A stretch of DNA of 64,000 nt, taken from Chelativorans xinjiangensis. GTDB lineage: Bacteria; Pseudomonadota; Alphaproteobacteria; Rhizobiales; Rhizobiaceae. The notes beneath the pieces were generated by a model, which saw only the letters and a list, made by a program, of their open reading frames with translations, searched no databases and was not told where the DNA came from. Of the stretch, positions 1-64,000 are shown piece by piece. Where the stretch lies: contig NZ_WQNH01000001.1 in NCBI RefSeq assembly GCF_009812055.1, positions 248,001 to 312,000 on the forward strand, in the 5' to 3' direction. The number at the start of each line of letters is the position of its first letter. Positions within the stretch are counted from its first letter, which is position 1. Both the position numbers and the translations under genes were made by a program.

Positions 1-611
1 AGCATCACGTACCAGAAGGTCTTGACCGGGCCGACGCCATCCATGCGCGAGGCTTCCTCGAGTTCCTTCGGCATCTGGCTGAAGTAGCCGGCGAAGAGCA
101 GCGTGAAGATCACGATGGAATGGCCGCAGGTGGCGAGCATCAGTCCCCACAGGGACTGGCCGAGCCCTAAATTCGACAATAGCTCGAAGACCGGAATGAT
201 GGTGTAGCCCTGCGGGATGAAGAGCGTGAAGAGCATCAGGCCGAAGAGCGCCGCCCGCCCCGGAAACGGCCGCCGGCCGAGCGCATAGCCCATCAGCGCC
301 GCCGAGATGGTCGTGATGAGGACCGAGCCGACCGTCACGAAGAGCGTATTGAAGAAATACGCGCCAATGTTGGCTTCATGCCAGGCCCGCACGAAATTCT
401 CGAAGGTCGGGTTCTCGGGGATCAGCCCGCCACCGGCGAAAATCTCGCTGTTCGACTTGAACGAGGCGGAGACCATCCAGACGAGCGGATAGACCCAGAG
501 GATGCAGATCGCGGCAAGCACGACCGAGGTGATAAGCCGCCGACGGCGCGGATTGAGGAAAGACTGCCGGCTCGTAATCGCCGAACTGCGGGACAGGGCG
601 ACATCAGCCAT
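1..611 (-). CDS. ABC sugar-type transporter permease, MalG-like (partial, 3' end outside window)
   Basis: This is the second permease of a CUT1-like ABC importer, acting in the inner membrane. About 203 residues are visible. There is a short basic N-terminus, then hydrophobic segments around residues 27-50 and several more. The protein then enters the EAA loop (EEASRMDGVGPVKTFWYVML), which docks on the ATPase, and runs off the left edge. The start ATG overlaps the end of the upstream MalF-like gene by 8 bp, so the two are translationally coupled. The partner binding protein lies further upstream on the same strand. The ATPase gene is not visible and is presumably beyond the window. The family assignment is firm; the substrate is unknown. 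Confidence 0.9.
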   Translation of the reverse strand, partial: MADVALSRSSAITSRQSFLNPRRRRLITSVVLAAICILWVYPLVWMVSASFKSNSEIFAGGGLIPENPTFENFVRAWHEANIGAYFFNTLFVTVGSVLITTISAALMGYALGRRPFPGRAALFGLMLFTLFIPQGYTIIPVFELLSNLGLGQSLWGLMLATCGHSIVIFTLLFAGYFSQMPKELEEASRMDGVGPVKTFWYVM

Positions 612-1572
612 TGGCCGGGTCCTTCCTGCGGGCGCGGCGCACCGCGACGATCTGGAAGATGGTGAGGATCATGACGGCGAGGCCGAACAAGACGCCTGCA
701 GCGCTTGCATAACCCAGTTGCGGGACCATGCCGCCCGACGGTGCGAAGGCGATGCGGAAGATGAAGACCTCCATCACCTCCGAGGCGAAGAAGGGGCCGC
801 CCTGCGTCGTCGACTGGATCAGCGGGAAGACGTTGAGCGCGGCAATGGCCGAGATCAGCCCGATCACGACCGCAAAGGGGGCGATGATCGGCAGGACGAC
901 AAAGACCGTCACTTGCCAGGTCCTCACGCCGTCCAGTTTGGCCGCCTCGTACAATTCGTCCGGCACCGTCTGAAGTGCTGCAAGCCAGTAGATCAGCGTG
1001 ACGCCCGTCCATTTCCACACGAAGACGCCGGCGAGCGTCCAAAGCACGAGTTGCGGACTGCCGAGGAAGTCGACCGCACGTTCGAAAAGCCCGGCATCGA
1101 GCAGGAGGCCGTTGATCGGCCCGTTGAAGGGGCTCAGCATGAGCGCGATGACAATGGCGATAACGGCCACCGGCGTTACCACCGGCAGGAAGATCATCGT
1201 GCGGAAGAGCGTGGAGAGCTTGAGCAGCTTGTTGTTGAGCAGGATCGCAAAGACCAGGCTTATGAACATCTGCAGCGGCACGGTCGCCAGGGTGAAGAGG
1301 AAGGACCGTTTGAAGGCGTTGAGGAAGAACTCATCCTGCAGGAGTTCGCGGTAGTTCTGCAGGCCGACGAATTTCTTGGCCGCGCCGAAGCCCGTCCAGG
1401 TGAGCAGCGAGTAGTATTCGGAGGCAATCAGCGGCCAGACGATGAAGGCGCCGAAGATGAGGAGCCCCGGAACGAGGAACAGATAGTCGATCCGCGACTT
1501 CCAGATGCGGGCCGCAAGGCCCTGTCTCGTTGCAGCCGGCGCGTGCGATATGTGCAACTCTGTGGCGCTCAT
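604..1572 (-). CDS. ABC sugar-type transporter permease, MalF-like
   Basis: A 322-residue inner-membrane permease of a carbohydrate-type ABC importer. Its first membrane helix is at about residues 30-50, with further helices at about 91-112, 125-146 and 175-200. The EAA loop is at about 206-230 (ELYEAAKLDGVRTWQ). It is separated from the upstream binding-protein gene by a 224-bp gap that holds a long imperfect palindrome, and it overlaps the next permease. Gene order binding protein, MalF-like, MalG-like is standard for this family. Substrate specificity cannot be read from the sequence. Confidence 0.92.
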   Translation of the reverse strand: MSATELHISHAPAATRQGLAARIWKSRIDYLFLVPGLLIFGAFIVWPLIASEYYSLLTWTGFGAAKKFVGLQNYRELLQDEFFLNAFKRSFLFTLATVPLQMFISLVFAILLNNKLLKLSTLFRTMIFLPVVTPVAVIAIVIALMLSPFNGPINGLLLDAGLFERAVDFLGSPQLVLWTLAGVFVWKWTGVTLIYWLAALQTVPDELYEAAKLDGVRTWQVTVFVVLPIIAPFAVVIGLISAIAALNVFPLIQSTTQGGPFFASEVMEVFIFRIAFAPSGGMVPQLGYASAAGVLFGLAVMILTIFQIVAVRRARRKDPANG

Positions 1573-1636
1573 CGGATTGTGCTGCCTCGTGTTTCCCGGG
1601 AGCTATCGCCACATGGCCCCTGAACCGGCACATTCC

Positions 1637-1763
1637 CCGTCATCCCGGAAACCGGAGCGAAGTGGAGGTTGTCCGGGACCCACTCCGTGACTCGTCCATA
1701 TTCCGGAATGGATCCCGGACAGCCGCCTTTCGCTTCGCTCAAGCCGACTTCCGGGATGACGCG
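1637..1763. repeat. Long imperfect palindrome between binding-protein and permease genes
   Basis: The outer arms GTCATCCCGGAA and TTCCGGGATGAC are perfect inverted copies. Inner blocks GTCCGGGA and TCCCGGAC also pair, with a variable core between. The same blocks occur in the 41-bp perfect palindrome at 41448-41561, so this is one copy of a dispersed family. Both copies sit between co-directional genes and would fold in the mRNA. Whether it terminates, stabilises or processes the message cannot be told; no U-run follows. Confidence 0.75.
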
Positions 1764-1782
1764 CATAGGACTAGCCCAACCA

Positions 1783-1800
1783 GAATTCATCATGCTCTAG
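1783..1800 (-). repeat. Edge of CTAGAGCATGAT repeat supplying a stop codon
   Basis: On the minus strand the binding-protein gene ends in CTAGAGCATGAT. This matches the first 12 bases of the repeat copy at 52285-52394. The TAG inside CTAG is the gene's stop codon. Beyond about 12 bases the similarity fades, so this is either a truncated copy or a short match. Confidence 0.45.
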
Positions 1801-3341
1801 GAAGCGTAGTCGACGCTCGGATCCCAGTCCGAATAGACGAGGTCCTCGCGGCGGACATTCGCCCCTTCCGCATTGGCGTCGGCAATCGCCTTGTCGAGCG
1901 CCGCGTTCATGGCGCCCTTTAGTTTGGAGAGGTTCTCCTTCACGCCGCTGAGCTGGCCGGTGTAGAGGCCCTGTACGACGTTCGCCAGGTTCGGCGTCGG
2001 CTCCTCGTAGAGCTGCGCCACCTTGGTGAAGCCAGGGCTGCGCGCGTAGACCACGGGGCTGACGCGCACCTGCTTTTCCTGCAGCGCGATGACGGCCTTC
2101 GAACGCTCCGACATTTCGGCCTCCTCGGCCGCCTTCGGGAAGATTGGCGGGTCCGAGGGACCGACGACGTTGCCCCAGGCGACCTGGCCCTCAAGCGTAC
2201 CCATGTAATGAAACACGTCGGCCGCATAGGCGGGGTTCTTGGCCGCGGCGTTCACATACATGGTATTGGCCGCCGAGGGCAGCGCGTCGACGATGGTCTT
2301 GCCGTCCTTGCCCTCGGGTGCCGGTGTCGCGGTGAAGCCGAAATCGAAATCCGGATTGTTGGCCTCCCAGATCGGCACGTTCCACGGCCCTTGCAGGATC
2401 ATGCCGGCGCCGCCCTGTTCGACGAAGGCGCGCGCCTGCGGCGCGTTGAGGCTCATGATGCCGGGGAACATGCTGCCGTCGTCGCGGATGGCCAGCAGGA
2501 GCTCCATCGCCTGCACGAACTCGTCGCTGTCGATAACGATCTCGCCGGTCCTGTAGTCGACGCCGGTCAGGCAGCCGGCAACGCTGCTCGCGCAGGCCGC
2601 GCCGGCGCGGTTGGCGAGTTGGACCAGATTGGCCGACCAGCGGTTTCCCTGATTGCCGCCCATGATCAGGCCGAACATGGATCCGCCGGAATTCTCGGTG
2701 ATCTGCGCTGCCGCCTTGCGGAACTGATCCCAGGTAAGCGGCGAATCCGGACCGGGATCGAACTCGGTCAATTCCATCGCTTTCCTGTTGAACAAGAGCA
2801 GAGACGAGCAGCGGCGCTCGGACGTGTAGGGCAAGCCGTAGGTCTTGCCTTCGATCACGTTGACGCCTTCGACAAAGGAGCCGGCCGGGAAGCCCGCCTT
2901 CCAGGCCTCGAAATCGGGGATTAGCTCGTCGAGCGGCTGAACCCAGCCCTCCGCGACGGCGACCGCCGGCGGCATTCCATTCGGCAGGTTGAAGGCGTCC
3001 GGCGCCGAGCCGTTGCGAATGCCGAGCGGCAGCACGGTCGCGATCTCGTTCCAGGGCAGCCCGTCATAGACGACCTCAATTCCCCGCGCCTCGGCGTATT
3101 TCGGGAAGAACTGCCGATAGAACACGCCCTTCTGACCGCCGCTGTCCAGCCACCGGAATGGGCCGTCGGCCGGCGGCAGGTCGAGGCTCGGGTCTGCGAT
3201 CGGTATCTTCTCGGCAAGGCTCGGGTCGATGTTCTTGACTTCCTGCGCGAGGCTCCGCCCCGCGAGCGCGGCAAGCGCGAACGCGCTGCTCGACGCCAGA
3301 AAGGCGCGGCGCGAAAGGCCGTCAATTCGTCTGATGGACAT
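1797..3341 (-). CDS. Extracellular solute-binding protein of sugar-type ABC importer
   Basis: A 514-residue periplasmic binding protein (family 1, larger than the usual 400-430). The N-terminus carries a Tat-like signal, SRRAFLASSSAFALAALAG, at residues 10-28 with twin arginines at 11-12, suggesting export in folded form. I start it at 3341 because GGAGGAGAAT lies directly before that ATG; the open frame continues 31 codons upstream without a ribosome site. It heads the importer operon and is transcribed away from a LysR-type regulator across a 130-bp gap that carries an inverted repeat. The ligand is unknown, probably a carbohydrate or polyol. The stop codon lies in a repeat-like CTAGAGCATGAT sequence. 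Confidence 0.92.
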   Translation of the reverse strand: MSIRRIDGLSRRAFLASSSAFALAALAGRSLAQEVKNIDPSLAEKIPIADPSLDLPPADGPFRWLDSGGQKGVFYRQFFPKYAEARGIEVVYDGLPWNEIATVLPLGIRNGSAPDAFNLPNGMPPAVAVAEGWVQPLDELIPDFEAWKAGFPAGSFVEGVNVIEGKTYGLPYTSERRCSSLLLFNRKAMELTEFDPGPDSPLTWDQFRKAAAQITENSGGSMFGLIMGGNQGNRWSANLVQLANRAGAACASSVAGCLTGVDYRTGEIVIDSDEFVQAMELLLAIRDDGSMFPGIMSLNAPQARAFVEQGGAGMILQGPWNVPIWEANNPDFDFGFTATPAPEGKDGKTIVDALPSAANTMYVNAAAKNPAYAADVFHYMGTLEGQVAWGNVVGPSDPPIFPKAAEEAEMSERSKAVIALQEKQVRVSPVVYARSPGFTKVAQLYEEPTPNLANVVQGLYTGQLSGVKENLSKLKGAMNAALDKAIADANAEGANVRREDLVYSDWDPSVDYAS

Positions 3342-3418
3342 ATTCTCCTCCGTGGACCGCTGCTGCCCGCCTCCCGCGAGCCGTTGAGCGCCGGCGGTCA
3401 CACTAGCGATTGCAGTCA

Positions 3419-3433
3419 TGCATGAATAATGCA
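3419..3433. promoter_or_regulatory. Inverted repeat between LysR gene and binding-protein gene
   Basis: TGCAT-GAATA-ATGCA is a perfect 5-bp inverted repeat 38 bp before the LysR start. It has the look of a LysR-type recognition site that could serve both divergent promoters. This is inferred from position and symmetry only. Confidence 0.45.
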
Positions 3434-3471
3434 AAAAGGCGCGGTGGCGATGTTATAAAGTTATCGCTCAG

Positions 3472-4401
3472 ATGCTCGATCTCATGACCCATCTTTTCCG
3501 CCTGCAAGCCATCGTCGAAGAGGGCAGCCTGCGACGTGCGGCGGAAAGATTGAGCATCACCCAGCCGGCCCTGTCGCGCTCCTTGGCAAAGCTTGAAAAG
3601 CGGTTCGGACGACCACTCCTGGAACGCGGCGCCCGCGGCGTCACGCCCACGGCCTTTGGCGCGAAGGTCCTGTCGTCGGTGCTGCGGCTATCGCGCCACT
3701 GGGAACTGGCCGAGCAGGAGCTGCAGTCCAGCAATACCAGCAAGAAGATGCGTTTGCGCATCCGGGCGGGGCCGCTGTGGCGGGCCGTCGTTCTTCCCGG
3801 GCTGATCGGGGAACTCCAGCGAGCATTTCCGAACCTGGTGATCGAGCTGCAGAACGCCGATTTCGAGACGGCGATTCCCGACCTTCTGGAAGGTCGGGTC
3901 GATGTGTTTTTCGGCGGGCTGCAGATCGCCGACGAGGTCGACAAGCGGCTCAGCCGAAAGCAGTTCACGGTCGTTCATGACCGTGTCGTCGCGCGGGCGG
4001 ATCACCCTCTCTTTGGTCGACTGAGACCGAACGGTTCTCTGGAACCACAGGTTCTCCTGGACTATCCTTGGCTGATATACTCCAACGATCCGGCGTACGA
4101 GAGCGCGACGGTGCATGCCTCGATCGAACGCCTGGGCCGCACACCCGAGATCCGCATCACGTGCGAGTCCCTCATCTCCGCTATTGGCCTCTTGCAGAAG
4201 AGCGACTGCCTGAGCATCCTGCCGGACGCGGCGGTCACGGAAGCGCGTGGTCCGCAGATCATTCCCGTCCCCGTCCAGCTCGGTCGAAAGCGGACACGCT
4301 CCGGCGCGATCTTTCGCGATGAGATGGCGGACTGGCCGCCCCTCGAGTATCTCCTGGCCCTTTGCTCTGCGCGCTTCGCTTCGATAGAGCCTGTGAGTTG
4401 A
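3472..4401 (+). CDS. LysR family transcriptional regulator
   Basis: A 309-residue LysR-type regulator. The N-terminal winged helix-turn-helix is at about residues 5-65 (GSLRRAAERLSITQPALSRS). It is followed by the linker helix and a periplasmic-binding-like effector domain. It is transcribed divergently from the ABC binding-protein gene, the usual arrangement for a regulator of that importer. A second ATG lies four codons downstream. It converges on the amidohydrolase gene, with 59 bp between the stop codons. Confidence 0.93.
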   Translation: MLDLMTHLFRLQAIVEEGSLRRAAERLSITQPALSRSLAKLEKRFGRPLLERGARGVTPTAFGAKVLSSVLRLSRHWELAEQELQSSNTSKKMRLRIRAGPLWRAVVLPGLIGELQRAFPNLVIELQNADFETAIPDLLEGRVDVFFGGLQIADEVDKRLSRKQFTVVHDRVVARADHPLFGRLRPNGSLEPQVLLDYPWLIYSNDPAYESATVHASIERLGRTPEIRITCESLISAIGLLQKSDCLSILPDAAVTEARGPQIIPVPVQLGRKRTRSGAIFRDEMADWPPLEYLLALCSARFASIEPVS

Positions 4402-4460
4402 GGTGACGCTACGCCACCGAACTTCGGTACGCATGCTTGCAGCCGATCAGAAACTGAACC

Positions 4461-5351
4461 TTACACCGGCCGATAGATGCGTTCGGCGGTGTTCCAGAAG
4501 ATGTTGGCCTGATCTTCAGTGGAGAGCGGGGCGGCGGCGGCGCGATGGGCGTTCATCATCGACAGGTGGTCGGTCCACAGCTTCTCGATCGGAAAGTTCG
4601 AGCCGAACATCAGCCGCCTGCTGCCGAAGATGTTCGCCGCCGTGGCGACGATGAAGGAAATGAGTTCCGGGTCGTTCCTGTGAACGAAGGTGCCAAGACC
4701 GGAGAGCTTCGCGGAAACGTTGGGTTGGGCGGCCAGCATCCGCAGCCCTGCCTCCCATTCGGCCACCGTGTCGGGCGACATATCGGTCAGCATGCCGGTA
4801 TGCGTCAGGATGAACTGCGTTTCCGGATTTTCGGCAATCATCGTAGCGCCATCGCGCATCTGGCCTGGGAAGAGCTGGAGATCGAAGGAGAAGCCGTAGT
4901 CCTTCAGGTGCGCGATGTTGGCACGGACCGTCGGGTCGACGACCTGGCGCGGCGAGGCGGCGAACCGGTATTCCGGCGTCTCGTGCCAGTGGAGCTGCAT
5001 GCGCACCCCGCGCATGAGCGGATAGCGCTTCAGCCGGTCGAGCTGCGGGCGGACGTCTTCCACCGTCATGTCGGCGTAACCGACGATGGCGTGCGGCCAC
5101 CCGGTCTCCTCCGCCGTCGCCTGTACCCAGGCCGCCTCGTCCTCGAAGCGCTCCCTGGCCCAGTTGGTCTGTACGTAGACGGCCTTCTCGATGCTCGAAT
5201 CCTTCTGGTCGTCGAGGAATTCCCCGATCGTATAGTCGCGCCGGATCGGCTCGTAGGGACCGAAGATGCGGGGCACCATGGGGCCGACGAGCCAGGGCAG
5301 GTCATTCTGCCGCCAGATGTGGAAATGGGTATCGATGGCTTTCTGCATCAT
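4461..5351 (-). CDS. Amidohydrolase-2 family metal-dependent hydrolase
   Basis: A 296-residue TIM-barrel hydrolase of the Amidohydrolase_2 (PF04909) type, the group that includes lactonases and decarboxylases. The N-terminal metal motif is DTHFHIW at about residues 6-12. Later signatures are LTHTGM after strand 5-6 and GSNFPIE near the C-terminus, carrying the expected His and Asp-equivalent positions (here Asn-Phe replaces the common DxP). It is the last gene of the molybdenum-hydroxylase operon; its ATG overlaps the VWA gene stop (ATGA), with GAGGG upstream. A likely role is hydrolysis of a lactone or amide formed after hydroxylation (inference). Confidence 0.85.
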   Translation of the reverse strand: MMQKAIDTHFHIWRQNDLPWLVGPMVPRIFGPYEPIRRDYTIGEFLDDQKDSSIEKAVYVQTNWARERFEDEAAWVQATAEETGWPHAIVGYADMTVEDVRPQLDRLKRYPLMRGVRMQLHWHETPEYRFAASPRQVVDPTVRANIAHLKDYGFSFDLQLFPGQMRDGATMIAENPETQFILTHTGMLTDMSPDTVAEWEAGLRMLAAQPNVSAKLSGLGTFVHRNDPELISFIVATAANIFGSRRLMFGSNFPIEKLWTDHLSMMNAHRAAAAPLSTEDQANIFWNTAERIYRPV

Positions 5352-6490
5352 GTTGCCCTCTGCCATATCTCGGCGGCCGGTCTGGCGGGCCGTCCGAGCG
5401 AAAGCATGAAGCGCGTCAGCTCCGCCGTGGAGGAGCCGTCGACAAGATCGTCGAGCGCGGGAAGGATGGCTTGCAGTCCTGCTGTTTCGGGCCGGAAATG
5501 CGGGTCGCCGGCCAGCGGTGTGCACAGCGAGAGCCGGTGCGCCCGGGAGGAGAGCCGACGCATCGCAATCTCCATCTCCGCGTGATCGCCCCGCTCGAGA
5601 CCGTCGGAGAGGACGAGCACCGCCGCGCCGCGCGCGAAGGAGGCAAAGCGCGGCACGGACAGAAAGGCGAGCAGGGTCGGCCCGATGCGAGTGCCGCCGT
5701 CCCAGTCGTCCACGCATTCGGCAGCGCGCGTCAGCGCCTGATCGCGGTTGCGGATCCTGAGCGCCGGGGTGATGCGCGTCAGCCGCGTGCCGAAGGTGAA
5801 GACCTCGGCCATCCCAACGCCCTGAACGGCGGCGTGGGCGACCTTCAGATAGTCCTCAGTGTGAAGTTTCATCGACCCGGATATGTCGATCAGGACGAGC
5901 AGCCGGCGCGGCACCACCTGACGGCGACGCAGGATGGGTTCGGGAATGTCGCCGTCGAAACGCACGATCTCCCGCAGCGACCGGCGCAAATCGATCCTTC
6001 CGCGCGAGCGGACGCGCAGATGCCGAAACGTCCGGCGGCGTGGCAACGCCTTAGCCAGATGGCGGCCAAACCCATCGAGCGCCGTTTCCGGCGCCCGCGC
6101 GAAATGGCGCACAGCCAGCTGCTCGGCGGTGGAAGACCGTTCTCCGCTTTCGTCATGCGCACGAATCTCGATGTGCTCTTCGCAGGATCTCCCCTCGTCC
6201 TTGACCTGCGTTTCCTCCTCGTCGGCGTCATCGGAAACCGTTACAGCCGCCTCGCCGTAGAAATGGCTGCGGAAAAGTACCTCGAACTCCATGAATCGTT
6301 CCGGCGGCGGCGCGAATGTCGCAATGGCCGCCTGGCGAATGTCTTCCATGGACCTCGGACCGAGCAGCGACACCGCCTCCATGAAACTCTCGACCTGCTC
6401 AGGTGCCGCGCCATGGCCGAAGCCGCGCAACAACCGGCCGAACCCGACAAAGGGTTGCGCGCCTTTCGGGAGCGGGCGGGCCGGCATCAT
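5348..6490 (-). CDS. VWA domain protein, CoxE-like
   Basis: A 380-residue cytoplasmic protein with a C-terminal von Willebrand A domain. The MIDAS motif DISGS is at 202-206, a threonine is in GGTRIG at about 267, and an aspartate is in LSDGLERGD at about 296, so the metal site looks intact. The N-terminal half is charged. CoxE-type proteins act with a MoxR ATPase (CoxD) in maturing the active site of molybdenum hydroxylases such as CO dehydrogenase. The gene starts inside the stop codon of the MoxR gene (ATGA overlap) and precedes the amidohydrolase. The start at 6490 is set by that overlap; a longer open frame upstream lacks a ribosome site. Confidence 0.88.
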   Translation of the reverse strand: MMPARPLPKGAQPFVGFGRLLRGFGHGAAPEQVESFMEAVSLLGPRSMEDIRQAAIATFAPPPERFMEFEVLFRSHFYGEAAVTVSDDADEEETQVKDEGRSCEEHIEIRAHDESGERSSTAEQLAVRHFARAPETALDGFGRHLAKALPRRRTFRHLRVRSRGRIDLRRSLREIVRFDGDIPEPILRRRQVVPRRLLVLIDISGSMKLHTEDYLKVAHAAVQGVGMAEVFTFGTRLTRITPALRIRNRDQALTRAAECVDDWDGGTRIGPTLLAFLSVPRFASFARGAAVLVLSDGLERGDHAEMEIAMRRLSSRAHRLSLCTPLAGDPHFRPETAGLQAILPALDDLVDGSSTAELTRFMLSLGRPARPAAEIWQRAT

Positions 6491-7368
6491 TCCAGCGCCT
6501 CCTCGACCACGCGGCCGAGTTCGGGCGCGAGGAAGGTAAGGTCCTCCTCGTCCTTGATCAAAACGCCGACCGCCCTGCGGAAGGCTTCCGGCCACGGGCT
6601 GCCGCCCTTCTCCAATACCGTCGCCGCGTTGGCCCATTCGATGGCCTCGGAAATTCCGGGCGGCTTGGCCAGCGGCCGCGAGCGGATTTCGCGCACCGCC
6701 TTCGCCGCCGCCCGTGCCGTCCGCTCGGCGACGTCGCCGGCGCGCAACATGATGATTTCCGCCTCCCTGTCGGGATCGGGATAGCCGATCCAGTGATAGA
6801 CGCAGCGCCGCCGCAAGGCCTCCGCGAGTTCGCGCGTGCGGTTGGAGGTGAGCACGACGACCGGCCGCGCCGTGGCGCGGATCGTGCCGCGTTCGGGGAT
6901 GGATATCTGGAAATCGGACAGGAATTCCAAGAGCAGCGCTTCGAACTCGTGGTCCGTCCGGTCGATCTCGTCGACCAGCAGGATGTTTTCTTCAGGCGCC
7001 TTCAGGACCTTCAGAAGCGGGCGGGCGATCAGGAAACGGTCGTCGTAAAGATCGACCTCGCCCTCGCCGGCCTGACGGATGGCGAGAAGCTGGCGCTGGT
7101 AGTTCCACTCGTAGATGGCATGCGCCGGGTCTATCCCCTCATAGCATTGCAGGCGGATCAGGCTTCGGCCGAATATCTCGGCGATCGCCTTCGCCGCTTC
7201 CGTCTTGCCGACGCCCGGCGCGCCCTCCAGAAGCAGCGGCTTGCCGAGGCGGATCGCCAGGAAAATGGCGGTCGCAAGCCCGTCATCCGTCACATAGCGC
7301 GCACTGGCCAGACCCGCGGTGATCGCCTCGGGAGAGGCCGTGAGGGATGCGACCGGCTTGCGCGCCAT
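6487..7368 (-). CDS. MoxR-type AAA+ ATPase, CoxD-like
   Basis: A 293-residue AAA+ ATPase. Walker A is GAPGVGKT at 49-56 and Walker B is ILLVDEIDR at about 129-137, followed by VVLTSNRTRELAEAL (sensor 1 region). In carboxydotrophs CoxD is a membrane-associated chaperone for building the Mo/Cu site. Related MoxR/VWA pairs accompany many other molybdenum hydroxylases without copper. The gene lies 3 bp after the smaller molybdopterin-subunit gene and overlaps the VWA gene, so the two probably work as a pair on the enzyme encoded upstream. Confidence 0.9.
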   Translation of the reverse strand: MARKPVASLTASPEAITAGLASARYVTDDGLATAIFLAIRLGKPLLLEGAPGVGKTEAAKAIAEIFGRSLIRLQCYEGIDPAHAIYEWNYQRQLLAIRQAGEGEVDLYDDRFLIARPLLKVLKAPEENILLVDEIDRTDHEFEALLLEFLSDFQISIPERGTIRATARPVVVLTSNRTRELAEALRRRCVYHWIGYPDPDREAEIIMLRAGDVAERTARAAAKAVREIRSRPLAKPPGISEAIEWANAATVLEKGGSPWPEAFRRAVGVLIKDEEDLTFLAPELGRVVEEALE

Positions 7369-7371
7369 GGC

Positions 7372-8385
7372 TCAGGCCGCCGCGCCGGCGTCGCGCTGCT
7401 TCAGGGCCCGCAGCACGCGCTCGGGCGTGATGGGGAGCGTGTCGACGCGCACGCCGACAGCATCGAAGATGGCGTTGGCGACGGCCGGTATCTGCGGGTT
7501 TGCGCACATCTCGCCTGGCCCCTTCGCTCCGAATGGACCGTCTCCCGACGGACGCTCCAGGACGGCGATCTCGGTCTCCGCGAGGTCTCCCGGCCCGGGC
7601 ATCAGATATTCGTTGTAATCGCGCGCGCCATGATGCCGGTCCGGATAGTAGGGCTCCGTCGTCTCGTAGAGCGCATGGCTGATCCCCATCCACGACCCGC
7701 CTACAAGTTGCTGCTCGACCATCTTCGGGTTGAGCGCGCGACCGATCTCGAAGACGTTCTTGACCGAAAGAACGACGACCTCGCCGGTCTCCTCGTCCAC
7801 CTCCACCTCGGCCACCGTGCAGGCATGGGCATAGCAGGTGGAGGGCTTCATGGCGCCCGTCTCCGTCTCCGGATAGGAGCGCGGGACGAGGAACATGCCG
7901 CGCCCCGAAATCGAGCGGCCGTGCTTGAAATGCGCGGCGAGCGCCGTGTCGAAGATCGAGATGGAGCGCGACGGCGCGCCCTTCACGTGGATGTTGCCGC
8001 TGCCGTCGGTATCGAGGTCGGAGGCGTTCACCTCCAGTTCCTCGGCTGCGACTTCCAGCATCACCTGCCGCGCCTCGCGCGCCGCCTGGATGACGGCATT
8101 GCCGGCGCGGTGCGTGCCGCGCGAGGCGAAGGTGCCCATGCAGTGTGGCCCGGTGTCGGTATCGGCCGTGTCGACGGTGACGCTCTCGGTCGGCACGCCG
8201 ATCGTCTCGGCGCAGATCTGCGCCATGATCTGCTTCAGCCCCTGCCCGAGGTCGACGCTCGACAGCGTCACCATGAAGCTGCCGGTGGGGGTGGAGTGGA
8301 CGAGCGCCTGGGTGGGATCACCGCCCAGGTTCATGCCGGTCGGGTAGTTGACCGCCGCCACGCCGCGGCCGCGTTTTACGGCCAT
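7372..8385 (-). CDS. Molybdenum hydroxylase, C-terminal half of split molybdopterin subunit
   Basis: A 337-residue protein equal to the C-terminal half of a CoxL/XdhB-type large subunit. It keeps VDLGQG (44-49), FASRGTHRAG (86-95), the VGGSWMGISHAL cofactor segment (228-239) and GAKGPGE (286-292). In that last motif the glutamate at 292 matches the catalytic base of the family. It begins in the same reading frame as the preceding gene, separated only by TGA-GCG, and has its own ribosome site (GAGGGAGGG) overlapping the upstream end. A comparable division into two Mo-binding polypeptides is known for the nicotinate dehydrogenase of Eubacterium barkeri (NdhL/NdhM). The substrate here is unknown. 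Confidence 0.88.
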   Translation of the reverse strand: MAVKRGRGVAAVNYPTGMNLGGDPTQALVHSTPTGSFMVTLSSVDLGQGLKQIMAQICAETIGVPTESVTVDTADTDTGPHCMGTFASRGTHRAGNAVIQAAREARQVMLEVAAEELEVNASDLDTDGSGNIHVKGAPSRSISIFDTALAAHFKHGRSISGRGMFLVPRSYPETETGAMKPSTCYAHACTVAEVEVDEETGEVVVLSVKNVFEIGRALNPKMVEQQLVGGSWMGISHALYETTEPYYPDRHHGARDYNEYLMPGPGDLAETEIAVLERPSGDGPFGAKGPGEMCANPQIPAVANAIFDAVGVRVDTLPITPERVLRALKQRDAGAAA

Positions 8386-8388
8386 CGC

Positions 8389-9756
8389 TCAGCCCTCCCT
8401 CGTTTGCGAGGACATCTTCATGAAGCGCTCGTCCACCGGCCAGCCGGCGATGACGGAAGCTTCCTGCATGCATTCGATCAGCGCGGCTCCCTCCGTTGGC
8501 TGGCGGTGCGCTTTCATGTCGCCGTCGCGATAGGCGTTGATGAAGCGGAACTCCAGCGGATCCATGCCGATCAGCCGCGCCAGCTTGTCCGTCTGCACCT
8601 CGAGCGCGAAGTCCCCGATCGTCACGCCGAAGCCTCGCATGGCGCTCGACGGCGTGCGGTTGGTGTAGACGCAGTAGCTGTCGATGGCGACGTTCGGGAT
8701 CGTGTAAGGTCCGGGGAAATGCGCCGCCGATTTCTGCGCGCCATAAGGGGAATGGCGGGAATAGGCGCCGGCATCGATGTAAGCCATGACCTGGCGCGCG
8801 ACGATGCGCCCGTCCTTCATCACCCCGTCCTTGATGACGATCTTCTCCGCCGCGCGCGGCGAGGAGACCTGCATCTCCTCCTCCCTGGAGTAGATGAAGG
8901 ATACCGGGCGTCCCGTGAGCTTGGCGGCGAGGATCGCGACCGGCTCGACGGTCACATCCACCTTGCCGCCGAAGCCGCCGCCGACCGTGCCGCCGACCAT
9001 ATGCAGCTTGTGGCCCGGCATCTGCAGGATGATCGAGGCGTTGTCGAGGGTGAAGAACATCGCCTGCGTGTTGGTATAGCAGGTGAAACGGCCGTTCGCT
9101 TCGGGCGTGACGATGCAGCCGCTGGTTTCGAGCGGTGCATGCTCGATCGGCCCGGAGGAGTAGCTCTCCTCAAGTATGTGGTCGGCCTGCGCGAAACCCT
9201 TCTCCGCGTCGCCGAAGCGGACCTTCCGGCATTCGCCGCTGTCGTAGAGATAGTAGTTGCGGCCGTGATGCTCGTTGACGATGGGTGCATCGGGCTTCAG
9301 CGCCTCCTCGATGCTGAGCACGGCGGGCAGAACCTCGTAGTCCACCTTGACCTTGGCGGCTGCCTCCTCCGCCGCGCGCGCGGTCTCGGCGAGCACGGCC
9401 ACCACCGCCTCGCCCTTCCAGCGTACCTTGTCCTCGGCGAGCACGTGCTCGTCCTCCGGTCCCACCTGGATCAGGATCAGTATGGTGTAGAGGTTCTGCG
9501 GCACGTCCTTCGCCGTAATGATCCTGGCGACGCCCGGATGTTTCTCCGCCTCGCTCGTGTCGATGCCGCGGATGCGTGCGTGGTGGTGCGGGCTGCGCAC
9601 CATCTTCAGATGAAGGAGGCCCGGAAAGGTGCGGTCTGCGAAATAGGCGGTCCTGCCGGTGACATGTCCCCTGATGTCGGAACGCGGGCGCGGCTGGCCG
9701 ATCTCGACGAAATCGTCGGTGCGCTCGTCGGCGAAATAGCTTTTCGACAGCTTCAT
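8389..9756 (-). CDS. Molybdenum hydroxylase, N-terminal half of split molybdopterin subunit
   Basis: A 455-residue protein equal to the N-terminal half of the family's large subunit. It starts with the small a/b hammerhead domain (about 20-130) and continues into the first Mo-cofactor domain. That domain carries VGGTVGGGFGGK, the dithiolene-binding glycine motif, and SAMRGFG. It stops at TGA immediately after TREG, exactly where full-length homologues have a flexible linker. Together the two halves add up to about 793 residues, the normal size of the undivided subunit. The start has GGGAGACGGG upstream and lies 11 bp after the [2Fe-2S] gene. Confidence 0.9.
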   Translation of the reverse strand: MKLSKSYFADERTDDFVEIGQPRPRSDIRGHVTGRTAYFADRTFPGLLHLKMVRSPHHHARIRGIDTSEAEKHPGVARIITAKDVPQNLYTILILIQVGPEDEHVLAEDKVRWKGEAVVAVLAETARAAEEAAAKVKVDYEVLPAVLSIEEALKPDAPIVNEHHGRNYYLYDSGECRKVRFGDAEKGFAQADHILEESYSSGPIEHAPLETSGCIVTPEANGRFTCYTNTQAMFFTLDNASIILQMPGHKLHMVGGTVGGGFGGKVDVTVEPVAILAAKLTGRPVSFIYSREEEMQVSSPRAAEKIVIKDGVMKDGRIVARQVMAYIDAGAYSRHSPYGAQKSAAHFPGPYTIPNVAIDSYCVYTNRTPSSAMRGFGVTIGDFALEVQTDKLARLIGMDPLEFRFINAYRDGDMKAHRQPTEGAALIECMQEASVIAGWPVDERFMKMSSQTREG

Positions 9757-9767
9757 TCCCGTCTCCC

Positions 9768-10250
9768 TCAAGCAGCGGACGTGGAATTGGCGCGCGCGGC
9801 GAGAAGCACGGCCTGGATGATCGGCTCGTAGCCGGTGCAGCGGCAGACGTTGCCGGAGATCGCCTCCACCACATCGGCCCTGTCCGGATTGGGATTGCGC
9901 TCGAGCAAGGCCGCGGCGGCCATGATCATGCCCGGCGTGCAAAAGCCGCATTGCGCCGCGAACGCGTCCTCGAAGGCGCGCTGCAGGGGATGCAGCACTT
10001 CGCCGTTTGCAAGCCCCGCCGTGGTGCGGATTTGCGCGTCGTTGCACGTCTCCGCCAATGTCAGGCACGACAGCCGCAACTCCCCGTCGACCATCACTGT
10101 GCAGGCGCCGCAGGTACCTTGAAGGCACCCGCCCTTGGGCGAGGTGTCGCCCATCTTGTCGCGCAGCGCGGCGAGCAGCGTGCTTCCGCTTTCCACGAAC
10201 TCAGCCCGCTCGCTGCCGTTCAGCGTGAATTGGACCGGAACCTTTGCCAT
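9768..10250 (-). CDS. Molybdenum hydroxylase [2Fe-2S] subunit, CoxS-like
   Basis: A 160-residue iron-sulfur subunit. The plant-ferredoxin-type cluster uses C42, C47, C50 and C62. The second cluster, next to the Mo site, uses C101, C104 (CGFC), C136 and C138 (CRC). Both sets are complete. It passes electrons from the molybdopterin subunit to FAD. There is no signal peptide, so the enzyme should be cytoplasmic. The start at 10250 has GGGAGGAAGCG upstream. It lies between the FAD and molybdopterin genes, giving the M-S-L order of CO-dehydrogenase-like operons. Confidence 0.95.
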   Translation of the reverse strand: MAKVPVQFTLNGSERAEFVESGSTLLAALRDKMGDTSPKGGCLQGTCGACTVMVDGELRLSCLTLAETCNDAQIRTTAGLANGEVLHPLQRAFEDAFAAQCGFCTPGMIMAAAALLERNPNPDRADVVEAISGNVCRCTGYEPIIQAVLLAARANSTSAA

Positions 10251-10299
10251 CGCTTCCTCCCAGTCGACGGTGTGGTGGCTTGGCTTCTTCCAGGCCTCC

Positions 10300-11100
10300 C
10301 TAGCCGAGCAGCAGTCTGCCCAGATGAACGGGCAGTACCTCACGCCTGTACCAGGCGCTGGCGATCGCGTCCGTTGGCGGATCGATGCCCTCGAGCGCCG
10401 CCGTCAGCGCGGGCGCTATGCCTTCCTTCGTGCGCGGCCGCCCGACAAGTGCCGCTTCGGCCGCATGCGTGCGGATTGCGCGGTCGGCCATGCAGCCAAG
10501 GGCGATCCTTGCCTGAACGACCGAGCCGGCTTCTTCGCGAATATCGGCGGCGATGGTGAGAACGGCCGCACCTTTGGGATGCACCCGGCTGACTTTCAGG
10601 AACCGGAAGCTGTCCGTTGCCGGCGCAGCGAAGGTCACGGACGTCACCAGCGCGGAAGCGCCGAGGCTGTCTCGTTCCTGCAGGAAAGCTTCGAGCGCCA
10701 TTTCGCCGCTGCCGCTGACGGACACCTTCGCGTCGAGAGCGAGAAGTGCGACCGTGAAATCCCCATAGGGCGCGGGCGCAAACAGATTGCCGCCCACCGT
10801 CGCCATATTGCGGACCGCGGGGCCACCCACCGCACGCGCCGCCGGCGCAAGATAGCTCAGCCCGGGATGCGCGAGGACCATGCCCATCGTCACGGAGGCA
10901 CCGACCCTCACGCCGGCGTCGGATGTTTCAATCGCCGACAGGGCAGGATCGGTCGTCCTGACAATGGTCGAAAAGGAGAGGTCCCCTTCATTCACAGCCC
11001 GGACCACGAGCGTCCCGCCGCCCATGTAGCGAACACCGGACGCACCAAGGGCCGCCTGCGCTTCGCTTGCGGTTGAAAAGGTCTGAAGGCTCATACCCAT
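10300..11100 (-). CDS. Molybdenum hydroxylase FAD subunit, CoxM-like
   Basis: A 266-residue FAD-binding subunit, slightly shorter than the usual 280-290. The N-terminal FAD site is MGGGTLVVRA at about 26-35. The second signature, VGGNLFAPAPYGD, corresponds to the family TxGGNLxxxxxxxD that contacts the flavin. The C-terminal part is the CO_deh_flav_C fold. The start has GGGAGGACCGGCG upstream; a second ATG follows two codons later. It sits 15 bp after the SRPBCC gene and 49 bp before the iron-sulfur gene, on the same strand. Confidence 0.92.
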   Translation of the reverse strand: MGMSLQTFSTASEAQAALGASGVRYMGGGTLVVRAVNEGDLSFSTIVRTTDPALSAIETSDAGVRVGASVTMGMVLAHPGLSYLAPAARAVGGPAVRNMATVGGNLFAPAPYGDFTVALLALDAKVSVSGSGEMALEAFLQERDSLGASALVTSVTFAAPATDSFRFLKVSRVHPKGAAVLTIAADIREEAGSVVQARIALGCMADRAIRTHAAEAALVGRPRTKEGIAPALTAALEGIDPPTDAIASAWYRREVLPVHLGRLLLG

Positions 11101-11115
11101 CGCCGGTCCTCCCGC

Positions 11116-11556
11116 TCAGCCTCCCGCGAAGCGCTTCTTCAGCGCGTCGAACCCGCCCTGGAAAACATTCGCTCCCATCCCCTCGGCGATCTTTTCAGCT
11201 TCCTCGGCGGGCGCGTCGAAACTTGCCGTCCAGATGGCGCAGGTGCGCTCGCCGTCGGTGATCGGGATGAGCTTCAGCGTGGCGACATGGTTCGAGATCG
11301 GCTGAGGCGTCTCGAGAATGGAATAGGTGACGCTATAATCGCGATCGGAGAGGCCCAGCAGCTTCTCCCTGATCGTCGCCCCGCTAGCGATCTCGAACTT
11401 GCGCACGCATCCGATCTCGCTCGATGGCCCGCCACCCTCGATCTCGCTCTTGACCATTCGCGGATGCCAGTCAGGAAGACCGTTGAAGTCGCGGATGCAC
11501 GCCCAGACATCGGAGGCGGGTGCATCGATGACGCTTGAGACCGTGACCGTCGCCAT
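11116..11556 (-). CDS. SRPBCC family protein (CoxG-like position)
   Basis: A 146-residue START/SRPBCC-fold protein of the polyketide-cyclase-2 type. The opening is typical: a b-strand, then APASDVWACIRDFNGLPDWHP. Such proteins bind hydrophobic ligands. In CO-dehydrogenase-like operons a homologous fold (CoxG) is thought to help anchor or mature the enzyme. It is the first gene after the AraC regulator and 15 bp before the FAD subunit, so it probably belongs to the same transcript. The start at 11556 follows AAGGAGCG; an upstream in-frame ATG has no ribosome site. It is shorter than classical CoxG, so the role is uncertain. Confidence 0.8.
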   Translation of the reverse strand: MATVTVSSVIDAPASDVWACIRDFNGLPDWHPRMVKSEIEGGGPSSEIGCVRKFEIASGATIREKLLGLSDRDYSVTYSILETPQPISNHVATLKLIPITDGERTCAIWTASFDAPAEEAEKIAEGMGANVFQGGFDALKKRFAGG

Positions 11557-11674
11557 GAGAAAACGCTCCTTGCTGCCAGCCCTCACGGCGATCATAGCCA
11601 GCCTGCCGGACGATGCTTATCAATGCGTCTGGAACGCCTATCAAACAGTCTGAAAAAATGGAGCGGCGCGGCGG

Positions 11675-12505
11675 TTAATGCCGAAGCCTGCGGGCGGCCG
11701 AACGGTAGGCGTTGGGCGGCACGCCGAAATGGTCGCGGAAAAAGCGGGAGAAATTTCCCTGTGTTGAAAAGCCGAGCCCGCAGGCGATGTCGATCAGCGA
11801 CTGTTCCGATGCCCGCAACCGGCGCGCCGCCTCGGCCATGCGCATCGAGTTCCAGTACACATTGGGGGTGAGCCCCATCTGCTCCTTGAAGAGCGCGAAG
11901 AAGTGCGGCCGTGACAGGCCAACGCTGCGCGCGACCTGGTCGAGGCAGGCCCGTTCGCAAACATGGCTTTTCATCAGCGCGGCAGCCTTGCGCACGCGAT
12001 GGTCCCGCGCGGCCACGCGGACACGCACGCTCCTGCGCCGCTGCTGCGAGGCGGCGGTGTCGAACACCGAGTCGATGAAGCGCTCGGTCTCGTATTCGAC
12101 CAGATGAGCAGGCATGTTGCCGCTCGTCAGGCTTTCGAGGAGCCTGAAGGCGGATTCGTTCAAGCGCTTGTCCGTGGGAATCGCGCTTGCAGCGAAGACA
12201 TTTTCCTCGCGACGGCTGCCCCTGCGGCCGGCAATCCAGTCCGGATCGATGTAAAAGGCGAGAAATCGCCCTTCCTTGCCGCCGGCCGGAAAGTCATGAC
12301 GATGCGGCTGCAGCGAGTTGACGCCCACGGCGACATGCTCGCCGGGCAGCACGCGCTCGTTGCCGACAGTCATCTCTCCAGCCACGCCGGCCAGCCAGAT
12401 GATGATGTGGACCTCCTCGTGGGCGTGGGTCACAAGGTCGTTCGCCACGTTCAGGATCGAGACATGGCCGAACGCGCCATCAAACAGCTTAATGGAGCTG
12501 GTCAT
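11675..12505 (-). CDS. AraC family transcriptional regulator
   Basis: A 276-residue regulator with an N-terminal cupin-like sensor (histidines in VTHAHEEVHI at about 26-35) and a C-terminal double helix-turn-helix. The first HTH is CLDQVARSVGLSRPHFFALF and the second is SLIDIACGLGFSTQGNFSRF, ending with the typical GVPPNAYR. The start follows GGGAGGAAACG. It lies 118 bp upstream of the molybdenum-hydroxylase operon on the same strand and 321 bp from a divergent ABC importer, so it could control either. Control of the hydroxylase operon is the simpler reading. Confidence 0.92.
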   Translation of the reverse strand: MTSSIKLFDGAFGHVSILNVANDLVTHAHEEVHIIIWLAGVAGEMTVGNERVLPGEHVAVGVNSLQPHRHDFPAGGKEGRFLAFYIDPDWIAGRRGSRREENVFAASAIPTDKRLNESAFRLLESLTSGNMPAHLVEYETERFIDSVFDTAASQQRRRSVRVRVAARDHRVRKAAALMKSHVCERACLDQVARSVGLSRPHFFALFKEQMGLTPNVYWNSMRMAEAARRLRASEQSLIDIACGLGFSTQGNFSRFFRDHFGVPPNAYRSAARRLRH

Positions 12506-12826
12506 CGTTTCCTCCCGGGCCTTTGACAGCCCTTTGAGGGAATACTCGTTACGCTTCGGGATCCAGTCAAGCCGGGAAACGGCCGACGCCTATGCATGAC
12601 GGCAATCGACGACGGAGACAAAACGCCTGTGCAGCGCACGGGGTGCCCACCAGTTTTCCCACCCGTCGAGTGTAATACGACTGTTGCAAAACAGTGATCT
12701 CTTCGAACGGTGTCTGACGTCTCGCTGCCTGCCGACAGGCGGGCTGCGGGGTGTTGCTGTGCAATCCATCGGGCGAAGAACCAACGGGAAGCCGATCGCG
12801 CCGAGGCAAAACGGGAGAACGGAATC
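12506..12826. promoter_or_regulatory. Divergent promoter region with inverted repeat
   Basis: This is 321 bp without a gene, between the AraC gene and the ABC importer. At 12680-12695 lies ACTGTT-GCAA-AACAGT, a perfect 6-bp inverted repeat that could be an operator. Close to the importer start there is only a weak ribosome site, GGGAGAACGGAATC. I see no convincing complete promoter hexamers. Confidence 0.4.
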
Positions 12827-13975
12827 ATGAAAAGACGTGAATTCATGCTTGCGACGGCCGCCACGGCAGGCACGCTGATCCTGCCGCGCATGACCTCGGC
12901 AGCCGAAGGGGTCATCGACTGGTATACCAGCTCAGATTCAAACATCTACGACTTCTGGGCCAACATCGTGAAGCCGGCCTTCGAGGCGGCCAATCCGGGC
13001 ATCACCATCAATCTGGTGGACGCCGGCGACGGCGCGGGCATCATCGCCATCGGCGAGCGCGCCATTGCCGCAAAGCAGACCGGGACCGATCCCCAGGCCG
13101 ACTATTTCGAAACCGCCAATCCACGCCTGCCCGCGGGCGCCATTGAGGCCGGCATCTACACCAACGTCAAGGATGCCGGGCTTTCGAACTATTCCAAGGT
13201 CAATCCGCTGGCCATCGACAGCGACTACAGCCTGCCATATCGCGGCTCGCAGGTGCTGCTCGCCTATGACAGCACCAAGCTGGACCCAGCCAATACGCCC
13301 AAGAACTGGGATGCGCTGGTCGAGTGGATCAAGGCCAATCCCGGCCAGTTCGTCTATAACCGCCCCGACAAGGGCGGGTCGGGCGGCAATTTCGTCCGCC
13401 GTGCCATCCATCAGGCCAATGGCCGCGACCCCTCCCTGTTCACGGTGGACAACTACACCGAGGAGTTCGGCAACGAGGCGCTCGGCAAGGCCTGGGCCAT
13501 CCTTTCCGACATCGCGCCCTCGCTCTATGACAGCGGCGCCTATTCGTCGGGCAACACCCAGTCCATCCAGCTCCTCGCCCAGGGCGTGGTGACCATGACT
13601 CCGGTGTGGTCCGATCAGGTGCTCCAGGCCATCGACCAAGGCGTGCTGCCGCCGGAAACCGGTCTCGTGCAGCTTCAGGACCTGGCGCTGTGCGGCGACT
13701 TCTCGCGCGCCGTGATCATCGAGAACGGCACCAACAAGGATGCCGCGCTCAAGCTGGCCGATTTCGTCCTCAGCGAAGACATCCAGAGCGCCATCCTCAC
13801 CGAGCTCGGCGGCTTCCCGGGCGTGTCCTGGGACTATGTGGAGCCCGCGCTGCGCGAGCGCTTCGCAGACATCGTGCCCACGACCATCCCCACCTTCCCG
13901 AGTGGCCAGTGGGAGGCGGCCATCAATGATGGCTGGTACCGGAACGTGGCACCCAACGTCACACGCGACTCGTGA
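12827..13975 (+). CDS. ABC transporter substrate-binding protein (Fe3+/polyamine-like superfamily)
   Basis: A 382-residue periplasmic binding protein with N-terminal signal MKRREFMLATAATAGTLILP, a short Tat/Sec-type leader, probably cleaved after the TSAAEG region. The body resembles the iron/thiamine/polyamine binding superfamily (VIDWYTSSDSNIYDFW near the start). I start it at 12827 because the sequence before that ATG does not look like a leader. Its stop overlaps the permease start (GTGA). The operon ends in a glycerophosphodiesterase, so the ligand may be a glycerophosphodiester or related phosphate ester rather than iron (inference). Confidence 0.88.
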   Translation: MKRREFMLATAATAGTLILPRMTSAAEGVIDWYTSSDSNIYDFWANIVKPAFEAANPGITINLVDAGDGAGIIAIGERAIAAKQTGTDPQADYFETANPRLPAGAIEAGIYTNVKDAGLSNYSKVNPLAIDSDYSLPYRGSQVLLAYDSTKLDPANTPKNWDALVEWIKANPGQFVYNRPDKGGSGGNFVRRAIHQANGRDPSLFTVDNYTEEFGNEALGKAWAILSDIAPSLYDSGAYSSGNTQSIQLLAQGVVTMTPVWSDQVLQAIDQGVLPPETGLVQLQDLALCGDFSRAVIIENGTNKDAALKLADFVLSEDIQSAILTELGGFPGVSWDYVEPALRERFADIVPTTIPTFPSGQWEAAINDGWYRNVAPNVTRDS

Positions 13976-14859
13976 CCGACCTGACCCAAGCAGCCGCCTC
14001 CCGGCTGCTGATCGATACCAATCACAACAGGAGGCCGTGGGGCCTCCTGCTCGTTGCCGTTCCGGTGTTCCTGGTGGGGTGGCTGGTGATCTGGCCGACC
14101 ATCAGCGCCATCGCGCGCACCGTCTGGCGGCTCGATGCCGACGGCAATTACGGCTTCAATCTTTCCAGCTACGTCTTCTTCTTTTCCGACCAATATAGCC
14201 TCAACAATCTTGGCATCACGCTGTGGACCACAGGCATGTGCGCCTTGCTGCTTCTGGTGATTTGCCTCCCCATCGCGCTCTATCTGCGCTTCTCCAGCGG
14301 CCGGCTGCCCGCCTATGTGCAGGGCCTTGCGATCTTCCCTCTATTCGTGCCGTCGATCATCCTGGCATACGCTTTCATCCGTGTGCTCGGCCCAAACGGC
14401 ATGGTGGATATCCTGCTAAACTCGGTGGGCCTGCCCAAGATCCGCACGCCTTACCTGACGCCCTGGGGGCCGGTCATCGGGCTGGTCTGGGACAATATTC
14501 CATTGACCGTGCTAATCCTCCTTGCGGGGCTCGGCAACGTCGCCAATCAGTCGATCGAGGCGGCCCGTGACGTGGGCGCAAACAGGCTGCAGGTATTCTG
14601 GCATATCATCCTGCCGCGCATCTCCAATTCCGTTCTGGTGGCGCTCTCCTTTTCCATCCTGGGCATCTTTTCCGCGTTCACTCTGCCCTACCTTCTGGGC
14701 CCGGCCTCCCCGGAGATGATGGGCCCGTTCATGCAGCGCACCTTCCGCGAGGTGAACGATCCGCTCAACGCCATCACCCAGGCGGTCATCGCCTTCGGCT
14801 TCTGCATCGTGTTCGGCCTGTTCTACGTGCGCTCGGTCGCGCGCAACCAGGGTGGGTGA
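13972..14859 (+). CDS. ABC transporter permease (PotB/FbpB-like)
   Basis: A 295-residue inner-membrane permease. Six hydrophobic segments are visible, the first at about residues 22-44. The EAA loop is SIEAARDVGANRLQVFWHII before the penultimate helices. It starts with GTG overlapping the binding-protein stop (GTGA) and ends with another GTGA at the next permease. The fold and order match spermidine/putrescine and iron importers. It forms the transport channel with the following permease. Confidence 0.92.
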   Translation: MTDLTQAAASRLLIDTNHNRRPWGLLLVAVPVFLVGWLVIWPTISAIARTVWRLDADGNYGFNLSSYVFFFSDQYSLNNLGITLWTTGMCALLLLVICLPIALYLRFSSGRLPAYVQGLAIFPLFVPSIILAYAFIRVLGPNGMVDILLNSVGLPKIRTPYLTPWGPVIGLVWDNIPLTVLILLAGLGNVANQSIEAARDVGANRLQVFWHIILPRISNSVLVALSFSILGIFSAFTLPYLLGPASPEMMGPFMQRTFREVNDPLNAITQAVIAFGFCIVFGLFYVRSVARNQGG

Positions 14860-14861
14860 TC

Positions 14862-15686
14862 ATGGCGGCGCTCTCCTCCAACCGCCAGCGCATCGACTGG
14901 CCCGGCATCGTCTTTGCCATGCTGTTATCCACCGCAATCATCCTCCCGCTGGTGGTGGTGGGCACGTGGGCCTTCACAGAGATCTGGCGCTATCCGGCCG
15001 TGGTGCCGCAGCAATTCGGGCTGCGGTTCTGGAACCAGACGCTCAGCCGTTCGGACGTCTGGGGGGCGCTGACGCTCAGCCTGCAGCTTTCCACCGTGGT
15101 CACGCTGCTCTCCGCGCTTATCTGCCTGCCGGCAGCCTATGCCTTCGCGCGCCTGAATTTTCCCGGCCGGAACATTTTGTTCTTCTCGTTCCTTGCCGGC
15201 CACGCCTTCCCCAAATTCGGTTTGCTCATCGCCATTGCGGCGATCTTCCTTCAGCTCAACCTCATCGGTACGTTCTGGGGCGTGGTTCTGATCCAGCTCG
15301 TGGGCACGCTGATGTTCATGATCTGGATTCCAGTCGCCGCCTTCCAGGGCGTGGATCGGCGGATGGAGGAGGCAGCCCGTGATGCGGGCGCCGGTCCCTT
15401 GCGGGTATTCTGGTCCATCACCTTGCCGCAGGCAGGCCCCACCATCGTCGCTGCGCTTCTTTTGAGCTTCGTCGGCACCTTCTACGAAACCGAAGGGGCT
15501 TGGCTCATCGGCGCCCCCGGCATCCGCACCATGCCGGTACTGATGATCAGTTTCATCAACAACCAGATGGTCATCCAATATGGAGCGGTGCTCTCGGTGC
15601 TGCTCTGGGTGCCGTCATTCATCGCCCTGATGTTTGCCCGCAGGGTCATAGGTGGCAGCGCGTTTGCGCGCGGCTTCGGAGCGTGA
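14862..15686 (+). CDS. ABC transporter permease (PotC/FbpB-like)
   Basis: A second permease, about 274 residues. Helices begin at about residue 13 (GIVFAMLLSTAIILPLVVVG). The EAA loop is MEEAARDAGAGPLRVFWSIT. I chose the ATG at 14862 with GGGTGGG upstream; a GTG two codons earlier at 14856, overlapping the previous stop, is equally possible. It pairs with the preceding permease and is followed 17 bp later by the ATPase. Confidence 0.92.
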   Translation: MAALSSNRQRIDWPGIVFAMLLSTAIILPLVVVGTWAFTEIWRYPAVVPQQFGLRFWNQTLSRSDVWGALTLSLQLSTVVTLLSALICLPAAYAFARLNFPGRNILFFSFLAGHAFPKFGLLIAIAAIFLQLNLIGTFWGVVLIQLVGTLMFMIWIPVAAFQGVDRRMEEAARDAGAGPLRVFWSITLPQAGPTIVAALLLSFVGTFYETEGAWLIGAPGIRTMPVLMISFINNQMVIQYGAVLSVLLWVPSFIALMFARRVIGGSAFARGFGA

Positions 15687-15703
15687 ACGGGAAGGTTCGG
15701 ATC

Positions 15704-16795
15704 ATGGCGCGTTTGGAAATAACAGGGGTTTCCAAGCAGTTCGATACAACGACGGCCGTGGCCGATTTCACCCTTGAGGTGGATAACGGCGAACTCGTCT
15801 GCCTGCTCGGCCCCTCGGGATCGGGAAAATCGACACTTCTGCGCATGGTGGGCGGCTTCGAGCGCCCCACAGCCGGCTCGATACGGATCGACGGGGAGGA
15901 GATCATCCATCTGCCGCCCGAAAAGCGCCCCACGGGGATGGTCTTCCAGAGCCACGCGCTCTGGACCCATATGAACGTTTTCAAGAATATCGCCTTCGGG
16001 CTCAGGCTGCACCACGCTCCGCGCGACGAAATCCGCCGCCGCGTGGAAGCGGTGCTCGAACTGGTCGGCCTTACGGGCTACGCCTCCCGTCTCACGCACC
16101 AATTGTCCGGTGGCCAGCAACAGCGCGTGGCCTTGGCCCGCTCGCTGGTGCTGGAGCCCAAGATCCTGCTGCTTGACGAACCCTTCGCCAGTCTCGACCA
16201 GCATCTGCGGGAAAGGCTGCGCGAGGACGTGCGCGATATCCAGCAGCGGCTGGGCATCACCACTTTGTTTGTCACCCACGGGCAGGACGAAGCGCTGGCC
16301 ATGGCGGACCGTATTGTGGTGATGCGCGATGGGCGCGTCGAGCAGGTGGGCCCTCCCTCCGAGGTCTATCGCGCACCTGCGACCCCGTTCGTCGCCGGGT
16401 TCATCGGCCAGATGAACCTGCTCGAAGGTATCATAGACACCCAGGTCTTTGCATGTCCCGGCCTTGCCGCCCGCATTCCCATTGCCGACGGCCCCGCGAC
16501 CCTTGCTGTCCGTCCCGAGGCTCTCGGCCTCTCGCCGGCCCAGGGACAGGGGATGGGTATTATTCATCGCGCAGTCGACTATGGTTCGCATGTCATGATC
16601 GATGTCGAACTGCCCGACGGGCACAGGGTGAAATCCATGATGCCTGAGAGCGATGCGTGGACCGCGGGCCGACCGGTCGATTTTAACGTCGGTACCATCC
16701 TCGCCTACCGCGACAACGTACTGATCTATCGCGGGGCCCAGGTCGAGGAGCAATCGCGGCCCGCCGGAAGACGCGCGGTCCGCAGCAATGCCTGA
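15704..16795 (+). CDS. ABC transporter ATP-binding protein (PotA/UgpC-like)
   Basis: A 363-residue ATPase. Walker A is LGPSGSGKST at about residues 35-44, the Q-loop is GMVFQSHALW, the signature is LSGGQQQRVALA, Walker B is ILLLDEPFASLD and the H-loop is FVTHGQDEA. A C-terminal TOBE-like regulatory domain follows (about 290-350). The start has GGAAGGTTCGGATC upstream. It energises the two permeases before it. The last 8 bp overlap the glycerophosphodiesterase start, tying uptake to hydrolysis. Confidence 0.94.
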   Translation: MARLEITGVSKQFDTTTAVADFTLEVDNGELVCLLGPSGSGKSTLLRMVGGFERPTAGSIRIDGEEIIHLPPEKRPTGMVFQSHALWTHMNVFKNIAFGLRLHHAPRDEIRRRVEAVLELVGLTGYASRLTHQLSGGQQQRVALARSLVLEPKILLLDEPFASLDQHLRERLREDVRDIQQRLGITTLFVTHGQDEALAMADRIVVMRDGRVEQVGPPSEVYRAPATPFVAGFIGQMNLLEGIIDTQVFACPGLAARIPIADGPATLAVRPEALGLSPAQGQGMGIIHRAVDYGSHVMIDVELPDGHRVKSMMPESDAWTAGRPVDFNVGTILAYRDNVLIYRGAQVEEQSRPAGRRAVRSNA

Positions 16796-17630
16796 CCCTC
16801 GCGTGATTATCCGCAATGGCCACCGCACCTGGCTCAAGTGGCATCGCGGCCGGCGCCGGGCCGGTGATCCGGTGTTCACCGGCCGCCGTATCCACGAAGG
16901 CATGCGCCTTGGCGCCAGCGTCGAGGTGGACCTGGTGATCCACGCCGACCGCGGCTACGCCGTCCTGCACGATCTGACGCTGGAGCGGGAGACGACCGGA
17001 GCCGGCCGCGTCGTCGATTGCCGCGCCGAAACGCTGCGCGCGCTCAATCTTCGCGGTAACGACGGCCGGCCCATCCCGGACCGCGTGATGTTGCTGGAGG
17101 ATCTGGGCGCCCTGCTCGCCGAAGGCCCCATCCATCCTGATGCGCTGCTTCAGCTCGATTTCAAGGAAGATGCTGCAGCGCTGGACGCCACCGCCATTGC
17201 CGCCTTCAAAGCCAGCGTCAGGCCAGTCGCCCGCCACATGATCCTGTCCTCGGGCGATGCGGACGCCGTCCGGCTGCTGGCCGAGGACGTCGAAGGGCTC
17301 CGTGTTGGCTACGATCCCTGCTATGGCCCAATCTTTGAGCGCCTGGAAGCCTCGCGTGATTTCTCCGCCTTCGCCGCCGAGGCCCTCGCTGCGGCTCCCG
17401 AAGCAGAAATGATCTATCTCGACTACGGCCTGGTGCTGGCGGCCGATCGAGCCGGCTTCGACCTTATCGGCGCCTTCCATAATGGCGGCCGGCGCGTCGA
17501 TGCCTGGACGATTCCCGACGCAAGCCCGGCCAGCCTTGCCGCAGCCGAGCGCCTGCTGGCGCTCAAGGCGGACCAGATCACCACCGACGATCCGGAGGGG
17601 CTCGCGATGGCGCTGGAAGCGTCCTTCTAG
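16788..17630 (+). CDS. Glycerophosphodiester phosphodiesterase family protein
   Basis: A 280-residue TIM-barrel enzyme of the GDPD family. These enzymes split glycerophosphodiesters into glycerol-3-phosphate and an alcohol. Active-site pieces are present: HRG at 19-21, ExD at 46-48 and HD at 61-62, plus LDFKED near 125. The usual PEN(T/S) segment after the first His is replaced by FTGRRIHEGM, so this is a divergent member. There is no signal peptide, so it should act on imported substrate in the cytoplasm. Its start overlaps the ATPase gene. Its TAG stop is the CTAG edge of a dispersed repeat. Confidence 0.88.
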   Translation: MPDPRVIIRNGHRTWLKWHRGRRRAGDPVFTGRRIHEGMRLGASVEVDLVIHADRGYAVLHDLTLERETTGAGRVVDCRAETLRALNLRGNDGRPIPDRVMLLEDLGALLAEGPIHPDALLQLDFKEDAAALDATAIAAFKASVRPVARHMILSSGDADAVRLLAEDVEGLRVGYDPCYGPIFERLEASRDFSAFAAEALAAAPEAEMIYLDYGLVLAADRAGFDLIGAFHNGGRRVDAWTIPDASPASLAAAERLLALKADQITTDDPEGLAMALEASF

Positions 17631-17732
17631 GGCAATTCCAGGAAAAGTGGAGACCGGTTTTCCGTCCGGAATTGCGACAAAACATGGAGTTAGACCAAGC
17701 CATCGATTCCATGAAACGATGAAGTGGTCTAA
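17627..17732. repeat. Dispersed palindromic element (CTAG..AAAAGTGG family), copy 1
   Basis: This 106-bp element starts at CTAGGGCAATTCC. It contains GAATTGC inverted relative to GCAATTCC around an AAAAGTGG core, and a second palindromic part with GGTCTAA and TTAGACC edges. A closely similar inverted copy lies at 58567-58671. It fills the gap between two convergent genes and provides stop codons to both: TAG for the diesterase and TAG (minus strand) for the phosphatase. Confidence 0.85.
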
Positions 17733-18541
17733 CGCGGGTCCTTGCGCGGGGCATCCTTGAGTTTTTCGAGAAGATAGGCGTGACAGGCCGGATTGGCGAC
17801 GATCACTGCGCCGGTCTTTTCATAAAATTCCGGCCCGCGTCCCCACCAGTCGGTGACGATCCCGCCTGCTTCCTGCACCAGAAGGACGCCCACGGCCCAG
17901 TCGAGCAGGCCGGACTCCTCGAAATATCCGCTCAGACGCCCACAGGCCACATGCGCGCAACTGTTGGCGCTCGACCCCACGACCCGCACCGCACCGATGG
18001 GGTTGCGAATTCGGTCGAGCCGTTCATAGGCGCCCGGGTAAAGGGCGAGGTTGCTGGTGGGCAGTCCGGTTCCCACGGCAAAAAAGCGCGGATCCGCCTG
18101 CCGCGATACCGACAAACGCCGCCCGTTGAGATAGGCGCCCTCGCCCCTGATGGCGGTAAACATTTCGTCGGCGACCGGATTGTAGAGCGCGCCGCATACG
18201 GTCTCGCCCCCGCAGCGCAGGGCGATCGAAATGGTGTAATGCATGCCGTTGATGAAATTGGTGGTGCCGTCGATGGGATCGACCAGCCAGCGATAGCGGG
18301 TGTCCGCGCCTTCGATTGCCGCGAATTCCTCGCCGGTGAAGCTCCATTCGGGATATTTGCCGAGCAGCCTTTCGCGGATCAGCGCCTCGGATTCCATATC
18401 CGCTTCAGACAGGAAATCAGCCGGTCCCTTGACCCGGATTTCCAGATCACGAAACCGTCCGAAATACTCAAGCGTCAGCGCTCCCGCCTCGCGGGCTGCG
18501 GAAACCATGTCGGCAAGGACGGCATCGTAGGAAACAGGCAA
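17729..18541 (-). CDS. Inositol monophosphatase family protein
   Basis: A 270-residue Mg-dependent sugar/inositol phosphatase. The metal ligands are conserved: EE at 71-72 (FTGEEF), DPIDGTTNF at 88-96 and the late LLDWAVGVLLVQEAGG motif. The start is TTG at 18541, with GGAGGACTTCC in good position; an ATG eleven codons on is less well placed. It faces the diesterase gene across the repeat, so the two are convergent, yet they could act in sequence on glycerophosphoinositol-like compounds (inference). The last residues and stop come from the repeat edge. Confidence 0.9.
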   Translation of the reverse strand: MPVSYDAVLADMVSAAREAGALTLEYFGRFRDLEIRVKGPADFLSEADMESEALIRERLLGKYPEWSFTGEEFAAIEGADTRYRWLVDPIDGTTNFINGMHYTISIALRCGGETVCGALYNPVADEMFTAIRGEGAYLNGRRLSVSRQADPRFFAVGTGLPTSNLALYPGAYERLDRIRNPIGAVRVVGSSANSCAHVACGRLSGYFEESGLLDWAVGVLLVQEAGGIVTDWWGRGPEFYEKTGAVIVANPACHAYLLEKLKDAPRKDPR

Positions 18542-18619
18542 GGAAGTCCTCCACTCATCTCAAGAGGACAGACCATGTCGCCCCTTTATGTCACGTGCGC
18601 GACATGTCCGTGCCGGCAG

Positions 18620-19849
18620 TCACCGCGACCTCGTCCGCGCCGCCGGCCTGATGTTCGGAAGCAGAACGGTCAGAAGCCCGAGCAGCGGCAGGAACGAGCA
18701 GAGCCAATACACGTAACCGATACCCTTCGCGTCGGCCACCACGCCCAGCAGCGCCGCCGCGACGCCGGCAACGCCGAAAGCGAAACCGAAGAAGATACCG
18801 GCCACCATCCCAACGCGTCCGGGAACGAGCTCCTGCGCCATCACGACGATGGCGGGGAAGGCCGAGGCGAGCACCAAGCCGATAATGGCGGAGAGCACGA
18901 TGGTCCATTCGAGGTTGGCATAGGGCAGCGCGAGGGTGAACGGCACCACCCCCAGAATAGAGACCCAGATCACCACCTTGGCGCCGAGACGGTCACCGAC
19001 CGGCCCGCCGAGGATCGTTCCGGCCGCGGCCGCCCCGAGAAAGACGAAGAGGAGCACCTGCGAGGTCTGTACCGATACGGCGAACTTGTCGATGACATAG
19101 AACGTGTAGAAGCTCGAGAAGCTGGCGACATAGATATTCTTCGAGAAGGTGAGGATCGTCAGCACGACAAGGGCGATCACGATCTTTCGCCGCGGAACGG
19201 CTACTGTCGGGATAGCTTTGGGCCGCCGTACCGCGGCGGCCTGATAGCGGGCGTACCAGTTGCCGACCTGCCAGAGGATCATCATCCCGACGAGCGCGGC
19301 GGCGGAGAACCAGGCAACACTGGCCTGGCCTCGCGGCACGACGATGAAGGCGGCGAGCAGCGGCCCGACCGCGGAACCGAAATTGCCGCCGACCTGGAAC
19401 AGGGACTGCGCGAGCCCGTAACGCCCGCCGGAGGCAAGCCGCGCCACGCGCGAGGATTCGGGATGGAAAACCGCCGAGCCAAGTCCGATCAGCGCAGCCC
19501 CGAGGACGAGGAGGGCATACTGGCCGGCGAAAGCGAGGAACATCAGTCCCACGAAGGTCGCGCCCATGCCGACGGGCAACGAATAGGGCAGCGGGCGCTT
19601 GTCGGCGAAAAGCCCGATCATCGGCTGCAGCAGCGATGCCGTTCCCTGGAACGTCATCGTCAGCAGCCCGATCTGCCAGAAGTCGAGCCCGTAGTCCTGC
19701 TTCAGCATCGGATAGATCGCCGCGAGCAGCGACTGCATCACATCGTTGATGAGATGACAGACGCTGACGGCAGCGATCACAACGAAGGCTGTGGTCTCGG
19801 CGGAGCTTCTGGCGGTGACTGCGGACGTGTCGCTCAAGATCGGTTCCAT
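18620..19849 (-). CDS. MFS transporter, fosmidomycin-resistance-like
   Basis: About 409 residues with 12 predicted membrane helices. Family features are VCHLINDVMQSLLAAIYPML in helix 1 and the GLGSAVFHPESSRVA segment in helix 4, typical of the Fsr/fosmidomycin-resistance branch of the major facilitator family. It is probably an exporter of small hydrophilic toxic compounds. The start at 19849 is the best fit to homologue length; an ATG at 19870 is possible. The open frame continues far upstream only as antisense to the AraC gene. It is divergent from that AraC regulator, 84 bp apart. Confidence 0.88.
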   Translation of the reverse strand: MEPILSDTSAVTARSSAETTAFVVIAAVSVCHLINDVMQSLLAAIYPMLKQDYGLDFWQIGLLTMTFQGTASLLQPMIGLFADKRPLPYSLPVGMGATFVGLMFLAFAGQYALLVLGAALIGLGSAVFHPESSRVARLASGGRYGLAQSLFQVGGNFGSAVGPLLAAFIVVPRGQASVAWFSAAALVGMMILWQVGNWYARYQAAAVRRPKAIPTVAVPRRKIVIALVVLTILTFSKNIYVASFSSFYTFYVIDKFAVSVQTSQVLLFVFLGAAAAGTILGGPVGDRLGAKVVIWVSILGVVPFTLALPYANLEWTIVLSAIIGLVLASAFPAIVVMAQELVPGRVGMVAGIFFGFAFGVAGVAAALLGVVADAKGIGYVYWLCSFLPLLGLLTVLLPNIRPAARTRSR

Positions 19850-19933
19850 GACGTTGCGGTGGTTCCTCATAGGCCGATTGCTTGTGTTCTTCTTTCGTGT
19901 TTTGGTCCAAAAGTTTCGAAAGTGGGCCAAGCA

Positions 19934-20779
19934 ATGGTGGAATTGCGCGCGCATGAGGCGGACGACGGGCCGCTGGCCGGCGCCGACCGGTGGCGGCGTC
20001 AATGGATTGAGGCAGCGGAAGCCAATGTGGTTGCGCTGCCGGCCGACTATCCGGATGGGCACCATGTAGAAACGCACCGCCACAACCGATCGCAGCTTCT
20101 CTATGCGCTCTCCGGAGTCGTCATGGTGAGCACCGGCACCGGACGCTGGATGGTGCCGCCGGAACACGCGATCTGGCTGCCGGCCGGCGTCGACCATGCG
20201 GTGGACATGCTGGGCGACGTCCAGATGCGCTCCGTCTACGTGCGGCTGGGCGCGATCGCCGGACTGCCGGAGGACCTGCGCGTATTCTCCATCACCGGTT
20301 TGATGCGGAACCTCATCGTCGAGGCGATGGCGCTGCCGCGCGAGGAACCGCCCGCCGGCCGCGGCACACTTATCCTGGATCTCCTCCTGCACGAGATCCC
20401 GCACCTGCCGGAGCGGCCGCTGGCACTCCCCTTTCCCGCCAACCGACAGCTCGCCCTCCTCTGCCGGCGCTTCCTCGAGGCGCCCTCGCCGCACACCACG
20501 ATCGATGAATGGGCTAAGGCGGCGGGGATGAGCCGCCGCAGCTTCACCCGCACGTTCCATCGTGAAACCGGGCTGAGCCTTTCCATGTGGCGGCAGCAGG
20601 CATGCCTGTTCGCCGCGCTGCCACGCCTTGCCGATGGTGAGCCGGTCACCACCATCGCGCTCGATCTCGGCTATGACAGCGTCGCCGCCTTTATCACCAT
20701 GTTTCGGCGTATGATTGGCGAACCGCCGCGGACTTGGCTCAAACGCGGGCAGCGTAGCACGGCGGCAGTGCCCAGATGA
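19934..20779 (+). CDS. AraC family transcriptional regulator
   Basis: A 281-residue regulator. The N-terminal cupin (HHVETHRHNRSQLLYALSG, about 40-58) is followed by a C-terminal AraC domain with HTHs TIDEWAKAAGMSRRSFTRTF and TIALDLGYDSVAAFITMFRR, ending in GEPPRTW. This is the short AraC type that often controls an adjacent divergent transporter, here the MFS gene. The ribosome site is weak, and the frame stays open for a long way upstream, which is antisense noise. The start at 19934 gives a normal family length. Confidence 0.88.
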   Translation: MVELRAHEADDGPLAGADRWRRQWIEAAEANVVALPADYPDGHHVETHRHNRSQLLYALSGVVMVSTGTGRWMVPPEHAIWLPAGVDHAVDMLGDVQMRSVYVRLGAIAGLPEDLRVFSITGLMRNLIVEAMALPREEPPAGRGTLILDLLLHEIPHLPERPLALPFPANRQLALLCRRFLEAPSPHTTIDEWAKAAGMSRRSFTRTFHRETGLSLSMWRQQACLFAALPRLADGEPVTTIALDLGYDSVAAFITMFRRMIGEPPRTWLKRGQRSTAAVPR

Positions 20780-20824
20780 ATCGCGTAAGCCAGGCGCATA
20801 GCAGCCATGCAGACGCGCCATTGC

Positions 20825-20936
20825 GGCAACGGCACCGCTTCAGTATGGCGTAGCCATCCATCAGGACCCGGTGAAATCCCGGGTGGCTCTTCCGGCCGCC
20901 GATCCGCCGGACTACCGTTTGAACAAAGCCGTTGCC
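20825..20936 (+). ncRNA. Structured leader upstream of SulP gene (candidate cis-regulatory RNA)
   Basis: A 9-bp helix, GGCAACGGC (20825-20833) with GCCGTTGCC (20928-20936), encloses three hairpins. These are ATGGC-GTA-GCCAT (20845-20857), ACCCGG-TGAAATC-CCGGGT (20866-20884) and CCGGC-N9-GCCGG (20892-20910). It ends 55 bp before the SulP start codon. Alphaproteobacterial SulP genes are known to be preceded by the Rfam sul1 RNA motif; whether this is a member needs a covariance search. It does not have the GCAACTGT or AGTCAGG..ACCTGCC boxes of a cobalamin riboswitch. The strand is assigned from the downstream gene. Confidence 0.5.
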
Positions 20937-20991
20937 CTGCGTGGCCCACTCTTCGGTCGCGCACCCTCCAAAGATCGGAACCATCACTGAC

Positions 20992-22476
20992 ATGCCCTTT
21001 CTGTCCGCCTATCGCGCGCAGTGGTTCGGCAATGTGCGCGGAGACCTGCTCTCCGGCCTCGTCGTCGCCCTCGCGCTCATTCCCGAGGCCATCGCCTTTT
21101 CCATTATCGCCGGCGTCGATCCAAAGATTGGCCTTTATGCCTCCTTTTCGATCGCCGTCCTGATTGCCTTCGTTGGCGGGCGGCCCGGCATGATTTCGGC
21201 GGCGACCGCGGCAACCGCCGTGCTGATGGTCACGCTCGTGCGTGATTACGGTCTGGAATATCTTCTCGCCGCGACGGTGCTTGCCGGCCTTCTCCAGATT
21301 GCCGCCGGGCTCTTGAAGCTCGGCTATGTCATGCGCTTCGTCTCGCGCTCGGTGATGACCGGCTTCGTCAATGCCCTGGCGATCCTGATCTTCATGGCGC
21401 AGATCCCGGAACTGACCGGCGTGCCCTGGCTCACCTATGTCATGGTCGCAGCGGGCCTGGCGATCATCTACCTCTTTCCATATCTCACCAAGGCGATCCC
21501 CTCGCCGCTTGTCTGCATCATCGCGCTCACATCCGTCGCCATGATCTTCGGCTTCGACCTGCGTACCGTCGGCGACATGGGCGAGCTGCCGTCGACGCTG
21601 CCGGTCTTCCTGATCCCCGACATTCCGCTCAATCTCGAAACGCTGATGATCATCCTGCCCTATTCGGCGGCGGTCGCGGCTGTCGGGCTTCTGGAATCGC
21701 TGATGACGGCGCAGATCGTCGACGACCTCACCGATACGCCGTCGAACCGCAACCAGGAATGCATCGGCCAGGGTATCGCCAATACGGCCACCGGCTTCAT
21801 AGGCGGCATGGCCGGTTGTGCCATGATCGGCCAGTCGATCATCAACGTGAAATCCGGTGGCCGGGGGCGGCTCTCCGCCTTCGCCGCCGGCGCGTTCCTG
21901 CTGTTCATGGTGGTCGTGCTCGGCGACCTTGTGAGTGCCATTCCCATGGCGGCGCTGGTGTCGATCATGATCATGGTGTCGATCGGCACCTTCTCCTGGT
22001 CGTCGATCAAAAGCCTGCGGACCCACCCGAAATCGTCCTCGATCGTCATGCTGGCGACCGTCGTCTGCGTGGTCTTCACGCACAACCTTGCGATCGGGGT
22101 GGGCGCCGGCGTGCTTCTGTCCGGTCTCTTCTTCGCCTGGAAGATCGCGCAGATCTTCCGCGTCTCCTCCACGCTCCTTGAAGACGGCCGCGAGCGCCGC
22201 TACACCGTCGAGGGCCAGATCTTCTTCGCCTCGGCGGAGGACTTCACCGCTGCCTTCGACTTCAAGGAGGCGCTGGAGAAGGTCACGATCGACGTCAGCC
22301 GCGCGCATATCTGGGATATTTCCAGCGTTGCGGCCCTCGACATGATCGTGCTCAAGTTCCGCCGGGAGGGGGCGGATGTCGAGATCATCGGTCTCAACGA
22401 AGCGAGCGAAACCATCGTCGACCGGCTTGCGATCCATGACAAGCCCGGCGCGATGGAACGCCTGATGGGCCACTAG
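20992..22476 (+). CDS. SulP family anion permease with STAS domain
   Basis: A 494-residue inner-membrane transporter of the SulP/SLC26 family (sulfate, bicarbonate or other anions). The N-terminal membrane domain spans roughly residues 20-400; it begins with DLLSGLVVALALIPEAIAFS, the family's first-helix signature, and repeats the fold. The C-terminal STAS domain follows at about 405-494 (IDVSRAHIWDISSVAALDM). The start ATG at 20992 is preceded by a structured leader. The universal stress protein gene follows 17 bp later in the same direction, so the two are probably co-transcribed. The exact anion is unknown. Confidence 0.93.
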   Translation: MPFLSAYRAQWFGNVRGDLLSGLVVALALIPEAIAFSIIAGVDPKIGLYASFSIAVLIAFVGGRPGMISAATAATAVLMVTLVRDYGLEYLLAATVLAGLLQIAAGLLKLGYVMRFVSRSVMTGFVNALAILIFMAQIPELTGVPWLTYVMVAAGLAIIYLFPYLTKAIPSPLVCIIALTSVAMIFGFDLRTVGDMGELPSTLPVFLIPDIPLNLETLMIILPYSAAVAAVGLLESLMTAQIVDDLTDTPSNRNQECIGQGIANTATGFIGGMAGCAMIGQSIINVKSGGRGRLSAFAAGAFLLFMVVVLGDLVSAIPMAALVSIMIMVSIGTFSWSSIKSLRTHPKSSSIVMLATVVCVVFTHNLAIGVGAGVLLSGLFFAWKIAQIFRVSSTLLEDGRERRYTVEGQIFFASAEDFTAAFDFKEALEKVTIDVSRAHIWDISSVAALDMIVLKFRREGADVEIIGLNEASETIVDRLAIHDKPGAMERLMGH

Positions 22477-22493
22477 GCCAAGGAGGGGAAACC

Positions 22494-23348
22494 ATGACGA
22501 AAATCACAGCCCTTATCGATGGCTCCGTCTATGCATCGAGCGTATGTGACCATGCAGCCTGGATCGCCGGCCGTACCCAAGTCGGGATAGAGCTGCTTCA
22601 CGTGATCGGCCGGCGCGACACCTCCAGCGAACCGGCAAACCTTTCCGGCAACATCGCGCTCGGCGCGCGCTCGGCGCTTCTCGAAGAGTTGAGCGCCCTC
22701 GACGAAGCGCGCGCAAAGCTTGCGCAGAAGCGTGGCCGGGCCATTCTCGAAGATGCGAAGGCGCGTTTGGTCGAGGCCGGTGTCGATGACGTGTCGATGC
22801 TGCTTCGCATCGGCGACGTGGTCGAGACGGCGGCCGAATTCGAGGCGCAGTCGGAGATGCTCGTCATCGGCAAGCGCGGCGAAGCGGCCGACTTCGCCAA
22901 GCTTCATCTCGGCTCCAATCTTGAACGTGTGGTGCGCGCCGCGAAAAAGCAGGTCTTCGTCGCCTCACGGGCCTTCAAACCGATACAGAAGTTGCTGATC
23001 GCTTACGATGGCGGGACGAGCAGCATGATGGCGCTCGACCATGTAGCGCGCAGCCCGCTCTATGCGGGGCTCGACTGCCATCTGGTAACCGTGGGGCCGG
23101 ACACGCCCGAGAACACGAAGAAGCTCGATGACGCCCGGCGCCTTCTCGAAGGCGGCGGCTACGATGTGACGTCCCGGCTTTTGCCGGGTGAGCCTCACAA
23201 GGTCATCAGCGGGATCGTTGAAGAGGAGGGCATCGACTTGCTCATCATGGGCGCTTATGGGCACAACCGCATCCGCAACCTCATCATCGGTTCGACGACG
23301 ACCGAGATGATACGCTCGTGCAAGATACCGGTGGTGCTATACCGGTAG
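22494..23348 (+). CDS. Universal stress protein, two UspA domains
   Basis: A 284-residue tandem Usp protein. The first domain covers about residues 1-150 and the second about 160-284. The second keeps the ATP-binding loop GAYGHNRIRNLIIGSTT, a G-x2-G-x9-G[ST] type motif; the first has the degenerate version GKRGEAADFAKLHLGSN. The start follows AGGAGGGGAAACC. The gene is coupled to SulP. SulP-Usp gene pairs are common, and a role in sensing energy state to modulate the permease is plausible but not shown here. Confidence 0.9.
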   Translation: MTKITALIDGSVYASSVCDHAAWIAGRTQVGIELLHVIGRRDTSSEPANLSGNIALGARSALLEELSALDEARAKLAQKRGRAILEDAKARLVEAGVDDVSMLLRIGDVVETAAEFEAQSEMLVIGKRGEAADFAKLHLGSNLERVVRAAKKQVFVASRAFKPIQKLLIAYDGGTSSMMALDHVARSPLYAGLDCHLVTVGPDTPENTKKLDDARRLLEGGGYDVTSRLLPGEPHKVISGIVEEEGIDLLIMGAYGHNRIRNLIIGSTTTEMIRSCKIPVVLYR

Positions 23349-23400
23349 GACCGAAGTCTGAGATCCTTCAGCGAAGCGCCTTTCCGTATCTCACCAGCCC

Positions 23401-23907
23401 CTATGAAATCGTTGTTCCGCCGACCATCCGGCGCCAGTGATCCCGTAGCGCCTGCATGTCCGGACCGTGATCGAACAGGAGAGCACCCGTTTCGGGCAAC
23501 GGGACCCAAGGTTGCCGGCTCGCGGTGAAGATGTGCCCCGCCGGTTTCAGCCAGGAGGTATCGTCAAGCGTGCCTGGCTTTACCACGACGACGTCGCTGC
23601 CCTGAATTTGGTGCGTCACGCGTCCGCCGCAGGTGGGGCAGAAGACGCGATCCGACATCCTGCCCGAGCCACCCCTGCAGACGTAAGTCTCAAACGGACC
23701 GTGCAGTTCGATGTCCTGCGCGGGAACCATCAGAGACGAGCCGTACGCACTGCCGGACTGTTTCTGACAGTCCGTGCAATGGCAGACGTAGTAAGTGAGG
23801 GGCGCCTCGATAATTCGATAGCGGAGGTTGCCGCACTGGCATCCCCCCTCGATCGGCAGTTCGGGAAGCCTCACTCGCGGGATATCACTTGTCGTCTTTT
23901 TATCCAT
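23401..23907 (-). CDS. GFA (glutathione-dependent formaldehyde-activating) family protein
   Basis: A 168-residue zinc protein of the GFA/CENP-V fold. Zinc-binding cysteines are visible at C23 and C25 (GGCQCG), C42, C44 and C47 (CHCTDC), and C90 and C93 (CPTC). Family members bind glutathione-type adducts, but most have no known reaction, so a formaldehyde role should not be assumed. It follows the ferredoxin-reductase-like gene by 9 bp on the same strand and is probably co-transcribed with it. Confidence 0.88.
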   Translation of the reverse strand: MDKKTTSDIPRVRLPELPIEGGCQCGNLRYRIIEAPLTYYVCHCTDCQKQSGSAYGSSLMVPAQDIELHGPFETYVCRGGSGRMSDRVFCPTCGGRVTHQIQGSDVVVVKPGTLDDTSWLKPAGHIFTASRQPWVPLPETGALLFDHGPDMQALRDHWRRMVGGTTIS

Positions 23908-23916
23908 CCGTTTTGC

Positions 23917-25161
23917 CTATTCTGCGGCCGAACGTTCAATGGAAAGGGCCTTGACCCTTTCCCGCAGATCGAAGGCTTCGTCGGCGATCTCGGCGCGCGT
24001 GATCACCGCGTCCGCCTCCAACAGCTTGCGCGCCATGACATAGGTCGCCGCGTCGTTCAGGCAGTCCACCGCGATCAACCACCCTTGTCTGAAATAGAAG
24101 AACGAGACCGAGCCCTCGCGCTTGCCCGGCCGCGCAAGCACGGCGTCATAGCCCCGGTTGAATCCGGCGATCTGCAGCTTCACATCATACTGATCGGACC
24201 AGAACCAGGGATGCGGCTTGTAGACCGTGGGTATCCCGGCGATGTTGGCGGCGGCAATGGCGGCCTGGTCCTGCGCGTTCTGTACGGATTCGAGGCGGGT
24301 GGGCATCCCCTGGAAAGGCAAGACGGTGCAGTCGCCGGCCGCGAAGATGGCTGGGTCGCTCGTGCGACAATGGTCGTCGACGACGATCCCATCCGTCACA
24401 TCCAGCCCAGCCGCTTGTGCCAACTGCGCGTTCGGGTCGATGCCGATGCCGATAATTGCAAGGTCGAGCGCCAGTTCCCGGCCATCCTTCAGCCGCACCG
24501 CGCCGGCCAGCCCGTCCCTCTCAAGGATGCGTTCGACGTGCACATTCTCGAGAATTTCCACGCCGTGCGCCTTGTGAAGCGCGCGGAAGGCCGCGGCGGT
24601 TTCCTTGCATGCCACCCGCTTCAAGATCCGATCGGCGGCCTCGATCACCGTGACCTCCAACCCCTTCTTGGCTGCTTCCGCGGCCGCCTCCAGACCGATA
24701 TATCCGCCGCCGATCACCACCGCCTTCATGCCGGCCGTCATTTCCGCCATCAGCCATCGGGCGTCCGACAGCGTACGCATGACGCGCACATTGGAAAGGT
24801 CTCCGCCCATTTCAGCCGGCAGACGGCGCGCGCCGGCGCCCGTGGCAAGCAAGAGCGCATCGTAGGCGAGCGTGTCGCCGTCGGCGAGCCGGACCGCTTT
24901 CTTGCGCCGGTCTATCGCGGTCGCAGCAGCGCCGAGGCGCACGCCGATGCGCCGTTCGTCGTACCATTCGCGCGGCCGCAGCCGCAGCCGCTCGATGCTC
25001 ATGGCGCCCGACATGTACTCCTTCGACAAGGGCGGCCGCTGATAGGGAAGCTCGTCTTCCTCGGAGACGATGACGATCTCCATCCCCGCCGCGTATTGGC
25101 GCAGCGCGCTGGCCGCGGCGATTGCCGCGTGGCTTCCTCCGATGATGACGGTTCTTGCCAT
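23917..25161 (-). CDS. FAD-dependent oxidoreductase, ferredoxin/rubredoxin reductase-like
   Basis: A 414-residue flavoprotein of the Rieske-oxygenase reductase type. The N-terminal FAD site is TVIIGGSHAAIAAASALR (residues 4-21). The NAD(P) site is VVIGGGYIGLEAAAEAAKKG. The second FAD signature is PAIFAAGDC, and the C-terminal reductase_C region contains WFWSDQYDVKLQIAG. Such enzymes pass electrons from NAD(P)H to a ferredoxin. A Rieske-type ferredoxin is encoded at 27678-28133 on the other strand, a possible partner. The start MARTVIIGG is typical of the family; upstream in-frame ATGs lack ribosome sites. Confidence 0.9.
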   Translation of the reverse strand: MARTVIIGGSHAAIAAASALRQYAAGMEIVIVSEEDELPYQRPPLSKEYMSGAMSIERLRLRPREWYDERRIGVRLGAAATAIDRRKKAVRLADGDTLAYDALLLATGAGARRLPAEMGGDLSNVRVMRTLSDARWLMAEMTAGMKAVVIGGGYIGLEAAAEAAKKGLEVTVIEAADRILKRVACKETAAAFRALHKAHGVEILENVHVERILERDGLAGAVRLKDGRELALDLAIIGIGIDPNAQLAQAAGLDVTDGIVVDDHCRTSDPAIFAAGDCTVLPFQGMPTRLESVQNAQDQAAIAAANIAGIPTVYKPHPWFWSDQYDVKLQIAGFNRGYDAVLARPGKREGSVSFFYFRQGWLIAVDCLNDAATYVMARKLLEADAVITRAEIADEAFDLRERVKALSIERSAAE

Positions 25162-25507
25162 ATCCGATCCATGTGCCGTTTTTCTCATCGCAATGATCGG
25201 CGGCGGCCCTGCGAACGCCGTGATCGTGAGACTTGGGGTTGCGTTATTGCAGGGTGTCGAGGCCCGCGTGAAGAGTGGATTTCGGCGCGCCTGTTTTTCT
25301 CCAGCGCGAAAACCGGCGGGGTGACGAGGCATGGCCTGAATGACGGCAGCCGGCCGATCCGAATTGCAGTGCGGCCAACAGCACGCCGATGAACCCGTGC
25401 GCGGGAGCGCTCGTTTCGCGACAGGTGCTTTCGTGAATTGCTCAGTTCCTCAGGGCAGAGGCTGGAAATATGATCCGCGTTCGAGACGAATGCCGGGAGG
25501 AAGCGAC
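25162..25507. promoter_or_regulatory. Divergent intergenic region, flavoprotein / amidohydrolase
   Basis: This is 346 bp without a supported gene, between divergent genes. It should hold both promoters. I see short imperfect inverted repeats but no clear promoter hexamers or operator. The GTG start of the downstream gene is fixed by GGGAGGAAGCGAC at its end. Confidence 0.3.
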
Positions 25508-26587
25508 GTGCCGTCACGGAGACCGTTGCGCATCGATGCGGATTTTCATCTGCCGCAGGCGGAGGTCGGCGACCTTTTACCCTTCCTCGACGAATACTGG
25601 CAGATGCAGGTGACCGATCGCGAGCTTCCCTCGATGCCGTTCCGGCTGACCTCCTATCCGGCGAACGCGCCGCTTACGCGCAATCCCGATTTCGAGGGGC
25701 TGGACGTGCCGGCGGCGCTCGACCGCTTCGGGACCGGTATCGCGATTGCCTCGATGCTCCACGGCGTCGTGGCGCTCCACAATCCCCACATGCGGGCGGC
25801 ACTCTTAAGCGCTGTCAACGACTATGTGGCGGCGACCTGGCTCGACGCCGAACCGCGCCTGCGCGGCTCGATCTACGTCTCGGGCGAGGACCCGGCGGCT
25901 TCGGTCGCCGAGATCGAGCGGCTTTCGGGCGACCGGCGGTTCGTGCAGGTGCTGATGCTTGCCATGCAGGAGATCCATCACGGCAACCGCCACTACTGGC
26001 CCATCTACGAGGCCTGCCAGAAACACGGCCTCACGCTGGCGATCCATGCAGGCGGGCTCTACCGCATCCCGCCGAGCGTGTCCGGCTGGCCGTCCTACCA
26101 GTTCGAGGACTATGTGATGCAGTCCATGGCCTTCGAGAACATCCTCACGGGATTTCTCGGCGAAGGCGTGTTCCAGAAGTTCCCCGACCTGCATGTCGTC
26201 TTCCTGGAAAGCGGCTTCGCCTGGCTGCCGACGACGATCTGGCGCAATGACAAGACCTGGCGCGGGGTGCGCCAGGAGGTACCATGGCTGGACCGCAAGC
26301 CCTCCGAGGTCATGGCGGGTCGTGTATTCCTGTCGCTGCAGCCGGCCGATCCGCCGGGTGCCGACGAACTCCGCCAGACCCTGAAACACATCGGCAGCAC
26401 CGACATGTTGCTTTATTCGACCGACTATCCGCACCGGCAGTTCACCGGCGACGAGCCCCTGCCGGCCGGCCTGCCCGAGGAAGCCCTTCCCGGCATCCTG
26501 GTCGCCAATGCGCTGAGGGCCTACCCGCGCCTTGCCGACGACCCAGCGGTGCGGCAGGCCGCCGAAGCCATGGAGGAGACGACATGA
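25508..26587 (+). CDS. Amidohydrolase-2 family protein (paralogue A)
   Basis: A 359-residue Amidohydrolase_2 TIM-barrel protein. The N-terminal metal motif is DADFH rather than the common DxHxH. Later sites are AIHAGG after the middle strands and STDYPH near the C-terminus. Together these resemble the aminocarboxymuconate-semialdehyde-decarboxylase-like branch, which performs non-oxidative decarboxylation or hydrolysis. I chose GTG at 25508 because GGGAGGAAGCGAC precedes it; an ATG six codons upstream lacks a site. It overlaps the next, homologous gene by 4 bp (ATGA), suggesting a two-subunit enzyme or sequential steps. Confidence 0.88.
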   Translation: MPSRRPLRIDADFHLPQAEVGDLLPFLDEYWQMQVTDRELPSMPFRLTSYPANAPLTRNPDFEGLDVPAALDRFGTGIAIASMLHGVVALHNPHMRAALLSAVNDYVAATWLDAEPRLRGSIYVSGEDPAASVAEIERLSGDRRFVQVLMLAMQEIHHGNRHYWPIYEACQKHGLTLAIHAGGLYRIPPSVSGWPSYQFEDYVMQSMAFENILTGFLGEGVFQKFPDLHVVFLESGFAWLPTTIWRNDKTWRGVRQEVPWLDRKPSEVMAGRVFLSLQPADPPGADELRQTLKHIGSTDMLLYSTDYPHRQFTGDEPLPAGLPEEALPGILVANALRAYPRLADDPAVRQAAEAMEETT

Positions 26588-27681
26588 ACCGGCCGCTCGT
26601 GGAAACGGAGGGCACGACGCGGCTTCGCATCGTCGACTGCGATATCCATCCGACCCAGAAATCGCCGGCGGCACTCTTTCCCTATATGGAAAAGCGCTGG
26701 GTCGAGCATTTGCAGACCTTCGGCTCGCATATCCGCCAGGCACTGGTTGGGCAGCTCTCCTACCCACGCATGACCGCGAACGGGATGCGCATGGACGCCC
26801 GTCCCACGGATGGACCGCCTGGATCGAGCCTTGAGATGCTGCGCGAACAGCATCTTGACCTGCTCGACATCGAGGTGGGTCACCTGATCGCGCTGGGGCG
26901 CGGCGGCATGGAAGAACGCAATCCCGACCTCTCCGCCGCCATGGCCCGGGCGGTGAACGACTGGCAGATTGCCGAATGGGTGGAGCCCGAGCCGCGTCTC
27001 AGGGCGGGGATCGTGGTGCCGCAGGACAACCCTGAAGCCGCCGTCGCCGAGATCGAGCGCCGGGCCGGCGACAGGCGGTTCGTCCAGGTGATCATGTCCA
27101 CCCGCCCGAACGAGACGCTCGGCGCCCGCAAGTACTGGCCGATATATGCGGCGGCGGCCGAGGCGGGTTTGCCGCTCTGCCTGCATCCGGCCGGCTATTC
27201 CTCGGGCAAGCCCTCCACCGGGACCGGCTGGCCGAGCTTCTATTTCCAGGAGCACTACACCTTCGTTCCAGGCTCCGAGGCACTGGTGACCAGTCTCATC
27301 ATCGAGGGTGTTGTGGAGGCCTTCCCAAAGCTGAAGGTGGCGATCATCGAGGGTGGCTTCTCCTGGGCGCCGGCGCTCGGCTGGCGAATGGACAAGCACT
27401 TCGACACCTTCCACAAGGAGGTTCCGCATCTGAAGCGCAAGCCTTCGGACTATATGAAAGAGCACTTCTGGTGGGCGACCCAGCCCATGGAAGAGCCGAA
27501 GAACGGCCGCCACATCGCCGACGTGATCGACTGGATCGGCTGGGACCGGATTCTCTATTCGTCGGACTACCCACACTGGGATTACGACGACGCCTACCGC
27601 ATCTTCCGCTTCCCGGTCGAGCCGCATCAGCGCGAGAGCGTGCTCGGCGGCAACGCTCGCAAGCTCTATGGCTACGCATGA
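26584..27681 (+). CDS. Amidohydrolase-2 family protein (paralogue B)
   Basis: A 365-residue protein homologous to the preceding gene: both share GDRRFVQV and YWPIYxxxxxxGLxLxxHxxG, with SDYPHW here against TDYPHR there. Metal motifs are DCDIHP at the N-terminus, CLHPAG in the middle and SSDYPHWD at the end. The pair is a tandem duplication that has diverged. Its stop overlaps the Rieske gene (ATGA), giving a tightly coupled three-gene unit. The substrate is unknown; ring-cleavage or carboxylated products are typical for this branch. Confidence 0.9.
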   Translation: MNRPLVETEGTTRLRIVDCDIHPTQKSPAALFPYMEKRWVEHLQTFGSHIRQALVGQLSYPRMTANGMRMDARPTDGPPGSSLEMLREQHLDLLDIEVGHLIALGRGGMEERNPDLSAAMARAVNDWQIAEWVEPEPRLRAGIVVPQDNPEAAVAEIERRAGDRRFVQVIMSTRPNETLGARKYWPIYAAAAEAGLPLCLHPAGYSSGKPSTGTGWPSFYFQEHYTFVPGSEALVTSLIIEGVVEAFPKLKVAIIEGGFSWAPALGWRMDKHFDTFHKEVPHLKRKPSDYMKEHFWWATQPMEEPKNGRHIADVIDWIGWDRILYSSDYPHWDYDDAYRIFRFPVEPHQRESVLGGNARKLYGYA

Positions 27682-28133
27682 CCCGGCACGTCGTGGCAAG
27701 TGTGGACGGCTTCCCGGACAAGGGCATCCGCCGGATCGAGGTCGCCGGCAGGGAAATCTGCCTGATACGGGTGGGCGAGGAGTTCTTCGCCCTCCTCGAT
27801 CGGTGCCCACACGCCGGCGCCCGCCTGTCGGGCGGCCGGCTCTCCGGAACGGTGGAGAGCGACGGGCCGGGGGACTACCGCCTGTGCCGGAAAGCGGAGA
27901 TGCTGAAATGCCCGTGGCACGGCTGGGAATACGACGTGCGCACCGGGCAATCCTGGAGTGACCCGAAATCCACCCGTACCCGCGCCTATGCCGTAGAGGC
28001 TGTCGCCGGCGGGGAACTCGTCAAGGGGCCGTATGTTGCCGACACCGTGCCGGTGGAGGTCGAGGGCAAATATGTGGTGGTGGATCTTCCGGAGCCGGCC
28101 GCCAGGCGGGCGGATACTTCCACCAAGGCATGA
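27678..28133 (+). CDS. Rieske [2Fe-2S] domain protein
   Basis: A 151-residue protein with a complete Rieske site: C43-P-H45 (CPHAGARL) and C78-PW-H81 (CPWHGWEY). The insert between them is longer than in classical Rieske ferredoxins. There is no membrane segment or signal peptide, so it is probably a soluble electron carrier or the small part of an oxygenase. No oxygenase alpha subunit lies nearby. It may take electrons from the flavoprotein at 23917-25161. It is coupled by ATGA overlap to the amidohydrolase pair. Confidence 0.88.
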   Translation: MTRHVVASVDGFPDKGIRRIEVAGREICLIRVGEEFFALLDRCPHAGARLSGGRLSGTVESDGPGDYRLCRKAEMLKCPWHGWEYDVRTGQSWSDPKSTRTRAYAVEAVAGGELVKGPYVADTVPVEVEGKYVVVDLPEPAARRADTSTKA

Positions 28134-28419
28134 TGCATGCCGACACTGCCATCGTTTGCTGGTCGGCCTTCGCGTTTTGCGAAAGATGTAAGCGCTAAAT
28201 CAGTCATTCCCTGTCGAGTCACGATTGAATAGCCTCCTGACCGGGAGGAATGCCAGTGCAGCTAGAAGGTAGCGATATTACAGCGTGCAGCTACCGGCGA
28301 AGCGGTGGCGCGTTCGCATCGCTCCCCGTTCGACGCAGCATTTCCCCCTATTCCGGAATACCCCAATCCGCGCGGCAAAGGCGCGGAACGAATTGCTCAT
28401 CAAAGGGAGGAGAGACTTG
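28134..28419. promoter_or_regulatory. Leader region of first TRAP operon
   Basis: This is 286 bp without a gene. Visible symmetric elements are TTCGC-GTTTT-GCGAA near 28170, GGTAGC (28268-28273) pairing with GCTACC (28290-28295), and the perfect 12-bp palindrome TATTCCGGAATA at 28349-28360. The last is the best operator candidate. Which regulator would bind it is unknown. Confidence 0.4.
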
Positions 28420-29541
28420 ATGAGACGTCTGGCTGTATTCACCTCGACGATCGCTCTGGCGCTTTCCACGGCCACGGCTTCCGCGGCGGAACTCACCTAC
28501 GGGTCCTGGGTCCCGGCCTCCGACTACATCAATTCCGATGCCCTGCCGGAGGTCTTCCGGCGGATCGAGGAGGATACGGGCGGCGAGATCAAGTGGAACC
28601 TGATCGCCGGCGGCCAGCTCGCCGGAGGGGTCGAGACATTCGCCGCAATCCAGGACGGGCTGATGGATGCCGGCGTGGCGGCCACCAACTACGTCCCGAA
28701 CCTTCTGCCCTCCACCGCCACGCTCTACGGACTTGCCGTACCGGGCGACGACCCGGTCGCGGCAGCTGGCGCGGCGAACGAGGTGGTGATGCTGCACTGC
28801 CCGTCGTGCATAGAAGAGACCAAGAAGCTCAACATGGTGCCGATGGGGGGATATGCCAGCGCGCCTTATATGCTGATCTGCCGAGATCCGATTGAAACCG
28901 TCGACCAACTCAAGAACCTGCGGGTACGTTCCTCCGGCGCGCCGCTCAACATCATGCAGATGGCAGGCGCCAACACGGTCCAGGTCTCGTTGATCGATAC
29001 GGTCTCCCTGCTCCAGCGCGGCGGCATCGACTGCACCACCGGCATCGGCGACTGGCTCAAGACCTTCGGCTATGGCGATTTCGCCAAGAACGTGACTGAC
29101 TTCTCGCTCGGCGTTTCGGCCCCGATCATCGGCCTGATGATCAACCGCGATGTCTGGAACAGCTTCACCGAGGACCAGAAGCGCGCTCACCTTAAAGCCG
29201 TGGTGCATCTTTCGGCGGCGCACACGATCAACAATTTCATCATCCGCACCAACGAGGTGTTGGAAGACCAGATCGCCAACAACGGCGTGAAGATGGTCGA
29301 ACCGCAAAATCCCGAAGAATGGCAGGCGCTGATGGACAATTTCATCCGGGACCAGCGCAACATCGCCATCGATTTTGCCAAAGGTTTTGGCGTCGAGAAC
29401 CCCGAAGCGTTTCTCGACGCCTACGACACCGCGCTCGTGAAGTGGCGCGGCCTGTCGGCCAAGATCGGGACCGATGTGGAGGCCTTCGAGAAAGCCCTCT
29501 GGGACGAGGTTTACTCCAAGGTCGATCCGGGGAGCCTCTAA
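28420..29541 (+). CDS. TRAP transporter substrate-binding protein, DctP-like (system 1)
   Basis: A 373-residue periplasmic binding protein with Sec signal MRRLAVFTSTIALALSTATA, probably cut after SAA. The mature start ELTYGSWVPASDYIN is typical of DctP proteins. It has cysteines at 127, 130 (CPSC), 154 and 205, with the same spacing as in the second DctP of this window, so disulfides are likely. The start follows GGGAGGAGAGACTTG. It delivers an organic anion to the membrane pair encoded next. The ligand is unknown. Confidence 0.93.
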   Translation: MRRLAVFTSTIALALSTATASAAELTYGSWVPASDYINSDALPEVFRRIEEDTGGEIKWNLIAGGQLAGGVETFAAIQDGLMDAGVAATNYVPNLLPSTATLYGLAVPGDDPVAAAGAANEVVMLHCPSCIEETKKLNMVPMGGYASAPYMLICRDPIETVDQLKNLRVRSSGAPLNIMQMAGANTVQVSLIDTVSLLQRGGIDCTTGIGDWLKTFGYGDFAKNVTDFSLGVSAPIIGLMINRDVWNSFTEDQKRAHLKAVVHLSAAHTINNFIIRTNEVLEDQIANNGVKMVEPQNPEEWQALMDNFIRDQRNIAIDFAKGFGVENPEAFLDAYDTALVKWRGLSAKIGTDVEAFEKALWDEVYSKVDPGSL

Positions 29542-30072
29542 TTGCTGGACCGGATCGATCGGCTCCTGGAATTGTGGTCGCGGGCACTTCTGGCGCTCGC
29601 GATCCTCGCCGGATTCGCGATGATGATCCATGTCAGCGTGGATGTCTTCGCGCGCACGGTGCTGAATGCGCCGCTCCGGCAGGCGAACCAGACGGTCGCG
29701 GCCTACTACATGATCGCCGTGGCCTTCCTGCCGATCGCCCTTCTTGGCAAGTATGACGACCATATCTCGGTCGGCGTGTTCACCGACGCCATGCGGCCGT
29801 GGATGCGCCGCGCGCTCGCCATCTTCACCACGCTTCTCGGTATGGCCTACATGTTCGCCTTCACCTGGGAGAGCTGGGTTTCGGCCGCACGACGCACGGA
29901 ACAAGGCGAAGTGCTGGAGATCTCCGGCGGTTACATGATCGTCTGGCCGGGGCGCTGGCTTTTGCCGATCGCCGGGGCCAGCCTGTTCCTCTGCCTAACG
30001 CTGCGGCTCGCCCGTCTGCTTTTGCCGGACGACGGCGAGAGCCCCCATCACGCCCGCATCCCCGACGCATGA
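29542..30072 (+). CDS. TRAP transporter small permease, DctQ-like (system 1)
   Basis: A 176-residue membrane protein with four predicted helices, the small subunit of a TRAP transporter. It starts with TTG directly after the DctP stop, with GGGGAGCCTC just upstream. The sequence FAMMIHVSVDVFARTVLNAP in the first helix region and ARRTEQGEVLEISGGYMIVWP are typical. It is followed 10 bp later by the large permease. Confidence 0.9.
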   Translation: MLDRIDRLLELWSRALLALAILAGFAMMIHVSVDVFARTVLNAPLRQANQTVAAYYMIAVAFLPIALLGKYDDHISVGVFTDAMRPWMRRALAIFTTLLGMAYMFAFTWESWVSAARRTEQGEVLEISGGYMIVWPGRWLLPIAGASLFLCLTLRLARLLLPDDGESPHHARIPDA

Positions 30073-30082
30073 GCGCAAAGCC

Positions 30083-31396
30083 ATGGATGGATTGATCCTG
30101 AGCCTGGTCTGCCTCTGCGCCGTACTGACCCTGATCGCGGTCCGCACACCGATCGGCGTGGCGCTCGGCGTCGTCAGCTTCGCGGGCTTCTGGTGGCTGC
30201 GCAACTTCAACGCCGCGCTCGGCCAGCTGCGCGAGATCCCCTACTATTTCGCCGCCAACTGGGACCTTTCGGCGATCCCGATGTTCCTGCTCATGGGCTC
30301 GATCGTCTATGTCTCAGGCATCGCCACCGCGCTCTTCAACGCCGCCCGCCTTTGGCTCTCTGCCCTTCCCGGCGGCCTCGCCGTCGCCGCCAACGCCGCT
30401 TCCGCGGGCTTTGCCGCGGGCTGCGGCTCGTCGGTCGCCGCCGCTGCCGCGATGGGACGCCTCGCCATCCCCGAGATGCTGAAGGCGGGCTACGACAAGG
30501 GCCTTGCCTCGGGTGTCGTCGCCTCTGCCGGCACCATCGCCGCGCTGATCCCGCCCTCGATCCTCATGGTGCTTTACGGCATCTTCGCCGAGACATCGAT
30601 CGTCAACCTCCTGATCGCCGGTATCATTCCCGGCCTCATGACCGCCGTTGCCTATACGATCATGATCGTCCTGCGCTGCTGGCGCAATCCCGCCCTCGCC
30701 CCGCGCGTCGCCCACGCGGGCGGCAACCTCCGCCGCGAGCGCTGGCGGGCGCTGGCCGAGATCTGGCCGCTCTTCGTTCTGGTTCTCGGTGTGATCGGCG
30801 GGCTCTATAGCGGCACCGTCACTCCGACGGAGGCGGGTGCGGCAGGCGCGCTCCTCGCCCTTGCGATCGCCGTCGTGCAAGGCCGCATGACGCTTGCCAA
30901 GCTCTGGCGGGCGGTGCGCGAGGCGGTGATGACGACGGCGCAGATTTTCTTCGTCGGCATGGGCGCGTTGATGTTCACGCGCCTTTTGAGCTTCTCGGGC
31001 GCCTCGGCCATGCTGACCGACCTCGTCGCCCCGCTCGGGCTCGATCCCTTGGCTGTCGTTCTCGCCATGACGGCAATCTACCTGGTCCTCGGCATGTTCC
31101 TCGATCCGATCGGCATCATGCTGATCACCATGCCGGTCTTCATCCCGCTTCTGAAGGCGCTCGACCTCGACCTCGTCTGGTACGGCGTGCTGGTGGTGAA
31201 GTTCATCGAGATCGGCATGCTGACCCCGCCGCTGGGCTTCAATGTCTTCGTGGTCAGCGGCGTCGCGGGCCGTGAGATTCCGGTGACCACCATCTTCCGC
31301 GGCGTCGGCTGGTTCCTGGTCTGCGACCTGATCGTGGTGACGCTCCTGATCGCCTTTCCGCAACTGGCACTGTTCCTGCCTGCGTTGATGAACTGA
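30083..31396 (+). CDS. TRAP transporter large permease, DctM-like (system 1)
   Basis: A 437-residue membrane protein with about 12 helices, the Na+-coupled translocating subunit. Signatures are RTPIGVALGVVSF in helix 1, ASAGFAAGCGSSVAAAAAMG and the IPPSILMVLYG stretch. It completes the TRAP system with the two preceding genes. It is followed 8 bp later by a GMC oxidoreductase, linking uptake with oxidation. Confidence 0.95.
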   Translation: MDGLILSLVCLCAVLTLIAVRTPIGVALGVVSFAGFWWLRNFNAALGQLREIPYYFAANWDLSAIPMFLLMGSIVYVSGIATALFNAARLWLSALPGGLAVAANAASAGFAAGCGSSVAAAAAMGRLAIPEMLKAGYDKGLASGVVASAGTIAALIPPSILMVLYGIFAETSIVNLLIAGIIPGLMTAVAYTIMIVLRCWRNPALAPRVAHAGGNLRRERWRALAEIWPLFVLVLGVIGGLYSGTVTPTEAGAAGALLALAIAVVQGRMTLAKLWRAVREAVMTTAQIFFVGMGALMFTRLLSFSGASAMLTDLVAPLGLDPLAVVLAMTAIYLVLGMFLDPIGIMLITMPVFIPLLKALDLDLVWYGVLVVKFIEIGMLTPPLGFNVFVVSGVAGREIPVTTIFRGVGWFLVCDLIVVTLLIAFPQLALFLPALMN

Positions 31397-31404
31397 GGGG
31401 ACCG

Positions 31405-33057
31405 ATGAGCGGACTTACCTATGACTACATCATCGCCGGCGGCGGCACCGCCGGCTGCCTGCTTGCGAACCGCCTCAGCAAGGACCCGAACATCCGCGTT
31501 TTGATGGTGGAAGCGGGCGGCTCCGGCCGACACCCTTACATCGAGGTGCCGCTGTTGCTTCCGAAGCTCCTCGGCAACCCAAAATTCGACTGGATGTACA
31601 AAAGCGCGCCCGAGCCCCACTGCGGCGGGCGCACCATTCCGCTGCCGCGAGGCCGGATGCTGGGTGGTTCGTCCGGCATCAACGGCATGGTCTATGTACG
31701 CGGCCACCGATGGGACTACGACAACTGGGCGGCACAAGGGAACGAGGGTTGGAGCTGGGACGACGTACTGCCCTATTTCATGCGTTCCGAAAACTTCATC
31801 GGCGAGGACCTGCAAGGGCGCGGCAAAACGGGGGAGTGGAAGATCACCGATCCGGGAATGCGCTGGCCGGTGCTCGACGCCTACGCCGAGGCGGCCACCC
31901 AAATCGGCATCCCGGCGACACGCGACTACAACTCCGGCGAGAATGAAGGCGTTCAGTATTTCCAGGCGCAGGTCATGCGCGGCCGCCGGCAATCCACCGA
32001 AAAGGCGTTCCTCCGCCCCGCCTCCGGCCGCAGGAACCTGACAATCCGCACCGGCGCCCTGGCAGAGCGGGTTATCTGTGAGGGCAGACGCGCGACGGGG
32101 CTGGCATTTCGTGCGGACGGCAAGAGCGTCACTGCGACAGCGCGGCGCGAGGTGATCCTGTGCGCGGGCGCGTTCGGCACGCCCACTCTCCTGGAGCGTT
32201 CGGGCATCGGTGCAGCAGAGCGGATAAGGGCGCTCGGTGTCAATCCCGTGCATGAGCTGCCGGGAGTCGGCGAGAACCTGCAGGACCACTGGCATATCCG
32301 CGTGCAGACACGCGTGCGCAATACCAGGACGCTCAACAGCCGGGCGAGCTCACTCTTGGGCAAGGCGCTCATGGGTGCCGACTACACACTCCGCCGCCGC
32401 GGCCCCCTCTCCGCTCAGCCGGCGCTCCTTGCTGTCTTCGGCAAGGTCATGGCGGACGCACCCGCCCCCGATATCCAGATTCATGCCTCGGCCGCCAGCT
32501 ACGATCGCGTGGGCGGGCCGATCCATAACTACCCAGGCATGACATCGGCGGTCTGCATCCTGCGCCCCGAGAGCCGAGGGCACGTCCACGCCACGGCTCC
32601 GAACCCCGAGGCCCCACCGGCAATCCTCAACAACTTCCTCGCCGCCGACTACGACTGCGAAATCGCCGTCCGTTCGGTCGAATTCGTCCGCCGCATCGTC
32701 GGCGCCCCCGCCATGGCGTGCTTCGAGCCCGAGGAGATCGCGCCCGGCACCCGGCTTCGGACCCGCGACGAAATCCTCGACTACGCGCGCCAGACCATCT
32801 CGACCACCTTCCATCCCGTCGGCACCTGCAAAATGGGGCCGGGACCGGAGGCAGTGGTCGATGCGCGGTTGCGGGTCCATGGCATTGCGGGACTGCGCGT
32901 GGTCGACGCGTCGATCATGCCGACCATCCCCTCGGGCAACACCTGCGCGCCGGTCGTCATGATCGCCGAGCGCGCTGCGGGCATGATCCTCTCCGCAGAG
33001 CCGGCGGATAACCTCGGTGGCCACGCGCGCGCCAGCGCGTCCCCCGTCGGAGAATGA
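31405..33057 (+). CDS. GMC family FAD-dependent alcohol oxidoreductase
   Basis: A 550-residue flavoenzyme of the glucose-methanol-choline family. The FAD site is DYIIAGGGTAGCLLANRLS at the N-terminus. The GMC signature 1 is GRMLGGSSGINGMVYVRGH. The C-terminal catalytic region is STTFHPVGTCKMG, with His as the base, and NTCAPVVMIAERAA closes the FAD fold. It oxidises a primary or secondary alcohol. The start follows GAGGGGACCG. Position right after the TRAP genes suggests it acts on the imported compound. The related enzyme could be choline-, PEG- or terpene-alcohol-type; the sequence does not decide. Confidence 0.93.
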   Translation: MSGLTYDYIIAGGGTAGCLLANRLSKDPNIRVLMVEAGGSGRHPYIEVPLLLPKLLGNPKFDWMYKSAPEPHCGGRTIPLPRGRMLGGSSGINGMVYVRGHRWDYDNWAAQGNEGWSWDDVLPYFMRSENFIGEDLQGRGKTGEWKITDPGMRWPVLDAYAEAATQIGIPATRDYNSGENEGVQYFQAQVMRGRRQSTEKAFLRPASGRRNLTIRTGALAERVICEGRRATGLAFRADGKSVTATARREVILCAGAFGTPTLLERSGIGAAERIRALGVNPVHELPGVGENLQDHWHIRVQTRVRNTRTLNSRASSLLGKALMGADYTLRRRGPLSAQPALLAVFGKVMADAPAPDIQIHASAASYDRVGGPIHNYPGMTSAVCILRPESRGHVHATAPNPEAPPAILNNFLAADYDCEIAVRSVEFVRRIVGAPAMACFEPEEIAPGTRLRTRDEILDYARQTISTTFHPVGTCKMGPGPEAVVDARLRVHGIAGLRVVDASIMPTIPSGNTCAPVVMIAERAAGMILSAEPADNLGGHARASASPVGE

Positions 33058-33078
33058 GGCAAGAGGGAAAGAGCGATA

Positions 33079-34548
33079 ATGAAAGAGCCGAAACCGCGCA
33101 TCCGGGAAATTCGCCAGACCGAAGAGCGCTTCCTCAGCTCCGACATCTTCGAGGAGCGTGCCCACACATTGCCTCCGCGCAATGGTAAGGGAACGTATCG
33201 GGAAGCGGCGCGCGACGTGCCGGTCTATCATCATTGCGATGTGGTCGTGGTGGGCGGAGGGCCGGCAGGCTGTGCCGCGGCGTTGGCTGCTGCGCGGACC
33301 GGCGCCGATGTGGTCGTGCTCGAGCGTTACAACCACCTCGGCGGTCTTTCCACGGGCGGCGTCGTCATCTGGATCGACCGCATGACCGACTGGGAGGGCC
33401 GGCAAGTCATCAAAGGCTTCGCCGAGGAAGTGATCGATCGACTGCCCAGCGATGCGGTCGCCGGCCCTGACCGGACGCTTTGGGGCGTGCGTGACGAGGC
33501 GCAGGCGAAATACTGGCGGCTGCGCACCTCGGCTTTCCATGGCATCGTGACCTGGGCGCCGACGATCGATCCCGAGCAGCTCAAGCTCACTTCTCAGGAG
33601 ATGCTGATCGAGGCGGGCGTGCGCCTCGTCTTCCACGCCTGGATGGCCGCACCCATTGTCGAGGCGGGCGCGGTGAAGGGCGTCGTCTTCGAGAGCAAGG
33701 AGGGCCGGCAAGCGTTGTTCGCCAAGGTCGTGGTCGACTGCACAGGCGACGGTGACGTTTTCGCCAGAGCAGGCGCGGGCTTCGATACGGACATCGAGGA
33801 AGGCGACGTCCACCACAGCATGAACACCGGTTTCATGCTGGGCGGAGTCGATATGAAGACCTGGCTCGACTTCCGCCTGAACGAGCCCGAGGCGTTCTCC
33901 GAGCTCAACAAGCGCGGCCGCGAGCAACTGGGCTTTTTCCAGGCGCCCTACGTTTCCTGGCGCAATGACGTCGCGCTGTTTCTCGGGCCGCGGCAGTCGG
34001 GGCTGTCGGCGCTCAACGTCGACGACATGACGGAGGTCGAGATTCGCTCGCATCGCTTCACGCAGGCGCATTGCGCGTTCTTCCGCAAGCATGCTCCAGG
34101 CTTCCAGAACGCCTGGGTGATGCTCAGCGCGCCGCAACTGGGCGTGCGCCACACAAGGCGCCTTGCAGGCGTCGGCCGGATCGAGAGGCAGCAATGGTCG
34201 TCCGGCGAGATTCTGCCGGACGAAATCGGGGTCAGCCCTTCCGTCTCCCCCAAGTTTCCCGTGATCTCGGTGCCTTACAGCGCGCTGGTGCCGACGCGGC
34301 TCGACGGGCTTGTTGCGGCGGGGCGGCACATCTCGTGCGATGCCAACTCGCACGGCTTCATGCGCGAGATCCCGCAATGCTGGCTTACCGGGCAAGCGGC
34401 CGGTGTGGCCGCGGGCGTCGCCGCCAATCGGGGGCTCCAACCGCGGCAGGTCGACGTCACCGAGGTCCAAGCCATCCTGCGCACGCAAGGCTCCTTCGTG
34501 CGAGATCACAAAAACTTTGCCGAGACAGCGGCCGGTGAGGGAGGCTGA
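33079..34548 (+). CDS. FAD-dependent oxidoreductase (FAD_oxidored family)
   Basis: A 489-residue flavoprotein of the PF12831 type. After about 55 polar residues comes the FAD-binding motif VVVVGGGPAGCAAALAAART, then LERYNHLGGLSTGG. A late segment, LVAAGRHISCDANSH, is the second FAD contact. A homologous but shorter enzyme is encoded at 41604-42917 in the other TRAP operon. The reaction is unknown; members of this group reduce or oxidise organic acids. It is the fifth gene of the operon, followed by a LysR gene. Confidence 0.9.
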   Translation: MKEPKPRIREIRQTEERFLSSDIFEERAHTLPPRNGKGTYREAARDVPVYHHCDVVVVGGGPAGCAAALAAARTGADVVVLERYNHLGGLSTGGVVIWIDRMTDWEGRQVIKGFAEEVIDRLPSDAVAGPDRTLWGVRDEAQAKYWRLRTSAFHGIVTWAPTIDPEQLKLTSQEMLIEAGVRLVFHAWMAAPIVEAGAVKGVVFESKEGRQALFAKVVVDCTGDGDVFARAGAGFDTDIEEGDVHHSMNTGFMLGGVDMKTWLDFRLNEPEAFSELNKRGREQLGFFQAPYVSWRNDVALFLGPRQSGLSALNVDDMTEVEIRSHRFTQAHCAFFRKHAPGFQNAWVMLSAPQLGVRHTRRLAGVGRIERQQWSSGEILPDEIGVSPSVSPKFPVISVPYSALVPTRLDGLVAAGRHISCDANSHGFMREIPQCWLTGQAAGVAAGVAANRGLQPRQVDVTEVQAILRTQGSFVRDHKNFAETAAGEGG

Positions 34549-34596
34549 TCAAGGAGGCCCGTTGTTCGGCGGGTATTCAGGGATCGCTTTTGCTGA

Positions 34597-35490
34597 ATGG
34601 ACGTCATCTCCAACATACGAGCGTTTCTGACTGTCGCGCGGGTCGGCAGCTTCTCGGCCGCCGCTCGTAAGTCCAACACGGTACCATCGGTCATCTCGAA
34701 GCGGATCTCGCAGCTTGAGCACCAGTTGAAGACACAGCTCTTCATGCGCTCTACCCGCGGCCTGAACCTGACAGAGGCCGGACGCGGCTATCAGCAGCGC
34801 TTTATCGCCCTCCTGGCCGATCTGGAGGCCGCTATCGACGGTGTCGAGGGCGCCCGGGTGCAGGAGCACATCCGCATCAAATGCCCGTCCACGCTCACCG
34901 CGCTGCATCTGAGCGACGCGCTGATCCGGTTCCGCATCGACAATCCGGGTGTGCGCGTCGATCTCGTCATGATCGACCGCACCGTGAACCCGCTGGAAGA
35001 AGGATACGATCTGGCGCTCGGCGCGTTGCCTGCGACCTATCCGCATGTGATCGACGTCCCCCTCTGCCCGCTGCCCAGAACGATCGTGGCTTCATCCGCC
35101 TATCTTTCACGACGCGGGCACCCGCAGCATCCGCGCGATCTGGCCCACCACGACTGCATCACATTTCCGGCGAGCGGAACGCGGTGGGTCTTCAAAGGTC
35201 CCTCTGGCGAGGTGGGCGTTGAAGTCAACAGCGTCTTCAGCGCAACCGACGGCCGTGTCCTGCGCGATGCCGCGGTGCATGGCGTCGGCGTTGCAATCGT
35301 CTCCGACTACATGGCACGGCCCTCGCTGGCGGCCGGCGACCTGACGGAAATATTTCCCGAATTTCGTGTACCCGATCTCTACATGAAGATCCTGGTTCCC
35401 GAAAGCCGCCAGGCGAACCCGACCGTCCGAGCGATCATCGATACTCTTGTCGCGGCGTCGCAGCCCCTTCCGCCGTGGGAGAGCCGCTAG
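34597..35490 (+). CDS. LysR family transcriptional regulator (paralogue of the 35567-36472 gene)
   Basis: A 297-residue LysR regulator. The HTH is GSFSAAARKSNTVPSVISKR. The effector domain contains MIDRTVNPLEEGYDLALGAL, nearly identical to MMDRSVNPLEENFDVALGAL in the convergent neighbour, so the two arose by duplication. It is placed at the end of the first TRAP operon on the same strand, 48 bp after the flavoprotein, which is unusual for LysR genes, normally divergent. The stop TAG lies in CTAGAG, the edge of a degraded repeat. Confidence 0.93.
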   Translation: MDVISNIRAFLTVARVGSFSAAARKSNTVPSVISKRISQLEHQLKTQLFMRSTRGLNLTEAGRGYQQRFIALLADLEAAIDGVEGARVQEHIRIKCPSTLTALHLSDALIRFRIDNPGVRVDLVMIDRTVNPLEEGYDLALGALPATYPHVIDVPLCPLPRTIVASSAYLSRRGHPQHPRDLAHHDCITFPASGTRWVFKGPSGEVGVEVNSVFSATDGRVLRDAAVHGVGVAIVSDYMARPSLAAGDLTEIFPEFRVPDLYMKILVPESRQANPTVRAIIDTLVAASQPLPPWESR

Positions 35491-35530
35491 AGTAACCCCC
35501 AGGAACGTGCAGACAGGTTTTCGTCCGGAC
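35487..35530. repeat. Degraded copy of CTAGAG..GTGG..GGTTTTC repeat
   Basis: CTAGAGTAA, CCAGGAACGTG, GACAGGTTTTC and GTCCGGA line up in order with the element at 17627-17732, with scattered differences. As in the other copies, the CTAG forms the stop codon of the adjoining gene, here LysR. The second half of the element is missing. Confidence 0.6.
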
Positions 35531-35566
35531 CAAGCAAAGGGGGAAGGCTCCGGCCCGCGGCAAGCT

Positions 35567-36472
35567 TTATCGCGGATCGCTGCCACAGGGAGGCAGGGAA
35601 ACGAACTCCTCCTTGAGATGCTGCACCAGGGCAGCGACCTCCGGACGCTCCAGGCGGTTTCTCGGCACCAGCGCCTTGAACCACAGCGGCGTCATTGGAT
35701 AATCCTCCAGGATCGAGCATAGGCGCCCGTCGCGAATTTCAGCATCCGCCAGAAAGCGCGGCAGGACCGTTATGCCGAGCCCTTCCAACGCCGCGGCAAG
35801 CAGAACACGGCTGTCGTTGACAAGGAAGACCGAGCGGGTATCCACCACCTGCGTTCCTCCCTCGCTGTTGAAAGTCCAGGAAATGCCGATAGGAAGGAAG
35901 GCGAGGCAATTGTATCCGATGATCTCGGCCGGGCGGCGAGGCGCACCGTAGCGTGTTATGAAATCCGGCGATGCCACGACCACGCGGTGATACTGGCAGA
36001 GAGGAACGTCCTCCACGCTGTTGTAGGAGGAAGGCAGCGCGCCAAGTGCCACGTCGAAATTCTCTTCCAGAGGATTGACCGAGCGATCCATCATCAAGAG
36101 TTCGGTCGTGACACCTGGATTGGCCTTCTGGAACCGCGCAAGCGACTGTCCGACAAACATGGTGCCGACCGTCGTGGGTGACTTCACCCGTAGTCTGCCG
36201 CGGATGGATTTGTCCCGAATTGCGCCGTTGAGAACGGTTTCGTGCAACTCGGCGAGGACCACCTGCAACCGCGGACGCAGGCGCTCGCCGTCGAGCGTCA
36301 AGGCAAGCTTCCGCGTGGAGCGCGTGAACAGCTTCGTCCCGACGACATCTTCCAGCCGCGAAACGCGTTTGGTGACGACCGATGTGGCCGTCCCCATCTC
36401 GCGCGCGGCAGCAGAAAAGCTGCCGAGGCGCGCCGTAGCCAGAAACGCCTCCAGATCGACCAGCTGAAACAT
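35567..36472 (-). CDS. LysR family transcriptional regulator (paralogue of the 34597-35490 gene)
   Basis: A 301-residue LysR regulator with HTH GSFSAAAREMGTATSVVTKR and a periplasmic-binding-like effector domain. It faces the paralogous LysR gene tail to tail, 76 bp apart, and lies 58 bp downstream of the second TRAP operon on the same strand. Each LysR therefore ends its own TRAP operon. It probably controls the TRAP/dehydratase operon (inference from position). Confidence 0.93.
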   Translation of the reverse strand: MFQLVDLEAFLATARLGSFSAAAREMGTATSVVTKRVSRLEDVVGTKLFTRSTRKLALTLDGERLRPRLQVVLAELHETVLNGAIRDKSIRGRLRVKSPTTVGTMFVGQSLARFQKANPGVTTELLMMDRSVNPLEENFDVALGALPSSYNSVEDVPLCQYHRVVVASPDFITRYGAPRRPAEIIGYNCLAFLPIGISWTFNSEGGTQVVDTRSVFLVNDSRVLLAAALEGLGITVLPRFLADAEIRDGRLCSILEDYPMTPLWFKALVPRNRLERPEVAALVQHLKEEFVSLPPCGSDPR

Positions 36473-36530
36473 TCACGTCCACCCGCTCAGGAATTGAGGG
36501 ATGAAGAATGAATGCTTTTCCGCATGACGG

Positions 36531-37853
36531 TCAATTGCGCATCATGTTGGGAAGGAACAGCGACAGTTGCGGAAAGCTCAGCAACAGAACCATGATGATC
36601 GCCTCGCACGCAAGGAACCAGCCGATACCACGGAAGATCGTCTCGAGCGAGATCCGGTCGCCGACAACGTTCTTCACCACATAGGCGTTGAACCCGACGG
36701 GCGGCGTAATGAGGCCGATCTCGATATATTTCACGACGATCACGCCGAGCCAGATGGGGTCGAGTCCAAGCGCGGCGAACATCGGCTGCACGATCGGCAA
36801 TGTGAGCAGGAGCACGCCGAGCGGATCGAGAAACATGCCGAGAATGATGTAGATGATCGACACCGCGACCAGCATCAGAACCGGGTCCAGCGCCCAGTCG
36901 CCCATCAACGCCGCCATCATGCCGGGCACGCCGGCAAGCGCGAGGAAGCGCGTATACATTACCGCGCCGAAAGCGACGAACAGCAGTTGCGAAGTGGTCT
37001 TAATCGTGTCGAAGACCGCCGAAAACAGCATGTCCATCGTCAGCCGGCGCTGCGCGAAACCGACCGCGCAGGCCAGGAACGCGCCTGCGGCGCCGGCTTC
37101 CGTGGGGGTCACGACGCCGGCATAAAGGCCGCCGATGATTCCGACGATGAGGATCAGAAGCGGCCAGATCGGCAGGAGCGAGGCCCAGCGCGCGCGCCAC
37201 AAGGCGCGTCCCTTCATCGTATGGTCGAGCCGGGGCGCCACCTCGGGTTGGAAATAGCATCGGCCGATAATCATGGCGGCATAAATAAAGGCCGTCAGCA
37301 GCCCGGGGATGACGCCGGCGATGAGGAGCCGCGTGATCGAGACTTCGGCGAAAACGCCATAGATGACGAAGAGGATCGACGGCGGGATCAGGGCGCCGAG
37401 CGTGCCCGAGGACGCAACTACCCCGGCCGCCAGGCTTGGCGCATAGCCCGCCTTCAGCATCTCGGGAATGGCGAGCCGGCCCATGGTCGCCGACGTGGCG
37501 ACCGAGGAGCCGGAAGCGGCGGCGAAACCCGCGGAGGCGAAATTGGTCGCCACGGCGAGACCGCCCGGCAAGGCACTGAACCACAGGCGCGCGGCGTTGA
37601 ATACCGCCGTCGAAATGCCGGATGCATGGGCCACCGCTCCCATCAGGATGAACATGGGCACCGCCGAAAGCTCCCACTTGGCGGCCACTTCGAAGGGGGT
37701 GTTCTGCATCACCGCGAAGGCGACGCGTTCGTTGCGCAGAAGCATAAGGCCAAGAAAGGCGACGACGCCGAGCGCCACGCCGATGGGGATGCGGATTGCG
37801 ATCAGCAGGAGGACGAGGCCAAGACTGCCGAAGCCCAGAAGCTCGTTGCTCAT
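36531..37853 (-). CDS. TRAP transporter large permease, DctM-like (system 2)
   Basis: A 440-residue membrane protein homologous to the DctM of system 1: RIPIGVALGVVAF, ASAGFAAASGSSVATSATMG and IPPSILFVIYG. The start at 37853 overlaps the DctQ stop (ATGA); a longer frame upstream is out of place. It is the last transport gene of the second operon before the LysR gene. Confidence 0.95.
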   Translation of the reverse strand: MSNELLGFGSLGLVLLLIAIRIPIGVALGVVAFLGLMLLRNERVAFAVMQNTPFEVAAKWELSAVPMFILMGAVAHASGISTAVFNAARLWFSALPGGLAVATNFASAGFAAASGSSVATSATMGRLAIPEMLKAGYAPSLAAGVVASSGTLGALIPPSILFVIYGVFAEVSITRLLIAGVIPGLLTAFIYAAMIIGRCYFQPEVAPRLDHTMKGRALWRARWASLLPIWPLLILIVGIIGGLYAGVVTPTEAGAAGAFLACAVGFAQRRLTMDMLFSAVFDTIKTTSQLLFVAFGAVMYTRFLALAGVPGMMAALMGDWALDPVLMLVAVSIIYIILGMFLDPLGVLLLTLPIVQPMFAALGLDPIWLGVIVVKYIEIGLITPPVGFNAYVVKNVVGDRISLETIFRGIGWFLACEAIIMVLLLSFPQLSLFLPNMMRN

Positions 37854-38416
37854 AGCTCGGAGCCCCCTTCCCGCGTATTCCCGCTGCCAAAGCCGCCGGT
37901 ACCGCCCCGCGGATCCAGGCGCCCGGTGAAGCCGGCGCGAAGATCGCTGACCACATAGATGGCGAGATAGATCGCCATGAGTGCGAAACCCGCCACGACC
38001 GTCCAGCGGGAGGGCCATATCTCGATGACGCCTGTGCCGGCTTCCTGGGCCTCGCGTATGCGCGTCTTGCTTACGGCGATCTCAAAGGCCTTCCAGGCGA
38101 AAGTGGCGGTATAGGTAAGGGTGACGATACCCACGAGCCCATCGAGCAGCGTCCTTGAGCGCAGCTTCATCCAGCCCGTAAACAGATCCACGATGATGTG
38201 GCCCCGTTCGCACGTCACCAATGCTAGCGGCAGAAAGACGATGGCCGCCATGTAATAGGCCGAAACGATCTCGATCGTCCCGACGATCGGACGGCTGAAG
38301 AAAGTGCGGCCGATCGCGTCCGCCGTCACGTGGAGCATCATCAGGATGGTTGCCGCGACGGCGACCCAGGCAAAGAACCGGGTCAGCCCGGAAAGAAGGC
38401 GCTCGAGCAGAGCCAT
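37850..38416 (-). CDS. TRAP transporter small permease, DctQ-like (system 2)
   Basis: A 188-residue membrane protein with four predicted helices (VAVAATILMMLHVTADAIGR in the first). It is separated from the DctP gene by 82 bp that hold a strong hairpin and is coupled to DctM by ATGA. Gene order P-Q-M is the same as in system 1. It has a longer, glycine-rich C-terminus than its counterpart. Confidence 0.9.
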   Translation of the reverse strand: MALLERLLSGLTRFFAWVAVAATILMMLHVTADAIGRTFFSRPIVGTIEIVSAYYMAAIVFLPLALVTCERGHIIVDLFTGWMKLRSRTLLDGLVGIVTLTYTATFAWKAFEIAVSKTRIREAQEAGTGVIEIWPSRWTVVAGFALMAIYLAIYVVSDLRAGFTGRLDPRGGTGGFGSGNTREGGSEL

Positions 38417-38466
38417 GGAACGATCCTTGTTTCACGACCGGAAAAGGCTGCCGGATGACGGGAAAT

Positions 38467-38489
38467 GGTGCACCCCGTAGGGGTGCACC
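38467..38489 (-). promoter_or_regulatory. Perfect intercistronic hairpin between DctP and DctQ genes
   Basis: On the minus strand GGTGCACCCC-TAC-GGGGTGCACC forms a perfect 10-bp stem with a 3-base loop. It lies 9 bp after the DctP stop and 50 bp before the DctQ start. It has no U-run, so it is more likely an mRNA-stabilising or attenuating structure that raises the binding-protein to permease ratio than a full terminator. Confidence 0.7.
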
Positions 38490-38498
38490 AAGCGGGCA

Positions 38499-39641
38499 TC
38501 AAAGCGTTTCCGGGTCGACCTTGGAGTAGACCTCGCGCCACAGCGCCTTGCGGAAGGCTTCGCGGTCGTCGCCGACCTCGTTCTCAATGATGCCTTTCCA
38601 TTTCTCGAAGGCCGCGAGATAGAAGTCGAGGATCGCTTCCGGATTCTTCACACCGGAATCGCGAGCGGCCTCGACATTCTCCTCGTACTGGATCGCGTCC
38701 CGCTTTTCCATCACCTCGGCAAAGGGCTCGCCTCCCTCGATGAAGGTGATACCGCGCGAACGCGCCTCCTCGACCGTCTTCTCGTCCACGGCGATTTGCG
38801 AATCGAACGTGGTCATCGTCACCAGATCGGGCGCATGGTCGATATGCGCCTTGCGCGCCTCGGGCGACATGGCTTCCCAAACGTCGCGGTTCACGTACAT
38901 CATCACCGGCGGGCCGCCCATTCCCATCGGCGCGCTGATCACCGTTTCAACGACATCCATGTAGCCGTAGCTTGTAAGCCAGGCGACAGCGCCCAGCACA
39001 CAGTCGAGCGCGCCGCGCTCGAGCGCCGAGGTCGCCTCGCTCGGCGGCATGGAAACCGGCGTGCCGCCCAGGATATTGGTGATGCTCACCCCGCCGCCGG
39101 AACTGCGAATGGCAAGGCCCTGCAAATCCTCGATGGACTGGAGGTTGCCGCGGCACATGAAGAGGTAGGGCGAAGTCCCATAGCCGGCGAAGCTGACAGC
39201 GTTGTTGGCGCTGAACTCCTCGTGGCATTCGTCGCAGCCCAGCATCAAAACCTCATTCATCGCGCCAACGGAGGCAAGATAGTCGTCGCCGATGAGGGAC
39301 TGGCTGAAGATCAGGTTGGTGGCTGGCAGCATCCGCGGCTGATAGGGCGCCATGACGAGACCGGCGTCCATGAGATTGCTGCCCACGGCCTCGGGCGTGC
39401 CCGGCCCCGTGGCAAGCTGCGCGCCGCCGACCATCTTCCAGTCAACTTCGCCGTTCGTGGCCTCGCGCACCATGTCAAAGTAGGGCACCAAAGCCTTGGT
39501 GTTGGTATAGTTGCTGGCGCCCAACCACGAACCGTAAACAAGTTCCTGCGCGGCGAGCGAGGTCGCGCTGGAAAACTGCAGCGCGAGGGCCACACCCGTC
39601 GCCGCAACAAGATATCTTATCTCCCTAATTGGATGTCTCAT
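38499..39641 (-). CDS. TRAP transporter substrate-binding protein, DctP-like (system 2)
   Basis: A 380-residue periplasmic binding protein with Sec signal (LVAATGVALALQFSSATSLA) and mature start QELVYGSWLGASNYTN. It is homologous to DctP of system 1. Cysteines at 136, 139 (CDEC), 163 and 214 keep exactly the 3-24-51 spacing seen in the other. The start at 39641 follows AAGGAGGAGGAAGAC. It lies 46 bp after the small aconitase-X subunit gene, so uptake and dehydration are co-expressed. Confidence 0.93.
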   Translation of the reverse strand: MRHPIREIRYLVAATGVALALQFSSATSLAAQELVYGSWLGASNYTNTKALVPYFDMVREATNGEVDWKMVGGAQLATGPGTPEAVGSNLMDAGLVMAPYQPRMLPATNLIFSQSLIGDDYLASVGAMNEVLMLGCDECHEEFSANNAVSFAGYGTSPYLFMCRGNLQSIEDLQGLAIRSSGGGVSITNILGGTPVSMPPSEATSALERGALDCVLGAVAWLTSYGYMDVVETVISAPMGMGGPPVMMYVNRDVWEAMSPEARKAHIDHAPDLVTMTTFDSQIAVDEKTVEEARSRGITFIEGGEPFAEVMEKRDAIQYEENVEAARDSGVKNPEAILDFYLAAFEKWKGIIENEVGDDREAFRKALWREVYSKVDPETL

Positions 39642-39687
39642 GTCTTCCTCCTCCTTGCTGAACCTTCGTCCTCCCGGACGCTCGAAA

Positions 39688-40119
39688 TCACGACTGCACG
39701 CGTGTGACTTCCACCCTCCCCGCGTCGGCATCCACGCGAACCAGGTCTCCATCGCGGATCACCTCGAAGGGATCGCGGTCGAAATCCGTCATCGCCGGCA
39801 CACGGGTCACCACCGCGCCGAGCGCAATCTTGGTCGTCATGATGGTGAACAGCATGGCCGCCGGCGCTGTCCCGAGCCGTCTGGTCATGTGGAAGTAATG
39901 GGACCAGCCGGACGACCCCTTGGCGCCGGGAAACACCAGCACACGCCCGGCGAAGGATTCGCCGCGCCTTTCATGCCGCATCTCGGTGATGGTGCCGGTC
40001 GCAGCATTGATGCCGCCCCAGCCGGAGATCGTCTGGGTGGTCACGAACGCTCTCCCCTCGGCCACGCCGCCCACGACGCAGCGCCCCCGGATTATGACTG
40101 TTTCGGTCTCCACCGCCAT
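39688..40119 (-). CDS. Aconitase X swivel-domain protein (DUF126 family)
   Basis: A 143-residue protein equal to the small swivelling domain of aconitase X. Family features are TETVIIRGRCVVGGVAEGRA at the start, then SGWGGINAATGTI and FPGAKGSSGWSHYF, which line the active site. In bacteria and archaea this subunit pairs with the large catalytic subunit, encoded just before it. The start at 40119 lies 2 bp after the large-subunit stop. Known aconitase X enzymes are cis-3-hydroxy-L-proline dehydratase and mevalonate-5-phosphate dehydratase. Which reaction applies here is not certain. Confidence 0.88.
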   Translation of the reverse strand: MAVETETVIIRGRCVVGGVAEGRAFVTTQTISGWGGINAATGTITEMRHERRGESFAGRVLVFPGAKGSSGWSHYFHMTRRLGTAPAAMLFTIMTTKIALGAVVTRVPAMTDFDRDPFEVIRDGDLVRVDADAGRVEVTRVQS

Positions 40120-40121
40120 GA

Positions 40122-41402
40122 TCACAGATCCCCATTCCACCGTCCGGTCATGGCGGCATCGATGCAGTGATCGAGCGAGCCGAACCAGGTCTGCTTGCCC
40201 GTGATGGCCGGCAGGTAGTGCGCCTGCTTGCAGCTATCGGTGGCGATGACATTGGTGCCGGGCGGGGTGGCGCGGTTAATCGCCGGGCAACTGTCGGACA
40301 TGACGTGGCCGCCGGCACGCTCGATGACGGCCGTATAGCCGCAGTCGTCGCACAGCGTGCGAATCTGGCGCGGCGTGTGAACCCAGAGAGCGACATCGGG
40401 GCTGATCTTGCGCCCGTCGAGCAACGTCGCGATCTGCCACATCTGCTCGATGGAATTGTGCGGGCAGCCCAGCATGACGAAATCGACACTGCGATTGCTT
40501 GCCTGGGCGTTGATATGCTCGAACGCCCGCCGCCGCGCTGCGGCATCGTAGACGCGTTCTTCACGTGGCGCGCGACCGCCGAGCGCCTCTTCCTCGCTCG
40601 AGGCTTCCGCCGTCACGCCGGGTATGTGGTACATCTCCACCCCGCCCGAACTCGCCGCCGCGGCGCCGAAATGCTTTAGGTGCATTGGTCGCGGCTGCGG
40701 GATCGCGCCGGAGAGAAGGGGAATGTCGTCCATCACCATCTCGCCGACGGCATAGCCCAGGAGGCCCCAGTCCATCATGGTCTCGGGCGTCGCCTCGACC
40801 CGGACCCGATGCGTCGCCAGCCGATTTTCTGTGATGTGGAGGCCAAAGTCCGGGATGAGGCCGGTGATCGAGGCCGCACCCGTCGATTCGCGCCCTTCAA
40901 CATTCGTCCGCGCGCCGAGAACGGCGTTGGCATAGACCACCGCTGAACTCTCCATCCATGCGAGATGCTCTCCCTTCACCGGAACATTGCCCACCTGATA
41001 GGGCGTGCAGGTGGACGCCCACTGCACGCCGCGGCGGCCGAAGAATTCTTCCGATTTGCGCTGCAGCTCGGCCTTTTCCCGGCTGAAGCCCTGGAGCGCG
41101 TGGTTCCGTGTGTCGATGCCGTGGATCAACTGGCAGGTGGACACCACCGCCTGCGGCGTCTCGACCGTGTCGTCGGAGTCAAGATTGAAGCGGGAAAAGA
41201 TCGTATCGAAATCGTCCGGCGCATCGAGATCCGCCTGCACCCATGGTGTCGTCGAAGACCACGTGCCCGCCACATTCGTGACGGCGATCAGGCGTTCGGC
41301 CCCGAGCGCGCTGCCATAGCGGACGAGAAGGTCCATCGCGCGCTGACGCGCCGGGCCTTCGGCGCCGTCCAGCATCGCCTTCTCACGGTCGTTTAGATGC
41401 AA
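40122..41402 (-). CDS. Aconitase X catalytic subunit (DUF521 family)
   Basis: A 426-residue iron-sulfur dehydratase. Conserved segments are TCTPYQVGNVPVKGEH (C132) and WMESSAVVYANAVLGARTN, followed by later cysteines in MLGCPHNS, SDSCPAI and ATDSCKQAHYLPA that can hold the cluster. It starts with TTG and has GGAGGG about ten bases upstream. With the DUF126 subunit it should form a heterodimer that removes water from a hydroxy acid. The neighbouring TRAP, IlvD/Edd and flavoprotein genes point to catabolism rather than mevalonate metabolism (inference). Confidence 0.9.
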   Translation of the reverse strand: MHLNDREKAMLDGAEGPARQRAMDLLVRYGSALGAERLIAVTNVAGTWSSTTPWVQADLDAPDDFDTIFSRFNLDSDDTVETPQAVVSTCQLIHGIDTRNHALQGFSREKAELQRKSEEFFGRRGVQWASTCTPYQVGNVPVKGEHLAWMESSAVVYANAVLGARTNVEGRESTGAASITGLIPDFGLHITENRLATHRVRVEATPETMMDWGLLGYAVGEMVMDDIPLLSGAIPQPRPMHLKHFGAAAASSGGVEMYHIPGVTAEASSEEEALGGRAPREERVYDAAARRRAFEHINAQASNRSVDFVMLGCPHNSIEQMWQIATLLDGRKISPDVALWVHTPRQIRTLCDDCGYTAVIERAGGHVMSDSCPAINRATPPGTNVIATDSCKQAHYLPAITGKQTWFGSLDHCIDAAMTGRWNGDL

Positions 41403-41447
41403 TTCGACTCTACCCTCCGTTGCTAGGTCGGATTAGATCGCATTACC

Positions 41448-41561
41448 CCACCGCGCGTCATCCCGGAAAGCCGCAGGCTTGTCCGGGACCCATTCCGGAA
41501 CGTCGATGTCACGGAGTGGATCCCGGACAAGCCTGCGGCTTTCCGGGATGACGCGCGGTGG
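41448..41561. repeat. Perfect 41-bp inverted repeat between operon genes
   Basis: The arms 41448-41488 and 41521-41561 are exact reverse complements over 41 bases; they begin CCACCGCGCG and end CGCGCGGTGG. The loop is 32 bases. It lies between the flavoprotein gene and the aconitase X large-subunit gene, on the same transcript. The inner blocks match the imperfect palindrome at 1637-1763. In RNA it would be an extremely stable hairpin, without a U-run. Confidence 0.9.
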
Positions 41562-41603
41562 ATAGTCCGGCCGCATCTCATCTGGCTTTGGTCCCTCCTC
41601 CCA

Positions 41604-42917
41604 TCACGGCGCCACGCTGTCGCAGCGTTCGAGATTATCCGCCAGGCGCTCCTGCAACGCGGCGATATCGATGTCGTGCACGCTTCCCGACCCCGCGAGA
41701 TCAAGGGCGTTGGCCGCCGCCCGGGCCATGGCCATGCACGGCCCCATGACCCGCACCGAGGAGAGTGCCGCCGGATCGCCGTCGATACAGCGGCCGACCG
41801 CGACGACATTTTCGGCTTCGGGCGATAGCATCGCCGACAGCGGAACATAGTGGACGTGGTCTTCGCCAAAGACCTCCCACACGAAGTTCTCCGGCGCGTT
41901 GTGCAGTTCGATGGGCCAGGCGGTGCGGGCGATGGCATCGGCATAGCGATGGCCCGATTTGACCTCCTCCGTCGTGATCTGGTGCACGCCCTTGATCCAG
42001 CGGGTCTGGCGAATGCCGGGAAAGCCGTAGCTGCGCACGCGGATATTGCCGAAAACCTCCGGAAACTCGTCGCGCAAGAGCCGGACTCCACGGTCCACCT
42101 GGTCCTTGCCGATGATGCCGGTCCGGGAGGCCTCGACGGGGTCGAGCGGCGTCTCCACATGCGTCATGTTGAGGACAGCCACATCCTTCCCCGGAAAATA
42201 GAAGACCAGGCCGTTGTGGCGGATAAGGCCGTATTCGGCCGCCTTCGCCTCGATGCGCGCCGACAGTTCCTCGCGCGAGGGCGGCTCACTGCTGCCGATG
42301 CCCTCGATCACCGCCTGCTGGCTGCCGTAGATCTTCTCCACCGGCTCACGGCAGGCGAACCCTGCGCGGTACATCAGCGCCGCATCGCCCGAGCAATCGG
42401 CATAGCTTTGCGCGCGGATCGTCACATCGCCATATCGCGTGATGAAGTGGAGACCGGTGATACGTCGGTCGTCCCGATGCACGGTGCGCAGGGTCGCACC
42501 GACGATGGGGGTGATGCCGGCCGCTTCTATCGAGCGCTCCACCCAGCGCGACAGGGCGATCTCGTTATAGTGCACCACCGTCGTCATCGGCCCATGCCGA
42601 TAGTAGACCGCGTCCTCTGCCCCCAGCGCCGCAAGCATGTCGTCCACCACGCCATAGGTGAAGCGGTAGCCGTGGGTGCCGTTGCGGTAGAGCCCGCAAA
42701 ACGTGCCGATGATCGAGTTGACCGCCTGTCCGCCGAGCGCGGGGAACGCGTCGACAATGGCGACCTTCATGCCCAGCCGTGCCGCTTCCAGCGCGGTGGT
42801 GGCGCCGGAGATCCCTGCCCCGACAACGCACAGATCCACCTCCAGTTCACGGCTTTCGTCGATGCCGTTCCACCGGACGATGGTGGTCTCTAGGTTGATG
42901 GGACGCGATGCGGTCAT
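41604..42917 (-). CDS. FAD-dependent oxidoreductase (FAD_oxidored family)
   Basis: A 437-residue flavoprotein with the FAD motif DLCVVGAGISGATTALEAAR at about residues 28-47 and DAFPALGGQAVN after it. The late contact VVAVGRCIDGDPAALSSVRV is also present. It is homologous to the 33079-34548 protein of the other TRAP operon. The start at 42917 overlaps the dehydratase stop (ATGA). It probably oxidises or reduces an intermediate of the same pathway; the substrate is unknown. Confidence 0.9.
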   Translation of the reverse strand: MTASRPINLETTIVRWNGIDESRELEVDLCVVGAGISGATTALEAARLGMKVAIVDAFPALGGQAVNSIIGTFCGLYRNGTHGYRFTYGVVDDMLAALGAEDAVYYRHGPMTTVVHYNEIALSRWVERSIEAAGITPIVGATLRTVHRDDRRITGLHFITRYGDVTIRAQSYADCSGDAALMYRAGFACREPVEKIYGSQQAVIEGIGSSEPPSREELSARIEAKAAEYGLIRHNGLVFYFPGKDVAVLNMTHVETPLDPVEASRTGIIGKDQVDRGVRLLRDEFPEVFGNIRVRSYGFPGIRQTRWIKGVHQITTEEVKSGHRYADAIARTAWPIELHNAPENFVWEVFGEDHVHYVPLSAMLSPEAENVVAVGRCIDGDPAALSSVRVMGPCMAMARAAANALDLAGSGSVHDIDIAALQERLADNLERCDSVAP

Positions 42918-44620
42918 TCCTTCTCCTTCACGGCGGTTTCGATGAGCGAGGCCCCTCGGCGGAGCGATTGAACGTTCTGCCGGTAGATCCTGAGCCACCC
43001 GCTGTCGTCCGGCGGTTCAGGCGGCGAGAAGTCCGCCGCGCGGGCAGCGAGTTTTTCGGCATCCACCTCAAGATCGATACGCTTGTCGCGCACGTCGATG
43101 TCGATCACGTCCCCATCGCGAACGAGTGCGAGCGGGCCGCCATCGGCGGCTTCCGGCAGCACCTCGCCGACCACCAGCCCCTTGTTCACAAGGCCGGAAA
43201 GCTGCCCATCCGTGACCACCGCCACCTCGGCACCCATACCGGCGCCTTCCAGTGCGAAGACCAGCCGCGATGCACCGCCCATGCCGGGCCCGCCGCGAAC
43301 GCCCTGCCCGCGAAGCACGACCACATCGCCAGCCACGATCCGCCCCGCCGACAAGGCTGCCTCGGCACTGGCGCTGTCTTCGAAAATGCGGGCGCGACCA
43401 CGAAATGCCAGCTTGCGGTCCGGCGTCCGCAGCCCGACCTTCACGATGGCTGTTTCCGGCGCAAGGCTGCCGCTGAGGAGCACGATCGCCGCCTCCTTCG
43501 ACCAGGGTCGCTCCAGCGGCCGGATGACCGTGTCATCGGCCAACGCCATGTCCGCGAGTTCGGTGCCAAGGCTCCGGCCGGTTGCCGTCAGCACTTCCGT
43601 ATCGAGCTGCGGCTCCAGCCGCTTCATCACGGCGCGCGCGCCGCCCGCCGCTTCGAACGCCTCTATGGTGTCGGCGCCGATGGGGCGTACGGCGGCAAGC
43701 ACCGGTATGCGATCCGACTCCCTGTCGAAGGTCTCGTAGATGTCGATGTCGACGCCCGCCTCCAGCGCTACGGCCTGCAGATGCTTGATGCAGTTGATCG
43801 AACCGGCCTCAGCCAGCACCACGCGCGCAGCATTGCGGAAGGCACCTTCGGTCAGGATCTGCCTCGGGCGGAGGTCTTCCCACACCATCTCGACAATCCG
43901 CCTGCAGCTTCGCTCGACCATCTTCCACATGCGGGGCGAATTGGCCGCGACAGGCGCGCTTCCCGGCAGCGCCATGCCCAACGCCTCGACCACCGAATGC
44001 ATCGAGTTTGCCGTTCCCATGCCGGAACACACGCCCGGCGAACGAATGGCAGCATCGGCCATCGCAGTAAGCCGCTCGAGGCTGGTTGCCCCCTGCGCGT
44101 GGTGGCCGGCGTGCAGGAAAACCTCCTCGATATCCACATGCTCGCCGTCCAGCTCGCCACTAGACTGATAACCGCAGATCACGACCAGTGCGGGAATGTT
44201 GAGCCGGGCAGCCGCCATCAACTGCCCCGGCACGGTCTTGTCGCAGGAGGTCAGAAGGATCATCCCGTCGAGCTGTGCCCCTTCGACCTGAACCTCGATA
44301 TCATTGGCGATCAGGTCACGGCTCGGCAGGATGAAGGTGGCGCGACGGCCTGCGGAAATAATGAAATCGGACGGAGCCGTGGTGCGTATCTCGAAGGGAA
44401 GCCCGCCCGCCTCGCGAATCCATCCCTTCGCTCTCCTGGCGATTTCATCGATATGAGAAAAACAGATGGCTATATCCGACGACGTGTTCACGACCGCGAT
44501 CTTCGGCTTGAGCATGTCTTCGTCGGTGATACCGAGAGCGCGCCACTGCGCCCGCCGAACCGCCCAACGCGACGTTCCGACCTCGAAATTCGAGCGCAAG
44601 TCCCGTTTTCGGCCGCTCAT
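42914..44620 (-). CDS. IlvD/Edd family dehydratase
   Basis: A 568-residue iron-sulfur dehydratase of the dihydroxy-acid / sugar-acid dehydratase family. Cluster cysteines are C53 (AICFSH), C126 (SCDKTVPG) and C198 (GVCSGMGTANSM). The C-terminal swivel domain contains GPGMGGASRL and VTDGQLSG. The catabolic setting (TRAP uptake, aconitase X) favours a sugar-acid-type dehydratase over the branched-chain amino-acid enzyme. The start at 44620 follows GGAGGAGATTTG. It is the first gene of a seven-gene minus-strand operon that ends with DctM. Confidence 0.92.
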   Translation of the reverse strand: MSGRKRDLRSNFEVGTSRWAVRRAQWRALGITDEDMLKPKIAVVNTSSDIAICFSHIDEIARRAKGWIREAGGLPFEIRTTAPSDFIISAGRRATFILPSRDLIANDIEVQVEGAQLDGMILLTSCDKTVPGQLMAAARLNIPALVVICGYQSSGELDGEHVDIEEVFLHAGHHAQGATSLERLTAMADAAIRSPGVCSGMGTANSMHSVVEALGMALPGSAPVAANSPRMWKMVERSCRRIVEMVWEDLRPRQILTEGAFRNAARVVLAEAGSINCIKHLQAVALEAGVDIDIYETFDRESDRIPVLAAVRPIGADTIEAFEAAGGARAVMKRLEPQLDTEVLTATGRSLGTELADMALADDTVIRPLERPWSKEAAIVLLSGSLAPETAIVKVGLRTPDRKLAFRGRARIFEDSASAEAALSAGRIVAGDVVVLRGQGVRGGPGMGGASRLVFALEGAGMGAEVAVVTDGQLSGLVNKGLVVGEVLPEAADGGPLALVRDGDVIDIDVRDKRIDLEVDAEKLAARAADFSPPEPPDDSGWLRIYRQNVQSLRRGASLIETAVKEKE

Positions 44621-45129
44621 CAAATCTCCTCCTCGGTCATCATTTGACCGGAGACCAAAAAGCCATAGGACGACCGACGACAGAAGGCACCGGCTGCGCC
44701 ATTCACCTTTCGCGTTTCGAGAAAGATCGCGCTACGCCACCCTTCGCCGCGCCCTCCTCGGGTAGGAGAACCAGCCTGCTCAGCGCATCGCAGAGTTCGA
44801 CCGCGCCGGACGGCAGGCTTCACCAGCCCCCGTCTATGCCGACCTCCATCGACGTGCTTTGAGGCAGGCGCAGCGGCCGCCGCGCGAGCCTCCGTCAACG
44901 ATCAGGACGGCCGACAAGTCCCTTTTACCGCTCCGTCTTTATCGCTTCAGCGACGGGACGCCCGTAGGGCCTGGGTTGCGCATCTGCGCTGGCCACCATA
45001 CGTCAACGGAGCGCTTGAATACCCCGTGTCCCGCATGCGAGCGCGTGAATGGCAGCCCAAAGGCGCTGGGGTCTCGCCGCGTGATAGCCCGGATCGTGGT
45101 CTGCGGCTCGATACGGAGGATAACCCTCG
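44621..45129. other. Gene-free stretch between divergent operons
   Basis: This is 509 bp with no supported gene; the short open frames have no family resemblance and no ribosome site. It must hold the promoter of the IlvD/Edd-TRAP operon at its left end and that of the FMO-like gene at its right. I see no repeat copy or RNA-like fold. Confidence 0.4.
44634..44650. promoter_or_regulatory. Inverted repeat before the IlvD/Edd-TRAP operon
   Basis: CGGTCA-TCATT-TGACCG is a perfect 6-bp inverted repeat, 13 bp upstream of the dehydratase start codon and overlapping its ribosome site region. It is a good operator candidate; its position would block transcription start or translation. The regulator is unknown; the LysR at the operon's end is one candidate. 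Confidence 0.5.
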
Positions 45130-46239
45130 ATGTCTCAGACCTACCCAGGCCCCATCGCACCGAGTGTCGCCGTCAAGGTGCAGATCGTCGTCATTGGGGC
45201 CGGCCAGGCGGGTCTCTCGGCCGCATATCACCTGAAGAGGCGAGGCTTGGCCCCGCACAAGGGTTTCGTGGTGCTCGACCAATCGCACGAGCCGGGCGGC
45301 GCTTGGCAACACCGCTGGCCCTCGCTGACTCTCAGCACCGTAAACCGTATCCACGATCTGCCGGGCATGCCCTTTTCCGAGGCGGTCGAGACCAGCGCCA
45401 CGGAGGTGCCGGCCAGTTCCGCCGTGCCGGCGTATTTCGCCGCATACGAGAAGAGGTTCGAGCTTCCGGTCTACCGCCCGGTGACGGTGAAGATCGTCTG
45501 CGAGAGGGACGGTCGCTTCAGGGTCGAAACGGACCGCATCCAGTTCTCGGCACGCGGGCTCATCAACGCCACAGGGACCTGGGAGAGCCCCTACGTTCCC
45601 GACGTCCCCGGGCGCGATCGGTTCAAGGGCAGACAACTGCACACGAAGGACTACCACACGGCCGATGAGTTCAGGGGACGGCATGTCGTCGTTGTAGGGG
45701 GCGGCATCTCGGCGATCCAGTTACTCGACGAGGTCTCGCGCATCACCACCACCAGTTGGGTGACGCGAAGGCCACCGGCGTTCCGACAGGGACCTTTTGA
45801 CGAGCGTGCCGGCCGCGCGGCAGTGGCGATGGTGGAGGACCGGGTGCGCCGCGGCCTGCCGCCTGCGTCCGTCGTCTCGGTCACCGGCATTCCGCTCACG
45901 CCTGCCATCGAGGCGATGCGGGCACGCGGCGTGTTGAACCGGCTCCCCATGATCAGCGAGGTCACCGAGGATGGAGTGCGCTGGCCCGACGGCACCGCGC
46001 TTCGCGCCGACGTGATCCTCTGGTGCACCGGCTTCCGCAGCTCGCTCGATCACCTCGCGCCGCTCATGCTGCGCGAGCCCGACGACGGCATTGTCATGAC
46101 AGGGCGGCTGGCGACGCAGGTCGCGAAGGACCCCGAAGTGCATCTGGTGGGCTACGGCCCATCCGCCTCCACCATTGGCGCGAACCGCGCGGGCGCCGCC
46201 GCCGCGCGAGAACTTATGGCAGTTCTCGGTCTTGCGTGA
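45130..46239 (+). CDS. FMO-like NAD(P)-binding flavoprotein
   Basis: A 369-residue flavoprotein related to flavin-containing monooxygenases. The FAD motif is IVVIGAGQAGLSAAYHLKRR (about 19-38). The NADPH motif is HVVVVGGGISAIQLLDEV. Between them lies the tract LINATGTWESPYVPDVPG, typical of the group. It is shorter than Baeyer-Villiger enzymes. It probably hydroxylates a small soft-nucleophile substrate or acts as a reductase. No neighbour on the same strand shares an operon with it. Confidence 0.88.
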   Translation: MSQTYPGPIAPSVAVKVQIVVIGAGQAGLSAAYHLKRRGLAPHKGFVVLDQSHEPGGAWQHRWPSLTLSTVNRIHDLPGMPFSEAVETSATEVPASSAVPAYFAAYEKRFELPVYRPVTVKIVCERDGRFRVETDRIQFSARGLINATGTWESPYVPDVPGRDRFKGRQLHTKDYHTADEFRGRHVVVVGGGISAIQLLDEVSRITTTSWVTRRPPAFRQGPFDERAGRAAVAMVEDRVRRGLPPASVVSVTGIPLTPAIEAMRARGVLNRLPMISEVTEDGVRWPDGTALRADVILWCTGFRSSLDHLAPLMLREPDDGIVMTGRLATQVAKDPEVHLVGYGPSASTIGANRAGAAAARELMAVLGLA

Positions 46240-46344
46240 CGAAATCATACCCTCGCCTTTGACGACTTGAAGCAGCCCAGGCGTTCCTTGAACAGTCCGA
46301 TCTGCTCGCCCATCTCGTTTGGAAGTTGCTGACGTTCGAACACT

Positions 46345-47289
46345 TCACGGGAACTGCACAGCCATTGTATTGGCGCCGCAGATCAGGACGGCAACGCGCT
46401 CGCCCGCGGCGGGCACGTACCTTCCGCCGAGGAGGGCGGCAAATGCTGCCGCCCCACCTGGTTCCACAACAATCCGCGCTGTTTCCCACAGCGCGGCCTG
46501 CGCGAGCCTGATCTCCTCGTCGCTGACGAGGATAGACCGCTCCACGAACGCTTGTGCGATCGGGAACACCAGCTCGCCGACCCGCCTCGGCGCAAGGGAA
46601 TCGGCGGCAATTCCCTCGGCAGGCGCGTCGACAGGCTGGCCCGCATCCAGCGCCATGCGCAGCGTCGGAGAGCCTTCCGGCTCGACCGAGACGATCCGCC
46701 TTCTACCAGCGAACCAGGCAGCGATGCCGCCGATCAACCCTCCGCCACCGACTGCGACAAGCAAGGTGTCGAACGCCGGCAGGTCCTCTTCGATCTCAAG
46801 CCCGAGCGTTCCCTGGCCGATCAGTGTCTCGGCCTGGTCGTAGGCGTGGATCGCGAGTGCGCCCGACTCCCTGCTGAAGATCTCGCTCGCCACAAGCGCG
46901 TCGGCATAGCGCTCTCCCTCCACCACCAGCCTTGCGCCGTAGCTGCTGATCCGCTCCGCCTTGGCGGGCGAGGTAACGCTTGGCACGTAGATTGTTGCGC
47001 GCACCCCCACACGTCTTGCCGCATAGGCGACCGCCGCCCCGTGATTGCCGCCCGAAGCAGCCGCCACCCCGGCGTCGGGCACGGCTCTTCCAAGAAGATT
47101 GGTGAAGGCGCCGCGGACCTTGAACGATCCGGTATGCTGCAGGCACTCGAGCTTGAGCGCGACCGGCATGGGCGCTCCGCCGAAATCCGCCATGTCGACC
47201 TGGAGGACGGGCGTGCGCCGGATATGAGGCCGGATCAGCACCTCCGCATCGCGGATGCGCTCTGGGGTGACTGGCGTATCGATCGTCAT
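46345..47289 (-). CDS. Threonine dehydratase-like PLP-dependent enzyme
   Basis: A 314-residue fold-type II PLP enzyme without the C-terminal regulatory domain of biosynthetic threonine deaminase. The cofactor lysine is K57 in TGSFKVRGA, the phosphate loop is SGGNHG (79-84) and the glycine loop is GGGGLIGG. Possible activities are threonine/serine dehydratase, serine racemase or hydroxyaspartate dehydratase. The start follows GGAGCCCTTTT. It is divergent from an ArsR-type regulator with an inverted repeat in the 53-bp gap. Confidence 0.9.
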   Translation of the reverse strand: MTIDTPVTPERIRDAEVLIRPHIRRTPVLQVDMADFGGAPMPVALKLECLQHTGSFKVRGAFTNLLGRAVPDAGVAAASGGNHGAAVAYAARRVGVRATIYVPSVTSPAKAERISSYGARLVVEGERYADALVASEIFSRESGALAIHAYDQAETLIGQGTLGLEIEEDLPAFDTLLVAVGGGGLIGGIAAWFAGRRRIVSVEPEGSPTLRMALDAGQPVDAPAEGIAADSLAPRRVGELVFPIAQAFVERSILVSDEEIRLAQAALWETARIVVEPGGAAAFAALLGGRYVPAAGERVAVLICGANTMAVQFP

Positions 47290-47308
47290 AAAAGGGCTCC
47301 AAAGGCGG

Positions 47309-47338
47309 TTGACATTAATTAGTAACTTGGCAAATTAA
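47309..47338 (+). promoter_or_regulatory. Promoter and operator between PLP-enzyme and ArsR genes
   Basis: TTGACA at 47309-47314 with AAATTA 17 bases later forms a plausible sigma-70 promoter toward ArsR. TTAATT-N12-AATTAA (47315-47338) is an inverted repeat covering the spacer and the -10 region, the usual place for ArsR-family binding. No ribosome site precedes the ArsR ATG at 47343, so a leaderless message is possible. Confidence 0.5.
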
Positions 47339-47342
47339 CGAA

Positions 47343-47645
47343 ATGCAAGAGGTCGATGTCATCAAGGCGATCGCTAACGAGCGGCGGCTCCAGATTCTCG
47401 ACTGGCTCAAGGACCCTCGGTCCCATTTCCGGCCACAGGTCGATGGCGACCTTGTCGAGGATGGCGTCTGCGCAGTCCTGATAGCGGAAAAGCTGGGGAT
47501 TTCCCCGGCGACTCTCAGCGAGCACATGCGGGTGCTTTCCCAGGCAGGGCTCGTGCGCTCGAAACGGATCAAGCAATGGATTTTCTACAGGCGGGATGAG
47601 GAACGAATTAGCGCGTTCAAGACCCTGATCCAGGAGCGGTTGTGA
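47343..47645 (+). CDS. ArsR family winged-helix regulator
   Basis: A 100-residue ArsR-type repressor. The HTH is AVLIAEKLGISPATLSEHMR, and the b-wing is SKRIKQWIFYRRDEERI. The classic metal site ELCVCDL is absent (GVCAVLIAE instead), so it probably senses something other than a metal. It is divergent from the PLP enzyme gene and likely controls it. It converges on the TetR gene, 50 bp between the stop codons. Confidence 0.9.
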   Translation: MQEVDVIKAIANERRLQILDWLKDPRSHFRPQVDGDLVEDGVCAVLIAEKLGISPATLSEHMRVLSQAGLVRSKRIKQWIFYRRDEERISAFKTLIQERL

Positions 47646-47695
47646 CGTTTGCCCCGCGCTCACGCAAAAAGGTCGAACGTGATCGCATATCGGTC

Positions 47696-48274
47696 TCAGC
47701 GCTTGCGCAGCCCGTCGACGAAGACGTCGACGAGGCGCAGGGCGGTCGGCTGCCAGTCGGTCGTGCCCTGGGAATAGAAGATGCCGACGAGGGTGCGCAG
47801 CAGATCTTCCGGCGGAACGTCGGAGCGGATCTCGCCCGCCGCGACGGCGCGGTCGAGCAGCAGGCCGATCGAATTGGTCAGCCGCTCGAAGGAATAGGCC
47901 TTCAGGTCCGAAGAGCCGTGCGCGACGAGTTGAAGCGCCTCGATCATGCCCTTCTTGGTCGCCACGAGGCGAACGTTGGCTTGTAGCCATTTTCGCAGCG
48001 CCTCCACCGGGTCGTCTTCGCGAGCAAGCTGCTCGGCAAGTTCGCCGAGGAGGTCCACTTCATGGCGGTAGACAGCCTCGAACAAGGCCTCGCGCGTCGG
48101 AAAATGCCGGTAGAGCGTGCCGATGCCGACGCCGGCCTGGCGCGCGACCGCTTCAAGGCTCGCCTGCGGGCCGCCGGCGCTGAAGATTTGCGTCGCCGCC
48201 TCGAGCAGGCGCTCGCGGTTGCGGAGCGAGTCCGCGCGCGGCTTGCGCCTTGTCTTTGCGTTCTCAGGTCTCAT
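47696..48274 (-). CDS. TetR family regulator
   Basis: A 192-residue TetR regulator. The N-terminal HTH is SLEAVARQAGVGIGTLYRHF, and the rest is the all-helical ligand domain. It lies head to head with the second molybdenum-hydroxylase operon, 201 bp apart, with a perfect inverted repeat in the gap close to its start. It most likely represses that operon and itself. Confidence 0.92.
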   Translation of the reverse strand: MRPENAKTRRKPRADSLRNRERLLEAATQIFSAGGPQASLEAVARQAGVGIGTLYRHFPTREALFEAVYRHEVDLLGELAEQLAREDDPVEALRKWLQANVRLVATKKGMIEALQLVAHGSSDLKAYSFERLTNSIGLLLDRAVAAGEIRSDVPPEDLLRTLVGIFYSQGTTDWQPTALRLVDVFVDGLRKR

Positions 48275-48307
48275 TTCCGCCAGACAGGGATCTTTCCCTC
48301 TTGATAA

Positions 48308-48324
48308 ACGGAGGCATCCTCCGT
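48308..48324. promoter_or_regulatory. TetR operator candidate
   Basis: ACGGAGG-CAT-CCTCCGT is a perfect 7-bp inverted repeat, followed by TATAAAT, a good -10 hexamer for rightward transcription. This matches the common layout of TetR-type operators in this class. The site is 33 bp from the TetR start and 151 bp from the hydroxylase operon. Confidence 0.7.
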
Positions 48325-48475
48325 ATAAATAAGTTCCACACCGGGCGATCGCACAAAGGCACGCATTCCCGGCCAGGGCCGAAGGGCGTTCGCGTCACTT
48401 CCTTCCCGCGCCCGCATCCTCTGCCACCCTTGGTGGCTCCGATCCATACATCACAATCACTGAATGGGGTACCAT

Positions 48476-48973
48476 ATGTCACTCTCCATCAGCCTCACGA
48501 TCAATGGTCTCAAGCGCGAGATCGCGCTGGACGACCCACGCGTGACGCTGCTCGACCTGTTGCGCGAGCGGCTCCACCTGACAGGCACCAAGAAGGGGTG
48601 CGACCGGGGCCAGTGCGGCGCCTGCACCGTGCTGGTCGATGGGCGGCGCATCAACTCATGCCTCGCGCTGGCTGCCAGCCTCGACGGGGCGGAGATCACC
48701 ACCATCGAAGGGCTTGCCGATGGTGAGGACCTGCATCCGGTCCAGGCCGCTTTCATCGCGCATGACGGCTTCCAGTGCGGCTACTGCACGCCGGGCCAGA
48801 TCATGAGCGCCGTCGGTCTCATCTCCGAGGGTAACGCGGGTGACGACCCCGAGCGCATCCGCGAACTGATGAGCGGCAATATCTGCCGCTGCGGTGCTTA
48901 CCAGGGCATCACCGAAGCGGTGCTGGAGGCGCAGAAGGATCTCGCAGAACGCAACCGGAGGGACGCGGCATGA
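48476..48973 (+). CDS. Aldehyde-oxidoreductase-type [2Fe-2S] subunit, PaoA-like
   Basis: A 165-residue two-cluster iron-sulfur subunit. Cluster ligands are C42, C47, C50, C62 and C101, C104, C137, C139, all present. Unlike E. coli PaoA it has no Tat signal, so the enzyme should be cytoplasmic. I start it at 48476 with GGGG seven bases upstream; an ATG four codons earlier is possible. Gene order S-M-L matches PaoABC. Confidence 0.95.
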   Translation: MSLSISLTINGLKREIALDDPRVTLLDLLRERLHLTGTKKGCDRGQCGACTVLVDGRRINSCLALAASLDGAEITTIEGLADGEDLHPVQAAFIAHDGFQCGYCTPGQIMSAVGLISEGNAGDDPERIRELMSGNICRCGAYQGITEAVLEAQKDLAERNRRDAA

Positions 48974-50028
48974 ACCGTTTCGACTATATCCGGCCGGCCA
49001 GCGTGCCGGAGGCTGTGGAAGCTGCGGCTGTACCCGGGTCGACCTATCTCGCGGCCGGTACCAACCTGCTCGACCTGATGAAGGGCGGGACAGCACGGCC
49101 CGAGCGGGTCATCGACATCACGCGGCTGCCCGGTCTCGATCGCATCGAATGGCTGCCGGACGGCAGTGTGCGGGTCGGTGCGCTGGTTAGAAATTCGGAC
49201 CTTGCCTATGACGACCGCTTCGCGCGGACCTTTCCGGCCGTTGCCGAAGCGCTGCTTTCGGGAGCCTCGGCACAGCTTCGCAATGCGGCGACCATAGGCG
49301 GCAATCTGATGCAGCGTACGCGCTGTGCCTATTTCCACGATCTGGCAAGCGCCTGCAACCGACGGGCACCGGGATCGGGCTGCGACGCGCGCGAAGGGGA
49401 AAATCGCCTCCACGCCGTGCTCGGCTGGAGCGAGCACTGCATTGCCACCCACCCCTCCGATTTCTGTGTGCCGCTCGTGGCGCTCGATGCCGTGGCCGAG
49501 GTGGAAGGCACGCGGGGCGCCCGCGAGATTCCCGTCGACGCGCTGCATGTCCTGCCCGGCGCCGCGCCGGAACAGGAAACGGCATTGGCGCCCGGCGAAC
49601 TGATCGTTTCGCTCAAGATTCCAGCCGAAGCGACAGCATTTGCGCACAATGCGCGCTACCTGAAACTGCGCGAGCGCACTTCCTTTGCCTTTGCCGTCGT
49701 ATCAGTGGCCGCCGCGCTGGAAATGGAAGCCGGTGCGATCCGCAAGGCGCGCATCGCGCTCGGCGGCGTTGCGGCGAAACCTTGGCGGGCGCGCGAGGCG
49801 GAGGCTTCGCTGGCAGGCGCTGAGGCAACCCCCGAGGCATTCGCCAAGGCAGCCGAAATCGCGCTCGCGGAGGCGCGCCCCTCCGGCGACAACGCCTTCA
49901 AAATCGAACTGGCGCGCCGCATCGTCGCGCGCGCCCTGACCCTCGCGCTCGAGGGCACGCCGGAAGCCATCCCTGCGCTGCCGGCCTCGCCCTTCTCGAC
50001 AACTCCCGGAGCGAACCATGCCGCTTGA
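48970..50028 (+). CDS. Aldehyde-oxidoreductase-type FAD subunit, PaoB-like
   Basis: A 352-residue FAD subunit. FAD sites are LAAGTNLLDLMKGG at about 28-41 and TIGGNLMQRTRC at 108-119. An insertion carries cysteines at 119, 129, 138 and 157, the pattern that in PaoB holds an additional [4Fe-4S] cluster; it is absent from the CoxM-like subunit of the first hydroxylase in this window. The start overlaps the iron-sulfur gene (ATGA), and the end overlaps the large-subunit gene by 11 bp. Confidence 0.93.
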   Translation: MNRFDYIRPASVPEAVEAAAVPGSTYLAAGTNLLDLMKGGTARPERVIDITRLPGLDRIEWLPDGSVRVGALVRNSDLAYDDRFARTFPAVAEALLSGASAQLRNAATIGGNLMQRTRCAYFHDLASACNRRAPGSGCDAREGENRLHAVLGWSEHCIATHPSDFCVPLVALDAVAEVEGTRGAREIPVDALHVLPGAAPEQETALAPGELIVSLKIPAEATAFAHNARYLKLRERTSFAFAVVSVAAALEMEAGAIRKARIALGGVAAKPWRAREAEASLAGAEATPEAFAKAAEIALAEARPSGDNAFKIELARRIVARALTLALEGTPEAIPALPASPFSTTPGANHAA

Positions 50029-52288
50029 GACCACTTCTCCCCTTCCCCAGCACCGTCGGCACGGGTCCAGTGCCGGCCAGCCGCTGACGCGCCGCGACGG
50101 CGTTCTCAAGGTCACCGGGCGCGCGACCTATGCGGCCGACAACCACCCCGATGGCATTCTCTACGCCGTGACGGCCGTAAGCAGCATCGCGCGCGGGCGC
50201 GTCACGGCGCTCGACGTCGAGGCCGCCAAGGCGCATCCCGGCGTCGTCGAGGTTCTCACACCGGCCAACCGACCGCCGCTGGCGCATGATCCGGACGAGA
50301 AGATGCCGCCCTTCGGCTTCCGCGTGGAGGTGCTGCAGGACGATACCGTGCGCTACGTCAACCAGCCGATCGCGATCGTGATCGCCGAGACGCTGGAGGC
50401 CGCGACGGAAGGTGCCGCGCTGCTCAACCCCGTATATGAAGTCGAGCCGGCTCGCACGGACCTGGAAAGCGGCAAACGCTTCGATCCCGAGGGGATCGGC
50501 ATCGGCGCACCGGCACGCACGGCCCATGGCGACATCGAGGCGGGTCTCGCCGCCGCCGTTCGGGTGACGGAGGCCGACTATGTCACTCCGCCGCAATATC
50601 ACAATGCGATGGAACCGCACGCCGTCGTCGCCCAGTGGGACGGCGACCGCGTGACGATCGACATGCCGAACCAGACGCTGGCGCTGAGTTGCGCATCCTA
50701 TGCGGCCTATTTCGGCATTCCGGCCGAGAACGTGCTGATCCGCTCGCCCTTCCTCGGCGGCGGCTTCGGCTCGAAGGCGATCCTCAACGGGCCGCAGATC
50801 CTCGCCATCCTTGCCGCGCGCATGCTCAACCGGCCGGTCAAGCTGGCGCTCACCCGAGCGCAGATGTACGGCCCGGTCGGGCACCGCGGCCGTACTTGGC
50901 AGAAGCTGCGCCTCGGCGTGGATGAAGAGGGGCGCCTGACCGCACTTCACCATCAGGCGCTTTGCACCACCTCCAGCTTCGACGAATTTCTCGAGCCGGC
51001 GGCCAACGCATCGCTGCCGCTCTATGCGAGCCCCGCCATTCTCGCCGAGCATGAAGGCCTGCGGCTCGACGTCGGCACGCCGGGGCCGATGCGTGCGCCG
51101 GGCCTCGCATCCGGCTCGGCTGCGCTTGAAGTCGCGATGGACGAGGCGGCCGAAGCCTGCGGCATGGACCCGCTCGACTTCAGGCTCGCCAACTACGCCG
51201 AAACGGAGCCGGTTACCGGCAAGCCCTTTTCCTCCAAGGCGCTGCGCGAATGCTATGCCGAGGGAGCCAAGCGCTTCGGCTGGTCCGGACGGCCGCTCGC
51301 GCCGCGCACGATGCGCGACGAAAATGGTTTCCTCATCGGCTGGGGCATGGGCACGGCGGTCTTCCATTGTCCGCACTTTCCGGCTGAGGCGCGTGCCACC
51401 TTGCGCGCCGACGGCACGGCGCTGATGGAAACGGCAGGCGCCGATATGGGGCAAGGCGCCTGGACGGCGCTTGCCCAGATCGCGGCAGAGGCTCTGGGCC
51501 TCGATCCCGACCAGGTCGAGCTCCATTCCGGCATATCGAGCCTGCCCGACGGCGGCATCGCTGGAGGCTCCGGCCATACCGCCAGCGCGGGACTGGCACT
51601 GCACAATGCCGGCGAGGATGCGATCGCCCGGCTTGCGGAGCTCGCCACCAACGATCCCGCCTCGCCGCTTTTCGGCGCCGGGAATATCGGCGTTGTCGCC
51701 CGCTCCGGCCGGCTTCACCGCCGCGACGACGAGAGCCGCGGCGAGAGCTATGCGGAGATTCTGGCGCGTGCCGGTCGCAGCGACGTCGTCGGCACCGCCA
51801 AGACCGCCCGCGACCCGGCGGTTGCTTCGGCCCACGCGATGTACTCGCACGGCGCGGTCTTTGCCGAGGTGAAGGTCGATCCCGACCTCGGCCAGATCCG
51901 GGTGGCGCGACTGGTCGGAGCTTTCGCTGCCGGCAGGATCATCAATCCCCGTCTCGTACGCAGCCAGTATTTCGGCGGCATGATCTGGGGCGCCTCCTTC
52001 GCGCTGCACGAGGAAGCGATTGCCGACCGCCGGACAGGGCGGATCATGAATGCCGATCTTGCCGAGTATCACGTTCCCGTCAACGCGGACGTGCCCTCGC
52101 TCGATGCGATCCTGATCCCGGAGGACGATCCTCACGTCAATCCGATCGGTGTGAAGGGAGTGGGCGAGATCGGCATCACGGGTACGGTGGGCGCTATCGC
52201 CAATGCGGTCTGGCACGCGACCGGCGTGCGTGTCCGGCGCTTCCCGGTTCGTGTCGAAGATCTCCTTATCAGCCGGGAATTCGCCTAG
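50018..52288 (+). CDS. Aldehyde-oxidoreductase-type molybdopterin subunit, PaoC-like
   Basis: A 756-residue undivided large subunit. It has the hammerhead domain at about 30-140, FLGGGFGSK for the dithiolene, GADMGQGAWT, and the C-terminal VKGVGEIG with the catalytic Glu at about 717. It should oxidise aldehydes or N-heterocycles with water as oxygen source. No chaperone of XdhC type follows in the operon. The stop TAG is the CTAG edge of a dispersed repeat. Confidence 0.95.
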   Translation: MPLETTSPLPQHRRHGSSAGQPLTRRDGVLKVTGRATYAADNHPDGILYAVTAVSSIARGRVTALDVEAAKAHPGVVEVLTPANRPPLAHDPDEKMPPFGFRVEVLQDDTVRYVNQPIAIVIAETLEAATEGAALLNPVYEVEPARTDLESGKRFDPEGIGIGAPARTAHGDIEAGLAAAVRVTEADYVTPPQYHNAMEPHAVVAQWDGDRVTIDMPNQTLALSCASYAAYFGIPAENVLIRSPFLGGGFGSKAILNGPQILAILAARMLNRPVKLALTRAQMYGPVGHRGRTWQKLRLGVDEEGRLTALHHQALCTTSSFDEFLEPAANASLPLYASPAILAEHEGLRLDVGTPGPMRAPGLASGSAALEVAMDEAAEACGMDPLDFRLANYAETEPVTGKPFSSKALRECYAEGAKRFGWSGRPLAPRTMRDENGFLIGWGMGTAVFHCPHFPAEARATLRADGTALMETAGADMGQGAWTALAQIAAEALGLDPDQVELHSGISSLPDGGIAGGSGHTASAGLALHNAGEDAIARLAELATNDPASPLFGAGNIGVVARSGRLHRRDDESRGESYAEILARAGRSDVVGTAKTARDPAVASAHAMYSHGAVFAEVKVDPDLGQIRVARLVGAFAAGRIINPRLVRSQYFGGMIWGASFALHEEAIADRRTGRIMNADLAEYHVPVNADVPSLDAILIPEDDPHVNPIGVKGVGEIGITGTVGAIANAVWHATGVRVRRFPVRVEDLLISREFA

Positions 52289-52394
52289 AGCATGATCCCG
52301 AAAAGTGGATACCGGTTTTCGGAAAAGATCATGCTGAAACAAAGGGATAGATCGGGATGACGATTCAACGAAGCGTCATCATGATCTAAGAGCA
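52285..52394. repeat. Dispersed palindromic element (CTAGAGCATGATC subfamily)
   Basis: CTAGAGCATGATCCCGAAAA begins the element, and GAAAAGATCATGCT closes its first hairpin around AAAAGTGG..ACCGGTTTTC. A second hairpin (GATGACG..CGTCATC) follows, ending in GATCTAAGAGC. The core is the same as in the 17627 and 58567 copies, so these are two subfamilies of one element. It provides the stop codon of the molybdopterin subunit. Confidence 0.8.
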
Positions 52395-52485
52395 TAGCCG
52401 GCGGAGTGCCAGTCACTTCGCCGGCACCGGCACAGCGGCTAATACCGACCGCCCTTAGCTTTGACCGTTTTGTCTATTGGACCGT

Positions 52486-52527
52486 TCAGGCATGGGTCCC
52501 CAGGCTTGACCCGAGGACCATGCCTGA
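52486..52527. repeat. Short palindrome of TCAGGCATGG type
   Basis: TCAGGCATGGGTCC and GGACCATGCCTGA are inverted copies with one base skipped, around a 15-base loop. It lies between the hydroxylase operon and the TetR promoter. It could be a terminator-like hairpin or another small dispersed repeat; no U-run follows. Confidence 0.6.
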
Positions 52528-52556
52528 CATCGACACGCCAGCCGCTTTCAACGGGC

Positions 52557-52594
52557 TTGACAAAATGAATTGTGACGAATATCAATATTCATCA
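52557..52594 (+). promoter_or_regulatory. TetR promoter with overlapping operator
   Basis: TTGACA at 52557-52562 and TATCAA at 52580-52585 are 17 bases apart, a good sigma-70 promoter. The -10 lies in a 22-bp palindrome (52573-52594) with core GAATAT-CA-ATATTC and one mismatch in the outer arms. This is the layout expected for autorepression by the TetR gene that starts 16 bp later. Confidence 0.65.
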
Positions 52595-52610
52595 TTTTTT
52601 GGAGACGCCG

Positions 52611-53225
52611 ATGAGTCGCCCGGTCCGAACGCGAACCGATCCTGACGAGATGCGCGTGCGCATTCTGGAAGTGGCGGAGGATCACTTTCGCCGCATCGGC
52701 TACCAGAAGACGTCGGTGGCCGACATCGCCTCCGAACTCGGCATGAGCCCGGCCAACATCTACCGTTTCTTTCCCTCCAAGGGCGCCATCAACGAGTCGA
52801 TCTGCGGGCGCGTGACACAGGAGATCGTGGATTTGGCTTTTGCCGTCGCGCGGACAAAGGCGACGGCTGCCGAGAAGATCGACCGGCTTTTGACGGCGAT
52901 CCACCGGCACAACAAATCCACGCTGATCAAGGAAAAGAAGACCCACGACATGATCGCGGTGGCCATGGAGGAGAATTGGCCGATCATCAAGGAACATATC
53001 GACCGGATGACGACGATCTTCGAAGCGATCATCCGCGAGGGCGTCGAGGCGGGTGAATTCCAGGTCGATGATCCGGCGGCAGCGGCGCGGGCGGTCAAGA
53101 TCTCGTTCATCCCGTTCTTCCATCCGCTTCTGATCGAACACTGCATCCGGCACGGTGAAGACACCGAGGCAGACCTGCGCGGGCAGATCCGCTTCATCCT
53201 GAAGGCTCTCGGAAAGACGGGCTAG
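52611..53225 (+). CDS. TetR family regulator of RND efflux operon
   Basis: A 204-residue TetR regulator with HTH SVADIASELGMSPANIYRFF. The start at 52611 follows GGAGACGCCG; a GTG start further up would place the operator in the coding region. It lies 95 bp before the membrane-fusion and RND genes on the same strand. It should repress its own promoter and, directly or by readthrough, the pump. Confidence 0.92.
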   Translation: MSRPVRTRTDPDEMRVRILEVAEDHFRRIGYQKTSVADIASELGMSPANIYRFFPSKGAINESICGRVTQEIVDLAFAVARTKATAAEKIDRLLTAIHRHNKSTLIKEKKTHDMIAVAMEENWPIIKEHIDRMTTIFEAIIREGVEAGEFQVDDPAAAARAVKISFIPFFHPLLIEHCIRHGEDTEADLRGQIRFILKALGKTG

Positions 53226-53320
53226 CAAAGCCCGCCCGCCGCGGGGGGACTTCGTGCACCCGGATGCTGATGAATGTAGAGAGTTATCACTAGTAAGTAT
53301 TCACACCAGTGAGGTGAAAC

Positions 53321-54409
53321 ATGAGGCCGGCAGCGGCGAAGTGGATTGCAGTTCTGACGGCGACGGTGGCGCTCGCCTCGTGCCAGGAGGCGGAGGTGGT
53401 CGAGCGCCCGGATCCGGTGGTGCGGGTAACCACGGTAGAGCTTCAACCCTTGGCAGAGACGCGCACCTACACGGGCACCGTCGCGCCGCGCATCGAGGTG
53501 GCGGAGGCCTTCCGGGTCGGCGGCAAGGTCGCCGCACGGCTGGTCGATGTCGGCGACCAGGTGGAGAAAGGCCAGGTTCTGGCGCGCCTCGACCCCATCG
53601 ATCTCGGCCTGCAGCTTCAGCAGGGCGAGGCCGAATTGAGGGCCGCACGTGCCGGGCTTGGCACGGCCGAGGCCGACGCCGAGCGGGCGCGCGCCCTCTT
53701 CAAGCGTGGCCATGTTGCGCAAGCCGCGCTCGACGCCCGGCTGCTCGCCTTCGACGAGGCCCGCTCGCGGCTCGAGCGGGCGGAGCGCACGGTCGACCTC
53801 GCGGCCAACCAAATGGAATACGCGGAGCTCAAGGCCTCCGCCGCCGGCGCCGTCAGCGCCACGTCGGCCGAGGCCGGCCAGGTGGTATCGGCGGGCCAGC
53901 CGGTGGTGACCGTCGCCCGCCTCGACGAGAAGGAGGTCGAGGTAGCGATTCCTGAAAGCCGCCTTGCCGATCTCGACGCTTCCACGGCCGAGGTCACCCT
54001 GTGGGCAGGCGACGCCACCTATACGGCACGCCTGCGCGAGATCGCGCCGGAGGCTGATCGAACAAGCCGCACCTATCCCGTGCGTTTCTCCATCCCGGAC
54101 GCGGACGCGACCGTGCGCCTCGGGATGACTGCATCGGTATCGCTCACCAAGGGCGACCGGACGCCGGTTGCGCGCGTGCCGATGACCGCACTTCTCGACG
54201 ACGGCCGTGGACCGGTCGTATTCGTGGTCGATCCGACCTCCAACGAGCTCGAACGCCGGCCGGTCGTCGTCGAGGCCTACCGATCCGAGGATGCGGTCAT
54301 CAGCGACGGGCTTAACGAAGGCGAGCAGGTTGTCACTCTCGGCGTGCAGAAGCTCGAAGCGGGCACCACGGTGCGGGTGGCTGAAATCCAATCCGCCAGC
54401 ACCGAATGA
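53321..54409 (+). CDS. RND efflux membrane-fusion (periplasmic adaptor) lipoprotein
   Basis: A 362-residue adaptor. A lipobox LASC places the lipidated cysteine at 21. It has the usual lipoyl half-motifs (GGKVAARLVDVGDQVEKGQVLARLD), a coiled coil of heptads at about 95-165 rich in Ala, Glu and Arg, and the b-barrel domain. The start follows GAGGTGAAAC. It links the RND pump to an outer-membrane channel not encoded here. Confidence 0.94.
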   Translation: MRPAAAKWIAVLTATVALASCQEAEVVERPDPVVRVTTVELQPLAETRTYTGTVAPRIEVAEAFRVGGKVAARLVDVGDQVEKGQVLARLDPIDLGLQLQQGEAELRAARAGLGTAEADAERARALFKRGHVAQAALDARLLAFDEARSRLERAERTVDLAANQMEYAELKASAAGAVSATSAEAGQVVSAGQPVVTVARLDEKEVEVAIPESRLADLDASTAEVTLWAGDATYTARLREIAPEADRTSRTYPVRFSIPDADATVRLGMTASVSLTKGDRTPVARVPMTALLDDGRGPVVFVVDPTSNELERRPVVVEAYRSEDAVISDGLNEGEQVVTLGVQKLEAGTTVRVAEIQSASTE

Positions 54410-54422
54410 TCGGAGGGGAGCC

Positions 54423-57400
54423 ATGCAGAACTTCAATCTTTCGCGGTGGGCGGTCACCCACCAGACGCTGGTTCTCTTCCTGATCATCGTCCTGTCGCTC
54501 GGCGGTGTCTATTCCTACGCCCGGCTGGGGCGGGCGGAGGACCCGAGCTTCACCATCAAGGTGGCGGTGGTCACCGCCGTGTGGCCGGGCGCGGCGGCGG
54601 GCGAGATCCAGCGCCAGGTCGCCGACCCGATCGAGAAGACGCTGCAGGAAATCCCCTATTTCGACAAGGTCACCACCTATTCCAAGCCCGGCTCCACCTA
54701 CATGCAGGTGCAGCTTAAAGACACCACTCCTCCAGGTGAGGTGGCCGACATCTGGTACCAGGTGAGGAAGCGCGTGGGCGACATCCGCTCCTCGCTTCCC
54801 TCCGATGTTATCGGCCCCTTCTTCAACGACGAGTTCGGCGACGTCGACAGCGCGCTCTACATGCTGTCGGGCGGAGGCGCCTCGATGCGCGACCTGAAGG
54901 ATGCGGCGGAGGAAATCCGTCAGCGGCTCCTGCGGGTGCCGGATGTGGAGAAGGTCCGCTTCTATGGCGATCAGGGCGAGCGAATCTTCGTTGAGTTCTC
55001 CCATTCCAAGCTCGCCACGCTCGGCATCGACCCGCAGGCGATCTTCAACTCCATCGCCGCGCAGAACGCGGTAACGCCCGCCGGCGAGATCGAGACGGCG
55101 TCCGACCGGCTCTTCCTGCGCGTCGAAGGCGCGCTCAAGGGAGTGGAGGCGGTCGCTGCCGTTCCCGTCGCCGCGGGCGGCACCGTGTTCCGGCTCGGCG
55201 ACATTGCCGACGTGCGGCGCGGCTATGAAGACCCGCCGACCTATACGGTGCGGCACGAGGGCCAGCCGGCGATCGCCATCGGTGTCGTCATGGCCGAAGG
55301 CGCCAATATCCTGACGCTCGGCGAAAACCTCAAGGAAGCCATGCAGGAGGTGCGCGCCGACCTGCCCGTCGGGCTCGATGTGGAGCTGGTCGCGGACCAG
55401 CCGCATGTGGTCGAGGAGTCCGTCGGCGAGTTCGTCAAGGTCTTCATGGAAGCGCTCGCCGTGGTGCTGGCGGTGAGCTTCCTGTCGCTCGGCTGGCGCA
55501 CGGGCATCGTGGTGGCGCTCACCGTCCCACTGGTGCTGGCGATCGTCATGATCGCGCTCGATCTCCTTGGAATGAGCCTCGAGCGCATCACGCTTGGCGC
55601 CCTCATCATCGCGCTCGGGCTGCTCGTCGACGACGCTATCATCGCCGTCGAGATGATGGTGGTGAAGATGGAGCAGGGTTTCGACCGGCTGAAGGCGGCG
55701 ACATTTGCCTGGACCTCGACGGCCTTCCCGATGCTCACCGGCACGCTGGTAACCGCCGCCGGCTTCCTGCCGGTCGGTTTCGCCCAGTCGACGGCCGGCG
55801 AATATGCCGGCGGCATCTTCTGGGTGGTGACCATCGCGCTCGTTGCGTCCTGGTTCGTAGCTGTGATCTTCACGCCCTATCTCGGCGTCAAGCTCCTGCC
55901 GAACTTCCATAAGGTGAAGGCGGCCGGCGAAGGCGGGCATCACGACATCTACGATACGCGCCTCTATCACGGGCTACGCACGATGATCGACTGGTGCATC
56001 TCCTGGCGTTGGCTCGTCATCGCCGCGGTCGTCGGCCTGTTCACCACCTCGATCTGGGCCTTCGGCTTCGTGCAGCAGCAGTTCTTCCCAACCTCGCCAC
56101 GGCCCGAACTGATGGTCGAGATCCGCCTGCCCGAGGGCGCCCCATTCAAGGCGACGGAAGCCGCCGCGCGCGAGATGGAAGAGGTTGTCGCAACTGACGA
56201 GGAGGTGCTGACCTACGCCACCTATACGGGCGCCGGCGCCCCGCGCTGGTTCCTCGCCTCGAACCCTGAACTGCCCAAGCCGAACTACGCGATCCTGGTC
56301 ATGTATACGGAGGATGCGGCGGCGCGCGACCGTGTCAAGGCGCGGCTGCAGAGCTTCGTGGACGAAGGCGGCCTGCCGCAAGCGCGCGTGCGCGTGACCG
56401 AACTCGTTTTCGGCCCCCCGGTGGGCTTTCCCGTCCAGTTCCGCGTCATCGGGCCGGACCCGCTCGAGGTGCGCCGCATCGCCTATCGGGTGCGCGATAT
56501 CGTGGCTGAGAACCCGCGCGCGCTCGATCCCAATCTTGACTGGAACGAGCAAGCAAAGTCGATCCGCCTGGAGATCGACCAGGACCGCGCCCGTGCGCTG
56601 GGGCTCACGCCGCAGGACATCGGCCGCACATTGCAGACGCTGCTATCCGGCTTTACCGTGACGTCGGTGCGCGACGGTATCGAGGTGGTCGACGTGGTTG
56701 CCCGCGCCGTCGAGGAAGAACGCCTCGACGTGGCACATCTCGGCGACCTCACCATCGCCACGCGCGGCGGCGCGCCGGTGCCGCTGTCCCAGGTGGCGCG
56801 CGTCGTCTACGGCCACGAGGAGCCGATCCTGTGGCGGCAGAACCGCGACATGCTGATCACCGTGCGCGCCGACGTGCCGGCCGGCGTCCAGCCGCCCGAC
56901 GTCTCGGCGGAGATCTGGCCGGCTCTGCAGCCGCTGATCGAGGAGTTGCCCGTCGGCTACCGCATCGAGATGGGCGGTTCCATCGAAGAAAGCGCCAAGG
57001 CGAACGCGGCCCTGTTCGAGGTCTTCCCCTTCATGGCGCTTGCCATGCTGACGATCCTGATGATCCAGCTGCAGAGCTTCTCGCGCCTGGTGCTTGTCTT
57101 CGCCACCGCGCCGCTCGGCCTCATCGGCGCCACCCTGGGCCTCCTGGTCTTCAACCAGCCCTTCGGCTTCGTCGCGCTCCTCGGCCTCATCGCGCTCGCC
57201 GGCATGATCATGCGCAACACGGTGATCCTCGTCGACCAGATCAAGCACGACCTCGACGAAGGCAAGCCGGAGTGGGAAGCCATCATCGAAGCGACGGTGC
57301 GGCGGTCGCGGCCGGTGGTGCTGACTGCCCTCGCGGCAATTCTCGCCATGGTGCCCCTGTCGCAAAACGTGTTCTGGGGGCCGATGGCCTTCGCCATCAT

Positions 57401-57560
57401 GGGCGGGCTTGCGGTGGCGACGGTGCTCACGATCCTGTTCGTCCCCGCGCTCTATGCCGCCTTCTATCGGGTCCGGCGACCGGACCTGCTGTCGCCGGTC
57501 GACGAGGAGGAGGACGTACAGCATTCCCTGCCCCTCCCCCTTCCTCAAGCGGCGGAGTAG
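54423..57560 (+). CDS. RND efflux transporter, inner membrane pump
   Basis: A 1045-residue RND permease of normal size. Helix 1 is TLVLFLIIVLSLGGVYSYA. The proton-relay aspartates are in GLLVDDAIIAVEMM in the middle membrane block. The second half repeats the fold with LLGLIALAGMIMRNTVILVD. Large periplasmic loops lie between helices 1-2 and 7-8. The start follows CGGAGGGGAGCC, 13 bp after the adaptor gene. The substrate range is probably broad. A strong terminator follows. Confidence 0.95.
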   Translation: MQNFNLSRWAVTHQTLVLFLIIVLSLGGVYSYARLGRAEDPSFTIKVAVVTAVWPGAAAGEIQRQVADPIEKTLQEIPYFDKVTTYSKPGSTYMQVQLKDTTPPGEVADIWYQVRKRVGDIRSSLPSDVIGPFFNDEFGDVDSALYMLSGGGASMRDLKDAAEEIRQRLLRVPDVEKVRFYGDQGERIFVEFSHSKLATLGIDPQAIFNSIAAQNAVTPAGEIETASDRLFLRVEGALKGVEAVAAVPVAAGGTVFRLGDIADVRRGYEDPPTYTVRHEGQPAIAIGVVMAEGANILTLGENLKEAMQEVRADLPVGLDVELVADQPHVVEESVGEFVKVFMEALAVVLAVSFLSLGWRTGIVVALTVPLVLAIVMIALDLLGMSLERITLGALIIALGLLVDDAIIAVEMMVVKMEQGFDRLKAATFAWTSTAFPMLTGTLVTAAGFLPVGFAQSTAGEYAGGIFWVVTIALVASWFVAVIFTPYLGVKLLPNFHKVKAAGEGGHHDIYDTRLYHGLRTMIDWCISWRWLVIAAVVGLFTTSIWAFGFVQQQFFPTSPRPELMVEIRLPEGAPFKATEAAAREMEEVVATDEEVLTYATYTGAGAPRWFLASNPELPKPNYAILVMYTEDAAARDRVKARLQSFVDEGGLPQARVRVTELVFGPPVGFPVQFRVIGPDPLEVRRIAYRVRDIVAENPRALDPNLDWNEQAKSIRLEIDQDRARALGLTPQDIGRTLQTLLSGFTVTSVRDGIEVVDVVARAVEEERLDVAHLGDLTIATRGGAPVPLSQVARVVYGHEEPILWRQNRDMLITVRADVPAGVQPPDVSAEIWPALQPLIEELPVGYRIEMGGSIEESAKANAALFEVFPFMALAMLTILMIQLQSFSRLVLVFATAPLGLIGATLGLLVFNQPFGFVALLGLIALAGMIMRNTVILVDQIKHDLDEGKPEWEAIIEATVRRSRPVVLTALAAILAMVPLSQNVFWGPMAFAIMGGLAVATVLTILFVPALYAAFYRVRRPDLLSPVDEEEDVQHSLPLPLPQAAE

Positions 57561-57863
57561 AGGTCGTGCGAGGCAAGATGACCGCAGCGAGTGTGAACAT
57601 CCTCACAGTCTCCATCCAACAGGTGATGTAGAAGAGGGAACCCAACGCGCCTCCTCCCAGGCGATTGTGGAACTTGGAGAGGGCTTCGGCCCTCCCTTTT
57701 TTTGTTCCCCCTCCCCTTTTTTGTTCCAATGTAGCCGTTATTGATTGGTATCCCTCTCCGGTCTTGGAGAGACGCGACCTTTCGTTGACATCTTTTCGCC
57801 GTTAATTTTCTCATTCTTGCCGCAGCCGCAAACTGTCGTCGGGGCAGCGATGAGACGTATTTT
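57561..57863. other. Intergenic region after the RND operon
   Basis: This is 303 bp without a gene. It holds the terminator at 57676-57703. TTGACA at 57785-57790 may belong to the SleB promoter, but no matching -10 stands out. A five-codon frame at 57850-57867 ends in the SleB start (ATGA), possibly only by chance. Confidence 0.35.
57676..57703 (+). terminator. Rho-independent terminator of the RND operon
   Basis: GAGGGC-TTCG-GCCCTC is a perfect 6-bp stem closed by a stable UUCG tetraloop, extendable by GG/CC around a bulged A. It is followed by a run of seven T. It lies 116 bp after the RND stop. Confidence 0.9.
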
Positions 57864-58511
57864 ATGATTGCCGGGGGATCGAGGACGCCGCTTGTTCCAA
57901 GCCTCATCACGTCGCTCTTGGTGCTTGCGGGGTGTGCCCAGAGCGTTGATGGCGTCGCTACATCGTCCGTCGGCACAAGGTCTCATGCCTATACACAGAA
58001 GGACAGGAAGTGCCTGGAGCGCGCCATGTTCTTCGAGTCCAACAGGTCGAGCCGTGACGGGCTGGTGGCTGTCGGCACGGTGGTCATGAACCGGGTCGAT
58101 TCCGAGGAATATCCCGATACGATCTGCGGCGTCGTTGGGCAAAAGGGGCAGTTCGCGCCTGGCGTGCTTTCCCGGTCGATGAATTCGAAGGCGCTGCCGG
58201 ATGTGCAAAGTGCCGCCGACGCGGTGCTGAGGGGCGAGCGGCATCCCGGAGTGCGGAAATCCATGTTCTTCCACACCGCGGGGCTCACGTTCCCCTACAA
58301 GAACATGCACTATGTGCTCGTTGCCGGCGGCAACGCGTTCTACGAGAAACGAAGCAGGCATCTGGTAACGCAGCCCGTGGCGCCGCCTCCGATCGAGCAG
58401 ACCGCCGCCGCTGCCCCGCAAACTGTCTCGCAACACAGCGCGCTTTCCTACAACGCGCAGCCAGAGGCGATCGATCCGATCGGCGCGGTGATCCGCGAGC
58501 AAAGCCGGTAG
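57864..58511 (+). CDS. Cell wall hydrolase, SleB-type (Hydrolase_2), lipoprotein
   Basis: A 215-residue protein with lipobox LAGC (C24), so it should be anchored in the outer membrane or periplasm. The Hydrolase_2 domain (PF07486) is at about 45-165: the catalytic Glu is E58 in AMFFESN, and VVMNRV and GQFAP are typical. The C-terminal 45 residues are Ala/Pro/Gln-rich and unstructured. It probably cleaves peptidoglycan (lytic transglycosylase type). It is a single gene. Confidence 0.88.
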   Translation: MIAGGSRTPLVPSLITSLLVLAGCAQSVDGVATSSVGTRSHAYTQKDRKCLERAMFFESNRSSRDGLVAVGTVVMNRVDSEEYPDTICGVVGQKGQFAPGVLSRSMNSKALPDVQSAADAVLRGERHPGVRKSMFFHTAGLTFPYKNMHYVLVAGGNAFYEKRSRHLVTQPVAPPPIEQTAAAAPQTVSQHSALSYNAQPEAIDPIGAVIREQSR

Positions 58512-58566
58512 CCGGCGCTCCGGTCCGTGTCAGGCGCGGGGCGTTGGCCGATCCTGCGCGACATTC

Positions 58567-58671
58567 TTAGACCAGTTCATCGTTCATGGAATCGATGAAC
58601 TGGTCTAACTTATTGTTTTGTCGCAATTCCGGGCGGAAAATCGGTTTCCACTTTTCCTGGAATTGCTCTAG
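58567..58671. repeat. Dispersed palindromic element (CTAG..AAAAGTGG family), copy 3, inverted
   Basis: Reverse complement of the 17627-17732 copy with few differences: CTAGAGCAATTCC edge, AAAAGTGG core, GACAAAACA, then TTAGACC..GGTCTAA. It overlaps the 3' end of the DUF982 gene and provides its last codons and its TAA stop. Confidence 0.85.
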
Positions 58672-58927
58672 CAGCGCGTTCGAGGACCCGCTCTGACAGG
58701 ATCCCCCGATTGTTGGCAAACCGCCTGAACGCTTCCCGCGCTTCTTGAACCGTTCTTTCTCCATTGAGGGCTTTGCTGCAGACGTCCACGGCAGCGTGAT
58801 AGTCCAGGTCGGGAATTCCGTTCCATTCGAGGAGCAGGTCGTAGGCATCCAATACGGAATTGACTTCACGGGGGAAGCCGAGGCCTAAGAAAACTGAAAT
58901 GGGCTGATCGAACTTGTGAGCGGTCAT
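58610..58927 (-). CDS. DUF982 domain protein with repeat-encoded C-terminus
   Basis: A 105-residue protein. Residues 1-80 match the DUF982 pattern of Hyphomicrobiales (FLGLGFPREVNSVLDA, HAAVDVCSKALNG, AREAFRRFANNRGIL). The function is unknown. Normal members end soon after the RRRGIL-like motif. Here the last 20 or so residues (ARAIPGKVETDFPPGIATKQ) are translated from the dispersed repeat, which also gives the stop. AAGGAG lies ten bases before the start. The repeat insertion probably replaced the original end. Confidence 0.8.
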   Translation of the reverse strand: MTAHKFDQPISVFLGLGFPREVNSVLDAYDLLLEWNGIPDLDYHAAVDVCSKALNGERTVQEAREAFRRFANNRGILSERVLERAARAIPGKVETDFPPGIATKQ

Positions 58928-59071
58928 CGGCTGGAACTCCTTGGTCAGGTCACTGTTTCAGCCTCCAAAGTGGGCAACACCTAGATCCGCTCCGTCACAA
59001 ATCAAGACCAAGTGGCGCTGGCTCGTGAAGTAACGGTTGCCGGCTCGGCCGCCGATGCCCTGACACGTTTC

Positions 59072-59812
59072 TCATGCGTTGGCACCGCCGTCGATCGTCA
59101 AGGCCGCGCCGGTTACGGAGCGCGCCTCTGACCCGGCGAGCCAGGTAACGAGGCTTGCGACATCCTCCGGTCGGCCGTAGCGGGAAATGGCCATCGCGCC
59201 GCGCTGCAGGTCTGACTGCGGTCCGTCTGCGGGGTTCATGTCTGTCTCGGTGGAACCAGGATGGACGATGTTGACCGTTATTCCGCGCGGTCCGAGGTCG
59301 CGCGCCAAGCCCTTGGTCAATCCGATGAGGGCGGCCTTGCTGAGCGCGTAGAGGCTGATGCCGGGCCAGGGAACCCGTTCGGCCAAATTGCTGCCGATGG
59401 AGATGATGCGGCCATCTTCCCTCATATGCCCGGCTGCGGCCTTTGACGCAGCGAAGACGGCGCGCGTGTTGACGGCGACTGTCGCGTCGAAGTCCTCGAG
59501 CGAAATCTCCTCCAGCGTGCCATGAGTGAAGATACCGGCGTTGTTGACCAGGATATCGAGCCGCCCGAAGTCGGCGGCTGCTTTGTCCACTGCGGCCGAG
59601 ACGGCGGACGCGTCCATGTTGTCGGCAGCAATCGCCAAACCCTTACGTCCCAGCGCCTGGATCTCCGCCGCAACCGCCTCCGCCTTCTCGCTCGACCGTG
59701 CATAGGTGACGGCGACATCGGCGCCGTCGCTTGCAAGACGCCGCGCGATCGCGGCACCAATGCCGCGGCTGCCGCCGGTCACCAGCGCTGCCTTGCCTTC
59801 AAGTCGTGACAT
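59072..59812 (-). CDS. Short-chain dehydrogenase/reductase
   Basis: A 246-residue classical SDR. The NAD(P) motif is TGGSRGIG at 12-19. NNAG is present (VNNAGIF), catalytic Ser is in IISIGSN and Tyr/Lys are in LYALSK. The R-rich start and ARSSEK after strand 2 favour NADP. It is a probable 3-oxoacyl-reductase or small-alcohol dehydrogenase. The start follows GGAGAATTGGG. It is divergent from a TetR regulator with two operator-like sites in the 99-bp gap. Confidence 0.93.
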   Translation of the reverse strand: MSRLEGKAALVTGGSRGIGAAIARRLASDGADVAVTYARSSEKAEAVAAEIQALGRKGLAIAADNMDASAVSAAVDKAAADFGRLDILVNNAGIFTHGTLEEISLEDFDATVAVNTRAVFAASKAAAGHMREDGRIISIGSNLAERVPWPGISLYALSKAALIGLTKGLARDLGPRGITVNIVHPGSTETDMNPADGPQSDLQRGAMAISRYGRPEDVASLVTWLAGSEARSVTGAALTIDGGANA

Positions 59813-59825
59813 CCCAATTCTCCTT

Positions 59826-59895
59826 TATGTATCGGTCGATACATATTTCATGCCGATCTTGCATCGCACGGTCAAGCAATTTATGTATCGGTCAT
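59826..59895. promoter_or_regulatory. Two TetR operator-like sites
   Basis: Site 1, at 59826-59845, is the perfect 20-bp palindrome TATGTATCG-GT-CGATACATA. Site 2, at 59883-59895, repeats the left half TATGTATCGGTC with a degenerate right half. Such TATGTATCG-type sites are typical for the divergent TetR/SDR pairs. They would control both genes. Confidence 0.75.
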
Positions 59896-59911
59896 CACAG
59901 AAAGAGGTTTA

Positions 59912-60556
59912 ATGGTCGAGAGAGGTCGCCCACGCAGCTTCGACCGCGCCGCCGCCTTGCGGCAGGCCATGGAGGTGTTCTGGGCCAAAGGGTATGACGG
60001 CGCCTCGCTGTCCGATCTGACCGCGGCGATGGGGATCAACTCGCCCAGCCTTTATGCCGCCTTCGGTTCGAAAGAGGCTCTATTCCGGGAGGCTGTCGCG
60101 CTTTTCGAGACGGAAGGCACAGAGATATGGAGCGCGATCCCGGAAGCGTCGACCGCGTACGAAGCGTTCGAACGCTTCCTTGTCGCAACTGCCAGAGCTT
60201 ATACGCGGCCCGGACAGCCCGCCGGTTGCCTGATCGTGCTCAGTGCGCTCAACGCAACCGACGCCAATGCGAATGTCTGTCGGGAACTGCGGGACAAGCG
60301 TGCGGCGAATGTCGCAACGTTGCGCGACCGGCTGGAGCGCGCCGTGCGGGAGGGAGAAATGCCCGAAGGCCTGGACTGTCTTGCCGTCGCGTCGTTTTAT
60401 GCAACGGTGCAGCATGGCATGTCGATCCAGGCGCGTGACGGCGCCTCGTACGAGACGCTGCTTTCCGTCGCGGCCTGCGCCATGGCCGCCTGGGACGGGC
60501 TGGCTGCAGCGGCGCCGGGTGCGGGCGGCACGCGGGTGCGCGAACGCAAGTCATAA
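59912..60556 (+). CDS. TetR family regulator
   Basis: A 214-residue TetR regulator of the AcrR-like type with C-terminal TetR_C domain. The HTH is SLSDLTAAMGINSPSLYAAF. PGQPAGCLIVLSALNATDAN in the ligand domain contains a cysteine common to electrophile-sensing relatives. The start follows AGAGGTTTA. It is divergent from the SDR gene and presumably represses it. Confidence 0.93.
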   Translation: MVERGRPRSFDRAAALRQAMEVFWAKGYDGASLSDLTAAMGINSPSLYAAFGSKEALFREAVALFETEGTEIWSAIPEASTAYEAFERFLVATARAYTRPGQPAGCLIVLSALNATDANANVCRELRDKRAANVATLRDRLERAVREGEMPEGLDCLAVASFYATVQHGMSIQARDGASYETLLSVAACAMAAWDGLAAAAPGAGGTRVRERKS

Positions 60557-60680
60557 ACCCTGCGGAATTGGCCGAGGCGGGGAAAGTTCCTGCGAAACGC
60601 GCAAAGACCCAATGCGGATTGATCCCCAGTGCGGCGATCATCGTGCGCACCGTGAAGGCGATGCCGACAAGAGAGCACTC

Positions 60681-60702
60681 TGCACGCAAATTGATGCTTT
60701 TC
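60681..60702. promoter_or_regulatory. Shared regulatory element before the creatininase gene
   Basis: This 22-base segment matches 62542-62563 at 19 positions, including TTGATGCTTTTC without a mismatch. The other copy lies in the promoter gap between the LysR gene and the ABC binding-protein gene. It is probably a site for that LysR regulator. The creatininase start is 31 bp downstream. Confidence 0.55.
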
Positions 60703-60733
60703 CTCTACCGCCTTCGTGGCCTAGGTCGATGCC

Positions 60734-61555
60734 ATGTCCGACCATCGGGGAAGACCAGTGAGGGCGCCTTTTTTCTGGAACGAGATGACCACGTTCGACT
60801 TCGAAGGCCTGTCGCCTGAAGATGCGGTGGCCATCCTGCCGCTTGCCTCCACGGAGCAGCATGGGCCCCATCTGCCGCTTGCCACCGACGCGGCGATCGC
60901 GGCCGGCATGCTGCAGGAGCTGCGGGCGGGGCTCCCCGAGCATCTTCGGGTTCTCGTTCTGCCCGTTCAGGAAATCGGCAAGGCGAACGAGCACAAATAT
61001 GGGCTGGGGACGCTGTCATTGCCGGCGGGGCTTCTCATCGAGGCGTGGACGGCGGTCGGCGAGAAGGTGGCCGAAACCGGCCTGCGCAAGATCGTGCTCG
61101 TCAATTCTCACGGCGGCAATGTCGACCTCATGAATATCGTCGCGCGTGAGCTTAGGGTCCGCCACGGCATGGTGGCGGTGACGACGCAATGGAGCCGCTT
61201 CGGCACGCCCGACGGGCTCTATGATGCGCGCGAGAACACCTTTGGAATCCACGGTGGCGACGTGGAAACCTCCCTGATGCTCCACTTCCGCCCGGACCTG
61301 GTGCGCATGGAGAAGGCTCGGGACTTTGGCTCCGCCAGCGAGAAGATGGCGAAGGAATACCGCCACATCCGCCCCGCGGGACTCCATGGGCTCGCCTGGA
61401 TCGCGCGCGATCTCAATCCACTCGGCGTGGTGGGCGATGCCTCCAAGGCCACGGCGGAAAAGGGTGCCGCGACCGCCCACCATCAGGTGGCGGGCTTCAT
61501 TGAACTCCTGGAAGACGTGGTTCGGTTTCCGCTGGCGCGTCTCTATGCCGAGTGA
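60734..61555 (+). CDS. Creatininase family amidohydrolase
   Basis: A 273-residue enzyme of the creatininase family (metal-dependent hydrolysis of cyclic amides, lactams or formamides). Metal ligands are E41 and H43 (EQHGPHLPLATD, D52); NSHGGN and HGGDVETS complete the site. The family includes creatininase, MftE and the riboflavin-pathway ArfB; which applies is unclear. The start at 60734 has no clear ribosome site; ATG at 60785 would still keep all motifs. It converges on, and overlaps by 13 bp, the LysR gene. Confidence 0.9.
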   Translation: MSDHRGRPVRAPFFWNEMTTFDFEGLSPEDAVAILPLASTEQHGPHLPLATDAAIAAGMLQELRAGLPEHLRVLVLPVQEIGKANEHKYGLGTLSLPAGLLIEAWTAVGEKVAETGLRKIVLVNSHGGNVDLMNIVARELRVRHGMVAVTTQWSRFGTPDGLYDARENTFGIHGGDVETSLMLHFRPDLVRMEKARDFGSASEKMAKEYRHIRPAGLHGLAWIARDLNPLGVVGDASKATAEKGAATAHHQVAGFIELLEDVVRFPLARLYAE

Positions 61556-62460
61556 AATTCGGCGGTCAGTTCGGCCAGAACCGACGTCAGATGCTCGACG
61601 AACACGCTCGCCGTCGCGTCGAACGGCGCGCGGGCACGCGCGATCAGCTTCAACGGCTGCTTGCGGATATGCCTGTCGGCAAGCGGCAGGAAGGCCAGCT
61701 CGCCGCGCCGGCAGTCCTCGATCACGTCGAGCGGATTCATGAAGGTGACACCCGTACCGATCTTCACGAGTTGCTTCAGCATCTCCATCGAATTGGTCTC
61801 GAGCAACGGCTCGACCGGCACGTTCAACGGCGCCAAAGCCAGGTTGATGACATCCCGCAGGCTGCTGTCGGTGTGAGCGAGCACCAGCGGCATGCCGATC
61901 GTGTCCGCCAGGTGCACCTGCTTCTGACGGGCGAGCGCGTTCCCCGGCGCCACGACCAGACCGAGTGGCACCTCGAAGCTGGCGAGCGCGCGGATGCCGG
62001 GTGCGGGCGACAGGTTGAGGCCCAGACCCAGGTCCACCTCCCCCGTAAGCACTGAATTGAGCACACTCTCCGGCCCATCGGTCCGCAGACGGATCGCCAT
62101 GCGCGGGTGCTGGTCGAGAAAGCGCGCAACGACGCCGGGCAGCGGCCCCGCGGCGAGCCCCACGGTCGTCGCCATGGTCACCTTGCCCGCCTGCGGCATC
62201 TTCAGCCCTCGGATACGCGCCTCCAGCCGCTGATAGTCCTTCATCACGCCGCGGATGTGCTCCACGAAGAGTTCCCCCGCCGCCGTCAGCCGCAGGCCCC
62301 GCGGCAGGCGCTCAAAGATAGGTGCACCGATCTCCTCCTCGAGCGCGATGATCTGCCGGTTGACGGCGGAGGAAGCCACGTTCAGCCGGCTGGCCGCTTT
62401 GCGGATCGAACCGCAGCGGGCGATTTCGTCGATGTATCGGAGCTTGCGGGAGTGCAGCAT
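61543..62460 (-). CDS. LysR family transcriptional regulator
   Basis: A 305-residue LysR regulator with HTH GSIRKAASRLNVASSAVNRQ and the effector domain after residue 90. Its end overlaps the creatininase gene tail to tail. Its start faces the ABC importer operon across 182 bp. The same 22-base element occurs before both flanking units, so it is probably their joint regulator. Confidence 0.92.
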   Translation of the reverse strand: MLHSRKLRYIDEIARCGSIRKAASRLNVASSAVNRQIIALEEEIGAPIFERLPRGLRLTAAGELFVEHIRGVMKDYQRLEARIRGLKMPQAGKVTMATTVGLAAGPLPGVVARFLDQHPRMAIRLRTDGPESVLNSVLTGEVDLGLGLNLSPAPGIRALASFEVPLGLVVAPGNALARQKQVHLADTIGMPLVLAHTDSSLRDVINLALAPLNVPVEPLLETNSMEMLKQLVKIGTGVTFMNPLDVIEDCRRGELAFLPLADRHIRKQPLKLIARARAPFDATASVFVEHLTSVLAELTAEFHSA

Positions 62461-62541
62461 GGCGGTCTCGGGTGCTGAAATTCCGTGCAGGAAAAGGGAA
62501 ATGCACAAAACCTATACAGTGATGCCTCAAAGGCAGCAATA

Positions 62542-62563
62542 TGCGCGGAATTTGATGCTTTTC
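62542..62563. promoter_or_regulatory. Shared regulatory element before the ABC binding-protein gene
   Basis: Second copy of the element described at 60681-60702, 80 bp before the binding-protein start and 82 bp before the LysR start. TTGATGCTTTTC is identical in both. Confidence 0.55.
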
Positions 62564-62642
62564 GCAGTGCAAGAGGCGGGCTCAATATACCGCAAAACAA
62601 GATGCCGGCTCCCGGCATTCCAAGGGATGAAGGGGAACGAGA

Positions 62643-63653
62643 ATGATGTTTTTGCGCAAACTGAGCATGGCGGCAACCGCGCTCGCGCTTGCCGGCCCAG
62701 GTACGGAAAAAGCCTTCGCGTTGGACGAGGTGACCTACGGCACCAACTGGCTGGCGCAGGCCGAGCATGGCGGCTTCTATCAAGCAGTGGCCGACGGTAC
62801 CTACGAGAAATACGGCCTGAAGGTCACCATCGTGCAGGGCGGGCCGCAGGCGGCCAACAGCGCGCTGCTGATCTCCGGCAAGATCGATTTCTACATGGGC
62901 GGCACACTCGGTGGTTTCGACGCTGTCAAGAACGGCATTCCGATCGTCAACGTGGCGGCCATCTTCCAGAAGGATCCGCAGATCCTCATGGCGCATCCGG
63001 ACCAAGGCATCGAGACCTTCGATGACCTCGCCAAGCTTGACACCCTGTTCATGGGCAAGGACGGCTACGTCACCTATTTCGAATGGATGAAGGCGCGCGG
63101 CACCGGCTTCCGCGACGAGCAGTACAAGCCCTACCAGTTCAATCCGGCGCCCTTCCTCGCCGACCCGAAGTCCGGCCAGCAGGGCTACCTCACCTCGGAG
63201 CCTTACGAGATCGAGAACCAGGCGGGCTGGACGCCGAAGGTCTTTCTCCTGGCCGATGAGGGCTTTGCTCCTTATTCGACCATGATCACCACCCAGAAGT
63301 CGCTGGTCGAAGAGAACCCGGACCTTGTGCAGCGCTTCGTCGATGCCAGCATCGTCGGCTGGTACAACTACCTCTACGGCGACAATGCCGCGGCCAATGA
63401 ACTGATCAAGACCGACAATCCGGAAATGACCGACGGTCAGATCGCCTATTCCATCGAGAAGATGAAGGAGTACGGCATCATCGAATCCGGAGCCGCGCTC
63501 GAAATGGGCATCGGTTGCATGACCGATGAGCGCTACAAGAGCTTCTTTGAGTCCATGGTCGGCATCGGGCTCCTCGACGCTTCGCTCGACTACGAGCAGT
63601 CCTATACGACGGATTTCGTGTGCAAGAAGACCGGCACGGACGTGAAAAGCTGA
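62643..63653 (+). CDS. ABC transporter substrate-binding protein (NMT1/TauA-like)
   Basis: A 336-residue periplasmic binding protein of the NMT1/nitrate-sulfonate-taurine type. The signal peptide ends at about AFA-L (residue 26). Mature motifs are [18 protein letters not shown] and the [15 protein letters not shown] loop. Such proteins bind thiamine precursors, sulfonates or small amides. With a creatininase family enzyme under the same LysR, the ligand may be a cyclic amide or pyrimidine-like molecule (inference). The start follows AGGGGAACGAGA. Confidence 0.9.
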
Positions 63654-63697
63654 GCCCGGCCTACGGCGGGCAGAGCAAGCGGGTGAAGGGCCGAGAC

Positions 63698-64000
63698 ATG
63701 AACATAATGCATGCGCCCGGCGAGCTTGTCGTTGGCATGCGCGCCTCCGCCCGGCCGGTGGTGACGATGCGGGAGGTCTCGAAAGTCTTCTCGAACGGGA
63801 CGCTCGCTCTGTCGGACATGTCGCTCGACGTGAAGAACGGCGAGTTTTTGAGCCTGCTCGGCCCCTCCGGCTGCGGCAAGTCCACGGCGTTGCGCATCAT
63901 CGCAGGTCTCGGCGTTGCGAGCTCCGGCACCATCGATTGGCCGAGCTCGCGCATCAACAGCAAGGGCCTGCCGCAGGGCGACATAAGCTTCGTCTTCCAG
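63698..64000 (+). CDS. ABC transporter ATP-binding protein (partial, 3' end outside window)
   Basis: The first 101 residues of an ATPase of the SsuB/TauB type. Walker A is [10 protein letters not shown] at about 54-63, and the frame reaches the Q-loop (FVFQ) at the right edge. It has a long N-terminal tail of about 20 residues. It lies 44 bp after the binding-protein gene and should energise that importer. Permease genes are expected beyond the window. Confidence 0.92.

Follow-up and report, generated by a model that had tools for sequence, protein, structure and literature searches.

A divided molybdenum subunit in Chelativorans xinjiangensis, with a gene joint of variable register among its relatives

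The divided subunit and its operon

Within the window, the 64,000-nucleotide stretch of Chelativorans xinjiangensis DNA analyzed here, a molybdenum (Mo) subunit is encoded by two consecutive minus-strand genes, named MoL (first half) and MoM (second half), which stand in one reading frame (Table 1). An earlier note on this DNA had described two same-frame halves of 455 and 337 aa with TGA-GCG between them, and the minus-strand letters confirmed this. MoL carries the hammerhead domain Ald_Xan_dh_C and the first cofactor domain MoCoBD_1, the matches extending up to residue 408, while MoCoBD_2 begins at residue 3 of MoM. The Pfam domain limits therefore place the cut in the inter-domain linker, ahead of the second cofactor domain, as had been proposed. 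A Shine-Dalgarno-like (SD) sequence, GAGGGAGGG, is contained in the last MoL codons, and its GGAGG (8398-8394) ends 8 nt ahead of the MoM ATG.

Table 1. Features of the divided Mo subunit and its operon (positions in the window).
Feature	Position	Strand	Matches or basis
Amidohydro_2 hydrolase, final gene of conserved operon	4461..5348	-	domain + operon comparison
VWA_CoxE protein	5348..6490	-	domain + operon comparison
MoxR-type AAA ATPase, CoxD-like by domain and position	6487..7368	-	domain + operon comparison
MoM, second half of Mo subunit, 337 aa + stop	7372..8385	-	MoCoBD_2; 3HRD_B best PDB match
Joint: TGA (8391-8389) + GCG spacer (8388-8386), then MoM ATG at 8385	8386..8391	-	
Shine-Dalgarno-like GAGGGAGGG for MoM, within last MoL codons	8393..8401	-	
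MoL, first half of Mo subunit, 455 aa + TGA	8389..9756	-	Ald_Xan_dh_C, MoCoBD_1; 3HRD_A best PDB match
FeS subunit, two [2Fe-2S] domains	9768..10250	-	domain matches
FAD subunit	10300..11100	-	domain matches
SRPBCC-type protein (Polyketide_cyc2), CoxG-like by position	11116..11595	-	domain + operon comparison

The order SRPBCC-FAD-FeS-MoL-MoM-MoxR-VWA-amidohydrolase was found again in most loci compared, in a comparison based on open reading frames that missed a few subunits. Matches to MoxR, VWA and the amidohydrolase were absent from the Salinigranum locus (L097) and from L130-L132, and the SRPBCC match from L094, L170, and L171, some of these stretches being short. Division of the Mo subunit is a trait of the MoL/MoM subunit family and not a habit of the genome (5.7 Mb in 118 contigs), since all seven undivided Mo-subunit paralogues fetched from the same genome read as fused. 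One of these seven, alike in subunit type, lies inside the window, at 50018-52288 on the plus strand.

Spread of the division and constraint on both halves

MoL is present in 5 of 16 genomes of the genus, C. xinjiangensis included, and in each of the four sister species that carry it a TGA and 3 further nt occupy the corresponding position. A sense codon instead of the stop in sister genomes, the outcome that the earlier note had set against its own reading, was seen in none of these 4 MoL-bearing species, and the shared joint makes a local sequencing error unlikely. Among the best 80 of 113 relatives found by a contig search, the closest named locus was that of Chelativorans alearense (98% identity in MoL), and the subunit was split in 80/80. 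The gap between the halves in these 80 was +1 in 68, +3 in 11, and +2 in 1; MoL ended in TGA in 79 and TAA in 1, and MoM began with ATG in 79 and GTG in 1. All 80 also had a match of at least 4 nt to the anti-SD complement ahead of MoM, compared with 22% of the remaining ATG triplets within these two frames (n = 5349). The ribosome site that had been noticed before the MoM ATG is thus both present in the window and, within this best-80 set, conserved beyond chance.

At the cut-offs used, matches were found in 49 of 297 genomes of the order, 8 of 385 of the class, and 17 of 398 of the phylum; two of the 49 order matches (G921 and G779), with MoM at the contig start, were excluded. One phylum match (G696, locus L123), at about 40% identity, was fused. 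When 154 loci of the family were re-read together, 151 were split (a frameshifted locus, L093, being counted among them), none was fused, and three were short stretches without MoL, all of which proved split when fetched wider. Removal of identical MoM DNA and of L093 left 138 distinct loci, the C. xinjiangensis locus included, and these were split without exception (138/138). The split set spans Mesorhizobium, Rhodobacterales, an actinobacterium, and a haloarchaeon, and includes loci of Nonomuraea (L094, 62% in MoL), Shinella (L095), and Yoonia (L096). The haloarchaeal locus, on a plasmid of Salinigranum rubrum (L097), has identities of 54% in MoL and 62% in MoM, which points to transfer between bacteria and archaea, and its halves overlap by 8 nt.

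Both halves look to be under purifying selection, as judged from dN/dS values of 0.035-0.193 for MoL and MoM each over seven pairs. All 96 split loci checked had the motifs RGFG and GGGFGGK. GPFGAKGxGE, a stricter string, occurred in only 32 of these 96; the Glu of GAKGPGE, which we take to be the likely catalytic Glu of the second cofactor domain, is aligned throughout the split rows of the 55-row tree set. That the locus is a broken gene, through pseudogene formation or sequencing error, has next to no likelihood: one relative does have a frameshifted MoL, but the same joint recurs in four sister species and dN/dS is low in both halves. The frameshifted relative, L093, lies on a plasmid of Sinorhizobium sp. 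BG8; its MoL frame is broken in the last quarter, and its MoM is intact at 90% identity.

The domains found, Ald_Xan_dh_C, MoCoBD_1, and MoCoBD_2 together with FeS and FAD subunits, are those of the xanthine oxidase family, in which the Mo subunit holds the cofactor and electrons are relayed by the FeS and FAD subunits. MoL and MoM are very probably separately initiated, translationally coupled subunits that together form the Mo-cofactor part of a four-polypeptide hydroxylase or dehydrogenase of this family. MoL would supply the hammerhead and first cofactor domain, and the second, which has the probable catalytic Glu, would come from MoM; as each brings a different cofactor domain, neither half would be expected to work alone. 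Judging from gene anatomy alone, ribosomes would halt at the MoL stop and restart at the MoM ATG, and such coupling would keep the amounts of the two proteins in step.

The earlier note had seen in the joint a real gene fission fixed by one stop mutation. The genuine two-gene split stands, while the single stop in this lineage does not agree with a subunit divided in 138/138 loci. Most likely the fission is old and has been carried along with the operon, and the stop codon of this genome looks incidental.

Reading register at the joint and readthrough

While the division itself is constant across the 138 loci, its register is fluid. The halves are separated by a short out-of-frame gap in 98, stand in frame in 21 (the window and 20 others), and overlap in 11, and in 8 MoM lies 0.6-1.6 kb downstream. 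Short joints drift from -8 to +12 nt, the overlaps being of -1 or -8 nt. The intervals of five of the eight loci with a distant MoM were read, and contained a gene for an EamA-family transporter (3/5) or a GFA-family protein (2/5); in these loci (L167, L168, L169, L172, and L173) the intervening gene is on the MoL/MoM strand. A tree built from all 138 with FastTree requires at least 10 changes of in-frame state, at least 23 of gap class, and at least 12 of stop-codon identity, the MoL stop being TGA in 125, TAA in 7, and TAG in 6.

These data bear on the proposal that a single stop divided the gene in this lineage and that low-level readthrough of the TGA still yields a fused subunit. In its favor, MoL and MoM share a continuous frame across the stop in the window and in 20 more of the 138 loci, and TGA is the stop in 125/138. 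TGA is the leakiest stop codon, and slight readthrough in this genome is thus possible. However, fusion by readthrough is impossible in the 117/138 loci that are not in frame, so readthrough cannot be a general mechanism; the register switches often, MoM has a ribosome site of its own, and no tRNA-Sec was recognized in the genome. Moreover, the in-frame state is often gained and lost, and its share of 15%, against about a third expected for a random register, makes it look as if it is not kept for readthrough. The proposal is accordingly very improbable, and the importance that the earlier note gave to the intact frame, as a route to a fused protein, finds no counterpart in the relatives, low-level readthrough in this strain apart. 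Programmed TGA readthrough with selenocysteine was also rejected, as the frame is not kept in relatives and tRNA-Sec was not recognized: eight covariance-model matches all coincided with ordinary tRNAs (Ser, Gly, Tyr, Leu, or Phe in ARAGORN), one of which, tRNA-Ser(tga), scored above the Rfam cut-off. The in-frame register of C. xinjiangensis looks neutral: the joint takes many forms that are interchangeable, and this is one of them.

Related molybdoenzymes and a C-terminal tail in a sister clade

A four-subunit plan is itself already known from the nicotinate dehydrogenase of Eubacterium barkeri, NdhFLMS, which is made up of four polypeptides (FAD, FeS, MoL, and MoM; PDB 3HRD; PMC10331938). 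The likeness that the earlier note drew to divided NdhL/NdhM held: the best PDB matches of MoL and MoM are 3HRD chains A (NdhL) and B (NdhM) over nearly their whole length, which indicates an identical cut site. The two systems thus share the four-polypeptide plan and the division of the Mo subunit, which in both falls between the two cofactor domains, MoCoBD_1 and MoCoBD_2. They differ in their neighbors, as the operon in the window has MoxR, VWA, SRPBCC, and amidohydrolase genes instead, and 6-hydroxynicotinate reductase was not recognized among the window operon genes examined.

Could the split have been inherited from a common divided ancestor, making the enzyme an orthologue of NdhL/NdhM? 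The same cut site and the best PDB matches of both halves are consistent with this. The trees, by contrast, place the MoL/MoM family in one clade (100/100) in 55- and 41-row sets, with 32/32 and 24/24 of its rows split, and in both trees NdhL/NdhM and a split subunit of Phaeobacter (L099) sit among fused subunits (99/99 and 100/99). Several fused neighbors of these two come from clusters annotated with 6-hydroxynicotinate reductase. Forcing all split rows into one clade was rejected (p-AU 0.006, or 0.008 with L099 left free), in trees with several long branches and an NDH row of only the residues aligned to the query. Common descent with NDH as a split enzyme was rejected by this AU test, with the same two caveats, which make an independent fission likely and not certain; orthology with NdhL/NdhM is correspondingly unlikely, and two or more separate cuts at this joint are probable. 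NDH and L099 grouped together (82/71) in one tree and stood apart in the other. L099, from a plasmid of Phaeobacter piscinae, is a split Mo subunit outside the family with a 1-nt overlap at its joint, and its first half is part of one annotated gene that reaches well upstream of the MoL match.

Other molybdoenzymes resemble the locus in part. The operon shares its subunit domains and its MoxR, VWA_CoxE, and SRPBCC accessory genes with aerobic CO dehydrogenase (coxMSL with coxD/E/G). In Oligotropha, CoxD and CoxE contribute to maturation, and a role in bringing CO dehydrogenase to the membrane has been proposed for CoxG (PMC4240915). By analogy, the MoxR, VWA, and SRPBCC genes may do similar work here. 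CoxL, however, is one chain, unlike the divided Mo subunit of the window. The CoxL-type active-site motifs are AYRCSFR and AYRGAGR; neither string occurs in MoL, which has RGFG instead. On this active-site motif, identity with CO dehydrogenase was rejected, and absence of the CO dehydrogenase loop makes CO an unlikely substrate. Enzymes of the 4-hydroxybenzoyl-CoA reductase or XdhA type have the same domains, 1rm6 is the second-best PDB match, and the corresponding NCBIfam models rank high, but these subunits are undivided and the scores are far below the NCBIfam cut-offs. Going by its published description, the four-gene set ndrB1B2B3B4 of Sphingomonas melonis TY possibly includes another divided Mo subunit, as ndrB3 and ndrB4 are both reported to resemble a large Mo subunit (PMC5239795).

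In three relatives (L029, L124, and L170), neighboring genes encode ABC transporter parts, a short-chain dehydrogenase, an aldo/keto reductase, a gluconolactonase-isochorismatase fusion, and a metallo-beta-lactamase-fold protein; from this gene content, oxidation of an aldehyde or lactol is weakly suggested. Carriage by phages was considered and rejected, as a single near-identity search of a phage collection gave no match. Neither the MoL/MoM split family nor its link to flotillin, described below, was found in the open-licence literature, outside which many journals lie.

Outside the window, a bimodal length distribution of MoL stands out among the 138 loci. Counted from position 440, the C-terminus follows after 14-19 residues in 93 loci and after 86-191 in 45; RRR closes each of the 45 long tails and 0/93 short ones. 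Such Pro-rich extensions ending in RRR occur in L095, L096, L102-L106, L115-L122, L124-L129, L133, and most of L151-L190, and the DNA upstream in tail-bearing loci encodes a flotillin and two SRPBCC proteins. Across 43 distinct C-termini, the residues ahead of RRR are mostly R-F-S-S-x-x-G-x; these termini had been selected for their RRR, so that the RRR tally of this set is circular, whereas the 138-locus tally is free of that choice. In many cases the stretch coding for RRR also serves as the SD of MoM; RRR is nevertheless kept with varied codons in seven loci with a far MoM, so the peptide itself seems to be selected. On the 138-locus tree, the tail needs one change, and the window's own branch kept the split and has no tail.

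Flotillin linkage was compared in 38 genomes, those already read plus some of the genus and family. Of 23 tail-bearing genomes, 22 have a flotillin gene (Band_7 and Flot domains) at a distance of 3.8-6.5 kb from MoM, and the other has it on a different contig; none of 15 tail-less genomes has a linked flotillin, and 3/15 have a more distant one elsewhere. As tail and flotillin are confined to one clade, this counts as one evolutionary event and not as 22 independent ones. Tentatively, the fission may have freed a new C-terminus whose tail docks the enzyme on a partner from the same operon, most likely membrane-anchored flotillin, giving a scaffold-tethered molybdoenzyme, though the odds are somewhat against this. 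A term search of a paper on prokaryotic SPFH proteins (PMC2636767) gave no match. Antisense ORFs confounded the clustering of small ORFs.

Overall, the same linker of the Mo subunit has apparently been cut at least twice in evolution. One split version is stable across bacteria and an archaeon, so its halves must assemble well as separate chains. An in-frame stop such as that of C. xinjiangensis should be taken as a recent break only with caution. If the docking holds true, the flotillin-linked tail would offer a possible reason why two genes are useful.
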